DNA from: a bacterium | GTDB lineage: Bacteria; JAMOTN01 | Assembly: GCA_027062325.1 (NCBI GenBank) | Contig: JAMOTN010000079.1 | Coordinates: forward strand, 1-64,000 | DNA: 64,000 nt | Direction: 5' to 3' | In this document: positions 1-64,000 of the stretch, piece by piece | Layout of the letters: every line of letters begins with the position of its first letter | How positions within the stretch are numbered: the stretch's first letter is position 1 | Position numbers and translations under genes: made by a program | The notes under the pieces: model-generated | What the model saw: only the letters and a program-made list of their open reading frames with translations | Told to the model about the DNA's origin: nothing | Database searches by the model: none

Positions 1-421
1 ACACAAATTCCGCAAAATTTACATTCCCTCTACCTGCTCCAACCCATGCAGCTCCTCCTACGGTCGATGGAAAACCTATAAGTCCTTCCAAACCCGAGTA
101 ACCTCTTCGTGCCAACTCATTAATAAAGTACGATAAGTTAGTTCCTGCTAAAGCTAAAACCCTATCTCCTAAAAACTTTACCCCTTTTAGGTACCTTAAC
201 GAAACAACAGGAAGCTCTAAACCGGGAGGCAACAAAACATTCGATCCATATCCTAAAACCAAACACTCCTGACGAGCAATAACCTCTAAAGCAGAATCCA
301 GAGTTCGTGGAAAAGCAGCCCACACTTCTCCTTCAGTCGCAATAGTAGTCAACTCAGATATTTTAACTTTCTTAAACTCAATCCTATGAACAGTTTCATT
401 TAAGTCAGAAAAAATAAACAT
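1..421 (-). CDS. murB: UDP-N-acetylenolpyruvoylglucosamine reductase (MurB), N-terminal part
   Basis: The frame runs from an ATG at 421 leftward off the window edge with no stop, giving 140 N-terminal residues; the C-terminal part is missing. MurB reduces UDP-GlcNAc-enolpyruvate to UDP-MurNAc with an FAD cofactor. The visible part is its FAD-binding domain: a GYGSNVLLPPG segment (family form GxGSNxL), then AGTNL, and GLEGLIGFPSTVGGA, which matches the family GLExLxGIPGTVGGA. It is the last visible gene of the mur cluster, 41 bp after murC, in a typical murG-murC-murB order. The ATG is preceded by GAGGTTCAAA. Identity is firm, although only half of the protein can be read. Confidence 0.9.
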   Translation of the reverse strand, partial: MFIFSDLNETVHRIEFKKVKISELTTIATEGEVWAAFPRTLDSALEVIARQECLVLGYGSNVLLPPGLELPVVSLRYLKGVKFLGDRVLALAGTNLSYFINELARRGYSGLEGLIGFPSTVGGAAWVGAGRGNVNFAEFV

Positions 422-462
422 TTGAACCTCAATTAACCTCCCCTATTTCATATCATCAACAT

Positions 463-1698
463 TTAACCAGCAATTTTGTGCGCAATTTTAGTTATATCTC
501 CAGCCCCTAGAAACGCCACGGCTTCAAATCCCCGAAGTTTATTCAAGTAATCCTTCACCTCGTACTTATCAATTACCTTTCTCCCCAGCTGATTCGCCAA
601 ATCTTCTGAGGTTATGCTCCCTTTTTTCTCTCCTGCTGAGTAAACGGGCAAAACTGCCACTTCATCCGCCATTTTTAAAGCCTGGGCAAACTGATCTATA
701 AATTTTTCTAAACGACTGTAGCGATGTGGCTGGAAAACAACTGCCACTCTTGAGTGCTTCTCTTTTAAAGTCTTTATAACCGCTTCAACCTCAGTTGGAT
801 GATGGGCATAATCATCGTAAATCAACATCTCATTGAACCTACCTATGACTTCAAGCCTTCGTGCAACTCCTTGAAAACTGCTTATAGCTTCCACTGCTTC
901 AGCAATAGGAATAACTTCAGAAACAGCTATAATAGCTAATGCAGCATTTAAAAGGTTATGCCTTCCCGGTACTTTCAAATTTAATTCGTAACTCTTCCCC
1001 AAATACTCCAACCTATTTCCCACAACATCCCAATCTCTCCCCTTCAAAAGCATCCCCTTCATTCCAAGATCAACTGTTGTAACAACTCGCTTTGACTTCT
1101 CCGCAAAGTTTCTTATTTCAGACAAAACTTCTTCCTTACTTGAGTAAAAGTCTGGATGATCCAATTCAACATTTGTTATCACTGCAATAGAAGGTCGATA
1201 ATAAGTAAGTGTTCTATCACTCTCATCTGCTTCAATTACTGCTACTTCTTTACCACTCCAATAAAAATTACTCCCCCACTCTCGAACAACACCACCGATG
1301 GCAGAAACAAAAGGATAACTCATTCGGTACAAAATCCAACTAATCATCGCACTTGTTGTAGTCTTACCATGTGTTCCTGTCACCGCTATTTGATAATACC
1401 TATTAGCAAGTCTCGCTAGTAAAGCAGCCCTTGGTAACACCTCTAATCCCAATTGATAAGCAGCCTTTAACTCCTCATGCTCTGCACTAATAGCCGTGCT
1501 CACTCCAACCACTTCAACTCCATGAAGATGAGCAGGATCATGCCCTACAAAACATTTTATCCCCTCCTCTGCCATAACATCGAAAGTGTAACCCCTTCTA
1601 GCATCACAGCCAGAAACCTCTTCACCTTCTTTTTTCAACCAAAGTGCAACAGCACTCAAACCTATTCCCCCAACTCCTATGAGATGATAGCTAGCCAT
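463..1698 (-). CDS. murC: UDP-N-acetylmuramate--L-alanine ligase (MurC)
   Basis: This cytoplasmic ligase adds L-alanine to UDP-MurNAc using ATP, the first step of the peptide stem. The 411 residues show the N-terminal GVGGIG nucleotide-binding turn (residues 8-13), the ATP loop TGTHGKTT (107-114), the EADESD segment near 155, and the C-terminal DDYAHHPTEV block of Mur ligases. Length is slightly short for MurC but all domains are present. The start ATG at 1698 has an AGAGGGG ribosome site and lies 22 bp inside the end of murG, so the two are translationally coupled. It is followed closely by murB. Confidence 0.96.
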   Translation of the reverse strand: MASYHLIGVGGIGLSAVALWLKKEGEEVSGCDARRGYTFDVMAEEGIKCFVGHDPAHLHGVEVVGVSTAISAEHEELKAAYQLGLEVLPRAALLARLANRYYQIAVTGTHGKTTTSAMISWILYRMSYPFVSAIGGVVREWGSNFYWSGKEVAVIEADESDRTLTYYRPSIAVITNVELDHPDFYSSKEEVLSEIRNFAEKSKRVVTTVDLGMKGMLLKGRDWDVVGNRLEYLGKSYELNLKVPGRHNLLNAALAIIAVSEVIPIAEAVEAISSFQGVARRLEVIGRFNEMLIYDDYAHHPTEVEAVIKTLKEKHSRVAVVFQPHRYSRLEKFIDQFAQALKMADEVAVLPVYSAGEKKGSITSEDLANQLGRKVIDKYEVKDYLNKLRGFEAVAFLGAGDITKIAHKIAG

Positions 1699-2687
1699 CG
1701 GTTCAACCCCTCTTTGGCAGGAATTACTCCAAGCTCTTTTCTTATCGCTTGCAATTTTTCCATCATTATAGCACGATTGGAAAAGATATACATTAAACTT
1801 TCGAGAACTCTACTTATTTTGCTTATCTCCTCTTCTTTTATTATAACTCCTCCCTCACCCATCATTTCAGCATTCCTGAATTGGTGGCCCATCCTCGACG
1901 TAGCAAGTGGTACTAAAATTGCAGGCTGAGCTGAGTCTATTAACTGAAACACAGTACCAGCCCCAGCTCTAGATATAACACAATCAAATTTTCCAAAGTA
2001 ATGACTAACTCCCTCTATATAATCAGCTATCTGCAGCTCTTCATCTTCAAATTCAACAAACTTATCGAAGTGTTTCCCCGCTATGAGAAAAATTTTAAAC
2101 TTGACAAGCGGTGCAAACTTTTTAAGATCCACAGCCAACCTACAAAGAACCTCAGCTCCCTGACTTCCCCCAACTATCAAAACTTTCTTATCATCCTCTC
2201 GAAGAAATTTTTCAATCTTCAAATAAGGCTTAAAGCGCCTCTTGAAGTAGTAACTTGAAAAGTCAGAAGCAATATCTGCACCAAGATAATTTCCAAATGG
2301 CGATATGAGTCTTCCTCCCAACCACATCCCTAACTTATTAGCTAGTCCCAAAGATGGATCAGCATTGTAAACCCACAAACTCCCCGATTTAGCTGCAAAT
2401 ATGGCTGGAATAGAAAGATAAGCTCCTGCTATTAAAGTTACATCCACATCCAATCTTTTTAGCTTCGCAACCTCCCGAGTGAGCGAAAACCAGAACCTCC
2501 TGTCAAATCGCGAAAAGGAAGCTGGCACAAAAAAGCATCCCAACTCATACGCCAGCTTTTCCTCTATTTTACCGGGTATCCCATACCAAAATACTTCAAA
2601 ATCGGTATTATCTCCTAAAAAAGAGGCAGCTCCAGCTAAGGGATAGGCATGTCCACCCGTTATTCCGCCCGCCAGCAATACTCTCAT
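1677..2687 (-). CDS. murG: UDP-GlcNAc:undecaprenyl-PP-MurNAc-pentapeptide GlcNAc transferase (MurG)
   Basis: MurG is the peripheral membrane glycosyltransferase that turns lipid I into lipid II on the inner face of the cytoplasmic membrane. The 336-residue protein begins with the glycine-rich GGITGGHAYPL loop (family GGTGGH) and has GGSQGA in the second Rossmann domain, followed by SRAGAGT, the usual UDP-GlcNAc site region. The ATG overlaps the ftsW stop by 4 bp (ATGA), and the gene overlaps murC at its other end. This is a normal dcw arrangement. The family assignment is clear. Confidence 0.95.
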   Translation of the reverse strand: MRVLLAGGITGGHAYPLAGAASFLGDNTDFEVFWYGIPGKIEEKLAYELGCFFVPASFSRFDRRFWFSLTREVAKLKRLDVDVTLIAGAYLSIPAIFAAKSGSLWVYNADPSLGLANKLGMWLGGRLISPFGNYLGADIASDFSSYYFKRRFKPYLKIEKFLREDDKKVLIVGGSQGAEVLCRLAVDLKKFAPLVKFKIFLIAGKHFDKFVEFEDEELQIADYIEGVSHYFGKFDCVISRAGAGTVFQLIDSAQPAILVPLATSRMGHQFRNAEMMGEGGVIIKEEEISKISRVLESLMYIFSNRAIMMEKLQAIRKELGVIPAKEGLNRWLAIIS

Positions 2688-3820
2688 AACCTTATTCTTC
2701 TCCTTTTTCTGGAAGAAACCTCAGCAAAACGCGATATGGCAAGTATAAAACCTATCTCGATGAAAAACATCAAGGTAGCACTACCACCATAACTCAAAAA
2801 TGGCAGTGGTAAACCCGTAAGAGGTAACACTCCAACGTTTACCGCAATGTTAAAAAATATGTGAACTGCAATTATAAATATCATACCCAGCCCTGCCACA
2901 TATTCAAATACCGCTCCTTTTTTCTTTTCTAAACTCGCCATCAATAACCTGTAAAGAGATAAAATCAAAAGAAAGTAGAAAACAAATAAAATAACAACGC
3001 CAACGTATCCAAGCTCACAAGCCAATACAGCAAAAATCGAATCGGAGTGCTGCTCCGGCAAAACCCCTACAAACTCAGCTTCTCTCCCCAACCCAACTCC
3101 TATCAACCCACCATACCCTATAGCAGTTTTTAACTTTATCACATGATATCCAATTCCTAACTTATCTTCCCAAGGATTCAACCAAGCCTTTATACGGTTT
3201 AAACGATAAGTAGAAGACGTGACGTATATATAGGAGAACACGAGCAATACTAAAAACATGGATAGGATATTCTTAAAAGGCACTTTAACTATCCACATCA
3301 AAGCAAAGAAAACCGTAACCAAAACCATACCTGTTCCAAAATCAGGCTGAAGCATTATGAAGAAGGCATTTAAACCAACCACAAGAAGTAGAGATAACAT
3401 TTCACGAATCTTTTTGGGAACACCGTATTTAGCAAACCAGTAAGCTGTATATATAACAACCGCAAACTTAGCAAATTCAGAAGGTTGGAAAACATAACTA
3501 CCAAGCTTTAGCCATCTCCTAGCTCCTTTTATAGTGAGAGAAAACTTTGGAGATATAAACAAAATAAACAAGAGAAATATTGAGAAAAACACTAACCTTG
3601 GAGCAGTCCTTTGCCAAAACTGAGGATTTATACGTGATACCACAAGCATAGCGGCAGTTCCTATCAATATCCATATTAGCTGCCGCCTCAAAAAAAACGA
3701 TGAATCACCAAATTTTTTAATACCAGCTGAGTAGCTGGCACTGTATAACACTACTAACCCATAAGCAATAATCGAAGCAAGTATAACATATATAACGTAT
3801 CTCAAGTACCTTGTTCGCAT
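2684..3820 (-). CDS. ftsW: Peptidoglycan glycosyltransferase FtsW (SEDS family)
   Basis: A 378-residue polytopic membrane protein with about ten hydrophobic segments. SEDS proteins polymerise lipid II; FtsW does so at the division septum together with FtsI. Family landmarks are the N-terminal LVVLYSAS segment, QPSEFAK, LQPDFGTG, and the C-terminal LPLTGLPLPFLSYGGSA. The gene lies between murD and murG. The ATG at 3820 overlaps the murD end by 19 bp and has only a weak ribosome site; a TTG at 3805 that overlaps the murD stop is an alternative start. RodA cannot be fully excluded by sequence, but the context next to ftsI and murG favours FtsW. Confidence 0.93.
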   Translation of the reverse strand: MRTRYLRYVIYVILASIIAYGLVVLYSASYSAGIKKFGDSSFFLRRQLIWILIGTAAMLVVSRINPQFWQRTAPRLVFFSIFLLFILFISPKFSLTIKGARRWLKLGSYVFQPSEFAKFAVVIYTAYWFAKYGVPKKIREMLSLLLVVGLNAFFIMLQPDFGTGMVLVTVFFALMWIVKVPFKNILSMFLVLLVFSYIYVTSSTYRLNRIKAWLNPWEDKLGIGYHVIKLKTAIGYGGLIGVGLGREAEFVGVLPEQHSDSIFAVLACELGYVGVVILFVFYFLLILSLYRLLMASLEKKKGAVFEYVAGLGMIFIIAVHIFFNIAVNVGVLPLTGLPLPFLSYGGSATLMFFIEIGFILAISRFAEVSSRKRRRIRL

Positions 3821-5139
3821 ACTTCTATCTTAACAAACCTTTTAAAAAATTCACCTCTCTCCTCATAAGATTTAAATCTATCGTAGCTGGAGGTTGCTGG
3901 CGAAAACAACACAACATCCCCCGGCTCAGCAAGCTCATTTGCCTTTCTTATGGCATCCTCAAGTTTCACAAATCTATAATCAGCTTCTACATCAACCTTT
4001 GCTAAATCTCCAGTAACTATGCTTACCTTTGCTGGCAACTTTTCAACAGGTGTCCAATCCAATTTCTTATCGTATCCTCCCCATATCAGTATTACATTCT
4101 TTTTGGGATAATATGAGTAAAAAGCTGCAACTGTAGAATCAGTCGAAGTAGATTTTGAATCATTTACCCAAACAATACCATTACATTCCACCACAAACTC
4201 AAGCCTATGAGGTAAAAATTCATAACTACGTAGCTGCTTACAAAACTCATTCCAACTCATACCAAACTGATCAACCACAGCCCAGGCATACAACACATTG
4301 TCTAACCTAAAGCCAAAAATTTTCTCGTTATCAAACTCTCCCAATAAATTACCTCTCCTGTAAAACTTACGTTCTTGTCGAATATAATCTCTTCCCACTA
4401 CCACAAGTTTATTCTCATCTACATCAAAAAACTTCAACAACTTTTCTAAATCTTTTTCTCCTATGACAATAACATCAGAATGTAATACTAGCTCGGACTT
4501 TATCCTCCAATAAGTATCCAAGTTCCCATATCTGTCTAGGTGGTCCTCCCACAAATTCAATATACATCCAACCTTAACTTTAAAATTGGTATTGTACTCA
4601 AGCTGAAAACTACTAACCTCTAAAACCAAATCTTCGAGGTTTCTGTCAACTTCAGAACAAACTCTAGCAGGGGGTATTCCAACATTTCCAACAGCTACCT
4701 TACCTAAAATATGTGCAATCATAGTGGTAACAGTCGTTTTTCCCTTGCTTCCAGTAACAGCAGCCGCATAATAACCTTTTTTAAATCCCCATACTAAATC
4801 TATATCTCCTAAAACCTTGACCCCATCCATTACAGTTTTCAAACTTTTTTTCTTAAATAACTCAAGCACTTTAATTGGCGGTACCCCCGGGGATACAACC
4901 AACCACTCCACATGCTTCAAGTTAGCAAGAATTTCTTCTAGACCTTTTTTTCCCCAATCCGAATCATCAAACATAAAACTCCTTATTCCTTTCTTATCCA
5001 AAAACTCCTTTACTGCTCTCGCAGTCTTTCCCTTTCCATAAATTCCAAACACATCTGCACACTTCAACTCTTCAGCAGTCAAATTTCCTATTCTCTCTCT
5101 CACTCTTTGCAGTACTTCAAAATATTCTCCAACTTGCAC
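3802..5139 (-). CDS. murD: UDP-N-acetylmuramoyl-L-alanine--D-glutamate ligase (MurD)
   Basis: MurD adds D-glutamate to UDP-MurNAc-L-Ala in the cytoplasm. The open frame extends to 5283, but that would overlap mraY by about 100 bp, so I place the start at the GTG at 5139, which follows CAGGGA at a good distance; this gives 445 residues. Visible motifs are the N-terminal GIYGKGKTA turn, SPGVPP, the ATP loop TGSKGKTT (129-136), NLWEDHLDR and VNDSKST (family NDSKATN). It sits between mraY and ftsW in the mur cluster. The extra upstream codons have no family similarity that I can see, which supports the shorter start. Confidence 0.93.
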   Translation of the reverse strand: MQVGEYFEVLQRVRERIGNLTAEELKCADVFGIYGKGKTARAVKEFLDKKGIRSFMFDDSDWGKKGLEEILANLKHVEWLVVSPGVPPIKVLELFKKKSLKTVMDGVKVLGDIDLVWGFKKGYYAAAVTGSKGKTTVTTMIAHILGKVAVGNVGIPPARVCSEVDRNLEDLVLEVSSFQLEYNTNFKVKVGCILNLWEDHLDRYGNLDTYWRIKSELVLHSDVIVIGEKDLEKLLKFFDVDENKLVVVGRDYIRQERKFYRRGNLLGEFDNEKIFGFRLDNVLYAWAVVDQFGMSWNEFCKQLRSYEFLPHRLEFVVECNGIVWVNDSKSTSTDSTVAAFYSYYPKKNVILIWGGYDKKLDWTPVEKLPAKVSIVTGDLAKVDVEADYRFVKLEDAIRKANELAEPGDVVLFSPATSSYDRFKSYEERGEFFKRFVKIEVCEQGT

Positions 5140-5180
5140 TAAGCATCCCTGCCTTTTACTTCCATAAAAATCTTGCCCAA

Positions 5181-6236
5181 TTAACGATTGAATATAACTC
5201 CTATTCCAAGTACCGCCAATCCAAGAAGCGAAGCAATTATTGCAACAATCCAGAATCTCAACACTATTTTTGTTTCTGCCCACCCAAGCAACTCAAAGTG
5301 ATGGTGAATCGGACTCATTCTAAAAACTTTTCTACCAAAAAAGCGATATGAAGTAACCTGAATTATCACGCTCAAAGCTTCCACAACAAATATTATTCCC
5401 ACAATCGGTAAAAGCAACTCCTGTTTCACCACAAGAGCAAGAGCCCCCAAAGCCGCCCCTACCGACAATGAACCAACATCTCCCATAAATATCTCTGCTG
5501 GCGGACAATTGTACCACAAAAAACCCAAACACGCCCCCACAACTGAAGCTGCAAGGGGGGCAAGTTCTCCTGCATAACTTATAAATGGAATACCAATGTG
5601 TGAGGAAAAAATTTTATTTCCTGCTACATATATCACTGGAACATAGGCTAATATAGCAATTAAAATGGTTCCAGCCGCCAAGCCATCTAATCCATCCGTT
5701 AAATTCACAGCATTGGAAGTTGCAGTTACCACAAAAGCTGCAAATATAGGATAAAGTTTTCCCAACTCAACAGCAGTATTAATCCCTGGAATAAACACGT
5801 AAGACTTGCCATCCACAAACAACCAAATTCCAAGAAGTAACCCCACTACAAATTGAGCTCCTAATTTAGTATAAGCACTAACTCCATCACTTTTCCCAGT
5901 AGCAACCTTTTTTAAATCATCTAAAAATCCAACTATGGCCATAGCAAGCATAACAAACAATACCCAAACAACCGCTACATTCAAACCGCACCAAGCAAGT
6001 GCTGAAAATAAAATAGCTACAACCATAACAACGCCACCCATAGTAGGCTTTCCGCGTTTTGCATCGTGTGTCTGGGGAGTATGTTCTCTTTTAGGCTGCC
6101 CAACTTTCTCTTTCAAAAACCCCCTTATCATTGCCGGCAAAAGTACCACCACTATCAAAAACGTTGTTATAAGGGAAAAAAGTGTTCTAAGCGAAATCGC
6201 AGACAGAGAAAAACTCTTCAACAGATAATAAATCAA
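5181..6236 (-). CDS. mraY: Phospho-N-acetylmuramoyl-pentapeptide transferase (MraY)
   Basis: MraY transfers phospho-MurNAc-pentapeptide from UDP to undecaprenyl phosphate, forming lipid I at the inner membrane. The 351-residue polytopic protein shows the family signatures: HDAKRGKPTMGG near the first cytoplasmic loop, GFLDDLKK, NAVNLTDGLDGLA with its catalytic aspartates, EIFMGDVGSL, and the C-terminal MSPIHHHFEL histidine motif. Length is typical. It lies between murF (32 bp upstream) and murD (41 bp downstream) on the same strand. Confidence 0.97.
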   Translation of the reverse strand: MIYYLLKSFSLSAISLRTLFSLITTFLIVVVLLPAMIRGFLKEKVGQPKREHTPQTHDAKRGKPTMGGVVMVVAILFSALAWCGLNVAVVWVLFVMLAMAIVGFLDDLKKVATGKSDGVSAYTKLGAQFVVGLLLGIWLFVDGKSYVFIPGINTAVELGKLYPIFAAFVVTATSNAVNLTDGLDGLAAGTILIAILAYVPVIYVAGNKIFSSHIGIPFISYAGELAPLAASVVGACLGFLWYNCPPAEIFMGDVGSLSVGAALGALALVVKQELLLPIVGIIFVVEALSVIIQVTSYRFFGRKVFRMSPIHHHFELLGWAETKIVLRFWIVAIIASLLGLAVLGIGVIFNR

Positions 6237-6268
6237 CTCTATCCCTCCATAAGTTAAACTTACCCACG

Positions 6269-7657
6269 CTAAATCCGCAGACCAAGTGCCTTTTCAAGTC
6301 TAACAGCCCTTGAAGCCTTTAAATATACTATGGGCTTTTCCAACTTTGAAATCCAGCGTTTTAACTCCCTATAAACAACATCGGAATTCTCATCGTCCAA
6401 GTAATCTATCCCCAATTTCACAACCTCAACATTTGAAAAATTACTCAACACCTCAACCAAATCATCATAAAAGTTTCCAAGCAAAATAAAAACAAATTTA
6501 ACAAAGCTTTTACAAACAAGTAGTCTTATACTATCAATCAACACCTTTTTCTCCGAAGAAGCTATCTCCTCTATTCTTCCTAAACAAGCCACAACATCCA
6601 TTTGGTTATTGAAAGCAATCTTCTCCAAAGTTCTAATACCAGAAAGCAACGTTTCAATAGAGGCATTGTAACAATCTAGCACTATCTCAACCTCTTTCTC
6701 AGCAATTTCCCTTTTCAATACTTCCATTCTAGCCCTAGCAGAACTTTCAAAATTAACTAACTTTTCAAGCTCCGAAAATGGCACTCCTAAAACATGTAAA
6801 ATTCCCATCAACAAAGCTAAGCTAATTGAAAGATCAACTAATGACGAAACTTTTATATCACCAACATCTACCTTGTATTCTTTCATACTTTTCCAATCTC
6901 TAATTAGAAAATTCTTAGCTTCATACACAGCACCACTAAGGTCAACCTTTTTTCTTTCAATCGGCTCAACAAACAAAACTCTTCTCAAACTAGCACGTTC
7001 TAAACCTTTAAAATAACCTTCCAAATAACTGGGTGCAAGTAGTATCTCACTACGTTTGAATAATTTTACCTTCTCTCCAAAAATTTCATCTTTAGAGCCA
7101 AAATTTCCAGAATGAGCACTTCCTATAGCAGTTAATACACCTATATTGGGCTGTAGTATCCACTCCAATTCATCCATCTCTCCTAGGGAATTTATCCCAA
7201 CCTCAAACACAGCATCAACCGAACGTGAATTGATCATCTCCATAGGAAGACCGATGAAGTTGTTGAAGTTGCCCCTACTAGCCGAAAATCCCCAATCTTT
7301 CAAAATCCAATGAGCCAACTCCTTAAATGTAGTTTTTCCATAACTTCCAGTAACGCCAATAACAACGCCCATCCTTTTGCGTAAGTAATAAGCAATTCTT
7401 TTCAACGCCTCCAAAGTATCATCAACTAAAACACCACTCCCACTAAGTCTCCTAGTAGCTACCCAAAAAGCCGCCCCTTTATTCTTTGCCTCTTCCCAAA
7501 AATCAGCACCATCTCTTTTTCCTTTTAAAGCCCAAAAAGCCCGATTTTTAACATCGCGCCGTGAATCAATCTCTATTCCTAAAGCTGCTTTGTTTTTCCC
7601 AAATAACTTCCCTCCCAAAACTTCGGCTATCTCCTTACTTAAAACAACCCCAGCCAC
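6269..7657 (-). CDS. murF: UDP-MurNAc-tripeptide--D-alanyl-D-alanine ligase (MurF)
   Basis: MurF adds the D-Ala-D-Ala dipeptide to complete the cytoplasmic precursor. The 462-residue protein has the N-terminal IDSRRDV segment for UDP-MurNAc binding, the ATP loop TGSYGKTT (103-110), and the SRGNFNNFIGLP stretch, which corresponds to the family NxNNxIGxP. The C-terminal domain has LDCYNAS (family DxYNANP). The start is a GTG directly after the murE stop codon, with AAGGAG just upstream inside murE, so the pair is probably coupled. The C-terminal third is divergent, but the position and motifs are decisive. Confidence 0.93.
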   Translation of the reverse strand: MAGVVLSKEIAEVLGGKLFGKNKAALGIEIDSRRDVKNRAFWALKGKRDGADFWEEAKNKGAAFWVATRRLSGSGVLVDDTLEALKRIAYYLRKRMGVVIGVTGSYGKTTFKELAHWILKDWGFSASRGNFNNFIGLPMEMINSRSVDAVFEVGINSLGEMDELEWILQPNIGVLTAIGSAHSGNFGSKDEIFGEKVKLFKRSEILLAPSYLEGYFKGLERASLRRVLFVEPIERKKVDLSGAVYEAKNFLIRDWKSMKEYKVDVGDIKVSSLVDLSISLALLMGILHVLGVPFSELEKLVNFESSARARMEVLKREIAEKEVEIVLDCYNASIETLLSGIRTLEKIAFNNQMDVVACLGRIEEIASSEKKVLIDSIRLLVCKSFVKFVFILLGNFYDDLVEVLSNFSNVEVVKLGIDYLDDENSDVVYRELKRWISKLEKPIVYLKASRAVRLEKALGLRI

Positions 7658-9172
7658 TTAGTGTTTCATCTCCTTATATCCCAATTCCATTAAAGCCTGA
7701 CGCGCAATTTCTCTATCATCAAAATCTATAACTTTATCTCCAATTATTTGATAAGTCTCATGACCTTTTCCAGCTATAACAACAGTATCCCTATTTTTTG
7801 CCATTTTTATAGCTTTGAATATTGCTTCTCTCCTATCCGGTATAACAACGTAATTATCCGTTTTTCCCTTTATACCAACTAGTATGTCATCAATTATCCT
7901 AAGAGGATCCTCACTTCTAGGATTATCAGAGGTAACAACAACATAGTCTGCAAGTTCAGCAGCATACTTTCCCATCATCGGACGCTTTTCTCTGGCTCTG
8001 TCCCCTCCACAACCAAATACCACTATGACACGCCCTTCTGTCAGCTCACGCGCCAATTCAAGCAACTTTTTCAAGCTCTCTGAAGTATGAGCATAATCAA
8101 CAACCACAGCAAAATCTTGGCCCTCATCTATTAACTCAAACCTTCCCGGTACTCTTTTTAAACTCTCTATCCCTTTAACTATTTTCTCAACCCTCTCAGG
8201 ATAAGCTGACAAAACCATGGAAAAAGCCATCAAAGCGTTATACACGTTAAAAAGCCCTGGCAAAGCTATACTCACCTCAAAATCTTTCAATTGCACTCCC
8301 AACATACTAGAAACTCTATCTGAAAAAATCAATTTAAATCTACTTCCCCCAAGTCCAGTTTCAATAATCTCAAATTCAATATCCTTTATTCTCTTACCAT
8401 CTCTTCTACCAACCCCAATCACAGGAAGTGCACTTTCACGCCGCAATCTCATTCCCCAATTATCATCAAGATTAATAACTCCAACAGTTTTCTCCTTGAA
8501 AAGTCGCCAATCTGTAAACAAAAGTCTCTTAGCCTGATAGTAATCTTCCATACTAACGTGAAATTCCTGATGCTCCGGAGATAAATTTGTGAACCCAACT
8601 GCATCAAAACGTGTTCCCACAACTCGCTCAAGTTTCAAAGAATGACTGGACACCTCCATTGCCACTGCATTAGCACCTTCATCAACAAACCATTTAAAAA
8701 GTCTCTGCAGTCTAACTCCATCAGGCGTAGTATTAGAGGAACTCTTTTTAATGTTTCCCAATCTATACTCCACTGTTCCTATAACTCCGGGCTTCAATCC
8801 CAACTCTTTCAAAGCTGCCTCCATAAAATAGGTTGTAGTAGTCTTACCACAAGTTCCAGTAATCCCAAAAACTCCTAATTTATCAGAGGGATAATTGTAG
8901 ATTCTACTAGCCAATACTCCTTGTATGCGATAAGTGTTATTCACAACAAACTGAGGAGCATCAACCTCAACTTTTCTCTCAACTATAAAAGCAACTGCTC
9001 CTTTCTTTCGCGCTTCCCAAACATAATCATGGCCATCATGTCTGTGCCCTTTAACCGCCACAAAACAACTCCCCTCTGTAACCTCACGCGAATCGTTTGC
9101 TATATCACAAACTTCACAATCTTCTCCAACAAATTCACCATCTAACCCTCTGATCAACTCAGAAAACTTCAC
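7658..9172 (-). CDS. murE: UDP-MurNAc-L-Ala-D-Glu--meso-diaminopimelate ligase (MurE)
   Basis: MurE adds the third residue of the stem peptide. The ATP loop TGTCGKTT is at 105-112. The C-terminal DNPR motif (in SDNPRSEDP) is the signature of meso-diaminopimelate-adding enzymes, as opposed to the lysine type. I chose the GTG at 9172 rather than the frame limit at 9181: GGAGGT lies 9 bases upstream of it, and it forms a 4-bp GTGA overlap with the ftsI stop. This gives 504 residues, the normal family length. Other landmarks are SNTTPDG, the EVSSHSL block, and AGKGHETYQ near the end. Confidence 0.95.
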   Translation of the reverse strand: MKFSELIRGLDGEFVGEDCEVCDIANDSREVTEGSCFVAVKGHRHDGHDYVWEARKKGAVAFIVERKVEVDAPQFVVNNTYRIQGVLASRIYNYPSDKLGVFGITGTCGKTTTTYFMEAALKELGLKPGVIGTVEYRLGNIKKSSSNTTPDGVRLQRLFKWFVDEGANAVAMEVSSHSLKLERVVGTRFDAVGFTNLSPEHQEFHVSMEDYYQAKRLLFTDWRLFKEKTVGVINLDDNWGMRLRRESALPVIGVGRRDGKRIKDIEFEIIETGLGGSRFKLIFSDRVSSMLGVQLKDFEVSIALPGLFNVYNALMAFSMVLSAYPERVEKIVKGIESLKRVPGRFELIDEGQDFAVVVDYAHTSESLKKLLELARELTEGRVIVVFGCGGDRAREKRPMMGKYAAELADYVVVTSDNPRSEDPLRIIDDILVGIKGKTDNYVVIPDRREAIFKAIKMAKNRDTVVIAGKGHETYQIIGDKVIDFDDREIARQALMELGYKEMKH

Positions 9173-10989
9173 TTTACCCACACCTCCAGCGTTGCACCAA
9201 ATTCACTACCAGCTTGAGGCTTCTGCTTTACAACCCTTACTCCTGAACCGTGAACTATCAATTTTGTATCTCTTCCTGTTAGGCGCTTTACAACGTCAAA
9301 AATTGTCTTTCCCTTAAAATCTGGAATCTTATAAAACACCTCTTCCTCCTCTTTTTTAGGAACATTAACACTTAAAACACGGTACTCCTTATCCTCATAA
9401 AGTCTCCTTACAATATTAGCAAACATTGCAGCCGCCACCTTACCACCAGAGATTCCCTTTCCCCTCGGTTCATCCACAACTACATAAAAACCAAGCCCCA
9501 TCTCTTTAACGTACCCAAAAAAACTTACAACATACTTTCCCTTTTCATAACCTTTTGGCCCAGCTTTTTGGGCAGTTCCTGTTTTCCCATATATGGTCAA
9601 TCCCTTTATTCTAGCTCTTTTCCCTGTTCCCCTCTCCACCACTCTCTCCATCGCATCATGCACAATCCCCATATCTGGAGTGAAAACTCGTTCGTATTTC
9701 TTATTTTCCTCCTTAATAACCTTTCCATCTCTTGCCACTATCATCTTTGTAATATTTGGTGAAGCTATCTCACCATTAGAAAATAAGCTCATCAAAGCTC
9801 TAATCATCTGAATAGCAGTCACCGCAAATTCTTGCCCAATTGCAACAGAAGCAACCGAGACAACATTCCACTTTTTAATATCGCGAAGTATTCCGTCTTC
9901 CTCTCCCACAAAATCCAAGCTAGTTTTTTCCCCAAATCCAAGTCTTCTAAACAATGAGTAAAGTTCTTGTTTCCCCAATTTCAAGGCAATTTTTATAGCA
10001 CCTACATTACATGAATAAGTTATGACATCCTCCGCATCTATCCAGTTGTGCGTACTATAACACGAAATTTTGTATTTCCCCGGGACAACATATATATAAC
10101 CAGGACAGTAAAACCTATCGCTTTTTCTAACAACTCCCTTTTCTAACGCCCATTTGAATATCAAAGGCTTAACAACAGATCCCGGTTCAAATACGTTGAA
10201 AAAACACCCGGCACGCATCTTTTTAGGTAGAAAACACTCTTTTTCATTCTCAGGCATCGGCCATGAAGCAGCAGCAACAACCTCAAAACTTGGATTCAAT
10301 ACAACAACATAAGCAGCCTTTTGACGCCACTTTTCATAAGCCCTCTTCAAAACTTCTTCAGCAACTTGCTGAACCTTTATGTCTAAAGTTGTGTAAACAT
10401 CACATGCTAGTCCTGTTTCTCTCCCTTTGAAATTGACTACTCCTTCTAGATATTTGTTCCATTTTTTCTCAAGCCCGAACAAACCACGGTTATCAAGAAA
10501 TCCGATGTTGTCAACTCCGACGCTTCCTATGATTTGTCTTCCAACTGTTCCAAAGGGATATATTCTTTTGTATTCTTTTTTGAAAAAGATCCCCTTCAAT
10601 TTCAAAGCTTTCAGCTTATCCTTTTCTTCCTTAGTAATAGCTCTCTTTATCCATACAAAGCGCCTATTTTTATCAGTCAACTTTTTCAATAACTTCTTCT
10701 CATCTAACTTAAACATTTGAGATAGCCTCAATGCTACATACTCAGGTTTCTTAACTAAAACCGGATCTGCAAAAACAGAAAACCTTTCAGCGCTATAAGC
10801 TAAAATTAAACCATTCCTATCAAATATTTTTCCACGGGGAATGCTGTAGCTACTCCCCCTTATTCGCTCCTCTTTAGCCCTCTCAACCCAAAATTTATGC
10901 TCGAATATCTGCACCTTTCCTGTGTAAATCAAAACCCCAATCATTGCAGCAAACCATACAAAAAGGAGTAATTTCCCCCTTAACTCCAT
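9169..10989 (-). CDS. ftsI: Class B penicillin-binding protein / septal transpeptidase (FtsI) with C-terminal PASTA domain
   Basis: FtsI cross-links peptidoglycan at the septum. The 606-residue protein has one N-terminal membrane anchor (about residues 7-23), a PBP dimerisation region with SIPRGKIFDRNG (49-60), and a transpeptidase domain with all three active-site motifs: S271-V-V-K274, S326-C-N328 and K469-T-G. Residues about 555-606 form a PASTA-like domain. It is followed by murE with a 4-bp overlap. The usual upstream partners mraZ, rsmH and ftsL are not present here; a small methyltransferase of another type occupies that place. Confidence 0.94.
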   Translation of the reverse strand: MELRGKLLLFVWFAAMIGVLIYTGKVQIFEHKFWVERAKEERIRGSSYSIPRGKIFDRNGLILAYSAERFSVFADPVLVKKPEYVALRLSQMFKLDEKKLLKKLTDKNRRFVWIKRAITKEEKDKLKALKLKGIFFKKEYKRIYPFGTVGRQIIGSVGVDNIGFLDNRGLFGLEKKWNKYLEGVVNFKGRETGLACDVYTTLDIKVQQVAEEVLKRAYEKWRQKAAYVVVLNPSFEVVAAASWPMPENEKECFLPKKMRAGCFFNVFEPGSVVKPLIFKWALEKGVVRKSDRFYCPGYIYVVPGKYKISCYSTHNWIDAEDVITYSCNVGAIKIALKLGKQELYSLFRRLGFGEKTSLDFVGEEDGILRDIKKWNVVSVASVAIGQEFAVTAIQMIRALMSLFSNGEIASPNITKMIVARDGKVIKEENKKYERVFTPDMGIVHDAMERVVERGTGKRARIKGLTIYGKTGTAQKAGPKGYEKGKYVVSFFGYVKEMGLGFYVVVDEPRGKGISGGKVAAAMFANIVRRLYEDKEYRVLSVNVPKKEEEEVFYKIPDFKGKTIFDVVKRLTGRDTKLIVHGSGVRVVKQKPQAGSEFGATLEVWVK

Positions 10990-11016
10990 AAAAACTTACC
11001 ATCCCCTTGAAACAGC

Positions 11017-11712
11017 TTAAATCTTCCCCCTCAAGCGCAAGCTTAATAGAACCAAGCCAACACTAAAAAGTGCTACTACAAAGTTAAACCATTCTTTATT
11101 TCTGAAAAAACCTTCCTTTAAACTTCTCAAACTAAAATTAGGGATGAATTTATCTGGGAAAATTGCCCTCCTAACAGTTTTTCTAAACTCCACATACTTT
11201 TGATTAAATCTTCTTATCAAAGCTATTTCTTCAACAACTATACTCTTCACATAAGAGAAAAGATGAACTAAAAACACGATAATAGTCATTGGCCCCCCAA
11301 AAGCTATCACCAAAGAATATGTTGACAAAATACTTCCCACATACAAGGGATGGCGAACAAGCAAATAAACTCCAGTTTTACAAACATCCTTCAGCTTCTT
11401 CTCTGCTATCTCATATGAAGCCATTATACGCCATATTGAAGCCAACCCTAAAAACACCATAGCTGTTATCAAACGGATAAAACTAAATCTTGCTTCAATA
11501 AGGCTGGCAACTAAAACCGTCCTCTGCAACCAAACCCTCTCTTTATTCACCTCTTTCACAACAATCTCCAATCTTTTATCTTTTAACTCCTTTTCTGCCC
11601 AATCAGAATACCTCACCTGTTCAACTTTTGTTATCTTTTTATGCAAAACCTCCGCTATATCCATTAGAACTCTGAGAACTCCTATCAAATACCCAAGTAA
11701 CTTTGCAACCAT
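11017..11712 (-). CDS. Isoprenylcysteine carboxyl methyltransferase / phospholipid methyltransferase-like membrane protein
   Basis: A membrane protein of about 231 residues. The RHPLYVG motif followed by hydrophobic segments and a late EEIALIRRF...YVEFRKTVRR stretch is the conserved C-terminal core of the ICMT/PEMT-type integral membrane methyltransferases, where the RHPxY and late glutamate residues bind S-adenosylmethionine. The natural substrate of bacterial members is mostly unknown. The ATG at 11712 is preferred over the one at 11721 because GGAGG lies at normal distance from it but directly abuts the first. The gene is 27 bp upstream of ftsI, where rsmH or ftsL is often found; a role in division is not implied. 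Confidence 0.72.
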   Translation of the reverse strand: MVAKLLGYLIGVLRVLMDIAEVLHKKITKVEQVRYSDWAEKELKDKRLEIVVKEVNKERVWLQRTVLVASLIEARFSFIRLITAMVFLGLASIWRIMASYEIAEKKLKDVCKTGVYLLVRHPLYVGSILSTYSLVIAFGGPMTIIVFLVHLFSYVKSIVVEEIALIRRFNQKYVEFRKTVRRAIFPDKFIPNFSLRSLKEGFFRNKEWFNFVVALFSVGLVLLSLRLRGKI

Positions 11713-11754
11713 CTTTATCATCCTCCAACCAACTCCCCAGATTCCACAAATAAC

Positions 11755-12282
11755 CTACTTGACCTTCCACACCCTACCTATATCTAAAAAACCATCCCAA
11801 TCTTCAAAACTTGTTCCCTTCAAAACCACCTTCAAACCAACTACATCATTAAAATTCATTTTGGCATCAGAAATAACTGTATGATAAAACCTAACCAAAT
11901 CCCGAGGCTTCATCTCATCACTCGGAACAACATCTATCACAATAATTCCACCAACCTTGTAAGCAGCACGGCACTTCACGGAAAATTGAGCCACCTCAAA
12001 TGCTTTATTCCAAAACACCTTTAAAAAATCCTCACTGGTAAAGAAAATATCAATCTTTTGCGGTTTTCCATCTTTGCCAATCATTTCAACATTCTTTTGT
12101 TTAACAATTTTACCAGTCAAAACTTCTTTTTCAGAAAAGAATTCCACATCTTTTTGGAATTTATACCCCACTTGAGAAGCAATTTTTTCAAAAACTTCTG
12201 GTTTAACAGTGTACAACCAAAGCCCCGTAGTAAACACTGCAAATAGAAGCAAAATAAGGAACTCACTTAACCTCTTGAACAA
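11755..12282 (-). CDS. Uncharacterised membrane-anchored protein
   Basis: I do not recognise this 175-residue protein. It has one N-terminal hydrophobic segment (about residues 7-27) followed by a soluble, beta-rich and lysine-rich domain, so it is probably anchored in the inner membrane and faces the periplasm. The start is a TTG at 12282 with AAGGAGGGG upstream, and it overlaps the preceding gene by 20 bp, which suggests coupling. It lies between a copper-amine-oxidase-N-like exported protein and the methyltransferase-like gene upstream of ftsI, so an envelope role is likely but unproven. Confidence 0.6.
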   Translation of the reverse strand: MFKRLSEFLILLLFAVFTTGLWLYTVKPEVFEKIASQVGYKFQKDVEFFSEKEVLTGKIVKQKNVEMIGKDGKPQKIDIFFTSEDFLKVFWNKAFEVAQFSVKCRAAYKVGGIIVIDVVPSDEMKPRDLVRFYHTVISDAKMNFNDVVGLKVVLKGTSFEDWDGFLDIGRVWKVK

Positions 12283-13054
12283 TTTTTTCTATCCCCTCCT
12301 TCAAATCGATTGCACACTCATCAGACGGATCTACAAAAACATAAACTAAATTGTAATCAGCCAAAGATGCTCCATACAATGGCACTCCATTTCTATCAAC
12401 AACTTCGTCAAAGTATATACCACACTCTCCTTGTCTGAACACAAAAACCTTGCTAACTCCAACTTTTGTATAAAACTCAACCGCTTTTCTAACATCACCC
12501 TTAAAACAGTATTTAACTCCCGTTTTTTTTGCCAACTCCTTTACCCACAGAAATATTCCATTATCCACTACTACAAAAGCAACATTTTTTTCTTCTAGAA
12601 TCAACTCTTTAGTAGTAACCATATCAAGTCCAGAAACTTTTATCTCTAACGTCGAAGAATCAGTTTCAACAATTTCATAAGTAGGAGCTGCAGGAAAATC
12701 CTGGCGTTTTACTCCCTCAGTTTCATTCACAGTAGAATTTGAAAATGCCTTTTTAAAATAGCGGTAAACAATTACCTTGGGAACAATAACAGCATCTTTT
12801 TCTCTCTTAACAATAGCAGGTAATTCAACAACCTCTCCATTAAACACTGCAACATTTGACCCTAATTTGATATACAACTCATCACTTCCCCACTTCAAAA
12901 TAAATGATTCTTCACTCATCCACTCATAATTGAAGCCATAATTTTCAAGCTCTGTAAGTTCAAAGTAATTAAAATTTTGAGCATAAGACATATTAATAAA
13001 CAACACTAATAACACACCTTGCAACACCCTAACTATTCTCAGCGAATTCCCCAT
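12263..13054 (-). CDS. Exported protein with copper amine oxidase N-terminal-like domain
   Basis: The 263-residue protein begins with a signal peptide (cleavage probably after SYA, about residue 25). Residues about 55-100 resemble the copper-amine-oxidase N-terminal fold found in many bacterial wall-associated proteins: a pattern of GSNVAVFNGEVVELP followed by a VIVPKVIVYRYF strand and helix. The remainder, including a possible DxxKAVEFY helix, is not recognised; the catalytic domain of an amine oxidase is absent. It starts 4 bp after smpB ends. A periplasmic binding or wall-associated role is inferred only from the domain type. Confidence 0.5.
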   Translation of the reverse strand: MGNSLRIVRVLQGVLLVLFINMSYAQNFNYFELTELENYGFNYEWMSEESFILKWGSDELYIKLGSNVAVFNGEVVELPAIVKREKDAVIVPKVIVYRYFKKAFSNSTVNETEGVKRQDFPAAPTYEIVETDSSTLEIKVSGLDMVTTKELILEEKNVAFVVVDNGIFLWVKELAKKTGVKYCFKGDVRKAVEFYTKVGVSKVFVFRQGECGIYFDEVVDRNGVPLYGASLADYNLVYVFVDPSDECAIDLKEGIEKIVQEVK

Positions 13055-13058
13055 AAAT

Positions 13059-13535
13059 TCACACCCTGACCAAAGTTTTTATCTCCTTTCTCAAACGCCT
13101 TTCAACATCCTTTTTCATCTTATCTTCCCTTTTCTCGTACTTCTTCTTACGCCGTGCCGCAGCTATCATAACCTTTGCCCATCCAGAACGCGTAAAGTAA
13201 ACTTCCAAAGGAATCACTACTATTCCCTTTTGGGATGTCAAACCCATTAAACGCTTTATCTCTCTCTTATGAAGTAAAAGCTTCCTAGGTCTTTCAGGAT
13301 CATATCGATAAGGCTGCTTTTGATAAGGTGGAATATGCATTTTAATTATCCAAGCTTCAGAATTTTTTATACGGACATAAGCCTCCTTTATCGAACATTT
13401 CCCTTCACGTAACGACTTAACTTCACTTCCCAACAAAGATAGTCCAGCCTCATACTTTTCTAGCATTTCATAATCATGGTAAGCCTTTTTATTCCTAGCC
13501 ACCACTCTGTAAACTGGACTGGTTTTATTTCCCAT
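13059..13535 (-). CDS. smpB: SsrA-binding protein (SmpB)
   Basis: SmpB binds tmRNA and delivers it to stalled ribosomes for trans-translation. The 158-residue protein has the family core: NKKAYHDYE near the N-terminus, EAGLSLLGSEVKSLR, HIPPY, RKLLLHKREI, and the basic C-terminal tail rich in Lys and Arg that enters the decoding centre. The ATG at 13535 has GGAGGC eight bases upstream. No tmRNA gene is visible nearby. Confidence 0.97.
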   Translation of the reverse strand: MGNKTSPVYRVVARNKKAYHDYEMLEKYEAGLSLLGSEVKSLREGKCSIKEAYVRIKNSEAWIIKMHIPPYQKQPYRYDPERPRKLLLHKREIKRLMGLTSQKGIVVIPLEVYFTRSGWAKVMIAAARRKKKYEKREDKMKKDVERRLRKEIKTLVRV

Positions 13536-13569
13536 GCAACAAAGCCTCCAAATAAAAACTCATATCAAA

Positions 13570-13586
13570 ATTTGATTTTATCAAAT
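13570..13586. promoter_or_regulatory. Perfect 7-bp AT-rich inverted repeat upstream of smpB
   Basis: ATTTGAT and ATCAAAT are separated by three T residues in the 104-bp gap between the TPR-like gene and smpB. The symmetry could be an operator or a weak RNA hairpin. It has no following T-run on the minus strand, so a terminator is unlikely. Function unknown. Confidence 0.3.
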
Positions 13587-13639
13587 CACAACCTTTTCAA
13601 ACCACCCGATAAACCACTCAACCCTATTCTACACAGAAA

Positions 13640-14227
13640 TCACTTACCTAAAAAATCACCCACACGAACATCTCCTTCAGCCCTTCCAACCCAAACAGGG
13701 CCGTCATTCCACAATATTCTAACTCTACCAACTATTTTCACCCGCTGTATATTCAGTACCTTCTCTTTTCTATAAGCAAAATATTCAGCAGGCTCTATTG
13801 CAAAATCTCCAATTCTTTTTACAACCACCCGTGTATCTCCCCTAATAGTCTTTTCAACTTCCACAACTTCACCAACAAACTGAACTCTGTCCACATACCA
13901 ATCATCAACGTATCTTCTTGCATCTTGAAAAGCTTTTAGACGGGTAAGCAGCACTCCCAACAATTTGCCACTTTTCACTCTTCCATCGGCATACATTTCA
14001 TAAGCCTTCTCATATTCTCCAAGCGCAAGGTAAATTCGAAATTTTAATTTGTTATAGGCATCCTTCTGGCCATCAACTTTTATAGCAAAATCAACTTTTT
14101 CAAGAGCTAACCTGTAATTGCCTTCCCTAAAATTCTTCAACGCAGCCAAATAAGCCCTTTTACCTCTAATATCCGCCAAGCATAAGAGATGTAAGATAAG
14201 GACAATAATAATTCCGGCTCTAGCCAA
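13640..14227 (-). CDS. Exported TPR-like protein of unknown function
   Basis: The 195-residue protein has a hydrophobic N-terminal signal segment (about residues 5-18, with LLCLA resembling a signal or weak lipobox), then two TPR-like helical hairpins (about 25-85: AYLAALKNFREGNYRLALEKV and a second AYEMY unit), then a beta-rich tail. The start is a TTG at 14227 with a very strong AAGGAGGGAGAAAA site. This places its signal peptide inside the last 91 bp of the M23 peptidase gene in another frame. The overlap is long but the ribosome site makes it credible. It probably works in the periplasm; partner unknown. Confidence 0.65.
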   Translation of the reverse strand: MARAGIIIVLILHLLCLADIRGKRAYLAALKNFREGNYRLALEKVDFAIKVDGQKDAYNKLKFRIYLALGEYEKAYEMYADGRVKSGKLLGVLLTRLKAFQDARRYVDDWYVDRVQFVGEVVEVEKTIRGDTRVVVKRIGDFAIEPAEYFAYRKEKVLNIQRVKIVGRVRILWNDGPVWVGRAEGDVRVGDFLGK

Positions 14228-14706
14228 TTTTCTCCCTCCTTAACTCCAAAGTGAAGATGAACTCCAGTACTCCTTCCAGTATTTCCCATCAAAGCTATAA
14301 TATCACCTGCACTAACAAATGTTCCTTCTTTTACCAAGACTTTACTGCAGTGAGCGTAGTAAACCTCCCCCCACACAGTAGAGAGAATCACGTATTTCCC
14401 CATGTATCTATCTTCTCCAACCTTTTCCACAATTCCATTACAGACAGCAAAAAGCGGCGAAAACCTCTCGTTCACTAGATCAATTCCTCTATGCATCTCC
14501 TTGCGATGAGTAATAGGATGCATACGCATACCGTAGCGAGAACTAACAATTCCAACAGTCGGTAATTTAATCTCTGCTATCTCCAAAGGTCTCATAACAA
14601 AATAAGACATATCAACAGGATCTAAATTAATTTCAAAGCTCGTCTCCATGTAAACTCCTAAAAACAAATAAAGCAACAAACTTAGTGAAACCATACTTTT
14701 CACCAA
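14137..14706 (-). CDS. M23 family metallopeptidase (LytM/peptidoglycan DD-endopeptidase-like)
   Basis: An exported peptidase or amidase regulator with a signal segment at residues 5-18. The LytM domain carries the zinc ligands of the family: H72 and D76 in HRGID, and H150 and H152 in HLHF, plus H119 in YYAH. All catalytic positions are present, so it is likely an active peptidoglycan hydrolase rather than a degenerate activator. There is a SRYGMRMHP motif at the domain start. Alternative starts are TTG 14706, GTG 14703 and ATG 14694. It lies upstream of smpB and the division cluster and overlaps the next gene by 91 bp. Confidence 0.85.
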   Translation of the reverse strand: MVKSMVSLSLLLYLFLGVYMETSFEINLDPVDMSYFVMRPLEIAEIKLPTVGIVSSRYGMRMHPITHRKEMHRGIDLVNERFSPLFAVCNGIVEKVGEDRYMGKYVILSTVWGEVYYAHCSKVLVKEGTFVSAGDIIALMGNTGRSTGVHLHFGVKEGENWLEPELLLSLSYISYAWRILEVKGLIWLR

Positions 14707-14786
14707 CCATATACAATCACTAAAGTAGATATTAACTTATCGGATCTACAATTCAATACCCCAAAACTTACTTATTCTCTCTACCC

Positions 14787-16085
14787 CTACACCTCCAACT
14801 CATCAACCTCAACATTCTGCTCTCTTATCTTTTTCCAAACATCTGCCAAAAATTCAACATTAGACTTATATTGACTCAATTTCTTTCTAAACTGTTGAAT
14901 TGCTTCGTAAGGCGGCAGTGTATCTAAAACTCTTCTTATATACCAAACCACTTTCAGCTCATTCTCATCCATCAGCAACTCCTCACGACGCGTACTCGAC
15001 TTTTTAATGTTCACGGCCGGGAATATTCTCTTCTCAAATATTCCCCTATCCAAGACAAGCTCCATATTACCAGTTCCTTTAAACTCCTCAAATATTATGT
15101 CATCTTGTTTACTTCCAGTTTCTATTAGAGCAGTAGCAAGAATCGTTAAGCTTCCACCTTCCTCTATATTACGAGCAGCACCAAAAAACTTCTTAGGTTT
15201 GTAAAGCGCCAAAGGGTTTATACCACCTGTCAATGTCTGTCCCGTAGCTGGTGAAGATAAGTTGTAAGCACGCGCAAGTCTTGTTAAACTGTCCAACAAT
15301 ATCAAAACATCTTTTCCATACTCCACAAGGCGTTTTGCCCTCTCTAAAAGAAGCTCTGCTATTCTAATGTGGCTGGTAACAGGCTTATCAAAAGTTGACG
15401 CCACAACAGTTGCCGAAGTTGACCTCTCAAAATCTGTTACCTCCTCAGGACGCTCATCTATCAGCAAGACAAAAACTTCTACATCCGGATAGTTTTTTAT
15501 GATACCATTTGCAATCTTTTTGAGCAAAGTTGTCTTCCCAGCTTTAGGAGGGGCAACTATTAATCCTCTTTGTCCTTTTCCTATAGGAGTAACAAGGTCA
15601 ATTATCCTCGTATCGAGTTCTTCTGGTTCAGTCTCCAAAAACAACCTTCCACTCCTTTCTCCCTTTTTCTTCTCACCCGGAAATATGGGAGTGAGATCCT
15701 CAAAGTTTCTGCGATACTTTGGCAACTCAGAAACAGGAATTCCATCCACAGCTATAACTTCAAGCATTCCCCTATACTTATCCGTTGGTCGTTTTTCTCT
15801 CACACGCGCAAGCAACCTGTCGCCGGGCCTCAAACCATACTTTTTTATAAACATATTTGGAACGAAAACATCATCATTTGAAACCTGAAATTCCCTAATC
15901 CTCAAATATGAATGCCCCTGACTATCCGCTGCAACATCCAACAAACCAATCTCTGCCATCTCACCTTTTGCTTCCATTATCTTTCTGTATATCTCATCTG
16001 GTGGGCTCTTCTTAGGCAGTCCAACATCCTCAGCAACTTGTCTTCTCTCCTTATCCTTCATCTTCCACAACTCAATGTACTCCAT
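14787..16085 (-). CDS. rho: Transcription termination factor Rho
   Basis: Rho is the hexameric RNA helicase that ends transcription of untranslated RNA. The start is the ATG at 16085, with AAGGGGTGG upstream; the frame limit GTG at 16094 lies inside that site. The 432-residue protein has a cold-shock-like RNA-binding N-domain (about 40-120), then the RecA-like ATPase with Walker [10 protein letters not shown] (178-186), LLIDERPEE (Walker B with the catalytic Glu), and the Q- and R-loop region ending in LTGG. The RNA-binding segment reads SYLRI where most Rho proteins have GFLR. Identity is firm. Confidence 0.97.
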
Positions 16086-16132
16086 AACTTCCACCCCTTA
16101 GCCGGAATTGTAAAAATGTAGCACTATTCAAC

Positions 16133-17104
16133 TTACTTAACAATGTATATAAGGTAAGAGGAAAGCAAGTAACCTATGAGGAGAACCAAACTTCCCCACT
16201 CAAACCTTTTAGTACGCGGCAGCGCCTCCTCCAACATCAAAATCACTATGGAAGCATTGAAAATTCCAGCTGCCGCCAAAATTAATGTCGGTTTCAAACT
16301 CAACGCTGAGAATATACTTCCTTTCCAAAATATATCAACGACCCCTATTATAGCAAGATTAAATATATTGCTTCCTATTAAATTACCAACCGCCATATCA
16401 AGATTTCCCCTTATAGCTGCAGGAACAGATACAGAAACCTCAGGAAGTGAAGTAACAATAGCTATAAACAAACCACCTATGAAACTCTTGCCCCAACCAT
16501 AGTGATCTGCTATTTTATCTCCGTATTTAGCAAGTGCTATTCCACACACAAATATGATAGCTGCTAATACAACAAACTCCACTATTATCTTAGTTAAACT
16601 CTCTTCAACCTCTTCCTCGTACTCCTCCTCTTGATGAGCATTCCTAAGTGCCAATAGGTAAACTACGAACAAAAGAAACGCGTAAAACGATATCGTTCCA
16701 AATGTCAAAGGCAACCTAGAAGACACTGCAACCGCTACCAACACAATTGCTGTCATCAAGCTGGCAAATCCAAGCATAGAATTTGCAAACCTATGATTTT
16801 CAAAAGCAGCTGTATACGGCACACTTGTCGCTAAATCCACTATAGCTATGGAAAATAGATTGAATACATTGCTACCAAGCATATCAGAAACTGCAATATC
16901 AGGTTGCTTTACAACTGCTACAGCTCCAATAGCAGAAGAAAGCTCTGGAAGGCTCGTAGCTGCAGCTAGGAATAAAAATCCTACAAATCCACTAGATAAT
17001 TCAAGCTTTATGGCCAATTTCTCTCCAACATCGCTTAACAACTTGCCGCAAATCACTGTCAGAACGGCTGCAGAGATAAAAATTAACCACCATGTTGCTA
17101 TCAT
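16133..17104 (-). CDS. Sodium/calcium exchanger family antiporter (CaCA family, YrbG-like)
   Basis: A 323-residue inner-membrane protein of about ten helices. It has the two inverted alpha repeats of the CaCA family: SLPELSSAIGA followed by GSNVFNL in the first half, and SLPEVSVSVPA followed by GSNIFNLA in the second. The acidic residues of these repeats bind the cation in characterised members. An acidic loop (EEEYEEEVEES) joins the halves. The transported ion (Ca2+, with Na+ or H+) cannot be told from sequence. It is 47 bp upstream of rho on the same strand. Confidence 0.88.
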   Translation of the reverse strand: MIATWWLIFISAAVLTVICGKLLSDVGEKLAIKLELSSGFVGFLFLAAATSLPELSSAIGAVAVVKQPDIAVSDMLGSNVFNLFSIAIVDLATSVPYTAAFENHRFANSMLGFASLMTAIVLVAVAVSSRLPLTFGTISFYAFLLFVVYLLALRNAHQEEEYEEEVEESLTKIIVEFVVLAAIIFVCGIALAKYGDKIADHYGWGKSFIGGLFIAIVTSLPEVSVSVPAAIRGNLDMAVGNLIGSNIFNLAIIGVVDIFWKGSIFSALSLKPTLILAAAGIFNASIVILMLEEALPRTKRFEWGSLVLLIGYLLSSYLIYIVK

Positions 17105-17163
17105 AAAATCTCCCCCTAAAAATATGGAAAATTCTCAAAAAGCATTCCACTTAAAACCACTCT

Positions 17164-17883
17164 TTATAAAGATGTATAACTAGAAGTGATCCAGAAATTC
17201 TGCCCACCCAACTTTTCTCTCATCGCCGCTGTTAAACGTGTAATATAACTTGCCTGAACTACACACCCTTTTTTAAAATCAAACCACACATCCCCCAATG
17301 TTACAACCTGATCCGTTACAACCTTAACTCTTATTCTAGCAATTCTTCTCCTATAAGTCGCATACCACTTGTAATGCAACTTCACAGTTCCATAAGGAGA
17401 AGAAACCATCTCATCCCAAGTGCTACCCCTTTTTACTGGAAAAAACGGCAATTTTAAAAATATACCACCTAAACCACCTGTTCTCTTCAAAACCTCATCA
17501 CCTTGGAATACCTCCAATACCTTCCCTGTTTCACTCATCAGAAAAACTTGGATTTGAGGATCCACGATGGGAATCATAAATTCAAATCCTGCCACATCTT
17601 CTCTTTTTCCTATAAGAGTAGCAGGTTCATAGTTAACAGCAATGAGAAGTGGTTCATCATCAGTCAAAGTTGCAACCTTCATCTTTCCCGTCACGTAAAA
17701 AGAGACAGAATTTTCCACCATTAACTTGACAGCATATCTGTAGTACATAAATCCAAAAGGCTTATATTTTAAGAATATCGCTCCTTTAGATCTGCCATAT
17801 TTAGCTCTTCCATACACGCTACAGGTAATAAGCACTAGCAATATTAGCAGCCAAAACCGCATTTTCAAGAAGTAATCTTTCAT
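17164..17883 (-). CDS. Exported protein of unknown function (possibly DUF3108-like)
   Basis: The 239-residue protein has a signal peptide (about residues 8-25) followed by a beta-rich domain with repeated short strands and two charged turns. I see a faint likeness to periplasmic DUF3108-type proteins (a YYRY strand, then WDEMVSSPYGTVK, and late VWFDFKKGCVV), but not enough to name it. The start at 17883 has GGAGGT upstream and overlaps the end of psuG by 65 bp; an ATG at 17862 would also keep the signal peptide. Confidence 0.55.
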   Translation of the reverse strand: MKDYFLKMRFWLLILLVLITCSVYGRAKYGRSKGAIFLKYKPFGFMYYRYAVKLMVENSVSFYVTGKMKVATLTDDEPLLIAVNYEPATLIGKREDVAGFEFMIPIVDPQIQVFLMSETGKVLEVFQGDEVLKRTGGLGGIFLKLPFFPVKRGSTWDEMVSSPYGTVKLHYKWYATYRRRIARIRVKVVTDQVVTLGDVWFDFKKGCVVQASYITRLTAAMREKLGGQNFWITSSYTSL

Positions 17884-18736
17884 TAACCTTGAGCACCTCC
17901 CTATCAGTCATCTCAACCAATCTTGAAAGTACAAATGGAGTAACAGCACCACCCTTAACTCCTTTCATCTCCGCCTCAATTATTGCCTTCTCTATCAGCT
18001 TCTCAGCTTTTTCTTGAGGCATCACATCTTCTAAACCTTTACTAACAGGATTAACTACCAATACGCCACCCGGAATACGCGCCTTAAATTTGAATTTCAA
18101 CAACGAAGCTACCTCTTCAGCAGAATCAAACTTAACAACTGGATAATCTGTGGTCTTAAAGTAAAATGCTGGAAATCTATCGGTCTTATACCCAATAACG
18201 GGGACTCCCATTGTTTCAAGAAACTCCACTGTTTTTCTTAGATCCATTATACTTTTGACACCACTTGAAACAACTGCCACAGGAGTTCTAGAAAGCTCAG
18301 TTAAATCTGTTGAGATATCAAAATTTTCCTCAGCTTTTCGTGCCACACCACCTATTCCACCGGTAACCATGATTTTTATCCTGGCAAGATGAGCAGCAAC
18401 CATTGTAGCCGCAACAGTCAACGCACCTGTTCTTTTCTTAACAATCATCCATGCAAGATCTCTTTTACTAGCCTTCTCAACTCCTTTACTCTCTGCCAAT
18501 CTCTCTAATTCAGTTTCACTCAAGCCGATTTTCAATTTCCCATCAATTATTGCAATAGTGGCAGGCACTACCCCACGCTTTCTAATCTCATTTTCAATGG
18601 CTCTGTGCACCCGCAAATTATCAGGCTTAGGAAGCCCAAACGAAAGAACAACGCTCTCTATCGCAACAATTGGTAAACCTTTTTCCTTAGCCGCCAAAAC
18701 TTCCTCAGAAAACTCCATCCATTCCTCCAAGCGCAT
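17819..18736 (-). CDS. psuG: Pseudouridine-5'-phosphate glycosidase (PsuG)
   Basis: PsuG breaks or forms the C-glycosidic bond between uracil and ribose 5-phosphate, serving pseudouridine salvage. The 305-residue product has the family blocks ESTVLSFGLP-like (here ESVVLSFGLP), the TGGIGGV segment followed by DISTDL, and VVSSGVKSI with the usual metal and phosphate-site residues. The ATG at 18736 has AGGTGGG upstream; the longer frame would run back into the HEAT-repeat gene. The usual partner kinase PsuK is not adjacent, so catabolism of pseudouridine would need a kinase elsewhere. Confidence 0.92.
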   Translation of the reverse strand: MRLEEWMEFSEEVLAAKEKGLPIVAIESVVLSFGLPKPDNLRVHRAIENEIRKRGVVPATIAIIDGKLKIGLSETELERLAESKGVEKASKRDLAWMIVKKRTGALTVAATMVAAHLARIKIMVTGGIGGVARKAEENFDISTDLTELSRTPVAVVSSGVKSIMDLRKTVEFLETMGVPVIGYKTDRFPAFYFKTTDYPVVKFDSAEEVASLLKFKFKARIPGGVLVVNPVSKGLEDVMPQEKAEKLIEKAIIEAEMKGVKGGAVTPFVLSRLVEMTDREVLKVNERLLLENAVLAANIASAYYL

Positions 18737-18746
18737 AAAGCCCACC

Positions 18747-20003
18747 TCACATTTCCTCGCTCTTCTTAGCCTCAAATTGTTCTTGCCATATTCTATCTGC
18801 TTCAGCACGCAACCTCTCCTCAAGCTGCATGGTAAATAGCATACTCTCAGGAATTCCTAAATCAACCTGACTTTCAACCGCATCTATAAAATCCCTTAAT
18901 CTACCCCTATCATACTTCATTGCACTGACAACTAACACAACAACATCAGGCTCAGGATCAGAAAGCATTGTAGCAAGCAAATAAAGCTTCAAATCATCAT
19001 CCTGAAGAGCCAAAATATCAGCTATAACCTTTGAGCGATCTTTTACCTCCGGGGAGGATATTTTATCAAGAATTAAACCTTCTTTCAAAGCCCTTTGGGC
19101 TATATCTTCCATTTTAGCACCTAAAAATTCATTCAAAATTTCATGAACAACCCTTTCTCTCTCTTGAACCTTCTCTATATACTCAATATGCTCTGCTAGT
19201 TCATTAGCAAAGTACTTTTTAGCAACCTCTAAAGCCTTCTTACGTATATCACTAACTGGATCATACAACAACTCCACAACAAATTCTTTTATTCTCGGAA
19301 TATGCCGCTTATCCACCTTATCAACAATTTCCCCAAGCAAGTATGCAACACTGTCGCGATTTGAAACCTGAGGTGACTTTATCATTTCGGAAATTTCACT
19401 TATAAGAGAAGCCTTAGCCAAAGTTAATATTGCTTTTATAGCAGCAACTCTCACTCTGTGCTCTGGATCAGAAATTTTTACCATTATGTGCGGAACAGCC
19501 TCAGTACATCCTGCTATTTCTAGTGCCTCAACAGCATTAGCTCTAACTCTTTCATCCGAATGATCCAAAAACGCCACAAGTTTCTCACATACACGGCGAC
19601 CAGCAAGCTCTCCTAAAGCCTTTACAACTGCCGATAAAACAAACTCATGTCGTTCATTCTTTATCAACTCTTCCAACTCTGGCACAAGTTCTACAAGTTT
19701 TTTATCACGTATATACTGAACAGCTTGCAATCTCTCTCTATAATCGTAAGCCGATAACATCGCCCTTAACTTATCTGGATCCAAGGCATCGGGCACTCTA
19801 ACTTTACTTCTTTTTTCAAGCAAATCTATGGCTTTTCTTGCCAAGTACTTTATCTCAGCATTTGAATCCTTTGCAAACTCCCTTAGAAACTCAATAGCAT
19901 CAGCATCTCCAATCTTCAAAAGGTAATTTATAGCCGCCTTTTTATGCTCAACTCCACCACGCTTTAAAATATTCTTTATTTTGGTTCTTAGTTCATCAGT
20001 CAT
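18747..20003 (-). CDS. HEAT-repeat protein
   Basis: The 418-residue protein is made of consecutive helical HEAT/PBS-lyase-type repeats through about residue 200, with typical units such as LLKIGDADAIEFLREFAKDS and the IRDKKLVELVPELEEL unit, then further helical repeats to about residue 370. No signal peptide is seen, so it is probably cytoplasmic. HEAT scaffolds bind proteins or nucleic acids; the partner is not deducible. Its ATG overlaps the engB stop by 4 bp (ATGA), so the two are translationally coupled, but they need not share a function. Confidence 0.75.
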   Translation of the reverse strand: MTDELRTKIKNILKRGGVEHKKAAINYLLKIGDADAIEFLREFAKDSNAEIKYLARKAIDLLEKRSKVRVPDALDPDKLRAMLSAYDYRERLQAVQYIRDKKLVELVPELEELIKNERHEFVLSAVVKALGELAGRRVCEKLVAFLDHSDERVRANAVEALEIAGCTEAVPHIMVKISDPEHRVRVAAIKAILTLAKASLISEISEMIKSPQVSNRDSVAYLLGEIVDKVDKRHIPRIKEFVVELLYDPVSDIRKKALEVAKKYFANELAEHIEYIEKVQERERVVHEILNEFLGAKMEDIAQRALKEGLILDKISSPEVKDRSKVIADILALQDDDLKLYLLATMLSDPEPDVVVLVVSAMKYDRGRLRDFIDAVESQVDLGIPESMLFTMQLEERLRAEADRIWQEQFEAKKSEEM

Positions 20004-20587
20004 ACCTCAAAACTCACCCTCTCTTTTAGATAGAGCAAAACCTTATCAATTCCTTCTCCTGTTTGAGCACTTATAGGAAATACTGAAACATCCGTTATAC
20101 TTTTAATATCTCCCGCCAATTTTTTAACAGCATTACCTTTTTGAGATTTAGACAACTTATCAACCTTATTGAGCAGTACAATACAATCGTATGAAAAATC
20201 TTGCCAGCTTTCAAGGAAGAATACATCGTAATCACGCAATCCTCTCCTGATATCAACAATTAATACAGCTACATCAACTTTTATTTCATTCAAAAAACGT
20301 TCGACAAGTTCAGAAAATCTGACAGCTTCTCTTCGCGAAACTTTTGCAAATCCATACCCGGGAAGATCAACAATACATCCTTTGCGACATGTATAAAGAT
20401 TCAAACTTACAGTCTTCCCGGGCTTTTTAGCAACATAGGCTACTTTAGATCTTGTCAAAACGTTTATAAAGCTTGATTTTCCGACATTTGAATAACCTGC
20501 CGTTATCAATATTGGCTCCCTCAATTTTCGTTTAAAACTCTCTAATTCTTTCACATTCCAGCATGTAGCTTCAAGCTTAATTCCCAC
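20000..20587 (-). CDS. engB: Ribosome-biogenesis GTP-binding protein YihA/YsxC (EngB)
   Basis: EngB is a small GTPase needed for maturation of the large ribosomal subunit. The 195-residue protein carries the P-loop GYSNVGKSS (31-39), switch I TVSLNLYT, the G3 motif DLPGYGFA (74-81) typical of this family, and the G4 motif LNKVDK. The start is GTG with GGAGTGATAG upstream. It lies between glyS and the HEAT-repeat gene on the same strand. Confidence 0.95.
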   Translation of the reverse strand: MGIKLEATCWNVKELESFKRKLREPILITAGYSNVGKSSFINVLTRSKVAYVAKKPGKTVSLNLYTCRKGCIVDLPGYGFAKVSRREAVRFSELVERFLNEIKVDVAVLIVDIRRGLRDYDVFFLESWQDFSYDCIVLLNKVDKLSKSQKGNAVKKLAGDIKSITDVSVFPISAQTGEGIDKVLLYLKERVSFEV

Positions 20588-20591
20588 ACTA

Positions 20592-22526
20592 TCACTCCTT
20601 TATGTGGTAAAATGCTGCAAATTCTTCATAAAATTCCTTAACCTTTATAAGAAGATCCACACGTGCCATCCTTTCAATCTCATTTTGAGATAAAACCATA
20701 AATTTATCGAAAAATTGTGCAACCAATTCCCCAAGTCTCTCAAGCCTATCCAACACCAAATTGGAATTTTCAAAAATGTCTGGTCTTATAAAATCGGAAT
20801 CTATTAATTTAAGCATCTTCCCTTCTAACTCAGAATAAGAATAAGAACTCAAAAGTTCAACCAAGTTTTCCCCACTCTTTACTTTTTCAACAGTCTCAGA
20901 AGCAGCTTTGCTATCTAAAATTCTCTTAATTCTCTTGTAAGGATAAACCAGTTTATCAATCCTTTCTTCATCTCTTGCACGTTGCAATAACTCCCCAAAT
21001 TCAATGGAAAATTTATACCCGTACTTTGATTCTAGCACAGCCATAGCTATATCGGTATCAAACTTCTCTTTAAACAACCCTAATAACCTTTCTTTAAAAA
21101 ACTCAAACCCTTTCTCACCCAACTGTTCTCTCAAGAAAGCAACAGGTAAATTCAAAGCGCCTAATAAAATCCCCAACGTCAAAGCTGCTCTTCTAAAACC
21201 AAATGGATCCTTTCCCCCTTTAGGCAACAAATCATTTTCAGCAGCAATTTTGATAAGCGTCATTTTATAGGCAACTGCAGCAGGAACATATTCCATAGGA
21301 GGTAGCTCATCTGCTCGAGTTTTGGGAACATCGTGATATAGCACAACCCTTGCCATCTTCTCGTCGTATCCCCTTTCTTTCAAATAAAGATACCCAACAA
21401 AGTTTTCAAGTTCAGGAAACTCAGAAACAAGACGCGTTTCAAGATCAAATTTAGAATACTTTAAACCCTCGTAAAGCCAATCTTCAACATCAAGATACTC
21501 TGCTAAAAGCTCCAGCATTTTAAGAGAAGCAGTTACCAAGTTTGAGACACTTCCTACTCTTTTATGAAATATCCTATCATCCAACTTCTTCTGCCAGTAA
21601 TCAATATCGTACCTTTTATCCCAATTGTAGTAAAACAAAGCATCTTCAAGACGTGCTTCAACCACTTTCTCATAACCTTTTCTAACAATAGCACTGTCAA
21701 TGGGAGCCTCTGCCACTCCCGCAAATTCTCCTCCACCACAGTAGAAAAACTTTTGGGTATCTTTCAACACAACTTTTTTCACTTCATCTGGCAATACCTC
21801 AAACTTTGAGGCAATATTTCCCTTAACAATCACCGGATCCTCAACACTGTATAGCACCTCTTCAAAGTGCTCTTCACTACTAAACTCAGTAAGAGCTTCT
21901 GCACGCTTTTTTACATCAACTCGATCCCCAAACCTCTCTTTTAATTCTTCTAAATTTTTAGGCAATTCAACAAAATCAAACCATGTAACTGGATACTCTC
22001 TCAAATCATAAAGGTAAAACTTAACTCCATCATCACTCCAAACATTCACAGCTCTTACCGGCCTTGGAAAACTAAAATCTGCTGTCCACCTCATACCTTT
22101 GGGAAACTCAAGTTTTTTAAGAACCTCAAAAACCTTATTTCCAACAAGATCTGCAACATCCTCACCACCAGTCTCAATCTCAAAAGCAAGATATTCACGC
22201 CCATTTTTCTCAATCCATATTGCACTCTCCAAATCCCTTCCTACCTTTTCTGCAAACTTTTCGGCCGCTTTTTGCCAAACTCCGTCTTTGAGGGCAACAT
22301 TTTTAGGTGGTCCAGATACAATCTCTTTCCTCCTTGGAGTCAACCTTTGCGATCTCCATGAAAGCCAAAATCTTCTCAATGAAATCTCCAATTTTTTATC
22401 CTCTGCCTCAACTCCAAGTTCATCTAACCATCCAAACCAATCAAAACTTCTTAGCACTTTTATAAAACGCAGAGGCATCTCCTCAAAGAGAATTTCCAAA
22501 AGAAACACATTCTTTTCTTCTACCAT
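20592..22526 (-). CDS. glyS: Glycyl-tRNA synthetase beta subunit (GlyS)
   Basis: The beta chain of the bacterial alpha2beta2 glycyl-tRNA synthetase; it binds tRNA-Gly while the alpha chain activates glycine. The 644 residues start with the family LLEILFEEMPLRF and include the PKGMRW block (here FPKGMRW), the HD-domain region around DVPKTRADELPP, and KGGKDPFGFRRAA, which matches the conserved DPFxLRRAA. The C-terminal helical region is somewhat shorter than in E. coli. It follows glyQ by 36 bp. Separate alpha and beta genes are a common bacterial form. Confidence 0.96.
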   Translation of the reverse strand: MVEEKNVFLLEILFEEMPLRFIKVLRSFDWFGWLDELGVEAEDKKLEISLRRFWLSWRSQRLTPRRKEIVSGPPKNVALKDGVWQKAAEKFAEKVGRDLESAIWIEKNGREYLAFEIETGGEDVADLVGNKVFEVLKKLEFPKGMRWTADFSFPRPVRAVNVWSDDGVKFYLYDLREYPVTWFDFVELPKNLEELKERFGDRVDVKKRAEALTEFSSEEHFEEVLYSVEDPVIVKGNIASKFEVLPDEVKKVVLKDTQKFFYCGGGEFAGVAEAPIDSAIVRKGYEKVVEARLEDALFYYNWDKRYDIDYWQKKLDDRIFHKRVGSVSNLVTASLKMLELLAEYLDVEDWLYEGLKYSKFDLETRLVSEFPELENFVGYLYLKERGYDEKMARVVLYHDVPKTRADELPPMEYVPAAVAYKMTLIKIAAENDLLPKGGKDPFGFRRAALTLGILLGALNLPVAFLREQLGEKGFEFFKERLLGLFKEKFDTDIAMAVLESKYGYKFSIEFGELLQRARDEERIDKLVYPYKRIKRILDSKAASETVEKVKSGENLVELLSSYSYSELEGKMLKLIDSDFIRPDIFENSNLVLDRLERLGELVAQFFDKFMVLSQNEIERMARVDLLIKVKEFYEEFAAFYHIKE

Positions 22527-22562
22527 TCTAATCGCCTCCTAAAACCGTACCCCTCTTGCTAC

Positions 22563-23408
22563 TTAACCTTCTTTGAAAACTTTTGCAAATTCGGAAGCCA
22601 TCTTCATAACACGCTTTATGTAATTAGCCCTTTCAACAGTAGACAAAAAACCTCTAGAATCCAATAAGTTGAAAAAGTGTGAACACTTCATAACAAATTC
22701 ATACAATACAAGAGGAACGTCTTCAATCCTCTTAACATTCTTCCAGAATTCCGCCTCATTCAACTCAAACTCTTTCATCAAAAATTCCTTAGAAGCCATC
22801 TCAAAATTGTATATACAAAACTGTTCCTCACTATCTCTCACCAAATCACCGTACCTGTAATTCTCATCCCAAGGAATGTCGTAAACCGTCTCCTTACCAT
22901 TTATAAACATGGCAATTCTTTCAAGCCCATAAGTAATCTCCAGAGCAGGTACTTTAAGATCACGCCCACCTACCTGTTGGAAATAAGTGAACTGCGTAAT
23001 CTCCATACCATCTAACCAAATTTCCCAACCAAGCCCCCACGCACCAAGAGTTGGCGATTCCCAGTCATCCTCTATCAACCTTAAATCATGAACTTTCAAA
23101 TCTATTCCCAATTTCCTCAAACTATCAGCGTACAACTTTATACTGTTCTCCGGAATTGGCTTCAGAATAACCTGGTACTGATAATATTTTTGCAACCTAT
23201 TCGGATTTTCTCCATACCTCCCATCAGCTGGTCTTCTACATGGCTCAATGTAAGCCACTTTCCACTCTTTCTTCCTTAAAACTTCTAAAAAAGTAGCCGG
23301 TGAAAAAGTTGCAGCACCTTTTTCTAAATCGTAGGGATATATAACGGTTACTCCTTGATTCCTCCAATATTCGTTTAATTTATTTATCATATCAATAAAG
23401 GTAAGCAT
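22563..23408 (-). CDS. glyQ: Glycyl-tRNA synthetase alpha subunit (GlyQ)
   Basis: Class II synthetase catalytic chain that forms glycyl-adenylate. The start is the ATG at 23408, with GGGAGGGG just upstream; the frame limit at 23435 would add nine residues without family likeness. The 281-residue product has [35 protein letters not shown] (class II motif 2 region), [20 protein letters not shown], and [12 protein letters not shown] (motif 3). Conservation is nearly complete. It is followed by glyS. Confidence 0.98.
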
Positions 23409-23431
23409 TCCAACCCCTCCCAGTTTCAAAA

Positions 23432-25963
23432 TCACTCAATAGAAGCTATGATAACTGCAAGTTTTCTAGCCTTTGGATTATGCGGCTCTTTATCAAATAC
23501 TTGTCCCAACAGCTCACGCGCAAGTTTTCTTTCAGTCGGAAAATCTTCAATGAATTTTTCAATCTCATCCAAAGCAACATCTATCTTATCATCCAAAATC
23601 AAAAGCTTAATAAACTCCACTCTCCATCTCGGATTAGAGGGATAAAGTTTCATCAACTTTGTAACCCATTTCATCGCATCTTCATATCTTTTTCTCACGC
23701 GGTAAACATTTATCATCGTCTCTATATCATCAGAGCTTAACTCAACATCAAGCTCCACCAACCTATCGTAAACCTTCTCCAAAACTCCAATATCCTCCTC
23801 TGCTAAAGCTGCTTCTTTCAACCACTTTAAAAACTCCTCTTCCTTCTCAGGAGGCACAGTAGAGTTAACCCAAACGTGCTTTAAAATCTCCAGCGCACGC
23901 GCATAATTTTTCAGCTTAAACAAAACTTTTATAAGTTTTTCCAAATACACATATTCTAAGCTTTTAAGATAAAGCACTTCTAATAGGAGAATACCCTCTG
24001 AAAATTTACCATTATTTATCTTTGCTTCCGCCAATAATTTCAAATACTCTTCACTTTCCGGATCTACATACTTTAACGCCTCTTCTGCAACTCTTTCCAA
24101 TTCACTCCACTCAACATCTGAACGCTCTAAATTTTTCAACTTCTTTTTTATAACAGCAGCTTTTAACTTTATATATGCAAATGGAAGTACAATAGAGAAT
24201 ATCACAACTGCACCAGCTATCTTCAAGAAAATTTCTTTTAATTTTTTTACGGATTCAAGCAACCTCTTTTCTTTCCTAGTTACATCGTAGTAATTCTTCA
24301 AACCATCCTCTTCAAAATGTTTAAAAAACACCCTCTTCAACTTATTAAACTTACCCTCTGCATTTTTCTTCATCTTCAACAAAACTTCAATAGAAGCCTC
24401 ACATTTTATCATAGAATCAGAACAATACTCCCTTTTAAGCTCTTCAAGTAAAGATTTAAACTTTCCAAATTCTCCCTTTGATAGCAGCCGCTTTGCCTCA
24501 TTGTACAAACTCCTAAACTTCTCTCTCTTTTGCTTCAGCAACTTATCCAACTTCTCCAAACCTTCAGAATACGAAGTCTTCTCAAAAAGCTCCTTAGCTT
24601 TATTAAAGTTACCCATTTCCAAATATATCTTTCCCAATTCTACCTTAGCCCATTGATCATCAACTTCACTCAAAAATTTTATCCTCTTCTTAACGTCAAA
24701 CTCAGCAGGATCCAAATATTTAATTAAAACCCGATAAACTTTTTCAGTCCTATTGGAAAACGCTATTCTTATAGCATCTTTATCCCGTCCAACCAAAACA
24801 TTAACCAAGCAAACAAATTCTGGCCTTCTTTTTTCCAATTTCCTCATATATTCAGCAACTTCTGGATAATTCATTGCAACCTTGTAAAACCTTCTCAAAG
24901 CCTTCAGATCTGTCTCAGCAGTGGAGTACTTCGCAGCTTCCAATAACCACTTATCCCCAAATTCCAAGGTCTTAGCTAGCCACTCAAACCTCTCAGCATC
25001 AGTTCGGGAATAATCCGCCCTCAAAAGATACACGTAGGGATTCTTCAAACCCTTAAAAACTTTCATTTGGTTTCGAGCAAACTTTTTTAATCCCAACTTA
25101 TTTGCCAAATAAGCTATTTTAGGAAGATAAAAATATCCAATCTTCCCCATATTTCTCTTCACAAATATTTCAAATTCATTTTTCTTACCCTGGGAAGCTA
25201 AAACCTCAGCAAACTCCACTACAACCTCCATAAGCAATCTTTTCCTTAGAATATTCGCAAGTATAGCTGTCGCTTCTCGATACTTACCCATAAACTTTAA
25301 AAGCCTAGCCTTGGCAAAAAAATAGAACCAACTGGCATTGTCAGGGTAATTTGTCTCTAGGATCGTCATTAGAGATTTTGAAACTTTATAAGCATCTTTT
25401 AAAAACTCCAACTTGTAAATTAACCACGCAAATATTTCAGGATACGCATCTGCTTCCGACATAAGAGTAGAATAACTAACCTTTAAAAGTCCCGTACATG
25501 AAGCCAATCCAGCCCTCAATAACTTCTCAGACAAATTAAAGGCCTGCAATTCATAAACAGCTTCAACGAACTTTTCTGGAAACATCAACGCATCCAAGTA
25601 TTTGTAATGTTTATCGGTTATATACTTTTTTAGTAATAAGCTCCTAGCCATAAGAGAAATCCCTACACAGTACTCAGAAAGCAATTCTTTATTTTTCACG
25701 TTTATCTTTGGAACTCCACTCAACTCATCTCGATGGAGTTTTGGATTATTCGGAAAAGCCAAAAACACCGTAAATATGAAATCTATAAAGTGCTTTTCAT
25801 CGGGAAACTTCTTAAGAAGTAACCTCTTCCAAAACAATCTCTTCTCCAAATCTAACTTCGCATTTTGAAGTCTCAACTGCAAATTACTTACTTCATCCAA
25901 CGCTCCTATACAAAAAACAAATAATAAAACCGCCAAAACAACGCATCTCACTACAAGCACCAT
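23432..25963 (-). CDS. Large TPR-repeat membrane protein
   Basis: An 843-residue protein with an N-terminal signal or anchor (residues 1-21), a long helical TPR-like region (about 25-570), a strong internal membrane helix (about 585-605, rich in Ile, Val and Phe), and a second TPR region to the C-terminus (about 615-843). If the first segment is a signal peptide, the two repeat regions lie on opposite sides of the inner membrane. No enzymatic motif is seen. TPR scaffolds assemble protein complexes; the specific task is unknown. It overlaps the glyQ frame limit, but not its chosen start, and ends 23 bp before it. Confidence 0.7.
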
Positions 25964-25979
25964 CTATCCCTCTCCGACT

Positions 25980-26279
25980 TTATCCTCCCTTTCTTTGATA
26001 AAAAGCAATTTTACGACCATCAAAGTCCACATCCTCTGTCATTTTTCTGCATTTATCCATAGATACAAGCTCAATCTCATATTCTTTAGAAATTTCCTTT
26101 ACAATTGAATGCAGCTCTTCAGAAGGCTTATCTTCACAAACGATTATTTTAACCTCTCCATTCTCTACCTCCAAGCCTTCTCCTATAAACATTATCTTGG
26201 TTGCCCCTGCAAACTTAAGTTTTTCAACAACATCCATCAACAACTTCTTAAAACTTCTACTTTTTCCTTTAACAACCAT
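25980..26279 (-). CDS. Small uncharacterised protein
   Basis: A 99-residue soluble protein with alternating helix and strand (KKLLMDVVEKLKFAGATKIMF, then VKIIVCEDKP and EIELVSMDK). The pattern suggests a small alpha/beta fold, perhaps nucleotidyltransferase-like, but the GSxxRG and DxD residues of that family are not present. The ATG follows GAGAGGGTTAAT. It lies 16 bp upstream of the TPR protein and may be cotranscribed with it. Confidence 0.5.
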   Translation of the reverse strand: MVVKGKSRSFKKLLMDVVEKLKFAGATKIMFIGEGLEVENGEVKIIVCEDKPSEELHSIVKEISKEYEIELVSMDKCRKMTEDVDFDGRKIAFYQRKGG

Positions 26280-26315
26280 ATTAACCCTCTCCCCCTCAAA
26301 ACAAATAAATTCGAG

Positions 26316-26389
26316 TGCGCCTGCCGGGACTTGAACCCGGAACCCCCAGCTCCGGAGGCTGGTGCTCTATCCAGTTGAGCTACAGGCGC
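26316..26389 (-). tRNA. tRNA-Arg (anticodon CCG)
   Basis: The minus strand folds into a full cloverleaf: acceptor GCGCCTG/CAGGCGC, D-arm GCTC/GAGC, anticodon stem CCAGC/GCTGG with loop CTCCGGA (anticodon CCG), and T-arm CCGGG/CCCGG with loop TTCAAGT. Discriminator A. The 3' CCA is not encoded. All stems are GC-rich. It lies 18 bp downstream of the outer-membrane protein gene and may be read from the same transcript. Confidence 0.97.
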
Positions 26390-26407
26390 ACCCTCATACT
26401 TTTCAAA

Positions 26408-27031
26408 CTAAAATTTTTTCATTACGCCTACTCTGAAAAAAGTCTCCTCCATATCCTCATTTGTCGCTCCATCATCATCGTAATCCCTGTAAGCTGCCTC
26501 TATAAACAATGAAACATCCCTGTTGGTAAAAACCTTACCGCTGATAAACTTTACTCCAACTCCCCAAAAATCCCAATCAATATCTCCACTCTCAGCTCCA
26601 CCATATTCACCATACACCTCAACAGTGGAACCTGTAACTTCACGAACCCAATAAACCCTGAAAGCTCCACTCTCAAAGTCAGAAGAGTTATCTATGTCCC
26701 ATTTTCTGTACAATCCCCCAACCCAAAGAGTAGAATCTTCTCTCATTTCATCTATCCTGACTCTCCCTTCAAACTCAAAAACGGTGGTATCTTCGCTCTT
26801 TTCTGCTACTCCAGGAGCATCCACATCAGTCTGTCCAAATGCAACGCTTCCCATCACAGCTATATTGTCTTTAGCAAACTTTGCGTAAAGCTCTCCCCCA
26901 TCAAACTGCAATTTAGTTCCCGCTCCATCCGGATCAAGATTTGAATAATAATAGTTAATACCCGCATCAAAAGCAAACCCTGCACCTGCTATCAATAACA
27001 ATCCCACCAGCACCAGCCTGATTAACTTCAT
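26408..27031 (-). CDS. Small outer-membrane beta-barrel protein
   Basis: The 207-residue product begins with a clear signal peptide (residues 1-20, ending GFAFA-like FAF). The rest alternates polar and hydrophobic residues in about eight to ten strands with acidic turns (DPDGAG, DSTLWVGG, DYDDDGATNED) and ends in phenylalanine, the usual recognition signal for outer-membrane assembly. No named porin family is evident. The ATG at 27031 has a strong GGGAGGGG site; the upstream frame to 27193 runs into the preceding gene. It is direct support for an outer membrane. Confidence 0.75.
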   Translation of the reverse strand: MKLIRLVLVGLLLIAGAGFAFDAGINYYYSNLDPDGAGTKLQFDGGELYAKFAKDNIAVMGSVAFGQTDVDAPGVAEKSEDTTVFEFEGRVRIDEMREDSTLWVGGLYRKWDIDNSSDFESGAFRVYWVREVTGSTVEVYGEYGGAESGDIDWDFWGVGVKFISGKVFTNRDVSLFIEAAYRDYDDDGATNEDMEETFFRVGVMKKF

Positions 27032-27071
27032 TCCAACCCCTCCCATTCCAATAATTATTGCATAAGCATTT

Positions 27072-27101
27072 ATAATAGTTTGTTTACCACAATTCTCTAA
27101 A
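27072..27101 (-). promoter_or_regulatory. Candidate sigma70 promoter for the outer-membrane protein gene
   Basis: On the minus strand TTTAGA (27096-27101) and TATTAT (27072-27077) are 18 bases apart, ahead of the ATG at 27031. It overlaps the 3' end of the upstream gene. The -35 is a weak match, so this is only a candidate. Confidence 0.35.
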
Positions 27102-28244
27102 CTTTGAAAGCTTTTTCTTAAACCTCTGCAGCACAACTTCATCAACTTCCACTTCAAGATTCTCCTCAATAGTGTCCACATATCTTGCCACAAAATCCTT
27201 TATACCAACCCTATCAAACTCATACATCACCTTTACTGCTCCCTTTAAAGCTAAAGAGCTTATAACTTTCCAAAAGTCCTCTATACCAATATCCTCTACA
27301 GCCTGCACTATATACCTTAATTCTGTAAATACCTCTTCCCATACATGTTCTCTATTATATCCCCGTCTCACTAGTTCATCATACACAGCCTTTATGAGGT
27401 AAAACACTCCCCCACATAACACCAATGCCTCAGTACTCAAATCCACAACAGCTTCAGCTTTAGCCGGATTATTTGAATAATGAAATGCTCGCTTCGGTTT
27501 CAAAGCCGCCATAAACCACTTCAATTTATCAGAAGCAAATCCTGTTCTATCCTTCTCAACTCCAACAACAGCGGCCCAATCCTCCATCTCAAGGCGAGAA
27601 GCTATAACTTTAGGAGCAAATATTAGCACATCACTTTCTTCTATCTCCAACTTTTCAGGATACCTAGCTGGAGTAAATCCACATAAAAAAACTAGTGCCT
27701 TTTTTCTCAAAGCATCTGCATTTTTTTCTATAAACTCAACATGTCTCTCATCCGGAAATGCAAAAACAACAAAGTCAGAATCATCTTTATAAAACTCCTC
27801 TACAGTCCTTGCTGTGTAACCACTCTCTTTAAGATTTTCTGCCACCTCTTTTCGGGGCACATAAATTCTAACCCGTGCCCCAGATTTCATCAAAATCTTA
27901 CTGAAAACCTTTCCCATATTTCCGTAGCCAACTATTGCAACTCTATCCATAAAATCTATTCTCATAAAAGAATGATCAGATATTCTTTCCAATACCTCAC
28001 GCGTAAAACCTATGGCCTTAAATGACAAGTCCTCATTCACCACATCCAAAGCTAACGCATCAGCTTCCTTTAAAATTTCCGAAAAAGCAAAGTAGAAGTT
28101 TTCTCCGTATTTAGGATACGAATTTACAAAAATTACCTCTCCTATATCTTTTCCACGAATAATACTAGCTTTTACCTTTTCCCAATCCCTTCTAGTCTTA
28201 ACAACTACTCTTTTTACCTCACTACTTCCTACACTTTCTACCAC
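27084..28244 (-). CDS. Ketol-acid reductoisomerase-like protein with N-terminal extension (divergent)
   Basis: A 386-residue protein. Residues 101-340 follow the class I ketol-acid reductoisomerase (IlvC) plan: NADP-binding GYGNMG (106-111), PDE in FPDERHV, APK (210-212), the metal-ligand block D268-L-S-T-E272, VLCGG, and E304 with E308 in EVFTEL. The catalytic histidine region FAHGF of IlvC reads FLCGF here, so histidine is replaced by Cys188. About 95 N-terminal residues have no match that I recognise. It is not near other isoleucine or valine genes. It may be a reductase or isomerase with another substrate, or an inactive paralogue. Confidence 0.65.
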   Translation of the reverse strand: MVESVGSSEVKRVVVKTRRDWEKVKASIIRGKDIGEVIFVNSYPKYGENFYFAFSEILKEADALALDVVNEDLSFKAIGFTREVLERISDHSFMRIDFMDRVAIVGYGNMGKVFSKILMKSGARVRIYVPRKEVAENLKESGYTARTVEEFYKDDSDFVVFAFPDERHVEFIEKNADALRKKALVFLCGFTPARYPEKLEIEESDVLIFAPKVIASRLEMEDWAAVVGVEKDRTGFASDKLKWFMAALKPKRAFHYSNNPAKAEAVVDLSTEALVLCGGVFYLIKAVYDELVRRGYNREHVWEEVFTELRYIVQAVEDIGIEDFWKVISSLALKGAVKVMYEFDRVGIKDFVARYVDTIEENLEVEVDEVVLQRFKKKLSKFRELW

Positions 28245-28272
28245 TATCTACTACCCCTTCTCAAATAATTTT

Positions 28273-29307
28273 TTATCCAAACAATACCTTAAAGTCTTCA
28301 TACTGGCTTATAGGAACAGTTTTTAACTCAGCAACAGCATCCTCGAGCGCAACATCAACAACATCGCTACCATGCAAAGCTGCCATGCGCCCAAATTTTG
28401 AAGCAAGTACAAGCTCTCCTGCTTTTAAACCATATCTCAAACCAAGCATTCTATCAAAGGCACTTGGGGCACCTCCACGCTGAACATGTCCCAATATAAC
28501 GCTTCTTACTTCTTTTTCTCCACGCTTTTTGAATTCCTTCTCAATTGCTTTGGCGATTCCACCAAGTCTAACGTGTCCAAACTCATCAAGCTCTGTATCC
28601 TGCAATACTTCTCCTTCAGCAAGTCTTGCCCCTTCTGCCACTGCAATTATGGTGTAAACCTCTCCTCTCTCACGACGTCTTCTTACAACATCCACTAACT
28701 CATCTATCGTAAACGGCACCTCTGGAATAACAACATAATGAGCACCACCTGCAACTCCACCGTAAAGAGCAAGCCATCCAGCATGCCTTCCCATTATCTC
28801 AACAATCATCGTTCTCTGATGAGAACGAGCAGTCGTGTGTAATCTATCCAAACTCTCTGCAATTATGTTGACCGCCGTGTCAAACCCAAAAGTTATGTCA
28901 GTCGCAGAAAGATCATTGTCAATAGTCTTTGGTACTCCAACTATTGGCAGCCCTTCCTCATTTGAAAGCTTGTTCGCAACTCCAAGAGTATCCTCTCCAC
29001 CTATTGCAACAAGCGCATCCAATCCCATCTTTTCAAAATTCTCAACAACTTTTTTTACACCGTCTTCTTTTTTGTAGGGATTAGTACGTGAGGTAAATAT
29101 TATAGTTCCACCTGTGCGATGAATATCTGATACATCTTCTCTTTTTAACTCAACATAGTCTCCTTCTATCATTCCAGCCCATCCTCTTCTTACTCCTATA
29201 ACTTCCCAGCCTTCTGCCATGAGCCTTTCTGCAACCGCTCTTATCACCGCATTCAATCCAGGGCAATCTCCTCCACCTGTCAAAATTCCAACTCTCTTAC
29301 CCATCAT
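28273..29307 (-). CDS. pfkA: 6-phosphofructokinase, PfkA family, with pyrophosphate-type active-site residues
   Basis: It interconverts fructose 6-phosphate and fructose 1,6-bisphosphate. The 344-residue protein has GGGDCPGLN (11-19), GGED (103-106), PKTIDND (126-132), MGRHAGW and GHVQRGG. ATP enzymes have Gly at the second position of GGDG-S and in PGTIDND (Gly104 and Gly124 of E. coli); here these are Asp106 and Lys127, the pair known for pyrophosphate-dependent enzymes. The predicted reaction is therefore PPi-dependent and reversible (inference). The ATG at 29307 or 29304 follows AAAGGAGGG. A 46-bp piece of its 5' region is copied in inverted orientation at 30247-30292. Confidence 0.92.
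   Translation of the reverse strand: MMGKRVGILTGGGDCPGLNAVIRAVAERLMAEGWEVIGVRRGWAGMIEGDYVELKREDVSDIHRTGGTIIFTSRTNPYKKEDGVKKVVENFEKMGLDALVAIGGEDTLGVANKLSNEEGLPIVGVPKTIDNDLSATDITFGFDTAVNIIAESLDRLHTTARSHQRTMIVEIMGRHAGWLALYGGVAGGAHYVVIPEVPFTIDELVDVVRRRRERGEVYTIIAVAEGARLAEGEVLQDTELDEFGHVRLGGIAKAIEKEFKKRGEKEVRSVILGHVQRGGAPSAFDRMLGLRYGLKAGELVLASKFGRMAALHGSDVVDVALEDAVAELKTVPISQYEDFKVLFG
29197..29242 (-). repeat. Arm A of a 46-bp inverted repeat (inside pfkA)
   Basis: This stretch of the pfkA coding region (encoding residues RAVAERLMAEGWEVI) recurs in inverted orientation at 30247-30292 with 44 of 46 bases identical. This arm is the probable source, because it lies in conserved coding sequence. The arms flank about 1 kb. 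Confidence 0.9.
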
Positions 29308-29355
29308 TATCCCTCCTTTGAACAATTCTAATTTGTTAATGATTAGTTAATTCTC

Positions 29356-29790
29356 TCAAATCCTTGCCTGTATTATCGCAGTAACTCCAACTCCAACTAC
29401 CCTATTTGCCTTAAGAGGATTGGTTGAATCCACAGGAACAACTATCTTAACATCCCAACGTCCCTTCGTTTTAAAATCAGTCTGAATCATCATAACTGCT
29501 TTTACATCTTTCAACTTATCCTCCGGTCCAGACACCTGAGCCGCTCCAACGTAGGTTCTTTTATCAAAAGTTATCATAGGAACAACTTTCGTCATCTCCT
29601 TGGCAGCTAGTCCTCTATTGGCCGTAATTGTGTTTATAAAGTTATTCAATTCATCTGCTATCTCCTTTATAACAGCAGCTGTAACAACCGTTTTGGCAGT
29701 TTTTCTAAAAAGATCCTTTAATTTAAATGCATTGGTAGTGTACGCAATAAACAACACCATAACCATGAGCGAAGCAATCCACTTTCTCAT
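29356..29790 (-). CDS. Small exported protein of unknown function
   Basis: The 144-residue product has a clear signal peptide (residues 1-20, MRKWIAS... ending TNA) and a mature part with a helical start and beta-rich end. There is a VVPVDS and VGVGVTAIIQ tail. I do not recognise a family. The ATG at 29790 is chosen because GGAGGGG lies six bases upstream; two earlier ATG codons of the frame overlap that site. It lies between rnpB and pfkA. A TATAAT hexamer about 40 bp upstream suggests its own promoter. Confidence 0.55.
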   Translation of the reverse strand: MRKWIASLMVMVLFIAYTTNAFKLKDLFRKTAKTVVTAAVIKEIADELNNFINTITANRGLAAKEMTKVVPMITFDKRTYVGAAQVSGPEDKLKDVKAVMMIQTDFKTKGRWDVKIVVPVDSTNPLKANRVVGVGVTAIIQARI

Positions 29791-29830
29791 AACCATCCCC
29801 TCCAATCACAAAACTATTACATGCAGTCTA

Positions 29831-29836
29831 ATTATA
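29831..29836 (-). promoter_or_regulatory. Candidate -10 element upstream of the small exported protein gene
   Basis: A perfect TATAAT on the minus strand lies about 40 bp ahead of the ATG at 29790, downstream of rnpB. A good -35 at 17 bases is not evident, so support is only partial. Confidence 0.4.
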
Positions 29837-29894
29837 GGCAAAACAACCACCAATATAATAATACCAGCTAAAAAATAAATTTAAAAAGTGAAAA

Positions 29895-30231
29895 GCGGGT
29901 GGGCGGTAAGCCGGATTCTGTTATCGAGGAGCATCTGTCTGGGGAAAGAGTTGCCTCTTTCCTCAAGCGAGCCACCTGGAGTGTAGGCAGGAGCCAGCCC
30001 ACTCCATTTGCTCTTGCTCAGGGCAGGGGTTACAGTGCCGTCGCTGCTTACGCAGGACGCGGTGGGCTCTTACCCCACCTTTTCACCTTTTCCCACTGAA
30101 AAACTCAGCAGGTAGTCTGTTTTCTGTTGCCCTTACCCATCGTCACCGATGCCGGCTTTTAACCGGTACCCGCTCCGTTCAGAGTCCGGACTTTCCTCTG
30201 GAAAATCCCAGCGCTCCTCTACCCACCCGCT
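29895..30231 (-). ncRNA. rnpB: RNase P RNA (bacterial type A-like)
   Basis: The catalytic RNA that removes 5' leaders from tRNA precursors. On the minus strand the 5' end AGCGGGTGGG pairs with the 3' end CCCACCCGC (helix P1). Conserved region I reads GAGGAAAGTCCGGACTC, followed later by AAGGTGAAAAGGTGGGGTAAGAGC and the GCAAGAGCAAAT segment, and the universally conserved ACAGAATCCGGCTTA lies near the 3' end. About 337 nt long and much richer in G+C than its surroundings. The P15 loop does not show the usual GGU that pairs with tRNA CCA ends. It ends in a T-run after P1. Confidence 0.97.
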
Positions 30232-30236
30232 ATTAA

Positions 30237-30265
30237 ATTATAAACAAAGAGCAGTTGCAGAAAGG
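30237..30265 (-). promoter_or_regulatory. Promoter of rnpB
   Basis: A perfect TATAAT (30237-30242) on the minus strand lies six bases ahead of the RNA 5' end. With 17-base spacing the -35 position (30260-30265) reads CCTTTC, a poor match, and falls inside the inverted copy of the pfkA fragment. Confidence 0.6.
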
Positions 30266-30292
30266 CTCATAGCAGAAGGCTGGGAAGTTATA
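30247..30292 (+). repeat. Arm B of a 46-bp inverted repeat (pfkA fragment next to rnpB)
   Basis: An inverted copy of pfkA bases 29197-29242 with two differences (ATG to ATA, GCG to GCA in the coding sense). On the plus strand it still reads as the same 15 residues, apart from one Met-to-Ile change, then six more codons and a stop, without an upstream start codon. It overlaps the rnpB -35 region and contains the stop codon of the lipoprotein gene, so it looks like a recent insertion or template-switch product. Confidence 0.9.
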
Positions 30293-31403
30293 AAGAAGAT
30301 GGAACATATTTAATATAAACACCATAAGTAGAACCTACCTTGTAAATCTCTTCTCCATCACTACTTAAAACCTCTACTTCAACTGGAAATGTTGCATCTC
30401 TCAACAAATTAGCAATACCATCCAAATCTACCACTATTCCTCCAACACTGGCACTATTGGTCGCCTTCACAAATTGAACAAAATCAAATGAATAATCATT
30501 ATCTATTATGTAAAGCTTCTGGTATGGTTTTAGAACTACTTTAAAAGCCCCATTACCATCTCTGGCTACAACTCCTTTTATATCCTTCAATAAAACCTTC
30601 TTACCTCCAAAATCAACTTTTAACATCAAGTCCAACAATCCCATACTTGAAAAATCCAACTCCAAAGATCCAAACTCAGGAGTAGAAACTTCAATATCAT
30701 AAGTAGCATACGTTACAACAGAAGATGGAGTATATAATTCAAAGGAACTAACTTCACTCAAGTAATCAATTCTGCCCAAAATCGAAACAAAATCTGTCAA
30801 GGCAATCATTCCAGCTTCAGCCGTAGTTATAACACCATTGGCTAAATCTATCATCTGCTTAGCTGCTACAGGTAAAGTAGCTCCTGTTATAAAAAAGTTC
30901 TCAGCTAACATTTGATTCATCTGGTAATGGTACATATCCTCCTTTAAATCATCCGGATTTTCGTCAAAATTACCAGTATACCAATTCAAAGCCCTATAAA
31001 GTCGCACCAACTTTTCTCTCTTTACAGCATCAATACTAGTAAAATCCATGATCCCAGCTATACCATACAAAATGTAACTAAAAGGTGAAAGTATCAATCT
31101 TCCCATAGAAAGCTTCCCCTCAGTCTTCATATAAACTCCTTCTACAGTAGCTCCTACTTGAACCACAACGTCCTTCACATCCGGTGGAAAAGCAACCGCA
31201 ACACTTCTCGCATAAGTTCTAAAAGTATCACTCAAATAAGGAGAACTTACATCCACATCCACATCTTCAAGCTCATCCGTTATAACAGCAACTTCCAAAA
31301 CTCCCCCTCCAACAACATCAGTGTTGAGGCATCCATTTAAAACAAGACTTACGATCAACATCACACCAGCCCATAGAATTATTTTCCCACCACTTTCTCT
31401 CAT
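30288..31403 (-). CDS. Lipoprotein of unknown function
   Basis: The 371-residue protein starts with a lipoprotein signal (residues 7-25) ending in a lipobox L-N-G-C, so it should be lipid-anchored after export. The mature part has acidic strands at first (VDVDVSSPYL), a helical middle (about 110-210), and a beta-rich C-terminal half. No family is recognised. The ATG has GGAGGGG upstream. Its last codons and stop lie at the edge of the inverted pfkA fragment, so the present C-terminus may have been set by that event. Confidence 0.65.
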   Translation of the reverse strand: MRESGGKIILWAGVMLIVSLVLNGCLNTDVVGGGVLEVAVITDELEDVDVDVSSPYLSDTFRTYARSVAVAFPPDVKDVVVQVGATVEGVYMKTEGKLSMGRLILSPFSYILYGIAGIMDFTSIDAVKREKLVRLYRALNWYTGNFDENPDDLKEDMYHYQMNQMLAENFFITGATLPVAAKQMIDLANGVITTAEAGMIALTDFVSILGRIDYLSEVSSFELYTPSSVVTYATYDIEVSTPEFGSLELDFSSMGLLDLMLKVDFGGKKVLLKDIKGVVARDGNGAFKVVLKPYQKLYIIDNDYSFDFVQFVKATNSASVGGIVVDLDGIANLLRDATFPVEVEVLSSDGEEIYKVGSTYGVYIKYVPSSL

Positions 31404-31420
31404 ATCAGCCCCTCCAAACT

Positions 31421-32437
31421 CTAATCCTTCATTGAGACAATCTCTTCCCCAGATTTAACTCCCACAAAATTGGTCAGACTTTTAGAAGCAATTGGCCACA
31501 CCTTACCCCGCCACCAAAATGTTGTGCTGCTCCCTCCATCTAAATTTACAGCCTTTTTCAAACCAATTTTTATTAGAAACTCCCTCAAATCTTTCAAACT
31601 CAATCCCGGATACTTCACAACTCCCAACACAAAATCTTTGCCACTCCTAGTCCCAATAAAAACTCGTGTCGTTCTCCTAGAATAAAATTTCTTATTAAAC
31701 CCTTCTTTATACCAAGTAATAACAGGCAACAACATAGGACCTGCTACTACAAACCACTCTGCCCTATTCCAAGGCGTTGCAAGTTCCCACTCTAAATCAA
31801 CTCTTATGGGCTTTTTGGCTAAAATTAAATCCTCCAACTCTTTTGGAAACGAAATTATGTATTCTCCATCTTCTGGATAATAGCTATTTCTAATTACTGC
31901 CGCCACCTTCCCTTTCTTAACTAAAAGCCCACTTTCACCATGCCACATTCCCCACCTCTTATCGTAGATTGCCAATCCATCTGACAAACAGTTATATCCA
32001 TCAACAGAAAACTCCAAAACCTCTGCAGTACTAAATTTAAACTTTAGAATCATCCAACCATCAAACGGAGCAACCTCAAAACTACCATCAACTATTCCAA
32101 AAGCAGTCCTTCCAAATACCTTCTCCACATCAGGCCAAACCAAAGGCTTTTTGTCCTTGAAAATTATCCCCATTATTCTCCATTTTTTGTCAAAAAATGT
32201 TCCATTTAGAATAAGGTCATACTTATCAGAAAGGTATTCAAACTCTCCCATACTATCTACCGGAACCTCAGATACAAATCCATCTCCGACGATTGGCTCT
32301 ATCCTATCCACACCAACCATTCCTTGCCAAACTTCAATGTTAACTCCTCGCCAGTTATAAGTTCTATGAGTTAATGAAAAAACCATGCAAGAATAAATAA
32401 GCTGTAAAATGAAAAAAAGACAAAAACCTCTCCTCAA
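31421..32437 (-). CDS. Exported phosphodiester glycosidase family protein (NAGPA/DUF2233-like)
   Basis: The 338-residue protein has a signal segment (residues 4-21) and a domain of the phosphodiester glycosidase family, related to the mammalian enzyme that uncovers mannose 6-phosphate. Matching features are LILNGTFFD near residue 75, AFGIVDG, VVAGPML, TRVFIGTRSG, and the hallmark VNLDGGSSTTF near the C-terminus. Bacterial members occur with exopolysaccharide or spore-coat sugars; the substrate here is unknown. The start is TTG with GGAGGGAG upstream. It lies 17 bp upstream of the lipoprotein gene. Confidence 0.82.
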   Translation of the reverse strand: MRRGFCLFFILQLIYSCMVFSLTHRTYNWRGVNIEVWQGMVGVDRIEPIVGDGFVSEVPVDSMGEFEYLSDKYDLILNGTFFDKKWRIMGIIFKDKKPLVWPDVEKVFGRTAFGIVDGSFEVAPFDGWMILKFKFSTAEVLEFSVDGYNCLSDGLAIYDKRWGMWHGESGLLVKKGKVAAVIRNSYYPEDGEYIISFPKELEDLILAKKPIRVDLEWELATPWNRAEWFVVAGPMLLPVITWYKEGFNKKFYSRRTTRVFIGTRSGKDFVLGVVKYPGLSLKDLREFLIKIGLKKAVNLDGGSSTTFWWRGKVWPIASKSLTNFVGVKSGEEIVSMKD

Positions 32438-32581
32438 CCTACTCCCTCCTACACTTTCACCTTCAAAAAACTAATCGGCAGGGCAAGGGAGCTTTCTCAA
32501 TTGCTTACTGTACTGAATTAGAAAAAACAAATTCCGAAATATTTTTGTGTAAAAACTTTCACTAAACAAGGAGGCAGCAAT

Positions 32582-33256
32582 ATGCACCACAAAATTGTCT
32601 TTAAAGCATCAACTCCAACAGCTCCAATTTTTTTCATATTCTTCATCATTTTATTTTCCTTTGTAGGGTGTGTTCAAAACGAAGGCACAGATTCTATTGC
32701 TTCTCCACTAATAATAGATGAATCAACTCAGGAAAAGGAAAGTTTGATTAACATTACAAAAAACGCTATTGCATCTCAAAATCTTGACCTTGCTTACAAA
32801 AAGGTCGAAGAACTACTTTCAAGATCCGATCTTACAACTAAAGAGGTGGAGACAGCTTACGTTACCAAAAGCTGGCTGGAGCTTGAGAAGAACAATAACT
32901 GGGAAGAGGCAGAGAAAAATCTAAACGCTGCAACTGTGGTATCTAAATCTTTAAACGACACATATCTTATGAAAGCAATAATCGATCTTCATAACTCACA
33001 ACCTGCACAAGCCAAATTGGATATTCTTAGCATGAAAGACGAAAACGGAAACGCACCATCCTCTCACACTTTTGTGTATACTTCAGAACTTGGCCTCCCA
33101 TACAATACAGGCGACGTACACTTAATTCTAGCTCAGGCATGCCTAGAACTCGGTGCTACCGAAGAAGCTTCTCAATATTTACAATGGGCAGCAGAAGAAG
33201 GAGCAAATCCTGATATTCTAAGATCTGTTCAAGATCTCTTCAACTACCTCTTTTAA
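32582..33256 (+). CDS. TPR-like lipoprotein
   Basis: The first plus-strand gene of the window. The 224-residue protein has a lipoprotein signal (about residues 15-30) with lipobox F-V-G-C, then about four helical TPR-like units (LDLAYKKVEELLSR, EEAEKNLNAAT, LILAQACLELG, EEASQYLQWAAEE). A TPR lipoprotein of this size often serves an envelope assembly complex, but no partner is adjacent. ATG follows AAGGAGGCAGCAAT. Its 3' end overlaps the convergent radical SAM gene by 39 bp. Confidence 0.72.
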   Translation: MHHKIVFKASTPTAPIFFIFFIILFSFVGCVQNEGTDSIASPLIIDESTQEKESLINITKNAIASQNLDLAYKKVEELLSRSDLTTKEVETAYVTKSWLELEKNNNWEEAEKNLNAATVVSKSLNDTYLMKAIIDLHNSQPAQAKLDILSMKDENGNAPSSHTFVYTSELGLPYNTGDVHLILAQACLELGATEEASQYLQWAAEEGANPDILRSVQDLFNYLF

Positions 33257-34558
33257 TGTATTATCTACAATTTTTTCCAATCTTTTTCCCTTTACAAATA
33301 AAACTTTTTTATCAAGATATCCCTTATCAACAAGTGAGGCAACCACTTCTGTGTACCAATCCTTTTTGTTTAAAACATCTGCATCAAAACCTAAAGATAT
33401 GAGATAACGTCTATAACGTTCAATCTTCTTCCAATTGGGTAGCGGAAAATTCGCTAAAAGCCTCTTAATCTCTTCAATCTTTTTTACTCCAAACTTGACA
33501 ACTACAGGATTTATGGAAAACTCTATACCTTTCTTACCAATGAATGGTTTCAATTTTTCAAAAAATCCAGCTTCCCAATCCTCCTCCCAAAGAAGGTATA
33601 TCTTTACAATTTTATCCATTCCTCGACACGCTCTTACAACTTCTAAAAGCTTAGCATCAGAAAAGTACTTACCAACTTCCTTCCTCTTAGCTTCCACAGT
33701 AGTTTCAACACCAAAAGTTACCGTCTGTTGATGCAGATACTTTAAAACCTCAGCTTTAAAACTCCCCACAGTAAATGAACTAGCAGTCAAGTCAAAGTAA
33801 GTCTTTGCAAACTCAAGGTAATCTAAAACCCTAGGAACATCCGTCAAAGCTGTAGTAATAATCCCCAACTTTTTGGCACCAATATCTTTAAACTTTCTCA
33901 ACCTAAGCACTATTTCTTTAAAATTTTCAAACTCTACATAGGCAAATCTCCCAGCAGTCTCCGGCACTACACAAAACGGACATCTTCTTGGACAAGATTT
34001 AGATAACTCTAATAACACCGCATCTTTAAACACTGACCAACTCGAAAAGAATATAGAATAAAAAAATTCCACCTTATCACTTGACGATTTCACAATACCA
34101 TACTTCCTAAAAATATCAGTGCCATACTCATCCAGTAGTGCCTCCACCCTTCCCAATAAAACGCCATCGAACTCACTAGCCCACAAATTTGGAACTACTT
34201 CTACTCCCTTACCACCAGCCAAAATTTTGGCCTTTATATCACATCTTTTCACTATTTCTACAAAATCTTTCTCCCATATACTACTTACTAAAACAAGCTC
34301 AAAATCCCCAAGAGGGCGCAAAGTTTCAACACTTCTTAACTCAGATAATTTAAAGTTAGAAAAGGGTGGAAAAAAAAACCTCTCTATACGAACACCGTAA
34401 TCTGCAAACTTCTTGTAAACAGCCTGCCAAGATAGCGAACCTATAGCCTGTGGATATGGGTATGGAATTAAAAGAGCCACATCTCCCGCACGCTTTTTAA
34501 AAAATGAATATTCGCTTTTTCTGATCTTAAGAACATAATCTTCAATATCTCTTCTCAT
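33218..34558 (-). CDS. Radical SAM protein of unknown substrate
   Basis: The 446-residue protein has a cysteine triad C-P-R-R-C-P-F-C (CxxxCxxC) near residue 195 for the 4Fe-4S cluster that cleaves S-adenosylmethionine. About 170 N-terminal residues could form a small alpha/beta domain like the B12-binding domain of class B enzymes, but the DxHxxG motif is not present. No C-terminal cysteine cluster is seen. The reaction cannot be deduced. The ribosome site is weak and distant (GGAAGGTG). It lies upstream of the convergent TPR lipoprotein gene and downstream of mutL. Confidence 0.78.
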   Translation of the reverse strand: MRRDIEDYVLKIRKSEYSFFKKRAGDVALLIPYPYPQAIGSLSWQAVYKKFADYGVRIERFFFPPFSNFKLSELRSVETLRPLGDFELVLVSSIWEKDFVEIVKRCDIKAKILAGGKGVEVVPNLWASEFDGVLLGRVEALLDEYGTDIFRKYGIVKSSSDKVEFFYSIFFSSWSVFKDAVLLELSKSCPRRCPFCVVPETAGRFAYVEFENFKEIVLRLRKFKDIGAKKLGIITTALTDVPRVLDYLEFAKTYFDLTASSFTVGSFKAEVLKYLHQQTVTFGVETTVEAKRKEVGKYFSDAKLLEVVRACRGMDKIVKIYLLWEEDWEAGFFEKLKPFIGKKGIEFSINPVVVKFGVKKIEEIKRLLANFPLPNWKKIERYRRYLISLGFDADVLNKKDWYTEVVASLVDKGYLDKKVLFVKGKRLEKIVDNTLKEVVEEILNRS

Positions 34559-34618
34559 TAAACTGCTGGTATCACCTTCCTATTTTATATTCTTTCAACC
34601 TCCCCCCAATTATGAACT

Positions 34619-36343
34619 TTATCTTCCCCTTTTAAAAAGCCTCTCAATCAACTTCTCATCCAACACTATGTAGGTTGGTCTTCCATGAATACATCTATCC
34701 TCATTCTCCACACTTAAAAGCTCTGCAAACAATTGAGCAGCCTCATCTGGAAACAACTTCTCCCCAGCTTTAATCGCTCTTTTACAAGCTGCCTGTTTCA
34801 ACACCGCATCTTCATCAACCCGCTCAAACTCAACAACCTCCTTGAACCACTCCTCGGCTTCAGAAACCGAGAACTCTTGAAACCAAGCTGGAACTTCCCT
34901 CACCAAAACTCGCGTTTGCAAAACATCATACTCAAATCCTAGCTCTTTCAAAACCTTATCAGCTGAAAAATACTTGACAAAGTGTTTACCTTCCAACACT
35001 ATCGGTTTCATCAATTTTACAACACCAATCGTCTGCTTTATTTTCTCGTACCTAATCCTCTCGTGTGCTGCATGCTGATCAACAATGTGAAGCTTCCCAT
35101 CCTTCAAAAAGAGAAGATACGTTCCGTAAATTTGACCCAAGTAAGGGTATTTCACAGAACCAAGTTTCTCTTTATCAACTCCAATAGAAGGAGCTGAAAA
35201 ACCCTGACTAAATTCAGTCTCCCCTCCACTTGATTCATTATTTTCAAATTTATTAAACAATCTTGAATCTTCAGAATCAAAAGCTTTACTTTCCAAACCA
35301 GTTGTATCAGACACATTGGCTTCAGCAAATTGATAGGCTTTCTTATTACTCACAATTTCCTTTAAACCAGATATAAAAATTTCCCTCAGTTTTAAAAAAA
35401 CCTCTTCTTCACTCAAAAAGTTTATCTCCAGCTTTCTAGGATGTACATTTACATCTATCTCAAAAGCAGGAACTTTCAAATCTAAAATCCATGAGTAAAA
35501 ACGTGCCCCAAATCCCACTCTGTTAGAAGCAGAATACAAAGCTTGATTAACCACACGTACTCTATCACAGTATCTTCCATTTACTATTATCACTCCAGGA
35601 AAACTCTTATCCACCATAGCAGCGCGAACCCTATAATTTCCTCTTTCAACTTCAAAAAACGCATAAGTCTTACTCTCTCCCACTACACTAACTACCCGCC
35701 TTTTCCAATCAGCTCTTTCAAAACGCTGCCACTTACTCCCTACCTCAAGCTCAAACTCGATCCCTTCATTCGCAAGCATTATACTACTCAAAACTCTCCA
35801 AATTCTCGAAAACTCAACCACATCATCGCGTAAGTGTTTTCTTCTTACTGGCAAGTTGAAGAACAAATCCTCAACTCTAACCTTGGTCCCAGACTTTGGC
35901 AAACCTTGAAGCTTGAAATCAATAAGTCTTCCTCCAACAACCCGTGCAACCGCTCCAACCTCATCTTCTTGAGTTTTACTGGAAATCGTAACTTTAGCCA
36001 CAGAGACTATGGAGTGCAAAGCTTCACCCCTAAAGCCGTAAGTTGCAAGGGAGAGCAAATCAGACTCATTCTCTATCTTACTTGTTGTGAACGGCTGATA
36101 ACACAGTTTCAACTCATCAGGCGTCATACCAACGCCGTCATCCTCAACTTCAATCAAATTCTTTCCCCCAGCCTTTAATCTAACAGATATACGCTTTGCA
36201 ATAGCATCAAGTGAGTTCTCAACGAGCTCTTTTACCACATCAGCAGGACAAGTTATAACTTCTCCCGCCTTCAACTTAGCCCTAACAGAAGGAGGTAGGA
36301 CCTTTATCCTAATTAAACCATTTGTTCCACTCATCCTATTCAA
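34619..36343 (-). CDS. mutL: DNA mismatch repair protein MutL (endonuclease type)
   Basis: MutL links mismatch recognition by MutS to strand incision. The 574-residue protein has a GHKL ATPase domain with AGEVI, VKELVENSLDA, DDGVGM and the TYGFRGEAL lid. The C-terminal domain carries DQHAAHERIRYE, which fits the metal-binding endonuclease motif DQHAx2Ex4E, together with ACKRAIKAG and CIHGRP. It is therefore expected to nick DNA itself and would not need MutH. The TTG at 36343 has GAGGTGA just upstream; the ATG at 36334 is an alternative. It follows tsaD by 11 bp. Confidence 0.96.
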   Translation of the reverse strand: MNRMSGTNGLIRIKVLPPSVRAKLKAGEVITCPADVVKELVENSLDAIAKRISVRLKAGGKNLIEVEDDGVGMTPDELKLCYQPFTTSKIENESDLLSLATYGFRGEALHSIVSVAKVTISSKTQEDEVGAVARVVGGRLIDFKLQGLPKSGTKVRVEDLFFNLPVRRKHLRDDVVEFSRIWRVLSSIMLANEGIEFELEVGSKWQRFERADWKRRVVSVVGESKTYAFFEVERGNYRVRAAMVDKSFPGVIIVNGRYCDRVRVVNQALYSASNRVGFGARFYSWILDLKVPAFEIDVNVHPRKLEINFLSEEEVFLKLREIFISGLKEIVSNKKAYQFAEANVSDTTGLESKAFDSEDSRLFNKFENNESSGGETEFSQGFSAPSIGVDKEKLGSVKYPYLGQIYGTYLLFLKDGKLHIVDQHAAHERIRYEKIKQTIGVVKLMKPIVLEGKHFVKYFSADKVLKELGFEYDVLQTRVLVREVPAWFQEFSVSEAEEWFKEVVEFERVDEDAVLKQAACKRAIKAGEKLFPDEAAQLFAELLSVENEDRCIHGRPTYIVLDEKLIERLFKRGR

Positions 36344-36354
36344 AACTCACCTCG

Positions 36355-37395
36355 TTACCTTAAAAACACACTGTGACTTGCCGCATCAGAAAAGTAATCC
36401 CCAAAATCCACCCACGGTCTTGAACCGAAAGTTAACGCATACTCCACAGCTGCAGCAACCATGGCTCCGTTATCTGGACAAAACTTTCTAGGAGTAAAGG
36501 AAACCTTCAAACACCTTCTATTACCAAACTCTTCAAACCTTTTCCTTATGTAGGAACTTGCAGCAACTCCACCACCAATTACTACACACTCCACATTTTT
36601 CTTCTCAAGCCAGTATTCAACACGCGACAAAAGTTGCTCCGCCACAGAATCCATCAACACATGTAGCTCCTCACATCTCTTCTCATCAATATCCACATCA
36701 CCAGTAGTGTCAGATAAAAATTTTTTCAAGTTGTATATTGCACGAGTTTTCCAGCCACTAAAAGAAAAGGATGAGTAATCAACTTTCGGTAATGGATAAG
36801 GTTTAACACTAAGCCCATTTTGCCATCTATTCATCACAATTTTATCAACCTCAGGCCCAGCCGGATATCCAAGTCCATACTCTCTCCCAACTTTATCTAT
36901 CAACTCTCCAGCTGCATCATCTCTTGTCTTAGCCAATAGTTCAAAATCCCCAAGCTTATTCATATAATAAAGTTCAGTATGGCCACCAGAAACAACCAAA
37001 AAAAGAGCAGGATATGTAAAACTTTTAGTCCAAGTCCCTATCCAAGCATGTGCAAACAAGTGATCCACAATGTAAAATTTTTTATTGTAAACAGCAGCCA
37101 TTGCTTTAACAAAATTGAGCCCAACAACTAAACTTCCAATTAATCCAGGAGAAGCAGTAACTGCAAAATAATCCATATCTTTCTCGTCCATTCCCGCCTC
37201 TTTTAAAGCCTTTGCCCAGAGTTTTGGAAGAATTTCAAGGTGATAGCGGGAAGCAAATTCTGGCACAACTCCACCAAATATTTCATGAACTGCCTGAGTG
37301 TAGCGCACATTAGACAAAACTTGATGAGAAGAAACGTCTACCACAGCAACTGAAGTATCATCGCAGCTCGTATCTACTCCAATCACTAAAACCAT
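36355..37395 (-). CDS. tsaD: tRNA N6-threonylcarbamoyladenosine transferase subunit TsaD
   Basis: TsaD transfers threonylcarbamoyl to A37 of ANN-decoding tRNAs with TsaB and TsaE. The 346-residue protein begins with GVDTSCDDTSVAVVD (family ExSCDET), has VPEFASRYH, the metal-site DHLFAHAW (HxxxH), SGGHTELY, DDAAGELIDKVGR and the C-terminal CPDNGAMVA. These are strong family signatures. The first residues overlap the end of the upstream gene by 10 bp. Partners are not visible in the window. Confidence 0.97.
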   Translation of the reverse strand: MVLVIGVDTSCDDTSVAVVDVSSHQVLSNVRYTQAVHEIFGGVVPEFASRYHLEILPKLWAKALKEAGMDEKDMDYFAVTASPGLIGSLVVGLNFVKAMAAVYNKKFYIVDHLFAHAWIGTWTKSFTYPALFLVVSGGHTELYYMNKLGDFELLAKTRDDAAGELIDKVGREYGLGYPAGPEVDKIVMNRWQNGLSVKPYPLPKVDYSSFSFSGWKTRAIYNLKKFLSDTTGDVDIDEKRCEELHVLMDSVAEQLLSRVEYWLEKKNVECVVIGGGVAASSYIRKRFEEFGNRRCLKVSFTPRKFCPDNGAMVAAAVEYALTFGSRPWVDFGDYFSDAASHSVFLR

Positions 37396-38072
37396 TGCCT
37401 GTCCAACTCCTCATAACTCCCCATAAGTATTTTTTTTAATTTATTTGAAAAATGCCTTATTCCGCCGTTAGCACATCTTTTAGTAGAATTGCAAACCTTT
37501 AAAAGTTCACTCTTTATTTTAAGCAAATCCCTTCTTTTAGACTCAAGCCTTTCATCCGTTGCAAGAACATCTATTATCAAAACTGCTCCCTCCACATCCC
37601 CATTCTTTAGTCTTTTTTCAAAACGTGCCACAGCATCAAAGAAACTATACTTATGGTTAATTAGAAGAACCACATCCTTCATTTCATAAGCTATAGAGTC
37701 TAATCTTTCAACTTCACCATGCCAATTCCTAAGTCTTCTACCTATCTTCCCTATCCACTTAAAAAAAAGCTCTCTATTAGGCAAAGTAGTATCATTAGCT
37801 ACCTCTTCTAGTAATTCCAACCACAATCTTTTAATTGTGAGAGCAGCACTTTTTTTTCCTTCAGTATCTACAAGGGGAATTGTAGCCAGCTGAGCATCTA
37901 TTTGCGATAGTATTGCATTTACACGTGAAGGAAAAAGTTCTTCACCTAAAAGTTCCCTCAAATAAGAGGTGCAACCCACAACCTTGTTTGCCAATGATAT
38001 AAAACAACATAGTAGCCCCAATATTATTAAATTCGGTAATTTAGCAAACCCAAAATTTGGAACATTTCTCAC
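37386..38072 (-). CDS. Membrane-anchored or exported helical protein of unknown function
   Basis: About 228 residues: one hydrophobic N-terminal segment (about residues 14-30, with LGLLCCFISLANKVVGC, possibly a signal with a lipobox-like V-V-G-C), then an almost entirely helical, charged domain and a basic C-terminus. No family is recognised. The GTG at 38072 is preferred because GAGG lies eight bases ahead; the frame limit at 38081 overlaps that site. It overlaps tsaD by 10 bp and lies 42 bp after the SPFH gene. Confidence 0.55.
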   Translation of the reverse strand: MRNVPNFGFAKLPNLIILGLLCCFISLANKVVGCTSYLRELLGEELFPSRVNAILSQIDAQLATIPLVDTEGKKSAALTIKRLWLELLEEVANDTTLPNRELFFKWIGKIGRRLRNWHGEVERLDSIAYEMKDVVLLINHKYSFFDAVARFEKRLKNGDVEGAVLIIDVLATDERLESKRRDLLKIKSELLKVCNSTKRCANGGIRHFSNKLKKILMGSYEELDRQWF

Positions 38073-38122
38073 ATCAGACACCTCAAATTAAAAAATATTT
38101 CACTCGCCACTTCACCTCACTT

Positions 38123-39112
38123 TCACTTAATCACATTTCCACCCATCCATAAATTCAACTTATTACCACCTGGAAGATTTACAAATACTGTTGCATTAGG
38201 ATTCATCCTTAAACTCTCCGCCAAACTCTGTTGCACCTCCAAAGCCTTCCACTTCAAAATTTCTGGATTTTGACGCAGTGACTCAGCTATCAACCTATTT
38301 GCCTCTGCCACCCCCTGAGCTTTGAGAATTGCTTCCTGCTTATTTGCTTCTGCTTTTATGATCTTCTCCTTCTTCACAGTTTCTGCCCGAATCAAAGCAA
38401 CCTCCTGCTCTTTTTTGGCCTTTTCCTCAACATACTTCATCTTCTCAGCCTCTTGCTTGGCAAGTTGTACTTCCTTAATCTTGCGTTCAATCTCAGTAGG
38501 TAAAATGATATTTCTGAGCTGTACAGCCACAACTACTACTCCCTTTTCAGAAACACGCTCAATCTCTGAAAATATCTTTTTTTCAATCTTCACCGCAATT
38601 TCATTACGGGCAGTCGGCATCTTCTCTGCTGGGTATTGCCCTATAACATCACGCACTACCGCACGCACAACCGGATTTACAATTTTTTCCTCCCAATTCC
38701 ACCCCCACTGCTGCAATATTTCACTTGCCATATCTGGAAGTATTTTGTATTGAACAGTAAGTTCCACCTGAATTGGAAGTCCTCTTTCATCCAACACTTG
38801 AATAACAGGCTTTCTAATTATGCCACTTTTATCCTCCAAACCATACGCTCTGTAATACGAATTCATTCCACTATCCTTTACTCCCATCTTATACTCAATA
38901 GAGTGAACCTTTACATCAACCCTTCTTATCTCCTCCATGAATGGTATGCGGAAGTGTAAGCCCGGCGTTAACTCTTGATTAGAGTATTTACCAAGCCTCA
39001 CCTTTATTCCTACCTCACCACTTTCTATAACTACAGCCGGATTCAAATAATAAAGTATCGCCCCAACTATCACAATTGCCCCTATCCAAGCTAGCGTTTT
39101 GGAACTAAACAT
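38123..39112 (-). CDS. SPFH/band 7 membrane protein (prohibitin/HflC-like)
   Basis: The 329-residue protein has one N-terminal membrane helix (about residues 8-26), an SPFH domain (about 28-200) with GLHFRIPFMEEIRRVDVK, and a long coiled-coil rich in Ala, Glu and Lys (about 205-280), ending in a glycine-containing tail. Such proteins form large rings on the membrane and modulate FtsH proteolysis or lipid domains. HflK is not adjacent, so a prohibitin or stomatin role is as likely as HflC. Good ribosome site AAGGGGGGAGTGG. Confidence 0.85.
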   Translation of the reverse strand: MFSSKTLAWIGAIVIVGAILYYLNPAVVIESGEVGIKVRLGKYSNQELTPGLHFRIPFMEEIRRVDVKVHSIEYKMGVKDSGMNSYYRAYGLEDKSGIIRKPVIQVLDERGLPIQVELTVQYKILPDMASEILQQWGWNWEEKIVNPVVRAVVRDVIGQYPAEKMPTARNEIAVKIEKKIFSEIERVSEKGVVVVAVQLRNIILPTEIERKIKEVQLAKQEAEKMKYVEEKAKKEQEVALIRAETVKKEKIIKAEANKQEAILKAQGVAEANRLIAESLRQNPEILKWKALEVQQSLAESLRMNPNATVFVNLPGGNKLNLWMGGNVIK

Positions 39113-39198
39113 TCCACTCCCCCCTTATTTTTCACTTGAAGACCATTTAAAACTTAATAATAATTAATTAGCCAATTTTTTCTTAATTCTAAAACTTG

Positions 39199-40128
39199 CT
39201 AAATCCTTTCTACTCTTATCTGCGGATAAAGCTTCTCAACATCCTCAGCCCGACACAATCTTGTCCCTTCTGTCAGCACAGCAGCATTCCCACAAGCATT
39301 TGCCAACTTGAACGCTTCAAGATACGAAGCTCCTCTACTCCTTTCCCAAACGTACCCTGCCACAAAAGAATCCCCAGCCCCTACTGCACTCTTCACTGGT
39401 AATTTCAATGCAGGTGAGAAAAAGGCACCTTCGTCTGTTAGCATGAAGCTCCCTTTACTTCCCAAACTTATCAAAACCTCTTTCACCCCAAACTCTTCTC
39501 GCAAATGCTGGGCTGCAAGTTTGGCTTTAAAAGGAGTATCAGCTTCCCAACCAAAAGCCTCTTTTATTTCATGATGATTTGGTTTTATGACATCAGGAGA
39601 AGCTTTCAAACCCTCAACAAACGGCTGACCTGAAGAATCCAATAAAGTCCTAACATTTCTACTCTTAGCAAGCTCTATAACTCTGCGGTAAAAATCCTTT
39701 TCAAAACCTTTGGGGAGACTACCTGAAACAACAAACCAGTCTCCCTTTCTCAATAATCCCGATAAAACTTCTAAAACTCTTTCTTGTCTATCATTGCAAA
39801 CTTCAAACGGCAAAGAAAATCTGTATCTTTTCTCTGTATCTTCCTCTACAACAATTACATTCATACGAGTCTCTTTACGCGTTCTAATTGTTGCAAAAAC
39901 CACCCCTTCTTCATCAAGCATCTCCTCTATCTTTCTTCCAGTATCGCCCCCCAGCAGGGCTATTGCTACAGAAAAACCACCAATCTCTTTTATAGCACGT
40001 GACACATCTATTCCCTTACCAGCAGGCCAATCCTTAACTCGATGCGCTCTGATAGTATCATCTTCCACCAACCTATTAACATAAAGGTACCTATCCAAAC
40101 ACGGGTTCAAGGTAAGAGTATAAATCAC
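39199..40128 (-). CDS. pfkB: PfkB-family sugar-phosphate kinase (1-phosphofructokinase/LacC type)
   Basis: The 309-residue protein belongs to the ribokinase/PfkB superfamily: TLNPCLDRYL at the N-terminus as in 1-phosphofructokinase and tagatose-6-phosphate kinase, AGKGIDVSRA (substrate site), VSGSLPKGF, KPNHHEIKE, and the catalytic GAGDSFVAG near 247. It probably phosphorylates fructose 1-phosphate, fructose 6-phosphate or tagatose 6-phosphate with ATP. The GTG at 40128 is chosen because GGAGG lies nine bases upstream; the frame-limit ATG at 40146 has none. The aldolase gene lies just upstream, but a terminator separates them. Confidence 0.85.
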   Translation of the reverse strand: MIYTLTLNPCLDRYLYVNRLVEDDTIRAHRVKDWPAGKGIDVSRAIKEIGGFSVAIALLGGDTGRKIEEMLDEEGVVFATIRTRKETRMNVIVVEEDTEKRYRFSLPFEVCNDRQERVLEVLSGLLRKGDWFVVSGSLPKGFEKDFYRRVIELAKSRNVRTLLDSSGQPFVEGLKASPDVIKPNHHEIKEAFGWEADTPFKAKLAAQHLREEFGVKEVLISLGSKGSFMLTDEGAFFSPALKLPVKSAVGAGDSFVAGYVWERSRGASYLEAFKLANACGNAAVLTEGTRLCRAEDVEKLYPQIRVERI

Positions 40129-40154
40129 ATCAATCAACCTCCACATTAAAAATT

Positions 40155-40182
40155 AGGGGCAGACGCCAAATCGTCCACCCCT
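40155..40182 (-). terminator. Probable rho-independent terminator after the aldolase gene
   Basis: On the minus strand AGGGGTGGACG and CGTCTGCCCCT form a stem with a 2-by-2 internal mismatch and a six-base loop, followed by AATTTTTA. It lies between the aldolase gene and the PfkB-type kinase gene. Confidence 0.7.
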
Positions 40183-40249
40183 CGCTTATAAAATTCAACA
40201 CAACATATCAGTCGACAACTAAATCAACCAAAAAACTTTATCCCTAAAA

Positions 40250-41656
40250 TTAGTCTGCCAAACCCTCCGTTGATTCTGCCTTACCGTAAGGCCAGAAATC
40301 TTCAACAGTTTTTTCACTTTCATCGTAAATTGCCCATTCTTCTGTAATTGACGCCGTATCTTTTATATTGAGCTGTTCAAACAAGAATGTGAACTTTTCT
40401 TCAAGTGCCTCTCTAATCTTGGCTCTCACATCATCTGTTAAACTCCAAAACTTTCTCTTAAATGGCCCAACTGCTCTTTTTCTGGATTTGTAGTAGAACT
40501 GTTCACGAGTCATTCCCTCTTTCCACTCATTCTTGTAATTCTCCTCCAACCAAGCATACACCTCATTTTTCAAATCCTCTGGTATATGGTCAAATATTAT
40601 ATTCTGAAATCCCGTGGCAAGGTGAATTTCTACAGTTTTGTTCTCCGGGAATTTGTGGAACATCTCATCTGGTAGAGTTGAAGCACCATGCTGAACAGCT
40701 CCACCCATACCATAACGCTCCATCGCCATCTCTGAAAGTGTAAGAAGTGTATTGAAATCAACCTTCACCTCTGCCACACTTCCATCAGGCAACACAACTC
40801 CACCATGCACTGTTCCAGTCTGAACACTTACCTTGCTTATAAGTGGCTCAACTTTACTCTCTCTCTTTAAACCTTCCATGTAAGCTTCAAGATCCTCAGG
40901 AGTGCTGTTCTTATCACCAATTTCACCAATTTCTCCACCAGTTGATATCGTAATTGGCTCAATTCCACGAATGTATTCTAGAAAATCAGCAGTCATCTTG
41001 TAGTTCCAATACTGCTGTTCATCAAGTGTTGGTTTAGATAGATCAACTAATGTGGACGTATCTATGTCTATGTTGTAAAACCCAGCTCTAATTGCCTCTT
41101 TCATAAGCGCTTTCAACTCATTTATCTCTTTATCGCGCGCCGAATCATCAAAGAACTTTGCCCTCTTAACCTGAAAATGATCTCCCTGAATAAAAACAGG
41201 ACCTTTATAACCTTCTTTAATAGCAGCTGCGAGAATATTAGCAGTGTATTCTCCAGGCCTTTGATCGGTATAAGAAATCTCTGAACGCGCTATCTCAAAA
41301 ATGGCAGCTTTAGCATTCAACTTATTCAGGGCTCTAAAAGCTGCACGTGCAGAATCATAAGACAACGCACGTAAATTCATTGCAGGCACGGTAAAATCAG
41401 TTGGGACCTTACCAGTTGCTCTATTTACGTAAAGATTATGTATGGAAGCCAATTTCACTCCACGATCACGCGCCAAACTCCAAATTAACCAACGAGCTGA
41501 AGCTTTTTCTTCATCACTTTCGCCAAATACAGATTTCAAAACCAACTGGTCAATTCCTGCAGATACAAACTTCCCTTCATCTTCTACAAGTGGCTTTCCT
41601 CCTTCCCACTTCAAACCATCAATTTCAGATACGATTTTCTCCAACGTATTCATCAT
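40250..41656 (-). CDS. fba: Class II fructose-bisphosphate aldolase, long form
   Basis: A class II (zinc) aldolase-like protein that should interconvert fructose 1,6-bisphosphate with two triose phosphates. Landmarks are FIQGDHFQV with a candidate zinc histidine, NIDIDTST, STGGEIGEIG, SVQTGTVHGG, and QHGASTLPDEMF near the phosphate site. At 468 residues it is much longer than the usual 280-360; the extra length is at both ends, the N-terminal 90 residues being helical and the C-terminal 110 also helical. The ATG at 41656 has AGGAGG upstream; the frame-limit GTG overlaps it. It lies with a PPi-type phosphofructokinase and a PfkB-type kinase in the same window. Confidence 0.8.
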   Translation of the reverse strand: MMNTLEKIVSEIDGLKWEGGKPLVEDEGKFVSAGIDQLVLKSVFGESDEEKASARWLIWSLARDRGVKLASIHNLYVNRATGKVPTDFTVPAMNLRALSYDSARAAFRALNKLNAKAAIFEIARSEISYTDQRPGEYTANILAAAIKEGYKGPVFIQGDHFQVKRAKFFDDSARDKEINELKALMKEAIRAGFYNIDIDTSTLVDLSKPTLDEQQYWNYKMTADFLEYIRGIEPITISTGGEIGEIGDKNSTPEDLEAYMEGLKRESKVEPLISKVSVQTGTVHGGVVLPDGSVAEVKVDFNTLLTLSEMAMERYGMGGAVQHGASTLPDEMFHKFPENKTVEIHLATGFQNIIFDHIPEDLKNEVYAWLEENYKNEWKEGMTREQFYYKSRKRAVGPFKRKFWSLTDDVRAKIREALEEKFTFLFEQLNIKDTASITEEWAIYDESEKTVEDFWPYGKAESTEGLAD

Positions 41657-41752
41657 ATACACCTCCTAGCAAACTCTTACTTTTTATTCTAAACTCCTAT
41701 GCTTTGCCACTTCAATTCTATAATACACTAAAATTAATTCAAAACTGAGAAT

Positions 41753-43201
41753 TTAAACCTCCCACTTTACATCTAATTCTTTAACTGCTCGAACTTCATC
41801 TGGCCTTGAAACAGGAGTGTTATAAGGATACCCTTTAACTTTTTCTGGATCCCTTTTTGCCTCTTCAACAAGATTCTTCAAGACTTCAACAAATTCCTCA
41901 AGCCTAGCTAAAGTTTCCGTCTCTGTCGGCTCTATCATCAAAGCCTCAGAAACAATCAGCGGAAAGTAAATCGTCGGAGCATGTATTCCGTTATCTAAAA
42001 GACCTTTAGCCAGATCTAAAGCCGTAACTCCATAATCCTTTTTAAGCTCTTTAGCTGAAGCCACAAATTCATGCATGGTATTATGCGGATACGGAACATC
42101 CAAAAATTCCATAACCTTTTTTTTCAACCAGTTAGCATTTAAAACTGCATCCTCCGAAACTTTTTTAACTTCCTTACCCGTTGCAAGTAACCAAGCAAGT
42201 GCCTTCACCACAACTGCAAAATTTCCCCACCATCCTATCATCTTACCCACTGAGTACTTTAAATTCCAATCAAATTCCAATACCCCATTAGTTCTCTCAA
42301 CAATTACAGGAACAGGCAAAAACTCCCTCAAAAATTCCTTAACTCCCACAGGACCAGAGCCGGGACCACCACCACCGTGTGGTGTACCAAATGTCTTATG
42401 CAAGTTCAAATGCACCACGTCAAATCCCATATCACCTGGGCGTGATCTTCCCATGATAGCATTTAAATTAGCTCCATCATAATACATCAACCCACCAGCC
42501 TCATGAACCATTGCACATATTTTTTCTATGTTTTTGTCGTAGATCCCCAAGGTATTCGGATTGGTCAGCATAAAAGCAGCTATTTCATTTGACTTATCAG
42601 TAAGTATCTTTTCCAACTCCTTCAAATCAACGCATCCATCCTGATCACTTTTCACTTCTTTAACATAACATCCCGCCATTGCAGCTGTAGCCGGATTCGT
42701 ACCGTGAGCAGAGTCAGGCACCAGTATTAATTTTCTCTCATTTTGCCCGTTAATTATATGATATTTCCTTATAATAAATACCCCAGTTAACTCGCCGTGC
42801 GCTCCAGCCGCCGGTTGAAAGGTAAAAGCATCCATACCAGTTATCAACTTTAAACGCTCCTCCAACTCATAAAATATTCTGAGAATTCCCTGAACTCTAT
42901 CAGCAACCAATTCTAAGAGCAAGGGATGAATATATTGAATCCTAGAATCAAAGGCTAATCGTTCTGAGAGGCGCGGATTATATTTCATGGTACACGAACC
43001 AAGAGGATACATCCCTATCTCCACAGAAAAGTTTTTTCTGGAAAGATTTATAAAGTAACGCATTACCTCATTCTCCGGAACATAAGGAAGCTCCCACTCT
43101 CTTTCTGCGCGCAGTTCCTCAGATATATTTCCACTCTCCTCAGTTTCAAAATCAAGCGCTATATCCTTCATTTCTATAAAATTTTCATATTCCACTCCCA
43201 T
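41753..43201 (-). CDS. gcvPB: Glycine dehydrogenase (decarboxylating) subunit 2 (GcvPB)
   Basis: One half of the split P-protein, a PLP enzyme that decarboxylates glycine and passes the methylamine to GcvH. The 482-residue product has YPLGSCTMKYNP, FQPAAGAHGE, SAHGTNPA, and the PLP lysine in HLNLHKTFGTPHGGGGPG. This is the C-terminal-type half of one-chain P-proteins. The ATG at 43201 is favoured because AAGGAG lies eight bases ahead; the first ATG and GTG of the frame are too close to that site. It follows gcvPA by 30 bp. Confidence 0.97.
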   Translation of the reverse strand: MGVEYENFIEMKDIALDFETEESGNISEELRAEREWELPYVPENEVMRYFINLSRKNFSVEIGMYPLGSCTMKYNPRLSERLAFDSRIQYIHPLLLELVADRVQGILRIFYELEERLKLITGMDAFTFQPAAGAHGELTGVFIIRKYHIINGQNERKLILVPDSAHGTNPATAAMAGCYVKEVKSDQDGCVDLKELEKILTDKSNEIAAFMLTNPNTLGIYDKNIEKICAMVHEAGGLMYYDGANLNAIMGRSRPGDMGFDVVHLNLHKTFGTPHGGGGPGSGPVGVKEFLREFLPVPVIVERTNGVLEFDWNLKYSVGKMIGWWGNFAVVVKALAWLLATGKEVKKVSEDAVLNANWLKKKVMEFLDVPYPHNTMHEFVASAKELKKDYGVTALDLAKGLLDNGIHAPTIYFPLIVSEALMIEPTETETLARLEEFVEVLKNLVEEAKRDPEKVKGYPYNTPVSRPDEVRAVKELDVKWEV

Positions 43202-43231
43202 TTCCATCACTCCTTACCAAGCCCATAACTT

Positions 43232-44551
43232 TTAAAACTTTTCAACCCCAAAGTTATCAAGCAAAGCCGCAATATCAGCGTGGGTAGCTGCATCGGTAAT
43301 AGTAATTAATATACCATCTCCATATCCCCAATAACTCAAAGGAACCCCAAAAACATACCCCTTTTTCATTCCTTCTTCTAAGACATCAATGGGAGCATCT
43401 ATGACAAATTCGTTAAAAAACTCACCATTATAAATTCTTTTATAACCGTATTCTTCCAGTAACTCTGCAACCTCATGAGCTCTTTTAGAAACTTCTAATA
43501 CATGTTTTTGAAGTCTCTTCCCCCACCACAAAATGTAAGTTGTGAAAGCCAACGCACATAAAGCCTCGTTAGAGCATATATTACTGGTAGCCCTTGCCCT
43601 TTTTATGTGCTGCTCTCTAGCCTGAAGTGTCAACACATAAGCCGTCTTCCCATTACGATCAACAGTCTTCCCAACAATCCTCCCGGGCATCTTTCTCATG
43701 TAAGCCTTTCTAGCCGCAAAAAAACCTAAGTACGGCCCTCCAGCCCACAAAGGAATTCCAAATGGCTGCCCTTCACCAACAACAACTTCAACATTCCTAT
43801 AATCTCCTAATTTTTTCTTGTAAACAAGCACGTGTGGATTAGCCAAAACAATTAAACTAGCCTGTTTAGAAGTTGCCAGTTCATCAATCTCTCTCATGGA
43901 CTCAAGAATACCCAAAAAATTAGGATAACTAACTATCCATATACTCTTTTCTTCCGGCAAATCTTTCCACTTAGTACAACCACTTTCCCTATCAAAATCT
44001 ACTTCTTCAAACTCGTAATCCCAAAAACTAAAGTAAGTTAATAGAACTTCCTTATAGTAAGGATGTAAGTTTTTAGGATAGTAAACTTTCCTAACTCTTT
44101 TAGCCTCTCCAACCATTTTTACAGCTTCTGCCAGTGCAGTGGCTCCATCATACATACTAGCATTAGCTACATCCATTCCTGTTAGATAGCACACCGCACT
44201 TTGAAAATCATATATAACTTGCAAAGTCCCTTGAGACACTTCAGGTTGATAAGGAGTATAAGCTGTAAAAAACTCCGATCTTCTCAAAATTTCATCTATA
44301 ACAGGTGGTATCCACCATTTATAAGCTCCAGCTCCTACAAACACCGAATTCAGATCCTGATTTTCACTCAAAAACTGATTAAAAATACTTTCAACTTTAA
44401 ATTGCTCTAAAGGTTTCCCAAGTTTTTCAACACTTTGATAGGCCTTACTCTGAGTATCTTCTGGAATTACTTTAAACAACTCATCTAAAGATTTAACTCC
44501 TATATCTTCAAGCATCTTTTTCCTTGCTATCTTATTTTGGGAAAGCCACAT
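43232..44551 (-). CDS. gcvPA: Glycine dehydrogenase (decarboxylating) subunit 1 (GcvPA)
   Basis: The N-terminal-type half of the split P-protein. The 439-residue product has MLEDIGVKSLDELF near the start, FVGAGAYKWWIPPVI, FTAYTPYQPEVSQG, DGATALAEA, and LQAREQHIKRARATSNIC at the C-terminal region. The ATG at 44551 has GAGGTG about eight bases upstream. A terminator lies between gcvH and this gene, so the two halves of the system may be expressed at different levels. Confidence 0.97.
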   Translation of the reverse strand: MWLSQNKIARKKMLEDIGVKSLDELFKVIPEDTQSKAYQSVEKLGKPLEQFKVESIFNQFLSENQDLNSVFVGAGAYKWWIPPVIDEILRRSEFFTAYTPYQPEVSQGTLQVIYDFQSAVCYLTGMDVANASMYDGATALAEAVKMVGEAKRVRKVYYPKNLHPYYKEVLLTYFSFWDYEFEEVDFDRESGCTKWKDLPEEKSIWIVSYPNFLGILESMREIDELATSKQASLIVLANPHVLVYKKKLGDYRNVEVVVGEGQPFGIPLWAGGPYLGFFAARKAYMRKMPGRIVGKTVDRNGKTAYVLTLQAREQHIKRARATSNICSNEALCALAFTTYILWWGKRLQKHVLEVSKRAHEVAELLEEYGYKRIYNGEFFNEFVIDAPIDVLEEGMKKGYVFGVPLSYWGYGDGILITITDAATHADIAALLDNFGVEKF

Positions 44552-44602
44552 TTCCCACACCTCTCTTATAGTTAGTTGACGCTAATTGCTTATGAAACAA
44601 CA

Positions 44603-44641
44603 AAAGGGGCCCCAAGCTCTTTCGCCTGAAAAGGCCCCTTT
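44603..44641 (-). terminator. Rho-independent terminator between gcvH and gcvPA
   Basis: AAAGGGGCC and GGCCCCTTT form a perfect 9-bp stem around a 21-base loop; on the minus strand it is followed by TGTTGTTTC. It lies 45 bp after the gcvH stop. It could act as a terminator or attenuator lowering gcvPA/gcvPB transcription. Confidence 0.8.
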
Positions 44642-44686
44642 CTATTAATTTTTCAATATTTTCTCCTCCTTTGCACAGATAAAACT

Positions 44687-45070
44687 TTATGCTCCTATAA
44701 ACTCTGAATAACCAGCAGCATCAAGAAGATTATTAAGCTCAGACTTATCTTTCAATTCTATCTTAAAAATCCACCCTTCATCATAAGGGGAATTATTTAT
44801 GAGAGCCGGCTCATCCTGCAATTTCTCATTAACTTCCACTATTTTTCCACTTACAGGAGTATATATCTCAGAAGCACTCTTAACAGATTCAACACTTGCC
44901 ACACTGTCTCCTGCATTTACCTCCGCTCCAACTTCTGGAAGTTCAACAAACACAATCTCTCCCAGCTCATCCTGAGCATGATCTGTTATACCAACAACAG
45001 CAACATCTCCTTCCACCTTCACCCATTCATGCTCCTTAGAATAGTACAACCCCTCTCTTACTTCAGCCAT
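44687..45070 (-). CDS. gcvH: Glycine cleavage system H protein
   Basis: GcvH is the lipoylated shuttle of the glycine cleavage system. The 127-residue protein has [32 protein letters not shown], and [17 protein letters not shown], where the lysine of VKSAS is the lipoylation site. Length is typical. It lies 24 bp after gcvT and before a terminator. Confidence 0.97.
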
Positions 45071-45094
45071 TTTAATCCCTCCCTTACATAAAGA

Positions 45095-46189
45095 TTAAGT
45101 CTTTGCTCTCTTTGTCTTATGCTCAACAAAAGGTAAACTTACAACTAATGCATCAACCCTCTTTCCTTTAAAATCAACCTCAACAACTTTACCCTCTTTA
45201 TACTCTATATTTACTATTCCCATAGCAAGTGACTTTTTCAAAATTGGGGAATAAATTCCACTGGTCACAAATCCAATTTCATCCCCTTCTTTACTATAAA
45301 ACTTTTCTCCTCCTCTTGCAATTCTCCTACCCTCAACTTCAAATCCTCTCAATCTCCTCTTCAAACCTTCCTTTTTCTGATTCAACAAAGCCTCTCTTCC
45401 TATGAAATCTCCTTTTTTGAACTTAACCGTCCAACGCAACCCAGCTTCAAGCGGGGTAATATCTTCAGACAACTCATGACCATAAAGAGGCATACCAGCT
45501 TCGAACCTCAAAGTATCTCGTGCTCCTAATCCAGCCGGTCTTATCCCAAATTCTTTGCCAACTTCTAACAATCTACTCCACAAATGTACGGCATCGGAAG
45601 ACGCATACACCTCAAACCCATCTTCTCCAGTATATCCAGTTCGAGAAAGAATCACAGGCTCACCAAACATTACGGTCTCCACAAAGTTATAGTAAAGCAA
45701 TTTATCAACATCTACATTAACACACCTCTTCATCAATTTTTCTGCCGAAGGACCTTGAACAGCTATCTGAAGATAATCATCCGACACATTTAAAACCTCC
45801 ACATCAAAGCCTTTACTGTGTTCCAATATCCATTCATAATCTTTTTTAATATTTGCTGCATTAACTACAAGTAAAGCCTTATCTTCAAATTTATAAGCTA
45901 ATAAATCATCTACAACTCCACCATGCTCATAACACATAGGCGAATAAACTATCTGTCCAGGAACAATTTTGGCGAAGTTGTTTGTAATTATATAATTTAC
46001 GAACTTTTCAAAATCAGGTCCTTTAACAATAACCTCTCCCATATGCGAAACATCAAATAAAACAACCTGCTGTCTGCAAGCTAAATGCTCCTCTATTATA
46101 CTTCCGTAGTGAAGCGGCATCTCCCAACCGTGGAAATCTACAATTTTAGCACCCAATTCTACATGTTTTTCATACAATGGAGTTCTCAT
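45095..46189 (-). CDS. gcvT: Glycine cleavage system T protein (aminomethyltransferase)
   Basis: GcvT transfers the one-carbon unit from GcvH-bound methylamine to tetrahydrofolate and releases ammonia. The 364-residue protein has RTPLYEKHVELGAKIVDFHGWEMP, FDVSHMGE, ISRTGYTGEDGFE-like SRTGYTGEDGFE, and LGARDTLRFEAGMPLYGHE. All are strong family signatures. It starts 23 bp after recA ends, so it may share the recA transcript. Confidence 0.97.
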   Translation of the reverse strand: MRTPLYEKHVELGAKIVDFHGWEMPLHYGSIIEEHLACRQQVVLFDVSHMGEVIVKGPDFEKFVNYIITNNFAKIVPGQIVYSPMCYEHGGVVDDLLAYKFEDKALLVVNAANIKKDYEWILEHSKGFDVEVLNVSDDYLQIAVQGPSAEKLMKRCVNVDVDKLLYYNFVETVMFGEPVILSRTGYTGEDGFEVYASSDAVHLWSRLLEVGKEFGIRPAGLGARDTLRFEAGMPLYGHELSEDITPLEAGLRWTVKFKKGDFIGREALLNQKKEGLKRRLRGFEVEGRRIARGGEKFYSKEGDEIGFVTSGIYSPILKKSLAMGIVNIEYKEGKVVEVDFKGKRVDALVVSLPFVEHKTKRAKT

Positions 46190-46212
46190 AAATTCTCACC
46201 TCTTTTACTTTA

Positions 46213-47268
46213 CTATTCACTATCCTCACTTTTTCCAAAAACTTTATTTATAAATGCTTTCCTATTCTCTGAGTACTTTTCCCAAACCTCATTTCTCAAC
46301 TTTTCTAAAAGCTCTGGATTATCCTTTAAGTACTCAACTGCATTATCTCGCCCCTGACCCAATTTTACATCTCCCCAACTGTACCAACTTCCAGATCTCT
46401 TAACAATTCCAACATCCAATGCTGCATCTAAAACGCTTCCTTCTTTGTTTATTCCTTTTCCGTAAAGTATATCAAATTCAGCAATTTTAAAGGGAGGAGC
46501 AACTTTATTTTTGGCTACCTTAACTCTAACTCTGTCACCCATAACTTCTCCACCTTTTTTCAACTGCATAATTTTCCTTATATCAAGCCTAACTGACGCG
46601 AAGAATTTCAATGCCCTACCACCAGGAGTTGTCTCAGGATTTCCAAACATGACCCCAACTTTTTCTCTAATCTGATTTATAAATACAACTGCCGTTTTGG
46701 AACGACTGATAGCTGCTGTAAGCTTTCTCAAAGCCTGAGACATAAGTCTAGCTTGCAGTCCAACAAAACTATCTCCAAAATTTCCTTCGATTTCCGCCTT
46801 TGGAACTAAAGCTGCAACAGAATCTATAACAACCAAATCTATAGCACCACTTCTTACCAAATTTTCCGTTATATCTAGAGCCTCTTCAGCAGTTGCTGGC
46901 TGAGAAACCAATAAGTTTTCCAAGTCAACGCCTATAGCAGACGCGTACACAGGATCAAGAGCATGTTCAGCATCAATAAACGCTGCTACTCCCCCTTGCT
47001 TTTGTATTTCTGACACTACACTTAGCATAAGAGTAGTTTTTCCACTCGATTCAGGTCCATATATCTCTGTTATTCTCCCTTTAGGTATTCCACCAACCCC
47101 TAAAGCAAGATCCAATGTCAGAGCCCCTGTAGGAATAACATCAACATTTACCATTCTATCTTCTGAAAGACGCATTATAGCACTTGTACCATGCTTCTTC
47201 CTTATTAAATTAACCGTAGCCTCAATAACTTTTTGGCGAGCTGCCACCCTGTTTTGATTTTCACTCAT
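46213..47268 (-). CDS. recA: Recombinase RecA
   Basis: RecA forms filaments on single-stranded DNA for homologous recombination and SOS control. The 351-residue protein has Walker [10 protein letters not shown] (71-79), the [16 protein letters not shown] segment, [27 protein letters not shown] (L2 loop) and a C-terminal acidic tail. The ATG has GGGGGCG upstream. It starts 12 bp after the PncC-ThpR fusion gene, a modified form of the common cinA-thpR-recA order. Confidence 0.98.
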
Positions 47269-47280
47269 TTAAATCGCCCC

Positions 47281-48381
47281 CTACTCTTTATTTAAAGCGA
47301 ACTCGTATAGATCCTCATAAACTGGTCCTCTAGGGGTTAATGTACTTTTAACTAGGTAAATTTTATCTACAAGGAATTCCACATCTGGCAACTCTTCAAA
47401 CAAATGATGCTTCCTAGCCAAAATTAAACTCTGAGCTCTCTTATTCTTAACTCTTGCTAAGGTTATATGAGCTTTAAAACCGTGAGCCGCTTTAGGATAC
47501 CCTATCTTTTCTAAAGCCTCCTCCAAAGAAGCTGCAAGATTGGAAAGCTCTTTTTCCCCATCTTTAACTCCCAGCGCTACAACCCTTACTATCTTTTCAT
47601 TTGGAAACATGACAATTTCTCCCGTCTTAACACTAAATTGTTTGAAATCCTTGACAACATCTTGTATTGAGTCAACTACCTCTCCCACTTTATCCTTCTT
47701 AACACTTCCGATAAACTTCAAAGTTATATGAATATTCTCCGGCTCAACCAACTTAACTCCAGCAAAATCTAAGCTCCTTCTACTTGCTCGCCACCAATCA
47801 ACAAACTCTTGAGGCATTTTAACTGCAACAAATAACCTAAGAGGAACATCTCTATCCTTAGAAACCAAATCTTCACCTTCCCCAAGAAGCTTATCTGCCA
47901 TCAAGGACTCCATTACCATAAGAAGAGCATTCTCAATAGCCTGCTCCCTTATCTTATCCCTATCTCCATCAAACCTAAACTCACGTTGAATTATAACGCC
48001 TCCTTCTCTGGTTACTGTTATGTACACTAAACCTCTATCTTTCCCTTCAATACTTTCACCAGCAATCCCAGTAATTCCAACACCTATATCAGCAGCAAAC
48101 CTAACTCTAGTTAAACGTGACATAAAAGTTGCAACTTCTTGAGACACCGTTCCCTCTTTATCTATCAAACTTTGCGGAATACCAAAATCAACCTTGCTCC
48201 TTTCTGAATACAAAACAACTCCACCCATGAAATAATTACTGGCTCCATCAAATTCAGTTAAAGCCGCAGATAGCAACCCACCTGTACAACTCTCTGCCAC
48301 TGCAATAGTAGCTCCGAACTCTCTTAACTTATCTGCAACCTTCTTCACCAAACTCATTATTTTACTGCTTATTTTCACCAT
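47281..48381 (-). CDS. Fusion of PncC-type nicotinamide-nucleotide amidase and ThpR RNA 2',3'-cyclic phosphodiesterase
   Basis: The 366-residue product joins two domains. Residues about 1-165 match the CinA C-terminal domain (PncC), which deamidates NMN: AESCTGGLLSAALT (29-42), GGVVLYSE, GTVSQEVA and GITGIAGES (102-110). Residues about 182-366 match the 2H phosphoesterase ThpR/LigT with the two catalytic motifs HITL at 218-221 and 305-308. In many bacteria cinA, thpR and recA are three neighbouring genes; here the first two appear joined in one frame, and the CinA N-terminal domain is absent. The ATG at 48381 follows AAGGAGGGGG. Confidence 0.9.
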   Translation of the reverse strand: MVKISSKIMSLVKKVADKLREFGATIAVAESCTGGLLSAALTEFDGASNYFMGGVVLYSERSKVDFGIPQSLIDKEGTVSQEVATFMSRLTRVRFAADIGVGITGIAGESIEGKDRGLVYITVTREGGVIIQREFRFDGDRDKIREQAIENALLMVMESLMADKLLGEGEDLVSKDRDVPLRLFVAVKMPQEFVDWWRASRRSLDFAGVKLVEPENIHITLKFIGSVKKDKVGEVVDSIQDVVKDFKQFSVKTGEIVMFPNEKIVRVVALGVKDGEKELSNLAASLEEALEKIGYPKAAHGFKAHITLARVKNKRAQSLILARKHHLFEELPDVEFLVDKIYLVKSTLTPRGPVYEDLYEFALNKE

Positions 48382-48412
48382 GAAAATAAACCCCCTCCTT
48401 GTCAAACATTAA

Positions 48413-48967
48413 TCACATAGTATAATCCCCAGTCACAATTCGTTTAATCTCATAAACTACATCATTCATACCATCAAGTAAATTTTCTCCAAACTCTATA
48501 GCTAGAAAACAAGCCACAAAATCATCTGCAAAAATTCCCAGAGCCCCCGGCAATCTCTCTGATTCATGAACAACAAATGGAACCTTGAAAGAGTCAAAAA
48601 ACCTATAGATCACGAGGATCAATCCAGACTTCAAAACTCTTATCCAAAATTCCCTTCTATCACTTGAGGCTCTTATGTAAAATGAAAGCAAAGTCACAAC
48701 CGCACAAAATTCATCAACAACCACTCTTCTATCATCGAAGTCCACGTGATACTCCGTTAAAACTAAACCAGCAGCATTTAAAAAATAAACCAAGAAACGC
48801 CATATTTTTTCTGGCAAAAACGATAATAAAACTGCCACAGGCCATGCTATCAAAGAAGCAATTGTTCCTCCACCTCTTATATAGCCAATCTTCCCCAAAG
48901 TCAAATAATATGGTAAGGCTTCCCCTCCCACATCTTTATTCTCAACAAAATTCTTACCAACACTCAT
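48413..48967 (-). CDS. pgpA: Phosphatidylglycerophosphatase A (PgpA) family protein
   Basis: PgpA removes phosphate from phosphatidylglycerol phosphate in the inner membrane. The 184-residue product keeps the family pattern: GYIRGGGTIASL (family APGTxGSL), VVVDEF, FDSFKVPFVVHESERLPGALGIFADDFVA (family FDxxKPxPI...GGxGIMxDD). It is more divergent than usual: KVP replaces KPxP and FADD replaces MxDD. The ATG at 48967 has AGGGGGG upstream. It opens the run pgpA, pncC-thpR, recA, gcvT. Confidence 0.72.
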   Translation of the reverse strand: MSVGKNFVENKDVGGEALPYYLTLGKIGYIRGGGTIASLIAWPVAVLLSFLPEKIWRFLVYFLNAAGLVLTEYHVDFDDRRVVVDEFCAVVTLLSFYIRASSDRREFWIRVLKSGLILVIYRFFDSFKVPFVVHESERLPGALGIFADDFVACFLAIEFGENLLDGMNDVVYEIKRIVTGDYTM

Positions 48968-49288
48968 AACAAACCCCCCTAGTGAGAAATTAGGTATGAC
49001 AATATTAATTCTGTTTACTGAAATTTTAACACCTAAACCACTCTGCACCAAGCCTACACTAACTAGAAGTTTTTAGGTAAAGTATTCACTTTTGTAAATT
49101 TAACTGCAAAACTTAGACCTACTTTCGAATTATGAATTTCTATTTAATTCCTATTTTCTCACGTTCCACGTTTCACTCAACATTCCACCGTTGTCCCGAA
49201 ATCTCACCTGCTCCATCATGACACATATTAAAAATATCCCATTAAACTTTTTTGTGATGATGAATGTAGTATGAAGGAGGCGATTGAT
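48968..49288. other. Divergent intergenic region between pgpA and the clostripain-like gene
   Basis: About 320 bp of AT-rich DNA must contain promoters for both directions. I see no gene, RNA or convincing -35/-10 pair. Some short direct likenesses (CACGTTCCACGTTTCACTC) occur near 49160-49180. A good ribosome site for the rightward gene lies at its end. Confidence 0.5.
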
Positions 49289-50692
49289 ATGAGAAAGGTA
49301 GCGCTGTTAATTGTAGTGTTATTGACATTGGTAGGATTTGCTTCTCCAAATCAACCTCAGCTTAACAAAGGAATCTTATCTTCAATTGTCAACGGTATAA
49401 GTCATGCCTTCCATTCTCTATTCGGAAACAAGGATGACGAAAAAGCCAATGTTGAAACTCCAAAACCCCTTCCAAAAAAGAAATGGACAGTCATGGTTTA
49501 TATCGCAGCAGATAACAACCTTGAACAAGCTGCTTTCATAAACCTAAACATGCTAGAAATAGTAGGAAGCAGTGATCAAGTAAACTTCTTGTGCTTAGTG
49601 GACCGTGCAAAAGGCGAATACAATGGAGATGGTGACTGGACAGATGCACGTATCTTCTACATTAAAAAAGACAATGATCAAAACAAGGTTACAAGCCCTG
49701 TTGTTAAGTTCCTAAATGAAGTTAATACAGGAGATCCTCATACACTTTACAACTTTATGGAGTTTTGTAAAGAATACTATCCAGCAGAACATTACTTCCT
49801 TATTCTTTGGAATCACGGTTCCGGTTGGGAATCTGTGCCTTCCTCCAGTGTAAACACTCCTCTTAAAAATAGAATGGTCGCATACGATGATCAAGCTAAG
49901 GATAGTATAACTATGCCTGAATTAAAGAGTGTCCTTCGTAAATTTAACTCTGAAATAGGTAAAAAGATTGACATTCTCGGATTTGACGCCTGCCTTATGG
50001 GGATGATAGAAGTTGCTTACGACCTCAAAGATTTTGCACAAACACTCATAGTAAGTGAAAAGACCGAGTACGGTTTAGGATGGCCATATCACGCATTTGC
50101 TGACATAATGGTTAAAAAACCAAACCTCTCCCCCGCTGAGGTAGCATCTGTGGTTCCAGAAGCTTTCAAAGAGTTCTACAATTACCTTTCTACCCACTAT
50201 AACAAGGACTTAACCAACACACTTGCTGCACTCGATGCAACAAAAATCAAAAACATCGAAAAAGCATTTAAAGCATTTATTGATAAAGCTAGTAATCTAA
50301 TGGAAGATAAAGAAAACGTAGTAAAACTTCTTATTGAGGCTAGAAAAGCTGCGGTACAAATTGATGATCCTATCAAAGCTCACACAGATATAGGATCTTT
50401 CGTTAAAGAAGCTGCTAAGAGAATCCCAGAACTTAAGGAAGAAGCTGACGCAGTCATTGAAGCTCTTAAAGAAGCAGAACTCAACTTTGTCGTTACTGGT
50501 AAAGAAGGCGGAGAAGAACACGAACATTTCAAAAATGCAACTGGATTAGCCATATACTTCCCTCTTAATCCAAAAGCTCTTGATCCAGATATAATTAGGA
50601 AGTACTTGTCAGTAATTCCTTACGATGATTTCACTTTTGTTCAAGATACTAATTGGAACGAATTCCTTTTCAACCTCATAATGAACGAATAA
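49289..50692 (+). CDS. Exported clostripain-like cysteine peptidase (family C11)
   Basis: The 467-residue protein has a signal peptide (residues 1-19) and a C11 peptidase domain. The catalytic pair is H176 in LWNHGSGW and C235 in GFDACLMGM, in the usual order and spacing. The domain starts with KKWTVMVYIAADNNLE, typical of the family. The N-terminal linker (20-60) may be a propeptide. It would cut after basic residues outside the cytoplasm, for nutrition or processing. The ATG at 49289 has AAGGAGGCG upstream. A strong terminator follows. Confidence 0.9.
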   Translation: MRKVALLIVVLLTLVGFASPNQPQLNKGILSSIVNGISHAFHSLFGNKDDEKANVETPKPLPKKKWTVMVYIAADNNLEQAAFINLNMLEIVGSSDQVNFLCLVDRAKGEYNGDGDWTDARIFYIKKDNDQNKVTSPVVKFLNEVNTGDPHTLYNFMEFCKEYYPAEHYFLILWNHGSGWESVPSSSVNTPLKNRMVAYDDQAKDSITMPELKSVLRKFNSEIGKKIDILGFDACLMGMIEVAYDLKDFAQTLIVSEKTEYGLGWPYHAFADIMVKKPNLSPAEVASVVPEAFKEFYNYLSTHYNKDLTNTLAALDATKIKNIEKAFKAFIDKASNLMEDKENVVKLLIEARKAAVQIDDPIKAHTDIGSFVKEAAKRIPELKEEADAVIEALKEAELNFVVTGKEGGEEHEHFKNATGLAIYFPLNPKALDPDIIRKYLSVIPYDDFTFVQDTNWNEFLFNLIMNE

Positions 50693-50725
50693 GTCCGGTA
50701 AGTCAATAGCAAGTAAAAGATATTT

Positions 50726-50749
50726 GGGGAGGTCAGTTAAGACCTCCCC
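50726..50749 (+). terminator. Rho-independent terminator after the clostripain-like gene
   Basis: GGGGAGGTC and GACCTCCCC form a perfect 9-bp stem with a six-base AGTTAA loop, followed by TTTCTGATTT, about 35 bp after the stop codon. Confidence 0.9.
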
Positions 50750-50865
50750 TTTCTGATTTATTGCTTTTTTAGTTCCCTTATTTTCCACACTATTGTCAAC
50801 TCTACTTTTTTTTGAGAAAATTAAAAGCTGAAGCAAATTTTATGTATGTAAGGAGGGAATGTAGT

Positions 50866-52437
50866 ATGTCGAAATTTAAAACCTTGAAATTACTTATTTT
50901 ATTTACTTTCATCGCAGTAAATTTTGTCAGCATTAGTGCTAGTCAACCAACAACTGTTTGGTTAATTCACTTCAACGACTTACATGGCAAAGTCTTTCCT
51001 TACAAAACTGCTCGTTTTGGAGGAGTTGAAAAGGAATTTTCGGCATTAACAGGCTTAGCCCAAGCTCTGCTTAAACTTCGCTTTGAGGCAGCTTTTAAAG
51101 GAATAAAAACAGCTTTCATATGTGCAGGTGACATTTGGCAAGGGACTCTTCTTGGTACCTTGACCGGTGGAAAAGCTATTGCGAAACTTTTAAATCGTAT
51201 GGATATGGAAGTATCAACACTTGGAAATCACGAATTTGATCTTGGTAAAAATGCAACAGAAAAGTTCATAAACACATGCAATTTCCCATTCGTTGTAGAC
51301 AACATAGATGGTTTACCAGTTGATAAGTGGTTAGTAAAAACATACGGTAACGTCAAAGTCGGTTTTTTAGGGATAGCTCCTCTTGAACTTCCTGAAGTCG
51401 TTTGTAAAGAATCCCTAGAAGGGATAAAATTCTATCCAGAAGTTTTCAAAATCCTTAATAAATACGTCAAGCTTCTTCGTAACAAACTTAAAGTCAATGC
51501 TGTAATTTTAATAAGCCACGCTGGAACAAAAGTTGATCGCATTATTGCAAAAAAAGTCCCTGGAATTGACGTAATAATTGGTGGGCATGATCATACTCCA
51601 AGTGGTCCCGAATTTGTTGGAAATACTTTGATAACGGACTGCTCTCCTTACGGCACAATGTTTGGTATTGTGGAATTAAAATTTGACAATAACGGCAAGT
51701 TAATCAAGAAAAGCGGCTGGCACGAATGGCTTTATGCCTCAAAGTATCCTCCTCGCTTTTCTTTTCTTGAATTTGCGAAAAAGCTGGAGAAAAGTGTAGA
51801 ACCTTTGAAAAATCGCTATATATGCACTTTAAAAGAACCTCTCTTTAACGATTTAGCTGAAAACGCACCAGCTCGTTTTGTTCATTATGTAAACATTAAC
51901 GGTGAAAAAGAACCAATAGAAACAAACTTTGGCAATTTAGTTTGCGACGCTATAAGGGCAAAGTTTGGGGTAGACATTGCTTTCCAAAACAAAGGTGGTA
52001 TAAGAATAACTCTTAAGAAAGGTGACGTAACCTATGCCGACATGTTTGAAGCCTTCCCATTTGAAAACTTCATAGTAATTCTAAAAATGACAGGTAAAGA
52101 GATTAAACAAGTTTTAGAACAAGGTCTTACATTCAAAAAAGGTGCCATAGACTTCTCTGGATTGAAAGTATGGGTAGATCTTTCAAAACCAGAATTTCAG
52201 CGAGTAGTTAAAGTAACTCTCTTGAATGGAGAAGAACTTAAAGAGGATAAGGTTTATACCGTCGCATTAAACAACTTCCTGGCAGGCGGTGGTGATTACT
52301 TTAAGATTTTCGCTAAGATCAAAAACAGGAAGAGCTTACCAAATAGGTTACGTGAGACCGTAATTGATTTTATAAAGGGCAAAAAAGATTTAGTTTACGA
52401 AATCGATGGCAGGTATATTGTTGTAAACGAAAAATAA
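50866..52437 (+). CDS. Exported 5'-nucleotidase / metallophosphatase (UshA family)
   Basis: The 523-residue protein has a signal peptide (residues 1-26), then a metallophosphoesterase domain with HFNDLHG, CAGDIWQG, LGNHEFDLG, ISHAG and GGHDHT, all metal-ligand motifs of the UshA type. A C-terminal nucleotide-binding domain follows (about 330-510) with NLVCDAIRA, NKGGIR and NNFLAGGGD. It releases nucleosides and phosphate from extracellular nucleotides. The ATG at 50866 follows AAGGAGGGAATGTAGT; the long frame upstream uses a TTG without a site. Confidence 0.92.
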   Translation: MSKFKTLKLLILFTFIAVNFVSISASQPTTVWLIHFNDLHGKVFPYKTARFGGVEKEFSALTGLAQALLKLRFEAAFKGIKTAFICAGDIWQGTLLGTLTGGKAIAKLLNRMDMEVSTLGNHEFDLGKNATEKFINTCNFPFVVDNIDGLPVDKWLVKTYGNVKVGFLGIAPLELPEVVCKESLEGIKFYPEVFKILNKYVKLLRNKLKVNAVILISHAGTKVDRIIAKKVPGIDVIIGGHDHTPSGPEFVGNTLITDCSPYGTMFGIVELKFDNNGKLIKKSGWHEWLYASKYPPRFSFLEFAKKLEKSVEPLKNRYICTLKEPLFNDLAENAPARFVHYVNINGEKEPIETNFGNLVCDAIRAKFGVDIAFQNKGGIRITLKKGDVTYADMFEAFPFENFIVILKMTGKEIKQVLEQGLTFKKGAIDFSGLKVWVDLSKPEFQRVVKVTLLNGEELKEDKVYTVALNNFLAGGGDYFKIFAKIKNRKSLPNRLRETVIDFIKGKKDLVYEIDGRYIVVNEK

Positions 52438-52458
52438 AAAGCAGGTATCTCCAAAACT

Positions 52459-53253
52459 ATGAAAGTAGAAGTTTTACATCGCTTAAAGTGCCTCAACCTC
52501 TCACCTTCGCGGAGGTTGGGGCAAAATTTTTTGTATTCTACAAGAGCCTTGAAATTTGTGAAAACTTGGGCTAAAAAATTAGCAGATAAACACGCCGATT
52601 ACCGAATTTTTTCTATTGGACCAGGAATTGCTATTTTTGAAGAAGAATTGGCAAAAGCAGGCTTTAGAGTTTTATCAATAGAAAAAGACGCAAAATTTTT
52701 TCCCCTTTATGCCCAAATAAAAAGCTACAATCCAAACTTTCACACAGCAATTGCAGATGCAAGATTTGTCAAATTTCCTCCATTTCCCATATTTTCAAAT
52801 CTCCCTTATTACGCCTCAAAATTTTTCATAGATAAAATTTGCCTAAGCAATAACTGGAAATTTGGTATATTATGTCTCCAATATGAAGTTGGCCAACGCT
52901 TAATAAATCCCTCAGGCAAAAGATTATCACCTCTTTCAGCAATATTTACATTAAAAGCCAATGTGGTAGATTTTCTTGTCATACCTAAACATTTTTTCAT
53001 CCCAAAACCAAAAGTTGACAGCATAATGATCGTTTTTGAAGAAATACCTGATTCCCCAAATTCTGAAATTTTAAGAAAGTTTGCTGATTGGCTTGGAATT
53101 CTTTTACAAAATCGCCGAAAAAAAATTAAAAACTCCTTACTTTTTAAAAAGGAACATCCAATATGGGAGATATATGCAGACTATAGGGCAGAAGAGCTAA
53201 GTGTCAGCACTTTGTTTGAAGTTTTCCTTAAAACTACTTCTCTCAACCAATAA
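52459..53253 (+). CDS. rsmA: RsmA/KsgA-like rRNA dimethyladenosine methyltransferase (divergent)
   Basis: RsmA dimethylates two adenines near the 3' end of 16S rRNA. The 264-residue protein has RRLGQNFL, the SAM-binding SIGPG (usual EIGPG), EKD at the end of the next strand, and SNLPYYAS (family NLPYxxS), then IPKHFFIPKPKVDS, which matches the conserved F.P.PKVDS. The replacement of Glu by Ser in SIGPG and the reduced C-terminal domain are unusual. No strong ribosome site is seen. It follows the nucleotidase by 21 bp and its end overlaps convergent mnmA by 11 bp. Confidence 0.82.
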   Translation: MKVEVLHRLKCLNLSPSRRLGQNFLYSTRALKFVKTWAKKLADKHADYRIFSIGPGIAIFEEELAKAGFRVLSIEKDAKFFPLYAQIKSYNPNFHTAIADARFVKFPPFPIFSNLPYYASKFFIDKICLSNNWKFGILCLQYEVGQRLINPSGKRLSPLSAIFTLKANVVDFLVIPKHFFIPKPKVDSIMIVFEEIPDSPNSEILRKFADWLGILLQNRRKKIKNSLLFKKEHPIWEIYADYRAEELSVSTLFEVFLKTTSLNQ

Positions 53254-54286
53254 AAATTTCTCTTACAAAACCTGAAGCCAAAACTTTATCGCCATCGTAA
53301 ATAACTCCAAGCTGTCCCGGAGAGATCAAGCTTTTCTTGTAAAGCTGCAGTTCAAGCTCTCTTTCTGAAAGCACAATCACTTTAGCAGGCATAAGCGGTT
53401 GACTATGTCGAAACTTCACTAGGTAATTCTCTCCATCAAGAGGCAAATACCACAAAACTTTTTCCAAAATCACCCGTTGAGCCAAAATTCGTCCAAACGG
53501 AGCCACAATGACCTCTTTGGTTTTGTAATCGATACTTTTAACATAAAATCGGTGTTTAGGTTGCTTATAAAAATGCTTTCCCAATCCTTTTCTCTGTCCC
53601 ACTGTAAACTGCCAATAACCATCGTGTTCTCCAAGAATTTCTCCCCACTCATTAACAATTTTCCCTCTTCCCTCTTCCAAACTTTTTACAAATCCATACT
53701 CAACCAATTTTCTATTTAAAAACTTTATTAATCCATCTTTCATAAAACAGGCATCTTGACTTTTAGGAGGAGCAACTTTTCCCACAAATTTTCCATAAAA
53801 ACTCTCATACAATGCCACCACATCTTTTGAAGAATATTCAAACAATGGAAACAGCAAATTTGAAAAATCCCCTACCCACGCTAAAAAATACGACTGATCA
53901 TTGTGCCCCGAGGCAAACGTTCTAAACAGCAAATCATTCTCCACCTTAGCATAATGCCCAGTTGCAAATAGCTCACACTCTTTAAGAGCCTCTTTTTTCA
54001 ATGCTCCAAATTTTACTAACCTGTTACAAACTGCACATGGATTAGGAGTTTTAGCCTTGTAGTATGCCTCTGCTGTATAGCGCATAACATTATCAAACTC
54101 ATCTCTTAAATCAATCACACGCAATACAAAATTGTTATCCTTCGCAAATTCAATAACCTTAGAACTCACGTTTTCACTCAGAAGAAGAGCATGGTATAAA
54201 ACTACATCAAAACCCATCCTTCTCAACAATATAGCCGTAACACTACTATCTTTACCACCACTAAAAGCTACAGCTATTCTCATCAT
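53243..54286 (-). CDS. mnmA: tRNA-specific 2-thiouridylase (MnmA)
   Basis: MnmA puts sulfur on U34 of Lys, Glu and Gln tRNAs. The 347-residue protein has the ATP PP-loop SGGKDSS (9-15; many MnmA have SGGVDSS), the TPNPCAVCNRLVKFG segment with a catalytic cysteine, and KSQDACFM with the second cysteine. The central tRNA-binding and C-terminal beta-barrel domains are present (GKIVNEWGEILGEHDGYW, FTVGQRKGLG). The ATG overlaps the nth stop by one base (TAATG). Confidence 0.93.
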   Translation of the reverse strand: MMRIAVAFSGGKDSSVTAILLRRMGFDVVLYHALLLSENVSSKVIEFAKDNNFVLRVIDLRDEFDNVMRYTAEAYYKAKTPNPCAVCNRLVKFGALKKEALKECELFATGHYAKVENDLLFRTFASGHNDQSYFLAWVGDFSNLLFPLFEYSSKDVVALYESFYGKFVGKVAPPKSQDACFMKDGLIKFLNRKLVEYGFVKSLEEGRGKIVNEWGEILGEHDGYWQFTVGQRKGLGKHFYKQPKHRFYVKSIDYKTKEVIVAPFGRILAQRVILEKVLWYLPLDGENYLVKFRHSQPLMPAKVIVLSERELELQLYKKSLISPGQLGVIYDGDKVLASGFVREIFIG

Positions 54287-54954
54287 TACCTCCCCAGTTT
54301 AGTAACAGAACTAGTACACCATTTACTTATAGGACACTTAGAACAATTAGTCGCACGAGGTGTACAAATCAACTGTCCCAATGCTACAAGCATTGGATTG
54401 ATTGCAGGATTATTATCCCAAAACTCCTCAATTTCTTCCACTTTCATTTCTCTACCTGCAAATCTTTCTGTTATTCGTTTTACATGGGTATCAACAGATA
54501 AAACTCCCTCTCCTAAAAATGCCAAGACAATTCTTGCAACTTTTCTCCCAACCCCACTCAAAGAAACAAGGTAATCATAATCAGGTTTAATTGAGAAAAC
54601 ATCCTCATTAGAAAATGTTCTAACTAACTTTTTTAAATTTTTAGCTTTTACACGGTAGAATCCCACAGGCTTTAAAATTTGGGTTATTTCCTCTAAAGGC
54701 ATATCATCAAGATTAAAGAAGGTGTAATCCAAATGTTCAAACAATCGCTTTAAGGCATCTGAAGTAACATCATCCTTGGTTCTAGTGGAAATCAAAGCAG
54801 CAATTAAAACTACAACCCATTCTGGTACATCTTTAACTTTCTTAGCTATCACCTCAACCGTTTTCCTTAATCTGGCTACAGGAGAATTAACGCTATCATA
54901 CCATTTTTCTAAACTACTAATTACCTCTTTTTTCATTTTCTCTCTATTGAACAC
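54286..54954 (-). CDS. nth: Endonuclease III (Nth)
   Basis: A bifunctional DNA glycosylase/AP lyase for oxidised pyrimidines. The 222-residue protein has the helix-hairpin-helix SLSGVGRKVA with the catalytic lysine (K of GRK), the aspartate in SVDTHVKRI, and the C-terminal 4Fe-4S ligands in C-x6-C-x2-C-x5-C spacing. All catalytic residues are present. The start could be GTG 54954 or ATG 54936; neither has a strong ribosome site. It overlaps the upstream gene by 22 bp if the first is used, and mnmA by one base. Confidence 0.95.
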   Translation of the reverse strand: MFNREKMKKEVISSLEKWYDSVNSPVARLRKTVEVIAKKVKDVPEWVVVLIAALISTRTKDDVTSDALKRLFEHLDYTFFNLDDMPLEEITQILKPVGFYRVKAKNLKKLVRTFSNEDVFSIKPDYDYLVSLSGVGRKVARIVLAFLGEGVLSVDTHVKRITERFAGREMKVEEIEEFWDNNPAINPMLVALGQLICTPRATNCSKCPISKWCTSSVTKLGR

Positions 54955-56144
54955 CCCATGCTTATAGGAACAACATCAGTTCCAACATCAAAGTTAACAT
55001 CAGTTTCACAAACTTCTGTTTTCACCTCTCCACTAGGAACAACAAAAGTTATAAGCTTAGTTTTTCCATTAACCTTTACAACATCAAAACTTCCAAGTCT
55101 TCCTTCATAAGTCTTCATAATCTGAGCGCTGGAGTTAGAAACTCTGTAAATCAAGCTTTTTTGAGACTTAGGAGAATAAATTCCCACCAAAAATTCCTCT
55201 TTTCCTCCTTTTCTTATTCTATTTACTCCAACAGGCATTCCACTTTGTGAAAATCCCAACATTTTTCTCCCAGTTGTATCATAAACCGCAACATTGGTAA
55301 TATAACTCACTCCCTTATTCACCTTTACAGCCTTAACACCGACAACTCCTATCTCTTTTTTTCCATCACCATCACTATCGTACAAAACAATCTGCTGAAC
55401 AGGAACCTCATCATCCAACTTCAAGCTCTTTACCACACTATCATCCTTTTTTATCACCATGTTATCAGAATCAACTATTAACATCTCTTTATAACCATCA
55501 CCATCTACATCCTCAAATGCATAATCCCATATCTTGCTCCCCTTGTAAATCTGCTTAACAGCACCATTTGAAAGATCTTTAGCAACCAAATAAGTCTCCC
55601 CCGTTAAGGATAGTGAAATCCCCACTAAAGCCCCTTCTTCTCCCATCTCAGGTACATACTTCAACTTTAAAGCAGGAAATTGATCCATTACTCTTCCCGT
55701 ACTAACCGCTACCAACTTATCCCCTATAACAGCAACACTCTCAGTTGCAGAAATTCTAGCTACATCTATTTTCTTACTCAAATCAGCGCCACCTTTAATC
55801 TGAACCTGATACTCAATTTTACCAGTTTTCAAATTTACTTTTGTTAAATTTCCTGCAATATCCTTTACAAGAAGATATTGAGAACCCCCGCTATCTACTA
55901 CAGCAGGAGCACTAACAATAGGAGCCCCAACCTGTAACGGAAAAACTTTATTAACTATCTCACCATCTTTACTAACTACGTGAACCATTCCATCTGTCCC
56001 TGTAAATACAATACTTCCATCATTAAGCACAATGGCTCCACCATAAACATCTCCGGGAACCTTAACAGTTTCTGCTAAAGCAAACATATTAAAGACTAAC
56101 AAAATAGCAAGCAGCTTTACAGGTAATCTAATGCTAGAAATCAT
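54933..56144 (-). CDS. Exported beta-propeller-like protein with Ca-binding-type turns
   Basis: The 403-residue protein has a signal peptide (residues 1-24) and a series of beta-sheet repeats resembling PQQ/WD or FG-GAP blades. Two turns, DVDGDGYKEM and DSDGDGKKEI, match the DxDGDG pattern of FG-GAP and dockerin-type calcium sites. No catalytic residue is seen. It should lie in the periplasm and may bind ligands or proteins. The ATG has GTGGGGGTAT upstream. It precedes nth, but their functions look unrelated. Confidence 0.65.
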   Translation of the reverse strand: MISSIRLPVKLLAILLVFNMFALAETVKVPGDVYGGAIVLNDGSIVFTGTDGMVHVVSKDGEIVNKVFPLQVGAPIVSAPAVVDSGGSQYLLVKDIAGNLTKVNLKTGKIEYQVQIKGGADLSKKIDVARISATESVAVIGDKLVAVSTGRVMDQFPALKLKYVPEMGEEGALVGISLSLTGETYLVAKDLSNGAVKQIYKGSKIWDYAFEDVDGDGYKEMLIVDSDNMVIKKDDSVVKSLKLDDEVPVQQIVLYDSDGDGKKEIGVVGVKAVKVNKGVSYITNVAVYDTTGRKMLGFSQSGMPVGVNRIRKGGKEEFLVGIYSPKSQKSLIYRVSNSSAQIMKTYEGRLGSFDVVKVNGKTKLITFVVPSGEVKTEVCETDVNFDVGTDVVPISMGCSIERK

Positions 56145-56229
56145 ATCAATACCCCCACACCAAACTAAACTTAATTATACTTCTTCTATTTATTTAATAA
56201 GAGGCATCACCAAAACACTTTATTCTTAC

Positions 56230-56688
56230 TTAAAGCCATACTCTTGATGTAACTAAGTAATGAGCATTGTAGTACCGCCCTTTTATCAAAAATTTGGCAT
56301 ATATCAGCATCCATTCTCTAATTTTCCCCTTATATTCAGCTTTTCCAGTTTTTATAATAAAATATCTAGTACTATCCTTTAGCACACTCTTAACGTAATC
56401 AACACTTTCTATTTCTATATTGTAATCCTTTAACTCACTCTCCATCTTACCTTTCAAAGCTCCTAAATTTTCTGGATATAAACCAACGTATCCAAAAAAC
56501 ACCCCCCTTGCTAACTCCGTGCGAAAAAGCACATCTAAATAATCCCACGCATAAGGAAATATGTTCATCTTGCTACGCTGATTCAATAATAAGGTTAATC
56601 CTAAACTTATACTAACCACAAGCAAAAACAAAATTAATACCTCTACATAACCCTTTTTAAAATCTTTAACTAAACCTCTTATTCTCAT
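56230..56688 (-). CDS. Membrane-anchored protein of unknown function
   Basis: About 152 residues: a short basic N-terminus (MRIRGLVKDFKKG), one strong membrane helix (about residues 15-33), then a soluble domain with mixed strands and helices and an aromatic C-terminal segment. I do not recognise a family. The ATG at 56688 is chosen because the extra upstream codons (to 56712) do not look conserved and GGGTGA lies just ahead of it. The start resembles a prepilin only loosely (see rejected items). Confidence 0.5.
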   Translation of the reverse strand: MRIRGLVKDFKKGYVEVLILFLLVVSISLGLTLLLNQRSKMNIFPYAWDYLDVLFRTELARGVFFGYVGLYPENLGALKGKMESELKDYNIEIESVDYVKSVLKDSTRYFIIKTGKAEYKGKIREWMLIYAKFLIKGRYYNAHYLVTSRVWL

Positions 56689-56762
56689 TGGAGTCACCCA
56701 CAAATACAACATGTCATATTTATTTTAACAGGTTAAAAAGAACTAAAAAAGCTCAAGGCAAC

Positions 56763-57149
56763 TCAGTAAAAACCATGTCCATCTCTATTTACGAAATCTA
56801 AATCTTTTTCATTCTCTAAACCATCAACTTCTACCTTATATTTAACCATCCTCGCCATCTCTTCCAAAAGAAAACTTATTCTCGCCTCAACTTTTTTTAT
56901 CTCATCGTACTTTTTCTCAACTTCCTGAGCTCTTTCATCTATTTTCCATAATAACTCTTGCAAGTCATCTCTTTGCTTTTTTAACGAATTATGAACACCT
57001 TCTAACATTAAATGACATCTATCCTCAAGTTCCAATAAATACCTAAATTTCTCATCATCCTTAAATTTAGTAATTAACCAGACACTCACTCCAACTCCTG
57101 TCATCGACAATATGTAACCACTTAATTTAAAAAGAACAGCCAAGTCCAT
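56763..57149 (-). CDS. Small single-span membrane protein with coiled coil
   Basis: 128 residues: an N-terminal membrane helix (about 8-27), then a long amphipathic helix (about 30-105) with heptad-like Leu and charged residues, which predicts a coiled coil. The orientation is unknown. No family is recognised. GGGGGAGAGGG lies just before the ATG. A perfect 16-bp palindrome lies about 100 bp upstream. Confidence 0.5.
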   Translation of the reverse strand: MDLAVLFKLSGYILSMTGVGVSVWLITKFKDDEKFRYLLELEDRCHLMLEGVHNSLKKQRDDLQELLWKIDERAQEVEKKYDEIKKVEARISFLLEEMARMVKYKVEVDGLENEKDLDFVNRDGHGFY

Positions 57150-57246
57150 AATTCCCTCTCCCCCGCAACCATTCTCAATTCAACACCAGTATCTACCACA
57201 AACTTTCTAGCTACCAAGCCCGTATATTCGCACTTTTGAATTTTAT

Positions 57247-57262
57247 ATTGTCATCTGACAAT
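57247..57262. promoter_or_regulatory. Perfect 16-bp palindrome, operator-like
   Basis: ATTGTCA and TGACAAT are separated by TC, giving two perfect 7-bp arms in the gap between the coiled-coil protein gene and the tRNA cluster. The form is typical for a dimeric repressor site. A TATAAA-like run on the minus strand lies right beside it, so it could control the leftward gene. The binding protein is unknown. Confidence 0.45.
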
Positions 57263-57369
57263 CTATATATTAACACCTTTTTTTTATCCCATCAATAAAA
57301 CAATTTCAACAAATAAAATTTTGACCAAAGTGATTAAAAATTATCCCTATAAAAAGCCAGCACAAACTA

Positions 57370-57398
57370 TTGACTTGGCAACAGGTTGTTTTTAAAAT
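57370..57398 (+). promoter_or_regulatory. Sigma70-type promoter of the tRNA cluster
   Basis: TTGACT (57370-57375) and TAAAAT (57393-57398) are exactly 17 bases apart. The expected start is near 57405, about ten bases ahead of tRNA-Val. It is the best promoter match that I see in the window. Confidence 0.85.
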
Positions 57399-57414
57399 GG
57401 ATAGTGTAGCTCAG

Positions 57415-57487
57415 GGGCGGGTAGCTCAGGTGGGAGAGCGTTGGCCTTACAAGCCAAAGGTCACAGGTTCGAACCCTGTCCCGCCCA
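57415..57487 (+). tRNA. tRNA-Val (anticodon TAC)
   Basis: Cloverleaf with acceptor GGGCGGG/CCCGCCC, D-arm GCTC/GAGC, anticodon stem TTGGC/GCCAA with loop CTTACAA (TAC), T-arm ACAGG/CCTGT with TTCGAAC. Discriminator A; CCA not encoded. First gene of the five-tRNA cluster. The leader just upstream repeats GTAGCTCAGG, which is also bases 7-16 of this tRNA. Confidence 0.97.
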
Positions 57488-57509
57488 TTCAGAAAAAAGC
57501 AAGCAAAGC

Positions 57510-57583
57510 GGGGCCGTGGCGCAACCGGTTAGCGTATCGGCCTGTCAAGCCGGGGGTTGCGGGTTCGAGTCCCGTCGGCCCCG
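57510..57583 (+). tRNA. tRNA-Asp (anticodon GTC)
   Basis: Cloverleaf with acceptor GGGGCCG/CGGCCCC, anticodon stem TCGGC/GCCGG (one G-T pair) with loop CTGTCAA (GTC), T-arm GCGGG/CCCGT with TTCGAGT. Discriminator G as usual for Asp. CCA not encoded. A short T-run follows. Confidence 0.97.
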
Positions 57584-57627
57584 CTTTTTTTATAATCAAG
57601 AGCAACTAAATTTGAAAATAACCGGGT

Positions 57628-57700
<73 letters not shown>

Positions 57701-57723
57701 CCTTTAATTTTATGCTGGAGTGG

Positions 57724-57795
57724 GGCGGCGTAGCCAAGTGGTAAGGCAGGGGACTGCAAATCCCTTATACCCCGGTTCGAATCCGGGCGCCGCCT
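57724..57795 (+). tRNA. tRNA-Cys (anticodon GCA)
   Basis: Cloverleaf with acceptor GGCGGCG/CGCCGCC, anticodon stem GGGGA/TCCC-side with loop CTGCAAA (GCA), T-arm CCCGG/CCGGG with TTCGAAT. The discriminator is T (U73), the identity base for Cys. CCA not encoded; a T-run follows directly. Confidence 0.97.
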
Positions 57796-57820
57796 TTTTC
57801 TTTTATCTTTTATACAGTTG

Positions 57821-57905
57821 GCCCGGGTGGCGGAATTGGAAGACGCGCTGGACTCAGGATCCAGTGGGCGATAAGCCCGTGCGGGTTCAAATCCCGCCCC
57901 GGGCA
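57821..57905 (+). tRNA. tRNA-Leu (anticodon CAG)
   Basis: Class II tRNA with a long variable arm (GGGCGATAAGCCC). Acceptor GCCCGGG/CCCGGGC, anticodon stem CTGGA/TCCAG with loop CTCAGGA (CAG), T-arm GCGGG/CCCGC with TTCAAAT. Discriminator A; CCA not encoded. Last tRNA of the cluster, 34 bp ahead of the PseG-PseH-like gene. Confidence 0.97.
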
Positions 57906-57939
57906 TTTTTATCATGAAGGGCAAGTTGGGATTATAAAT

Positions 57940-59310
57940 ATGCTGGGGAAAACTGTCACTTTTCTTACTCATTGTTCTGCAAGATATGGCTCTGGGCATC
58001 TAATAAGAAGTTTAAGATTTTCAAGTTGGTTAGAAAAACTTGGCTTCAAAATTGAGTTTATACTTCTGGATTCGGAAATAAATTCTGAAAAGTTAAATGT
58101 TTTCGTTAATCACTATCTATCTACAAAATTAAAACTTGCCTTTAAAAATTCAAGAGATCTCTCTCTTTCAAACCATACTTACCTTGTTATAGATATACCA
58201 TTTAACAATAACCACCTTTTAAAGGAAATTTTAAAAGCTTTATTTGACACATCGGGAGAACTTCGACATCTTGTATGGCTTGATCCTCCAAAATCAAAAG
58301 AGTTTTTAACACAACTTTATCTACTCTCTATACCTAAAATTATCCTAATTTCCTCTCTTCTCGAAGCACTGCCTGCTGTTAAAAGATATAATCTACCCGA
58401 TAAACAAATTCTTCACTTTAAAGGATGGCGTTACATAATTCCAGCTCCTGAAATATTTAAACTGAAACCTGTAAATCCTAGGAAAGAAAAAATTCTTACT
58501 ACATTCGGTTTAATCCCTGATAATAAAATGCCTTTACAAAATCTAAAAATTATCTCAAACTCCCCTAACATAATTAGCGAAATTGCAAACTCCTCAATCG
58601 TAATCACATCCTTTGGCCTTACAATGTTTGAAGCATTAAAACTTGGTAAGAGAGTTTGCATAGTTCCAAAAACAGAAGAACAGATAAAATGGTATTCCCA
58701 CTTGTTTAAATTATTAGGAATAACAGATAAAATTCCTAAAGAGATAAAGTTTCTTTCTCAAAATTTCACCAATGTTTTCTTTTCTGATAAAAGGATTGAA
58801 ACAGCTTTTGAGGGAATATGGGAATTACTTTATTTATTTCTCCCTGTCAAAGATAAAGACTTAACCCTTGAACTTACAACAGAAGACGATATGGAACTTT
58901 TACTTTACTGGAGGCAAAACCCTAAAATATACAAATTCTTTAAACGCCAAAAGAAACCTTTGTCCTGGGAAGAACACGAAAAGTGGTGGCATTTAAGAAA
59001 GGATCGAATCGATTGGATAATAAACTATAAAGGCAGAAGAGTAGGCACACTGAACGTCTCAAACTTTAAAAAAACACCTGAGATTGGAATTTTCATTGGA
59101 GATATCTCTATTCGCTCAAAAGGCCTGGGTACAAGGAGTATAAAACTTGCACTACATTTCTTGAGAAATGCTGCCTATAAAACCGTGCGGGCTGTAATTC
59201 ACAAGGAAAACATACCATCCCAACGTGCATTTGAAAAAGCAGGATTCGAAAAAGAAGGAAACTTACCCGAAAATCCCAAGTTTAATCTGTTTATTGCAAC
59301 CTTAGACTGA
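57940..59310 (+). CDS. PseG-PseH-like fusion: nucleotide-sugar hydrolase plus GNAT acetyltransferase
   Basis: The 456-residue protein joins two steps of pseudaminic or a related nonulosonic acid pathway. Residues about 1-290 match PseG, the hydrolase that releases UDP from a diacetamido sugar: YGSGHLIRSL (16-25) has the family GxGHxxR with the candidate catalytic His20, and SFGLTMFEALKLGKRVCIVP is the C-terminal glycosyltransferase-like half. Residues about 295-456 are a GNAT domain of the PseH/RimJ type (TTEDDMELLLYW, GIFIGD, RGLGTRS-like KGLGTRS, NIPSQRAFEKAGF). Start ATG has GGGA eight bases ahead. It ends 9 bp inside the convergent channel gene. Confidence 0.78.
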   Translation: MLGKTVTFLTHCSARYGSGHLIRSLRFSSWLEKLGFKIEFILLDSEINSEKLNVFVNHYLSTKLKLAFKNSRDLSLSNHTYLVIDIPFNNNHLLKEILKALFDTSGELRHLVWLDPPKSKEFLTQLYLLSIPKIILISSLLEALPAVKRYNLPDKQILHFKGWRYIIPAPEIFKLKPVNPRKEKILTTFGLIPDNKMPLQNLKIISNSPNIISEIANSSIVITSFGLTMFEALKLGKRVCIVPKTEEQIKWYSHLFKLLGITDKIPKEIKFLSQNFTNVFFSDKRIETAFEGIWELLYLFLPVKDKDLTLELTTEDDMELLLYWRQNPKIYKFFKRQKKPLSWEEHEKWWHLRKDRIDWIINYKGRRVGTLNVSNFKKTPEIGIFIGDISIRSKGLGTRSIKLALHFLRNAAYKTVRAVIHKENIPSQRAFEKAGFEKEGNLPENPKFNLFIATLD

Positions 59311-60492
59311 TCCAGATCTTTCCACTTCTCTTTTTCTAAAACTGTAATCAGCAGGGAAACTGAAAACTTCAAGTTTTAAAGCTTGGGCCAGTTCAAATGC
59401 ATCCTCTAAAATTGAGGCTTGTATCTGTTCATATTCAATCCATTCAGTTGTCTTTAGAAAACAGTATATCTCAACTTCAACTCCGGTCGGAGTGCAATTT
59501 ATATAACGAACCATGTGGGTGTAGCGGGGGCTAACTTTTGGATGAGTTGATATGTATAAGTTAAGAAATTTTCTGTATAGCGTAAGGTTGTTTGTCTCTT
59601 TTTCCACTTCCAGTAGTTTTTTAGCCTCTTTTATAAAATTTTCATTGTAAAATATCTTTTCCAATGCCTTTTCTACTTCATATCTATCTATACTTTTTAT
59701 ACTCGTAGTTGTCACATACAAGCTTTTCTTCATACGTCTTGCCCTTGCACTCTTCATCCCTCTCCAATTTTTAAAGGAATCCTCTAACAATTTATAAGTT
59801 GGAATAACAATATAAGTTTTATCCCAATTTCGCACTACAAGTGAATGAACTGTTAAATCAGTTACCTCTCCATCTGCACCGTACTTAGGCATTTCTATCC
59901 AATCCCCAATTCTTATGAGATCCTGTGCAATAACCTGAAAACTTGCAAAAAATGAAAGCAAGGTCGTCCTAAACACCAACATCAAAACCGCACTCAGAGC
60001 ACCAATTCCAGAAAGTACAGTTAAAACAGAAACATTAAACACCACTCCAAAGCTAACAAGTAGAAACGATCCCCAAATTATTACCTTTGCAAGCTGAACA
60101 TATCCCCGCATTGGCCACCTCTTAGCTATTGGACGAGAATTATATATCTCAAGTAAAGCATCCAAAAGTCTACCAAGTGCAAGGGCTATTGAAAAACCTA
60201 TGGCTATTTTGGAAGCCTTAATCATCAACACGTAAAATATCTTTTCAAACTTATTTAAACCAACATCAGAATACTTAGAAGAAAATACAAAATACATTAC
60301 TAATGCAGGTAAGAAGTAATTCAAACTATCGAACACCTTATTTTTGACTATTACATCATCAAATTTTATCTTAGTTTTTCTAGCAAAACGTCTTACCCAT
60401 ACTAAAACAACATATCGAGTAAATAAAAACACCAAGTAAGCTCCCACTATGGATAAAACTAAAATTCCCGCTACAGTCATTACTTCTTTCAT
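59302..60492 (-). CDS. MscS-family mechanosensitive channel, YbdG/MscM type
   Basis: The 396-residue inner-membrane protein has four to five predicted helices, then the MscS core: LSGIGALSAVLMLVFRTTLLSF (pore helix), IRIGDWIEMPKYGADGEVTDL and RNWDKTYIVIPTY, SFKNWRGM. The pattern IGDWIEMPKYGADG is that of YbdG-like miniconductance channels. It protects cells against osmotic downshock. The ATG at 60492 has GGAGGG upstream. It follows the ArsB-like transporter by 12 bp. Confidence 0.92.
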   Translation of the reverse strand: MKEVMTVAGILVLSIVGAYLVFLFTRYVVLVWVRRFARKTKIKFDDVIVKNKVFDSLNYFLPALVMYFVFSSKYSDVGLNKFEKIFYVLMIKASKIAIGFSIALALGRLLDALLEIYNSRPIAKRWPMRGYVQLAKVIIWGSFLLVSFGVVFNVSVLTVLSGIGALSAVLMLVFRTTLLSFFASFQVIAQDLIRIGDWIEMPKYGADGEVTDLTVHSLVVRNWDKTYIVIPTYKLLEDSFKNWRGMKSARARRMKKSLYVTTTSIKSIDRYEVEKALEKIFYNENFIKEAKKLLEVEKETNNLTLYRKFLNLYISTHPKVSPRYTHMVRYINCTPTGVEVEIYCFLKTTEWIEYEQIQASILEDAFELAQALKLEVFSFPADYSFRKREVERSGSV

Positions 60493-60504
60493 AAGCACCC
60501 TCCT

Positions 60505-61644
60505 CTAACCAAATAGAAACTTTAAAAACAGGATAGAGAACACAAACATAGTCACTCCAAATATATGGTAATACTTAACAAAATCTATGGCTAGCCCCCA
60601 TTTCTGAACAAACCTTAAAACTATCATATTGGCAAGTGAAGAGGTCAACACTCCACACCCTCCTAAATTAACACCATAGCTTAAAGCCTTTACATCTACA
60701 TACTTGTGAGCCAGTAAAACTGTTGCAGGTACATTACTGATAACCTGACTCAAAAGCAAAGCAAAACTTGATAACTTAAATTTAGAATCAAAACAATCTG
60801 TATCCACAATTTTCTCTAATAAAAATGAAAACAATCGAAAATCCAAAATCAACAACAATAACGCTACAATCAAAAACCAATCAAGAGTAGCAAATACATC
60901 TTCAAATAATAAAAAGCTCAGCACCCAGATGGGAAGTTGTATATAAACATCTACTCCAAAATCCATTGCCATTACGAAAATTAACATTATTAGCAAAGCA
61001 ATTAAAAGCCTATATATAGAAATTCTACCCTTCTCATTTTCTACTCCATTGAACTTTATATTCTTCTCTAACTTAAACATTCTTCTAAATACAGAAAAAT
61101 AAAATAATAAAGCCAGCAGTGCAGAAAATAAAAGGTAAGGTAGCATCATTTTAAAAAATTCAATCACTCCAAAACTGTAGAAAGACATCAAGTACATATT
61201 TTGAGGATTTCCAATAGGCGAAAAACCACTAAATAAATTGACTACAACAGCTGTAAAAACAGCAAGGCTTAATAAATCACTATTCAAAAAATTTGAAAAT
61301 ATAGGCAATAATGGCATTATTATCAAAAGAGATATATCATTTGTCAGGAGGATTGCCATTAAAAATACAAACAGCAGATAAACACCCCATCTACTAAAAA
61401 TACCTATCCTCCTGAGTTTATAAACATAAAATTTTACAAGGCTTAACAAACCACTGAAACGCAATAAATTTGTAAGCAAAAAAAGTGTAAAAATTCTCCC
61501 CAATCCTAAAAAGACATCCCTTTTAAAAACCCTATCCAACTCTACAACTTTTTTAAAATAGATTACTCCCACTGCTACGGCAAAAAGCAACAGCAAAGAT
61601 GATATTATAAACTTCTCATGCCGGCTTAAAGTAATCACAATCAA
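60505..61644 (-). CDS. ArsB/CitM-type ion transporter (IT superfamily)
   Basis: A polytopic protein of about 380 residues and ten hydrophobic segments. FLMAILLTNDISLLIIMPLLP and LFSGFSPIGNPQNMYL match the two re-entrant motifs (TNDxxLL and NxxTPIGNPQN types) of the ArsB/NhaD/CitM group, which export arsenite or exchange anions or Na+. The substrate is not clear. No Met codon lies near the start: the TTG at 61644 has GAGG six bases ahead, TTG 61650 and GTG 61638 are alternatives. It overlaps the MarR gene end by about 29 bp, so it is probably controlled by that regulator. Confidence 0.78.
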   Translation of the reverse strand: MIVITLSRHEKFIISSLLLLFAVAVGVIYFKKVVELDRVFKRDVFLGLGRIFTLFLLTNLLRFSGLLSLVKFYVYKLRRIGIFSRWGVYLLFVFLMAILLTNDISLLIIMPLLPIFSNFLNSDLLSLAVFTAVVVNLFSGFSPIGNPQNMYLMSFYSFGVIEFFKMMLPYLLFSALLALLFYFSVFRRMFKLEKNIKFNGVENEKGRISIYRLLIALLIMLIFVMAMDFGVDVYIQLPIWVLSFLLFEDVFATLDWFLIVALLLLILDFRLFSFLLEKIVDTDCFDSKFKLSSFALLLSQVISNVPATVLLAHKYVDVKALSYGVNLGGCGVLTSSLANMIVLRFVQKWGLAIDFVKYYHIFGVTMFVFSILFLKFLFG

Positions 61645-62230
61645 CGCCAACCTCTTCTGAGGTAAAATACTTATCTATCAAGCGACAATAGTGCTTGCCA
61701 TCCTTATAATTTGGAATAAAGTTAACACAACTTATACACATACGCGTCATCTTCAAAAAATTGTGTTTTTGGAGCTCAAATATTGTATCCACAAGCATTC
61801 CATAAACTTTCTTCTTATCTTCTTCTGGAAAATCAGCTATCACGTCCTCTATAAACTTAGAAACATCTTCTGCTGGTTGCAGGATTTTCCTCGCTTTGGC
61901 AGTTAACTCCAGAAAAACCACTCGCCTATCTTTCTTGTTTTCTTTACGGCGAATATAACCCTTATCTTCAAGTTTTCTAACTGCAACACTTATTGTAGGT
62001 TTTGCAACTTCAAGTTCACTAGATAGAAATGAGACCGTCCGAAATTTTTGAGGCACAGAAGAAAGCATAAAAAGAATATTTAACTGTAAAGCGGTCAAAC
62101 CCTTACTATAAGCTATTTTCCAAAGTTTACCCTTTTGAAAAAAACACAGTTTCTTTATAGCTTCCCATATTCTTTTCTCTATAGGCATATTTTGGCCCTT
62201 CTGAGAACTTAGCTGTTTCTTACGCGGCAT
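61616..62230 (-). CDS. MarR-family transcriptional regulator with C-terminal cysteine cluster
   Basis: The 204-residue protein has a winged helix-turn-helix of the MarR type (about 35-140): PTISVAVRKLEDKGYIRRKENKKDRRV is the recognition helix and wing. The C-terminus adds a cysteine cluster, MCISCVNF, HYCRLI and DCDYFKP, which could bind a metal or Fe-S centre and act as a redox or metal sensor. MarR proteins with this tail exist in other bacteria. The ATG at 62230 has GAGGGGGAG ahead. It is coupled to the ArsB-like transporter, its probable target. Confidence 0.85.
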   Translation of the reverse strand: MPRKKQLSSQKGQNMPIEKRIWEAIKKLCFFQKGKLWKIAYSKGLTALQLNILFMLSSVPQKFRTVSFLSSELEVAKPTISVAVRKLEDKGYIRRKENKKDRRVVFLELTAKARKILQPAEDVSKFIEDVIADFPEEDKKKVYGMLVDTIFELQKHNFLKMTRMCISCVNFIPNYKDGKHYCRLIDKYFTSEEVGVDCDYFKPA

Positions 62231-62268
62231 CAAAATCTCCCCCTCTTTATATTGACATACTAAAAGTT

Positions 62269-63234
62269 TTATATGCTAAGTACTATTTCCTCTGAATTCT
62301 TCAACTTCAGCAAAACACAATTATCGTTTATTTCAAAGTTTACCACAACTAACCACTTATTTTCAAGAAAAATTAAAAATTTATAAATGTTTGCTTTGCT
62401 TACTTTTTTAAGTATTCTTTTTAAAGTAACAAAGATGGAAACTGGACTTCTATCCACACCAACAAAACTCCTACCTAGCTCCAAAGAAGTTACAGCAGTA
62501 GTCCCAGATCCCATTGTAAAGTCACCAATAATATCTCCCTTTTTACTGGATGACAAAATTATTCTTTTTAAAAGTGCTGTCGGCTTTTGGGTAAAAAAAC
62601 CCACTCTCTCCTTAGAAGAAGCCCTTATTACATCTATATCATCCCACCAATCAGGACATATTTTATAGCGATACCACTGTTTTACTTTCGGATCATAGTA
62701 TTCTTCAACACCCTTCCTACACATTCTATGCTTTAAATATTTCTTCACATACTGCCTTTTAAAAAACACACAAGATAATGACTTAGCATAAGCAAAAATG
62801 TTGTCATGCTTTCTAGGAAACCCCACTCGAGGAACACCACCTGTTTCATAACACCAAATTATCTCGTTGACAAAATTATCCTCTCCAAACACCTCATCAA
62901 GCACAATCTTTGCATAATGCGCCACCCTCTGATCAACATGCAGGTAAAACCATCCACTGGAGCATAATTTCTCTCTAACACGTGCAGCAATGCCTTTTAG
63001 CCACTCTAACCACTTCTTCTTATCTCTAAAATCACTATAAGCCAAAATTCTCCTATTTCCAACATCAAAATAAAAATCCTTTCCTGTGCAGAAAGGAGGA
63101 TCCATATAAACAAGTTGGAATCCTTTTTCAAAATTATCTAGAATATCTTCTGCCTTTCCAAAATAGAGCTCCACTTTAATTCCATCTATTAACTCTATCA
63201 AAATCTGCTCAGGAATCACTGTCATAGCAGGCAT
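62269..63234 (-). CDS. DNA methyltransferase, beta class (N6-adenine or N4-cytosine)
   Basis: The 321-residue protein has motif IV as YMDPPF (about residues 45-50) before motif I as DFTMGSGTTAVTSLELGRSFVGVD near the C-terminus; this order defines beta-class amino-methyltransferases. The motif IV DPPF form fits N6-adenine or N4-cytosine enzymes. The recognition domain lies between (about 100-210). No restriction endonuclease lies next to it in the window, so it may be solitary or its partner lies elsewhere. The start ATG follows the stop of the next upstream gene by a few bases. Confidence 0.88.
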   Translation of the reverse strand: MPAMTVIPEQILIELIDGIKVELYFGKAEDILDNFEKGFQLVYMDPPFCTGKDFYFDVGNRRILAYSDFRDKKKWLEWLKGIAARVREKLCSSGWFYLHVDQRVAHYAKIVLDEVFGEDNFVNEIIWCYETGGVPRVGFPRKHDNIFAYAKSLSCVFFKRQYVKKYLKHRMCRKGVEEYYDPKVKQWYRYKICPDWWDDIDVIRASSKERVGFFTQKPTALLKRIILSSSKKGDIIGDFTMGSGTTAVTSLELGRSFVGVDRSPVSIFVTLKRILKKVSKANIYKFLIFLENKWLVVVNFEINDNCVLLKLKNSEEIVLSI

Positions 63235-63238
63235 CAAA

Positions 63239-64000
63239 TCAAAAGCTTCCTTCCTCTATAAAATTAATCAAGCGTTCTTCAAAATTCTCAGCAAAAATCT
63301 CAACGTCATTTTTCGGTTTTAGCAAGTAATAGTTGTAGAGATAGCGTAGAAAATTATCTACAAGCACAGTATCTACTTCCCAATTATCTAAATTTTTAAT
63401 ATGCTCCAACAACTCTGAAAAACTCCATGCTCTTTTAGCAATTCCATCTATATCATAAAAAGCTTGACCAAGCACTATAACCTTTTTATGCCATAATAGC
63501 GCCTCTACTCCCACACTTGAGTTGATCGTTACAACAACCTCTGCCTTCTCTATCAGCTCCTGAGTAGAATTAGATGCAAAGTGTAAATTTGGAAATTTAT
63601 CTGCTATTCGATGTAATTTAGAATAGTCTGCAAATCTTTCTGAAGGATGTTCCTTAAAGATAAAATGAAGATCTGGAAACTCCTTTGCAATATCAACAAA
63701 TAGCCAAAACAACTGTTCCATACTCTTTATCCACGGAGAAAAATAAATTATCTGAGTATCACTCCAAACCTGAAAAGGAATAAACACGTACTTTAAAGAG
63801 GAAACATCTATTTTTTTTACATTTTTAAATTTTCTACAAATAGCCGGCTTTCTAGGAATTAGATTTTGAGGTAGCTCCCCCTCAAAAAAATTTTTTTCAT
63901 AAAAGCTTTTATCCCGCGGAACAGAATTCAAAAAATTAACTCCTTTTAAATCCGCTTGAATAGTATCTGGCAAAGGACCGTTTTCCAAGTAAATAACAGG
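63239..64000 (-). CDS. Capsule polysaccharide biosynthesis/export protein, KpsC/KpsS-like (5' end beyond window)
   Basis: The open frame continues to the window edge (upstream codons read PVIYLENGPLPDT), so the TTG at 63988 is not the start and about 250 C-terminal residues are visible. It matches the capsule-synthesis family of Kdo transferases: LENGPLP, GVNFLNSVPR, IPFQVWSDTQI, SPWI, FKEHPSERF, TINSSVGVEALL and LGQAFYDIDG. Such enzymes build the Kdo linker of group 2 capsules on phospholipid. It precedes the methyltransferase and, with the PseG-PseH fusion, points to a surface-glycan region. Confidence 0.85.
   Translation of the reverse strand, partial: PVIYLENGPLPDTIQADLKGVNFLNSVPRDKSFYEKNFFEGELPQNLIPRKPAICRKFKNVKKIDVSSLKYVFIPFQVWSDTQIIYFSPWIKSMEQLFWLFVDIAKEFPDLHFIFKEHPSERFADYSKLHRIADKFPNLHFASNSTQELIEKAEVVVTINSSVGVEALLWHKKVIVLGQAFYDIDGIAKRAWSFSELLEHIKNLDNWEVDTVLVDNFLRYLYNYYLLKPKNDVEIFAENFEERLINFIEEGSF

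Follow-up and report, generated by a model that had tools for sequence, protein, structure and literature searches.

A short inverted copy of pfkA next to rnpB and three similar copies in the same bacterial genome

The pfkA-rnpB locus

The window analyzed in this study, a 64-kb stretch of bacterial DNA, contained the genes for 6-phosphofructokinase (pfkA) and RNase P RNA (rnpB), together with an inverted repeat whose arms lie inside pfkA and in the gap between rnpB and a lipoprotein-like gene. The features of the locus are listed below.

28276-29304, minus strand: pfkA (6-phosphofructokinase; Pfam PFK), unbroken through the source arm
29197-29242, minus strand: source arm, the pfkA codons for RAVAERLMAEGWEVI (Pfam PFK and collinearity with PFK homologues)
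29356-29805, minus strand: small gene between the arms, with a likely signal peptide and no Pfam match
29891-30230, minus strand: rnpB, RNase P RNA of class A, between the arms (Rfam RNaseP_bact_a, 266.8 bits)
30237-30242, minus strand: TATAAT, probable -10 box of rnpB as read from the sequence, 4 bp outside the copy
30247-30292, plus strand: inverted, apparently templated copy of the pfkA segment, 44/46, with two G-to-A differences, non-coding
30288-31403, minus strand: lipoprotein-like gene (open reading frame), with its TAA stop inside the copy

Next to this locus, positions 27084-28244 of the window encode ketol-acid reductoisomerase domains, which are preceded by about 100 residues without assignment.

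The repeat search in the window aligned the two arms in inverted orientation over 46 nt, with 44 identical positions (96% complementary) and a spacing of 1004 nt between them. The exact-identity runs measure 6, 17, and 21 bp, the last being the longest. In a blastn comparison of the 64-kb window with itself, no pair but this one (E 1.8e-14) reached E ≤ 1e-3, and 99 bp around the copy matched its own assembly (1.65 Mb, 81 contigs) only at the two arms. The same 99-bp query found no third copy in the 1.65 Mb, the next-best match being a 19-mer with an E value of 0.08. The core of the arm was never matched in shuffled versions of the window, and an exact pattern scan of contigs from other genomes did not find the arm sequence. 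Inspection by eye showed no similarity in the flanks of the 46-bp arms apart from short offset matches, such as TCTTCTT, 5 nt off. These results bear out the original prediction of a 46-bp inverted pair with 44 identities, and also its observation that the plus strand of the gap copy spells RAVAERLIAEGWEVI (open reading frame 30149-30313) and is non-coding.

The pfkA product matched Pfam PFK with an E value of 2.3e-110, and the gene is intact. Because PFK homologues from many genomes align collinearly with the copied segment, the arm in pfkA is the native source and positions 30247-30292 are the copy. The PFKs found with the PfkA query in the contigs of other genomes were all distant, at 40-52% identity.

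The copy starts 17 bp upstream of where rnpB was mapped to end and reaches into the lipoprotein-like gene, whose TAA stop (30290-30288, minus strand) lies within it, as had been proposed. When the copy was removed in silico, the stop shifted three codons on, changing the C-terminus from PSSL* to PSSLFII*. To learn whether the C-terminus is shortened, we searched for homologues of the lipoprotein, and found none across 192 genomes and no paralogue. The copy also covers the -35 position of rnpB. The proposal that it provides the -35 element was not borne out: a -35-like hexamer is absent from the copy, the promoter scan reported no site there, and the TATAAT -10 box, at 30242-30237 of the minus strand, is not part of the copy.

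Inverted pairs elsewhere in the genome

The genome was compared with itself over 1.60 of its 1.65 Mb, read as stretches, and inverted pairs with a score of at least 22 and no more than 20 kb apart were collected. Besides the 23S rRNA processing stem, the search returned exactly four pairs.

Pair A, pfkA and rnpB gap: 29197-29242 and 30247-30292 of the window; 46 bp, 44/46
Pair B, 3' part of rplJ: contig C5, 18546-18585 (rplJ) and 19553-19591; 40/39 nt, one indel
Pair C, conserved segment of lpxA: contig C64, 5862-5914 (lpxA) and 4667-4719; 53 bp, one mismatch
Pair D, end of fliE: contig C61, 9545-9590 (fliE) and 9974-10019; 46/46
23S rRNA processing stem, flanking the 23S gene: contig C25, 156-184/3196-3224; the only other strong inverted pair within 20 kb

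All of the pairs A-D are inverted, measure 39-53 bp, and have arms 383-1142 bp apart. What the sequence shows directly is the copy beside rnpB, its orientation, its native arm, and three sister cases alike in size, spacing, and orientation. The four pairs stand apart from the background, because inverted pairs scoring below 22 were few and independent of distance, as by chance, and none scoring 19-21 occurred within 6 kb, leaving a gap below the four. Their lengths cluster at 39-53 nt with nothing from 20 to 38, in a sample of four. Between contigs, no unexplained pair of at least 39 bp was left after tRNAs, contig-end overlaps, and paralogues had been removed. Comparably strong direct pairs were attributed to gene paralogues, tRNAs, tandem repeats, or a CRISPR array, on the basis of their form and of the genes under several of them. 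A control, 400 kb of a single unrelated genome, contained zero inverted pairs of this kind, where about one would be expected at an equal rate, a sample too small for a comparison of rates.

Other features noted in the genome were direct repeats of about 35-36 bp with a 69-73-bp period at approximately 43222-43893 of contig C29, reaching the contig end and probably representing a CRISPR array, and a tandem pair of ftsZ-like genes at 3528-5864 of contig C46. Many contig ends (e.g., C1/C18, C31/C78, and C34/C70) overlap by 110-290 bp at 98-100% identity and are unjoined, which may reflect variation among strains or the limits of the assembler.

Non-coding DNA, put at about 5.7% of the genome from a rough count of open reading frames, holds three of the four copies. 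The probability of this placement is about 0.0007, or 0.012 were the true fraction 15%; these values are descriptive, because the four pairs had already been seen when the hypotheses were framed and the class was tested for size, spacing, and non-coding placement. The remaining copy, in pair B, is an in-frame insertion of 13 codons (+39 nt) in a variable stretch of a neighboring tRNA-thiolation-like gene, about 1 kb from the rplJ arm. Its site is poorly conserved among 27 homologues, with a loose alignment there; the kept frame in such a stretch may point to a real event, in support rather than in proof. Copy C is located exactly between the last codons of a gene and the terminator hairpin of that gene, and taking the insert out in silico leaves the host protein as it is. 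Copy D, a perfect 46 bp, lies upstream of a tRNA gene.

Over the four pairs, about 185 copied bases contain four differences from the sources, two of them in pair A. All three substitutions are G-to-A changes in the copy, as expected of decaying non-coding DNA. Insertion C directly adjoins a strong hairpin (-22 to -24 kcal/mol), D has a weak hairpin beside it, and A has rnpB. Stalling at such structures would fit these positions, although four cases cannot prove it.

Origin of the copies

We consider it probable that the gap copy is a templated inverted insertion, made by a double template switch between strands at the replication fork, surviving where it was nearly harmless and then decaying neutrally. 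The nascent strand would have switched near the gap between rnpB and the lipoprotein gene to an opposite-sense template about 1 kb off in pfkA, copied about 46 nt, and returned to the first template; the inserted piece would be inverted because the template strands are complementary. The insertion point comprises the 3' end of the lipoprotein gene and the space before rnpB, and the copy may have survived because landing there did little harm, with neutral decay to follow. Across the genome, such insertions would be filtered by selection and would afterwards decay neutrally. A reverse-complement piece from about 1 kb away, between otherwise plausible flanks, is what two opposite-strand switches would leave as their expected trace. 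The polymerase switch at the fork, its direction, and the neutrality of the insert are what we infer here. The range of copying, about 1 kb, would be similar to that of the single-stranded region at a bacterial replication fork.

Template switching had been suggested as an origin, and it is strengthened by the three further short, local, inverted copies in the genome. The accompanying suggestion of a recent event, drawn from the near identity, is a reasonable one, yet two G-to-A changes already present in the copy mean that it is not brand new. Counting against simple switching of random length, the 39-53 cluster is not predicted by it, in a sample of four pairs. A lineage-specific recurrent process that pastes reverse copies of 39-53 nt about 0.4-1.1 kb away, with the size set by an enzyme step and not by random polymerase switching, is a doubtful reading.

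Mutation by template switching has been documented in E. coli (PMC7202029, PMC6357072), yeast (PMC5677150), and great apes (PMC7954356). As in the quasipalindrome-associated switch of E. coli (Ripley/Lovett model), a nascent strand would copy opposite-sense sequence and return, leaving inverted-repeat identity. However, that model converts a pre-existing, close, imperfect inverted repeat, whereas here a new copy lies 0.4-1.1 kb off with no sign of a prior repeat. The short-range switches of great apes (four-point model) likewise leave an inverted templated piece after two switches, but as local clusters of mutations, whereas the piece found here is an insertion whose source is about 1 kb distant. 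Templated insertions by FoSTeS/MMBIR also use a nearby locus as template, with junction microhomology in their known cases, but have been described mostly in eukaryotes and in large rearrangements. The small inverted triplications of FEN1/rad27 mutants (DUP/INV/DUP, about 150 bp, 30-bp spacers; PMC13334657) share a replication-borne inverted piece, yet their flanking direct duplications are absent here, where the self-blast of the window gave only one inverted pair.

The most serious alternative to weigh is an artefact in vitro, in which phi29 amplification (MDA) or library preparation leaves chimeras in the assembly, a displaced 3' end priming on the nearby opposite strand and yielding short inverted pieces. 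The assembly is a draft of 81 contigs from a single cell or a metagenome, of MDA chimeras 85% are inverted and most are local (PMC1855051), as in the orientation of all four pairs, and their distances of 0-5 kb (PMC4595205) embrace all four spacings. Since phi29 chimeras are thus also inverted and local, orientation and spacing alone cannot decide between a real event and an artefact. The copies themselves argue for a real event: a product of amplification should be nearly exact, whereas four differences occur in about 185 copied bases; chimeras should be random relative to genes, whereas three of the four copies lie in the roughly 6% of the genome that is non-coding and the fourth is in frame; and single-junction inverted duplicates, expected to be commoner with chimeras, were absent from the contigs including their ends, all four cases being double-junction. 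An assembly artefact is therefore an unlikely source of the gap copy.

A free single-stranded fragment could also have been captured, either through short-patch double illegitimate recombination or as an end-joining insertion. Such capture likewise gives short templated inserts without long homology, although little open-access text on it was found. Free fragments should come from any origin and in both orientations, however, and the finding of four of four local and inverted copies, with no distant one found, makes this route quite improbable. The gap copy could also act in a read-through RNA of the lipoprotein gene as a 46-nt complement controlling pfkA mRNA; both genes lie on the same strand and their RNAs could pair, at a predicted -88.6 kcal/mol. 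Pairing would be equally good for any inverted copy, however, the four sources (pfkA, rplJ, lpxA, and fliE) have no common theme, and the sequence changes resemble decay, so we regard a functional antisense element as very improbable. Least credible of all is an invertible switch, in which recombination between the arms flips the segment 29243-30246 that they flank. The original prediction had raised such a flip, which is possible in principle and would cut pfkA, but the event is unsupported: the arms share no exact run longer than 21 bp and enclose no recombinase, the flip would destroy pfkA, and each of the three sister pairs likewise has its source arm in a coding gene. An uninterrupted identity of 21 bp is short for RecA-type recombination.

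Two further readings were rejected. Inversion through staggered breaks, which gives inverted duplications at both ends, is incompatible with the continuity of pfkA through its arm. A mobile element (IS) with terminal inverted repeats was discarded because there is no transposase, the interval holding the pfkA start, the small gene, and rnpB.

Implications

The gap copy, read as a product of template switching, belongs to a known type of mutational scar; the interest lies in its occurring four times. The three similar copies in the genome suggest a recurring slip of replication rather than a working genetic switch, and annotators should not take such copies for regulatory repeats. If the pasting of enzyme-sized reverse copies were true instead, it would be a distinct class of bacterial mutation, visible in one genome. 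A single scar is ordinary; four scars alike in orientation, size, and range suggest that strand switching over kilobase range leaves countable marks in bacterial genomes. Such scars can be found by a simple comparison of a genome with itself, which could measure the process across species.
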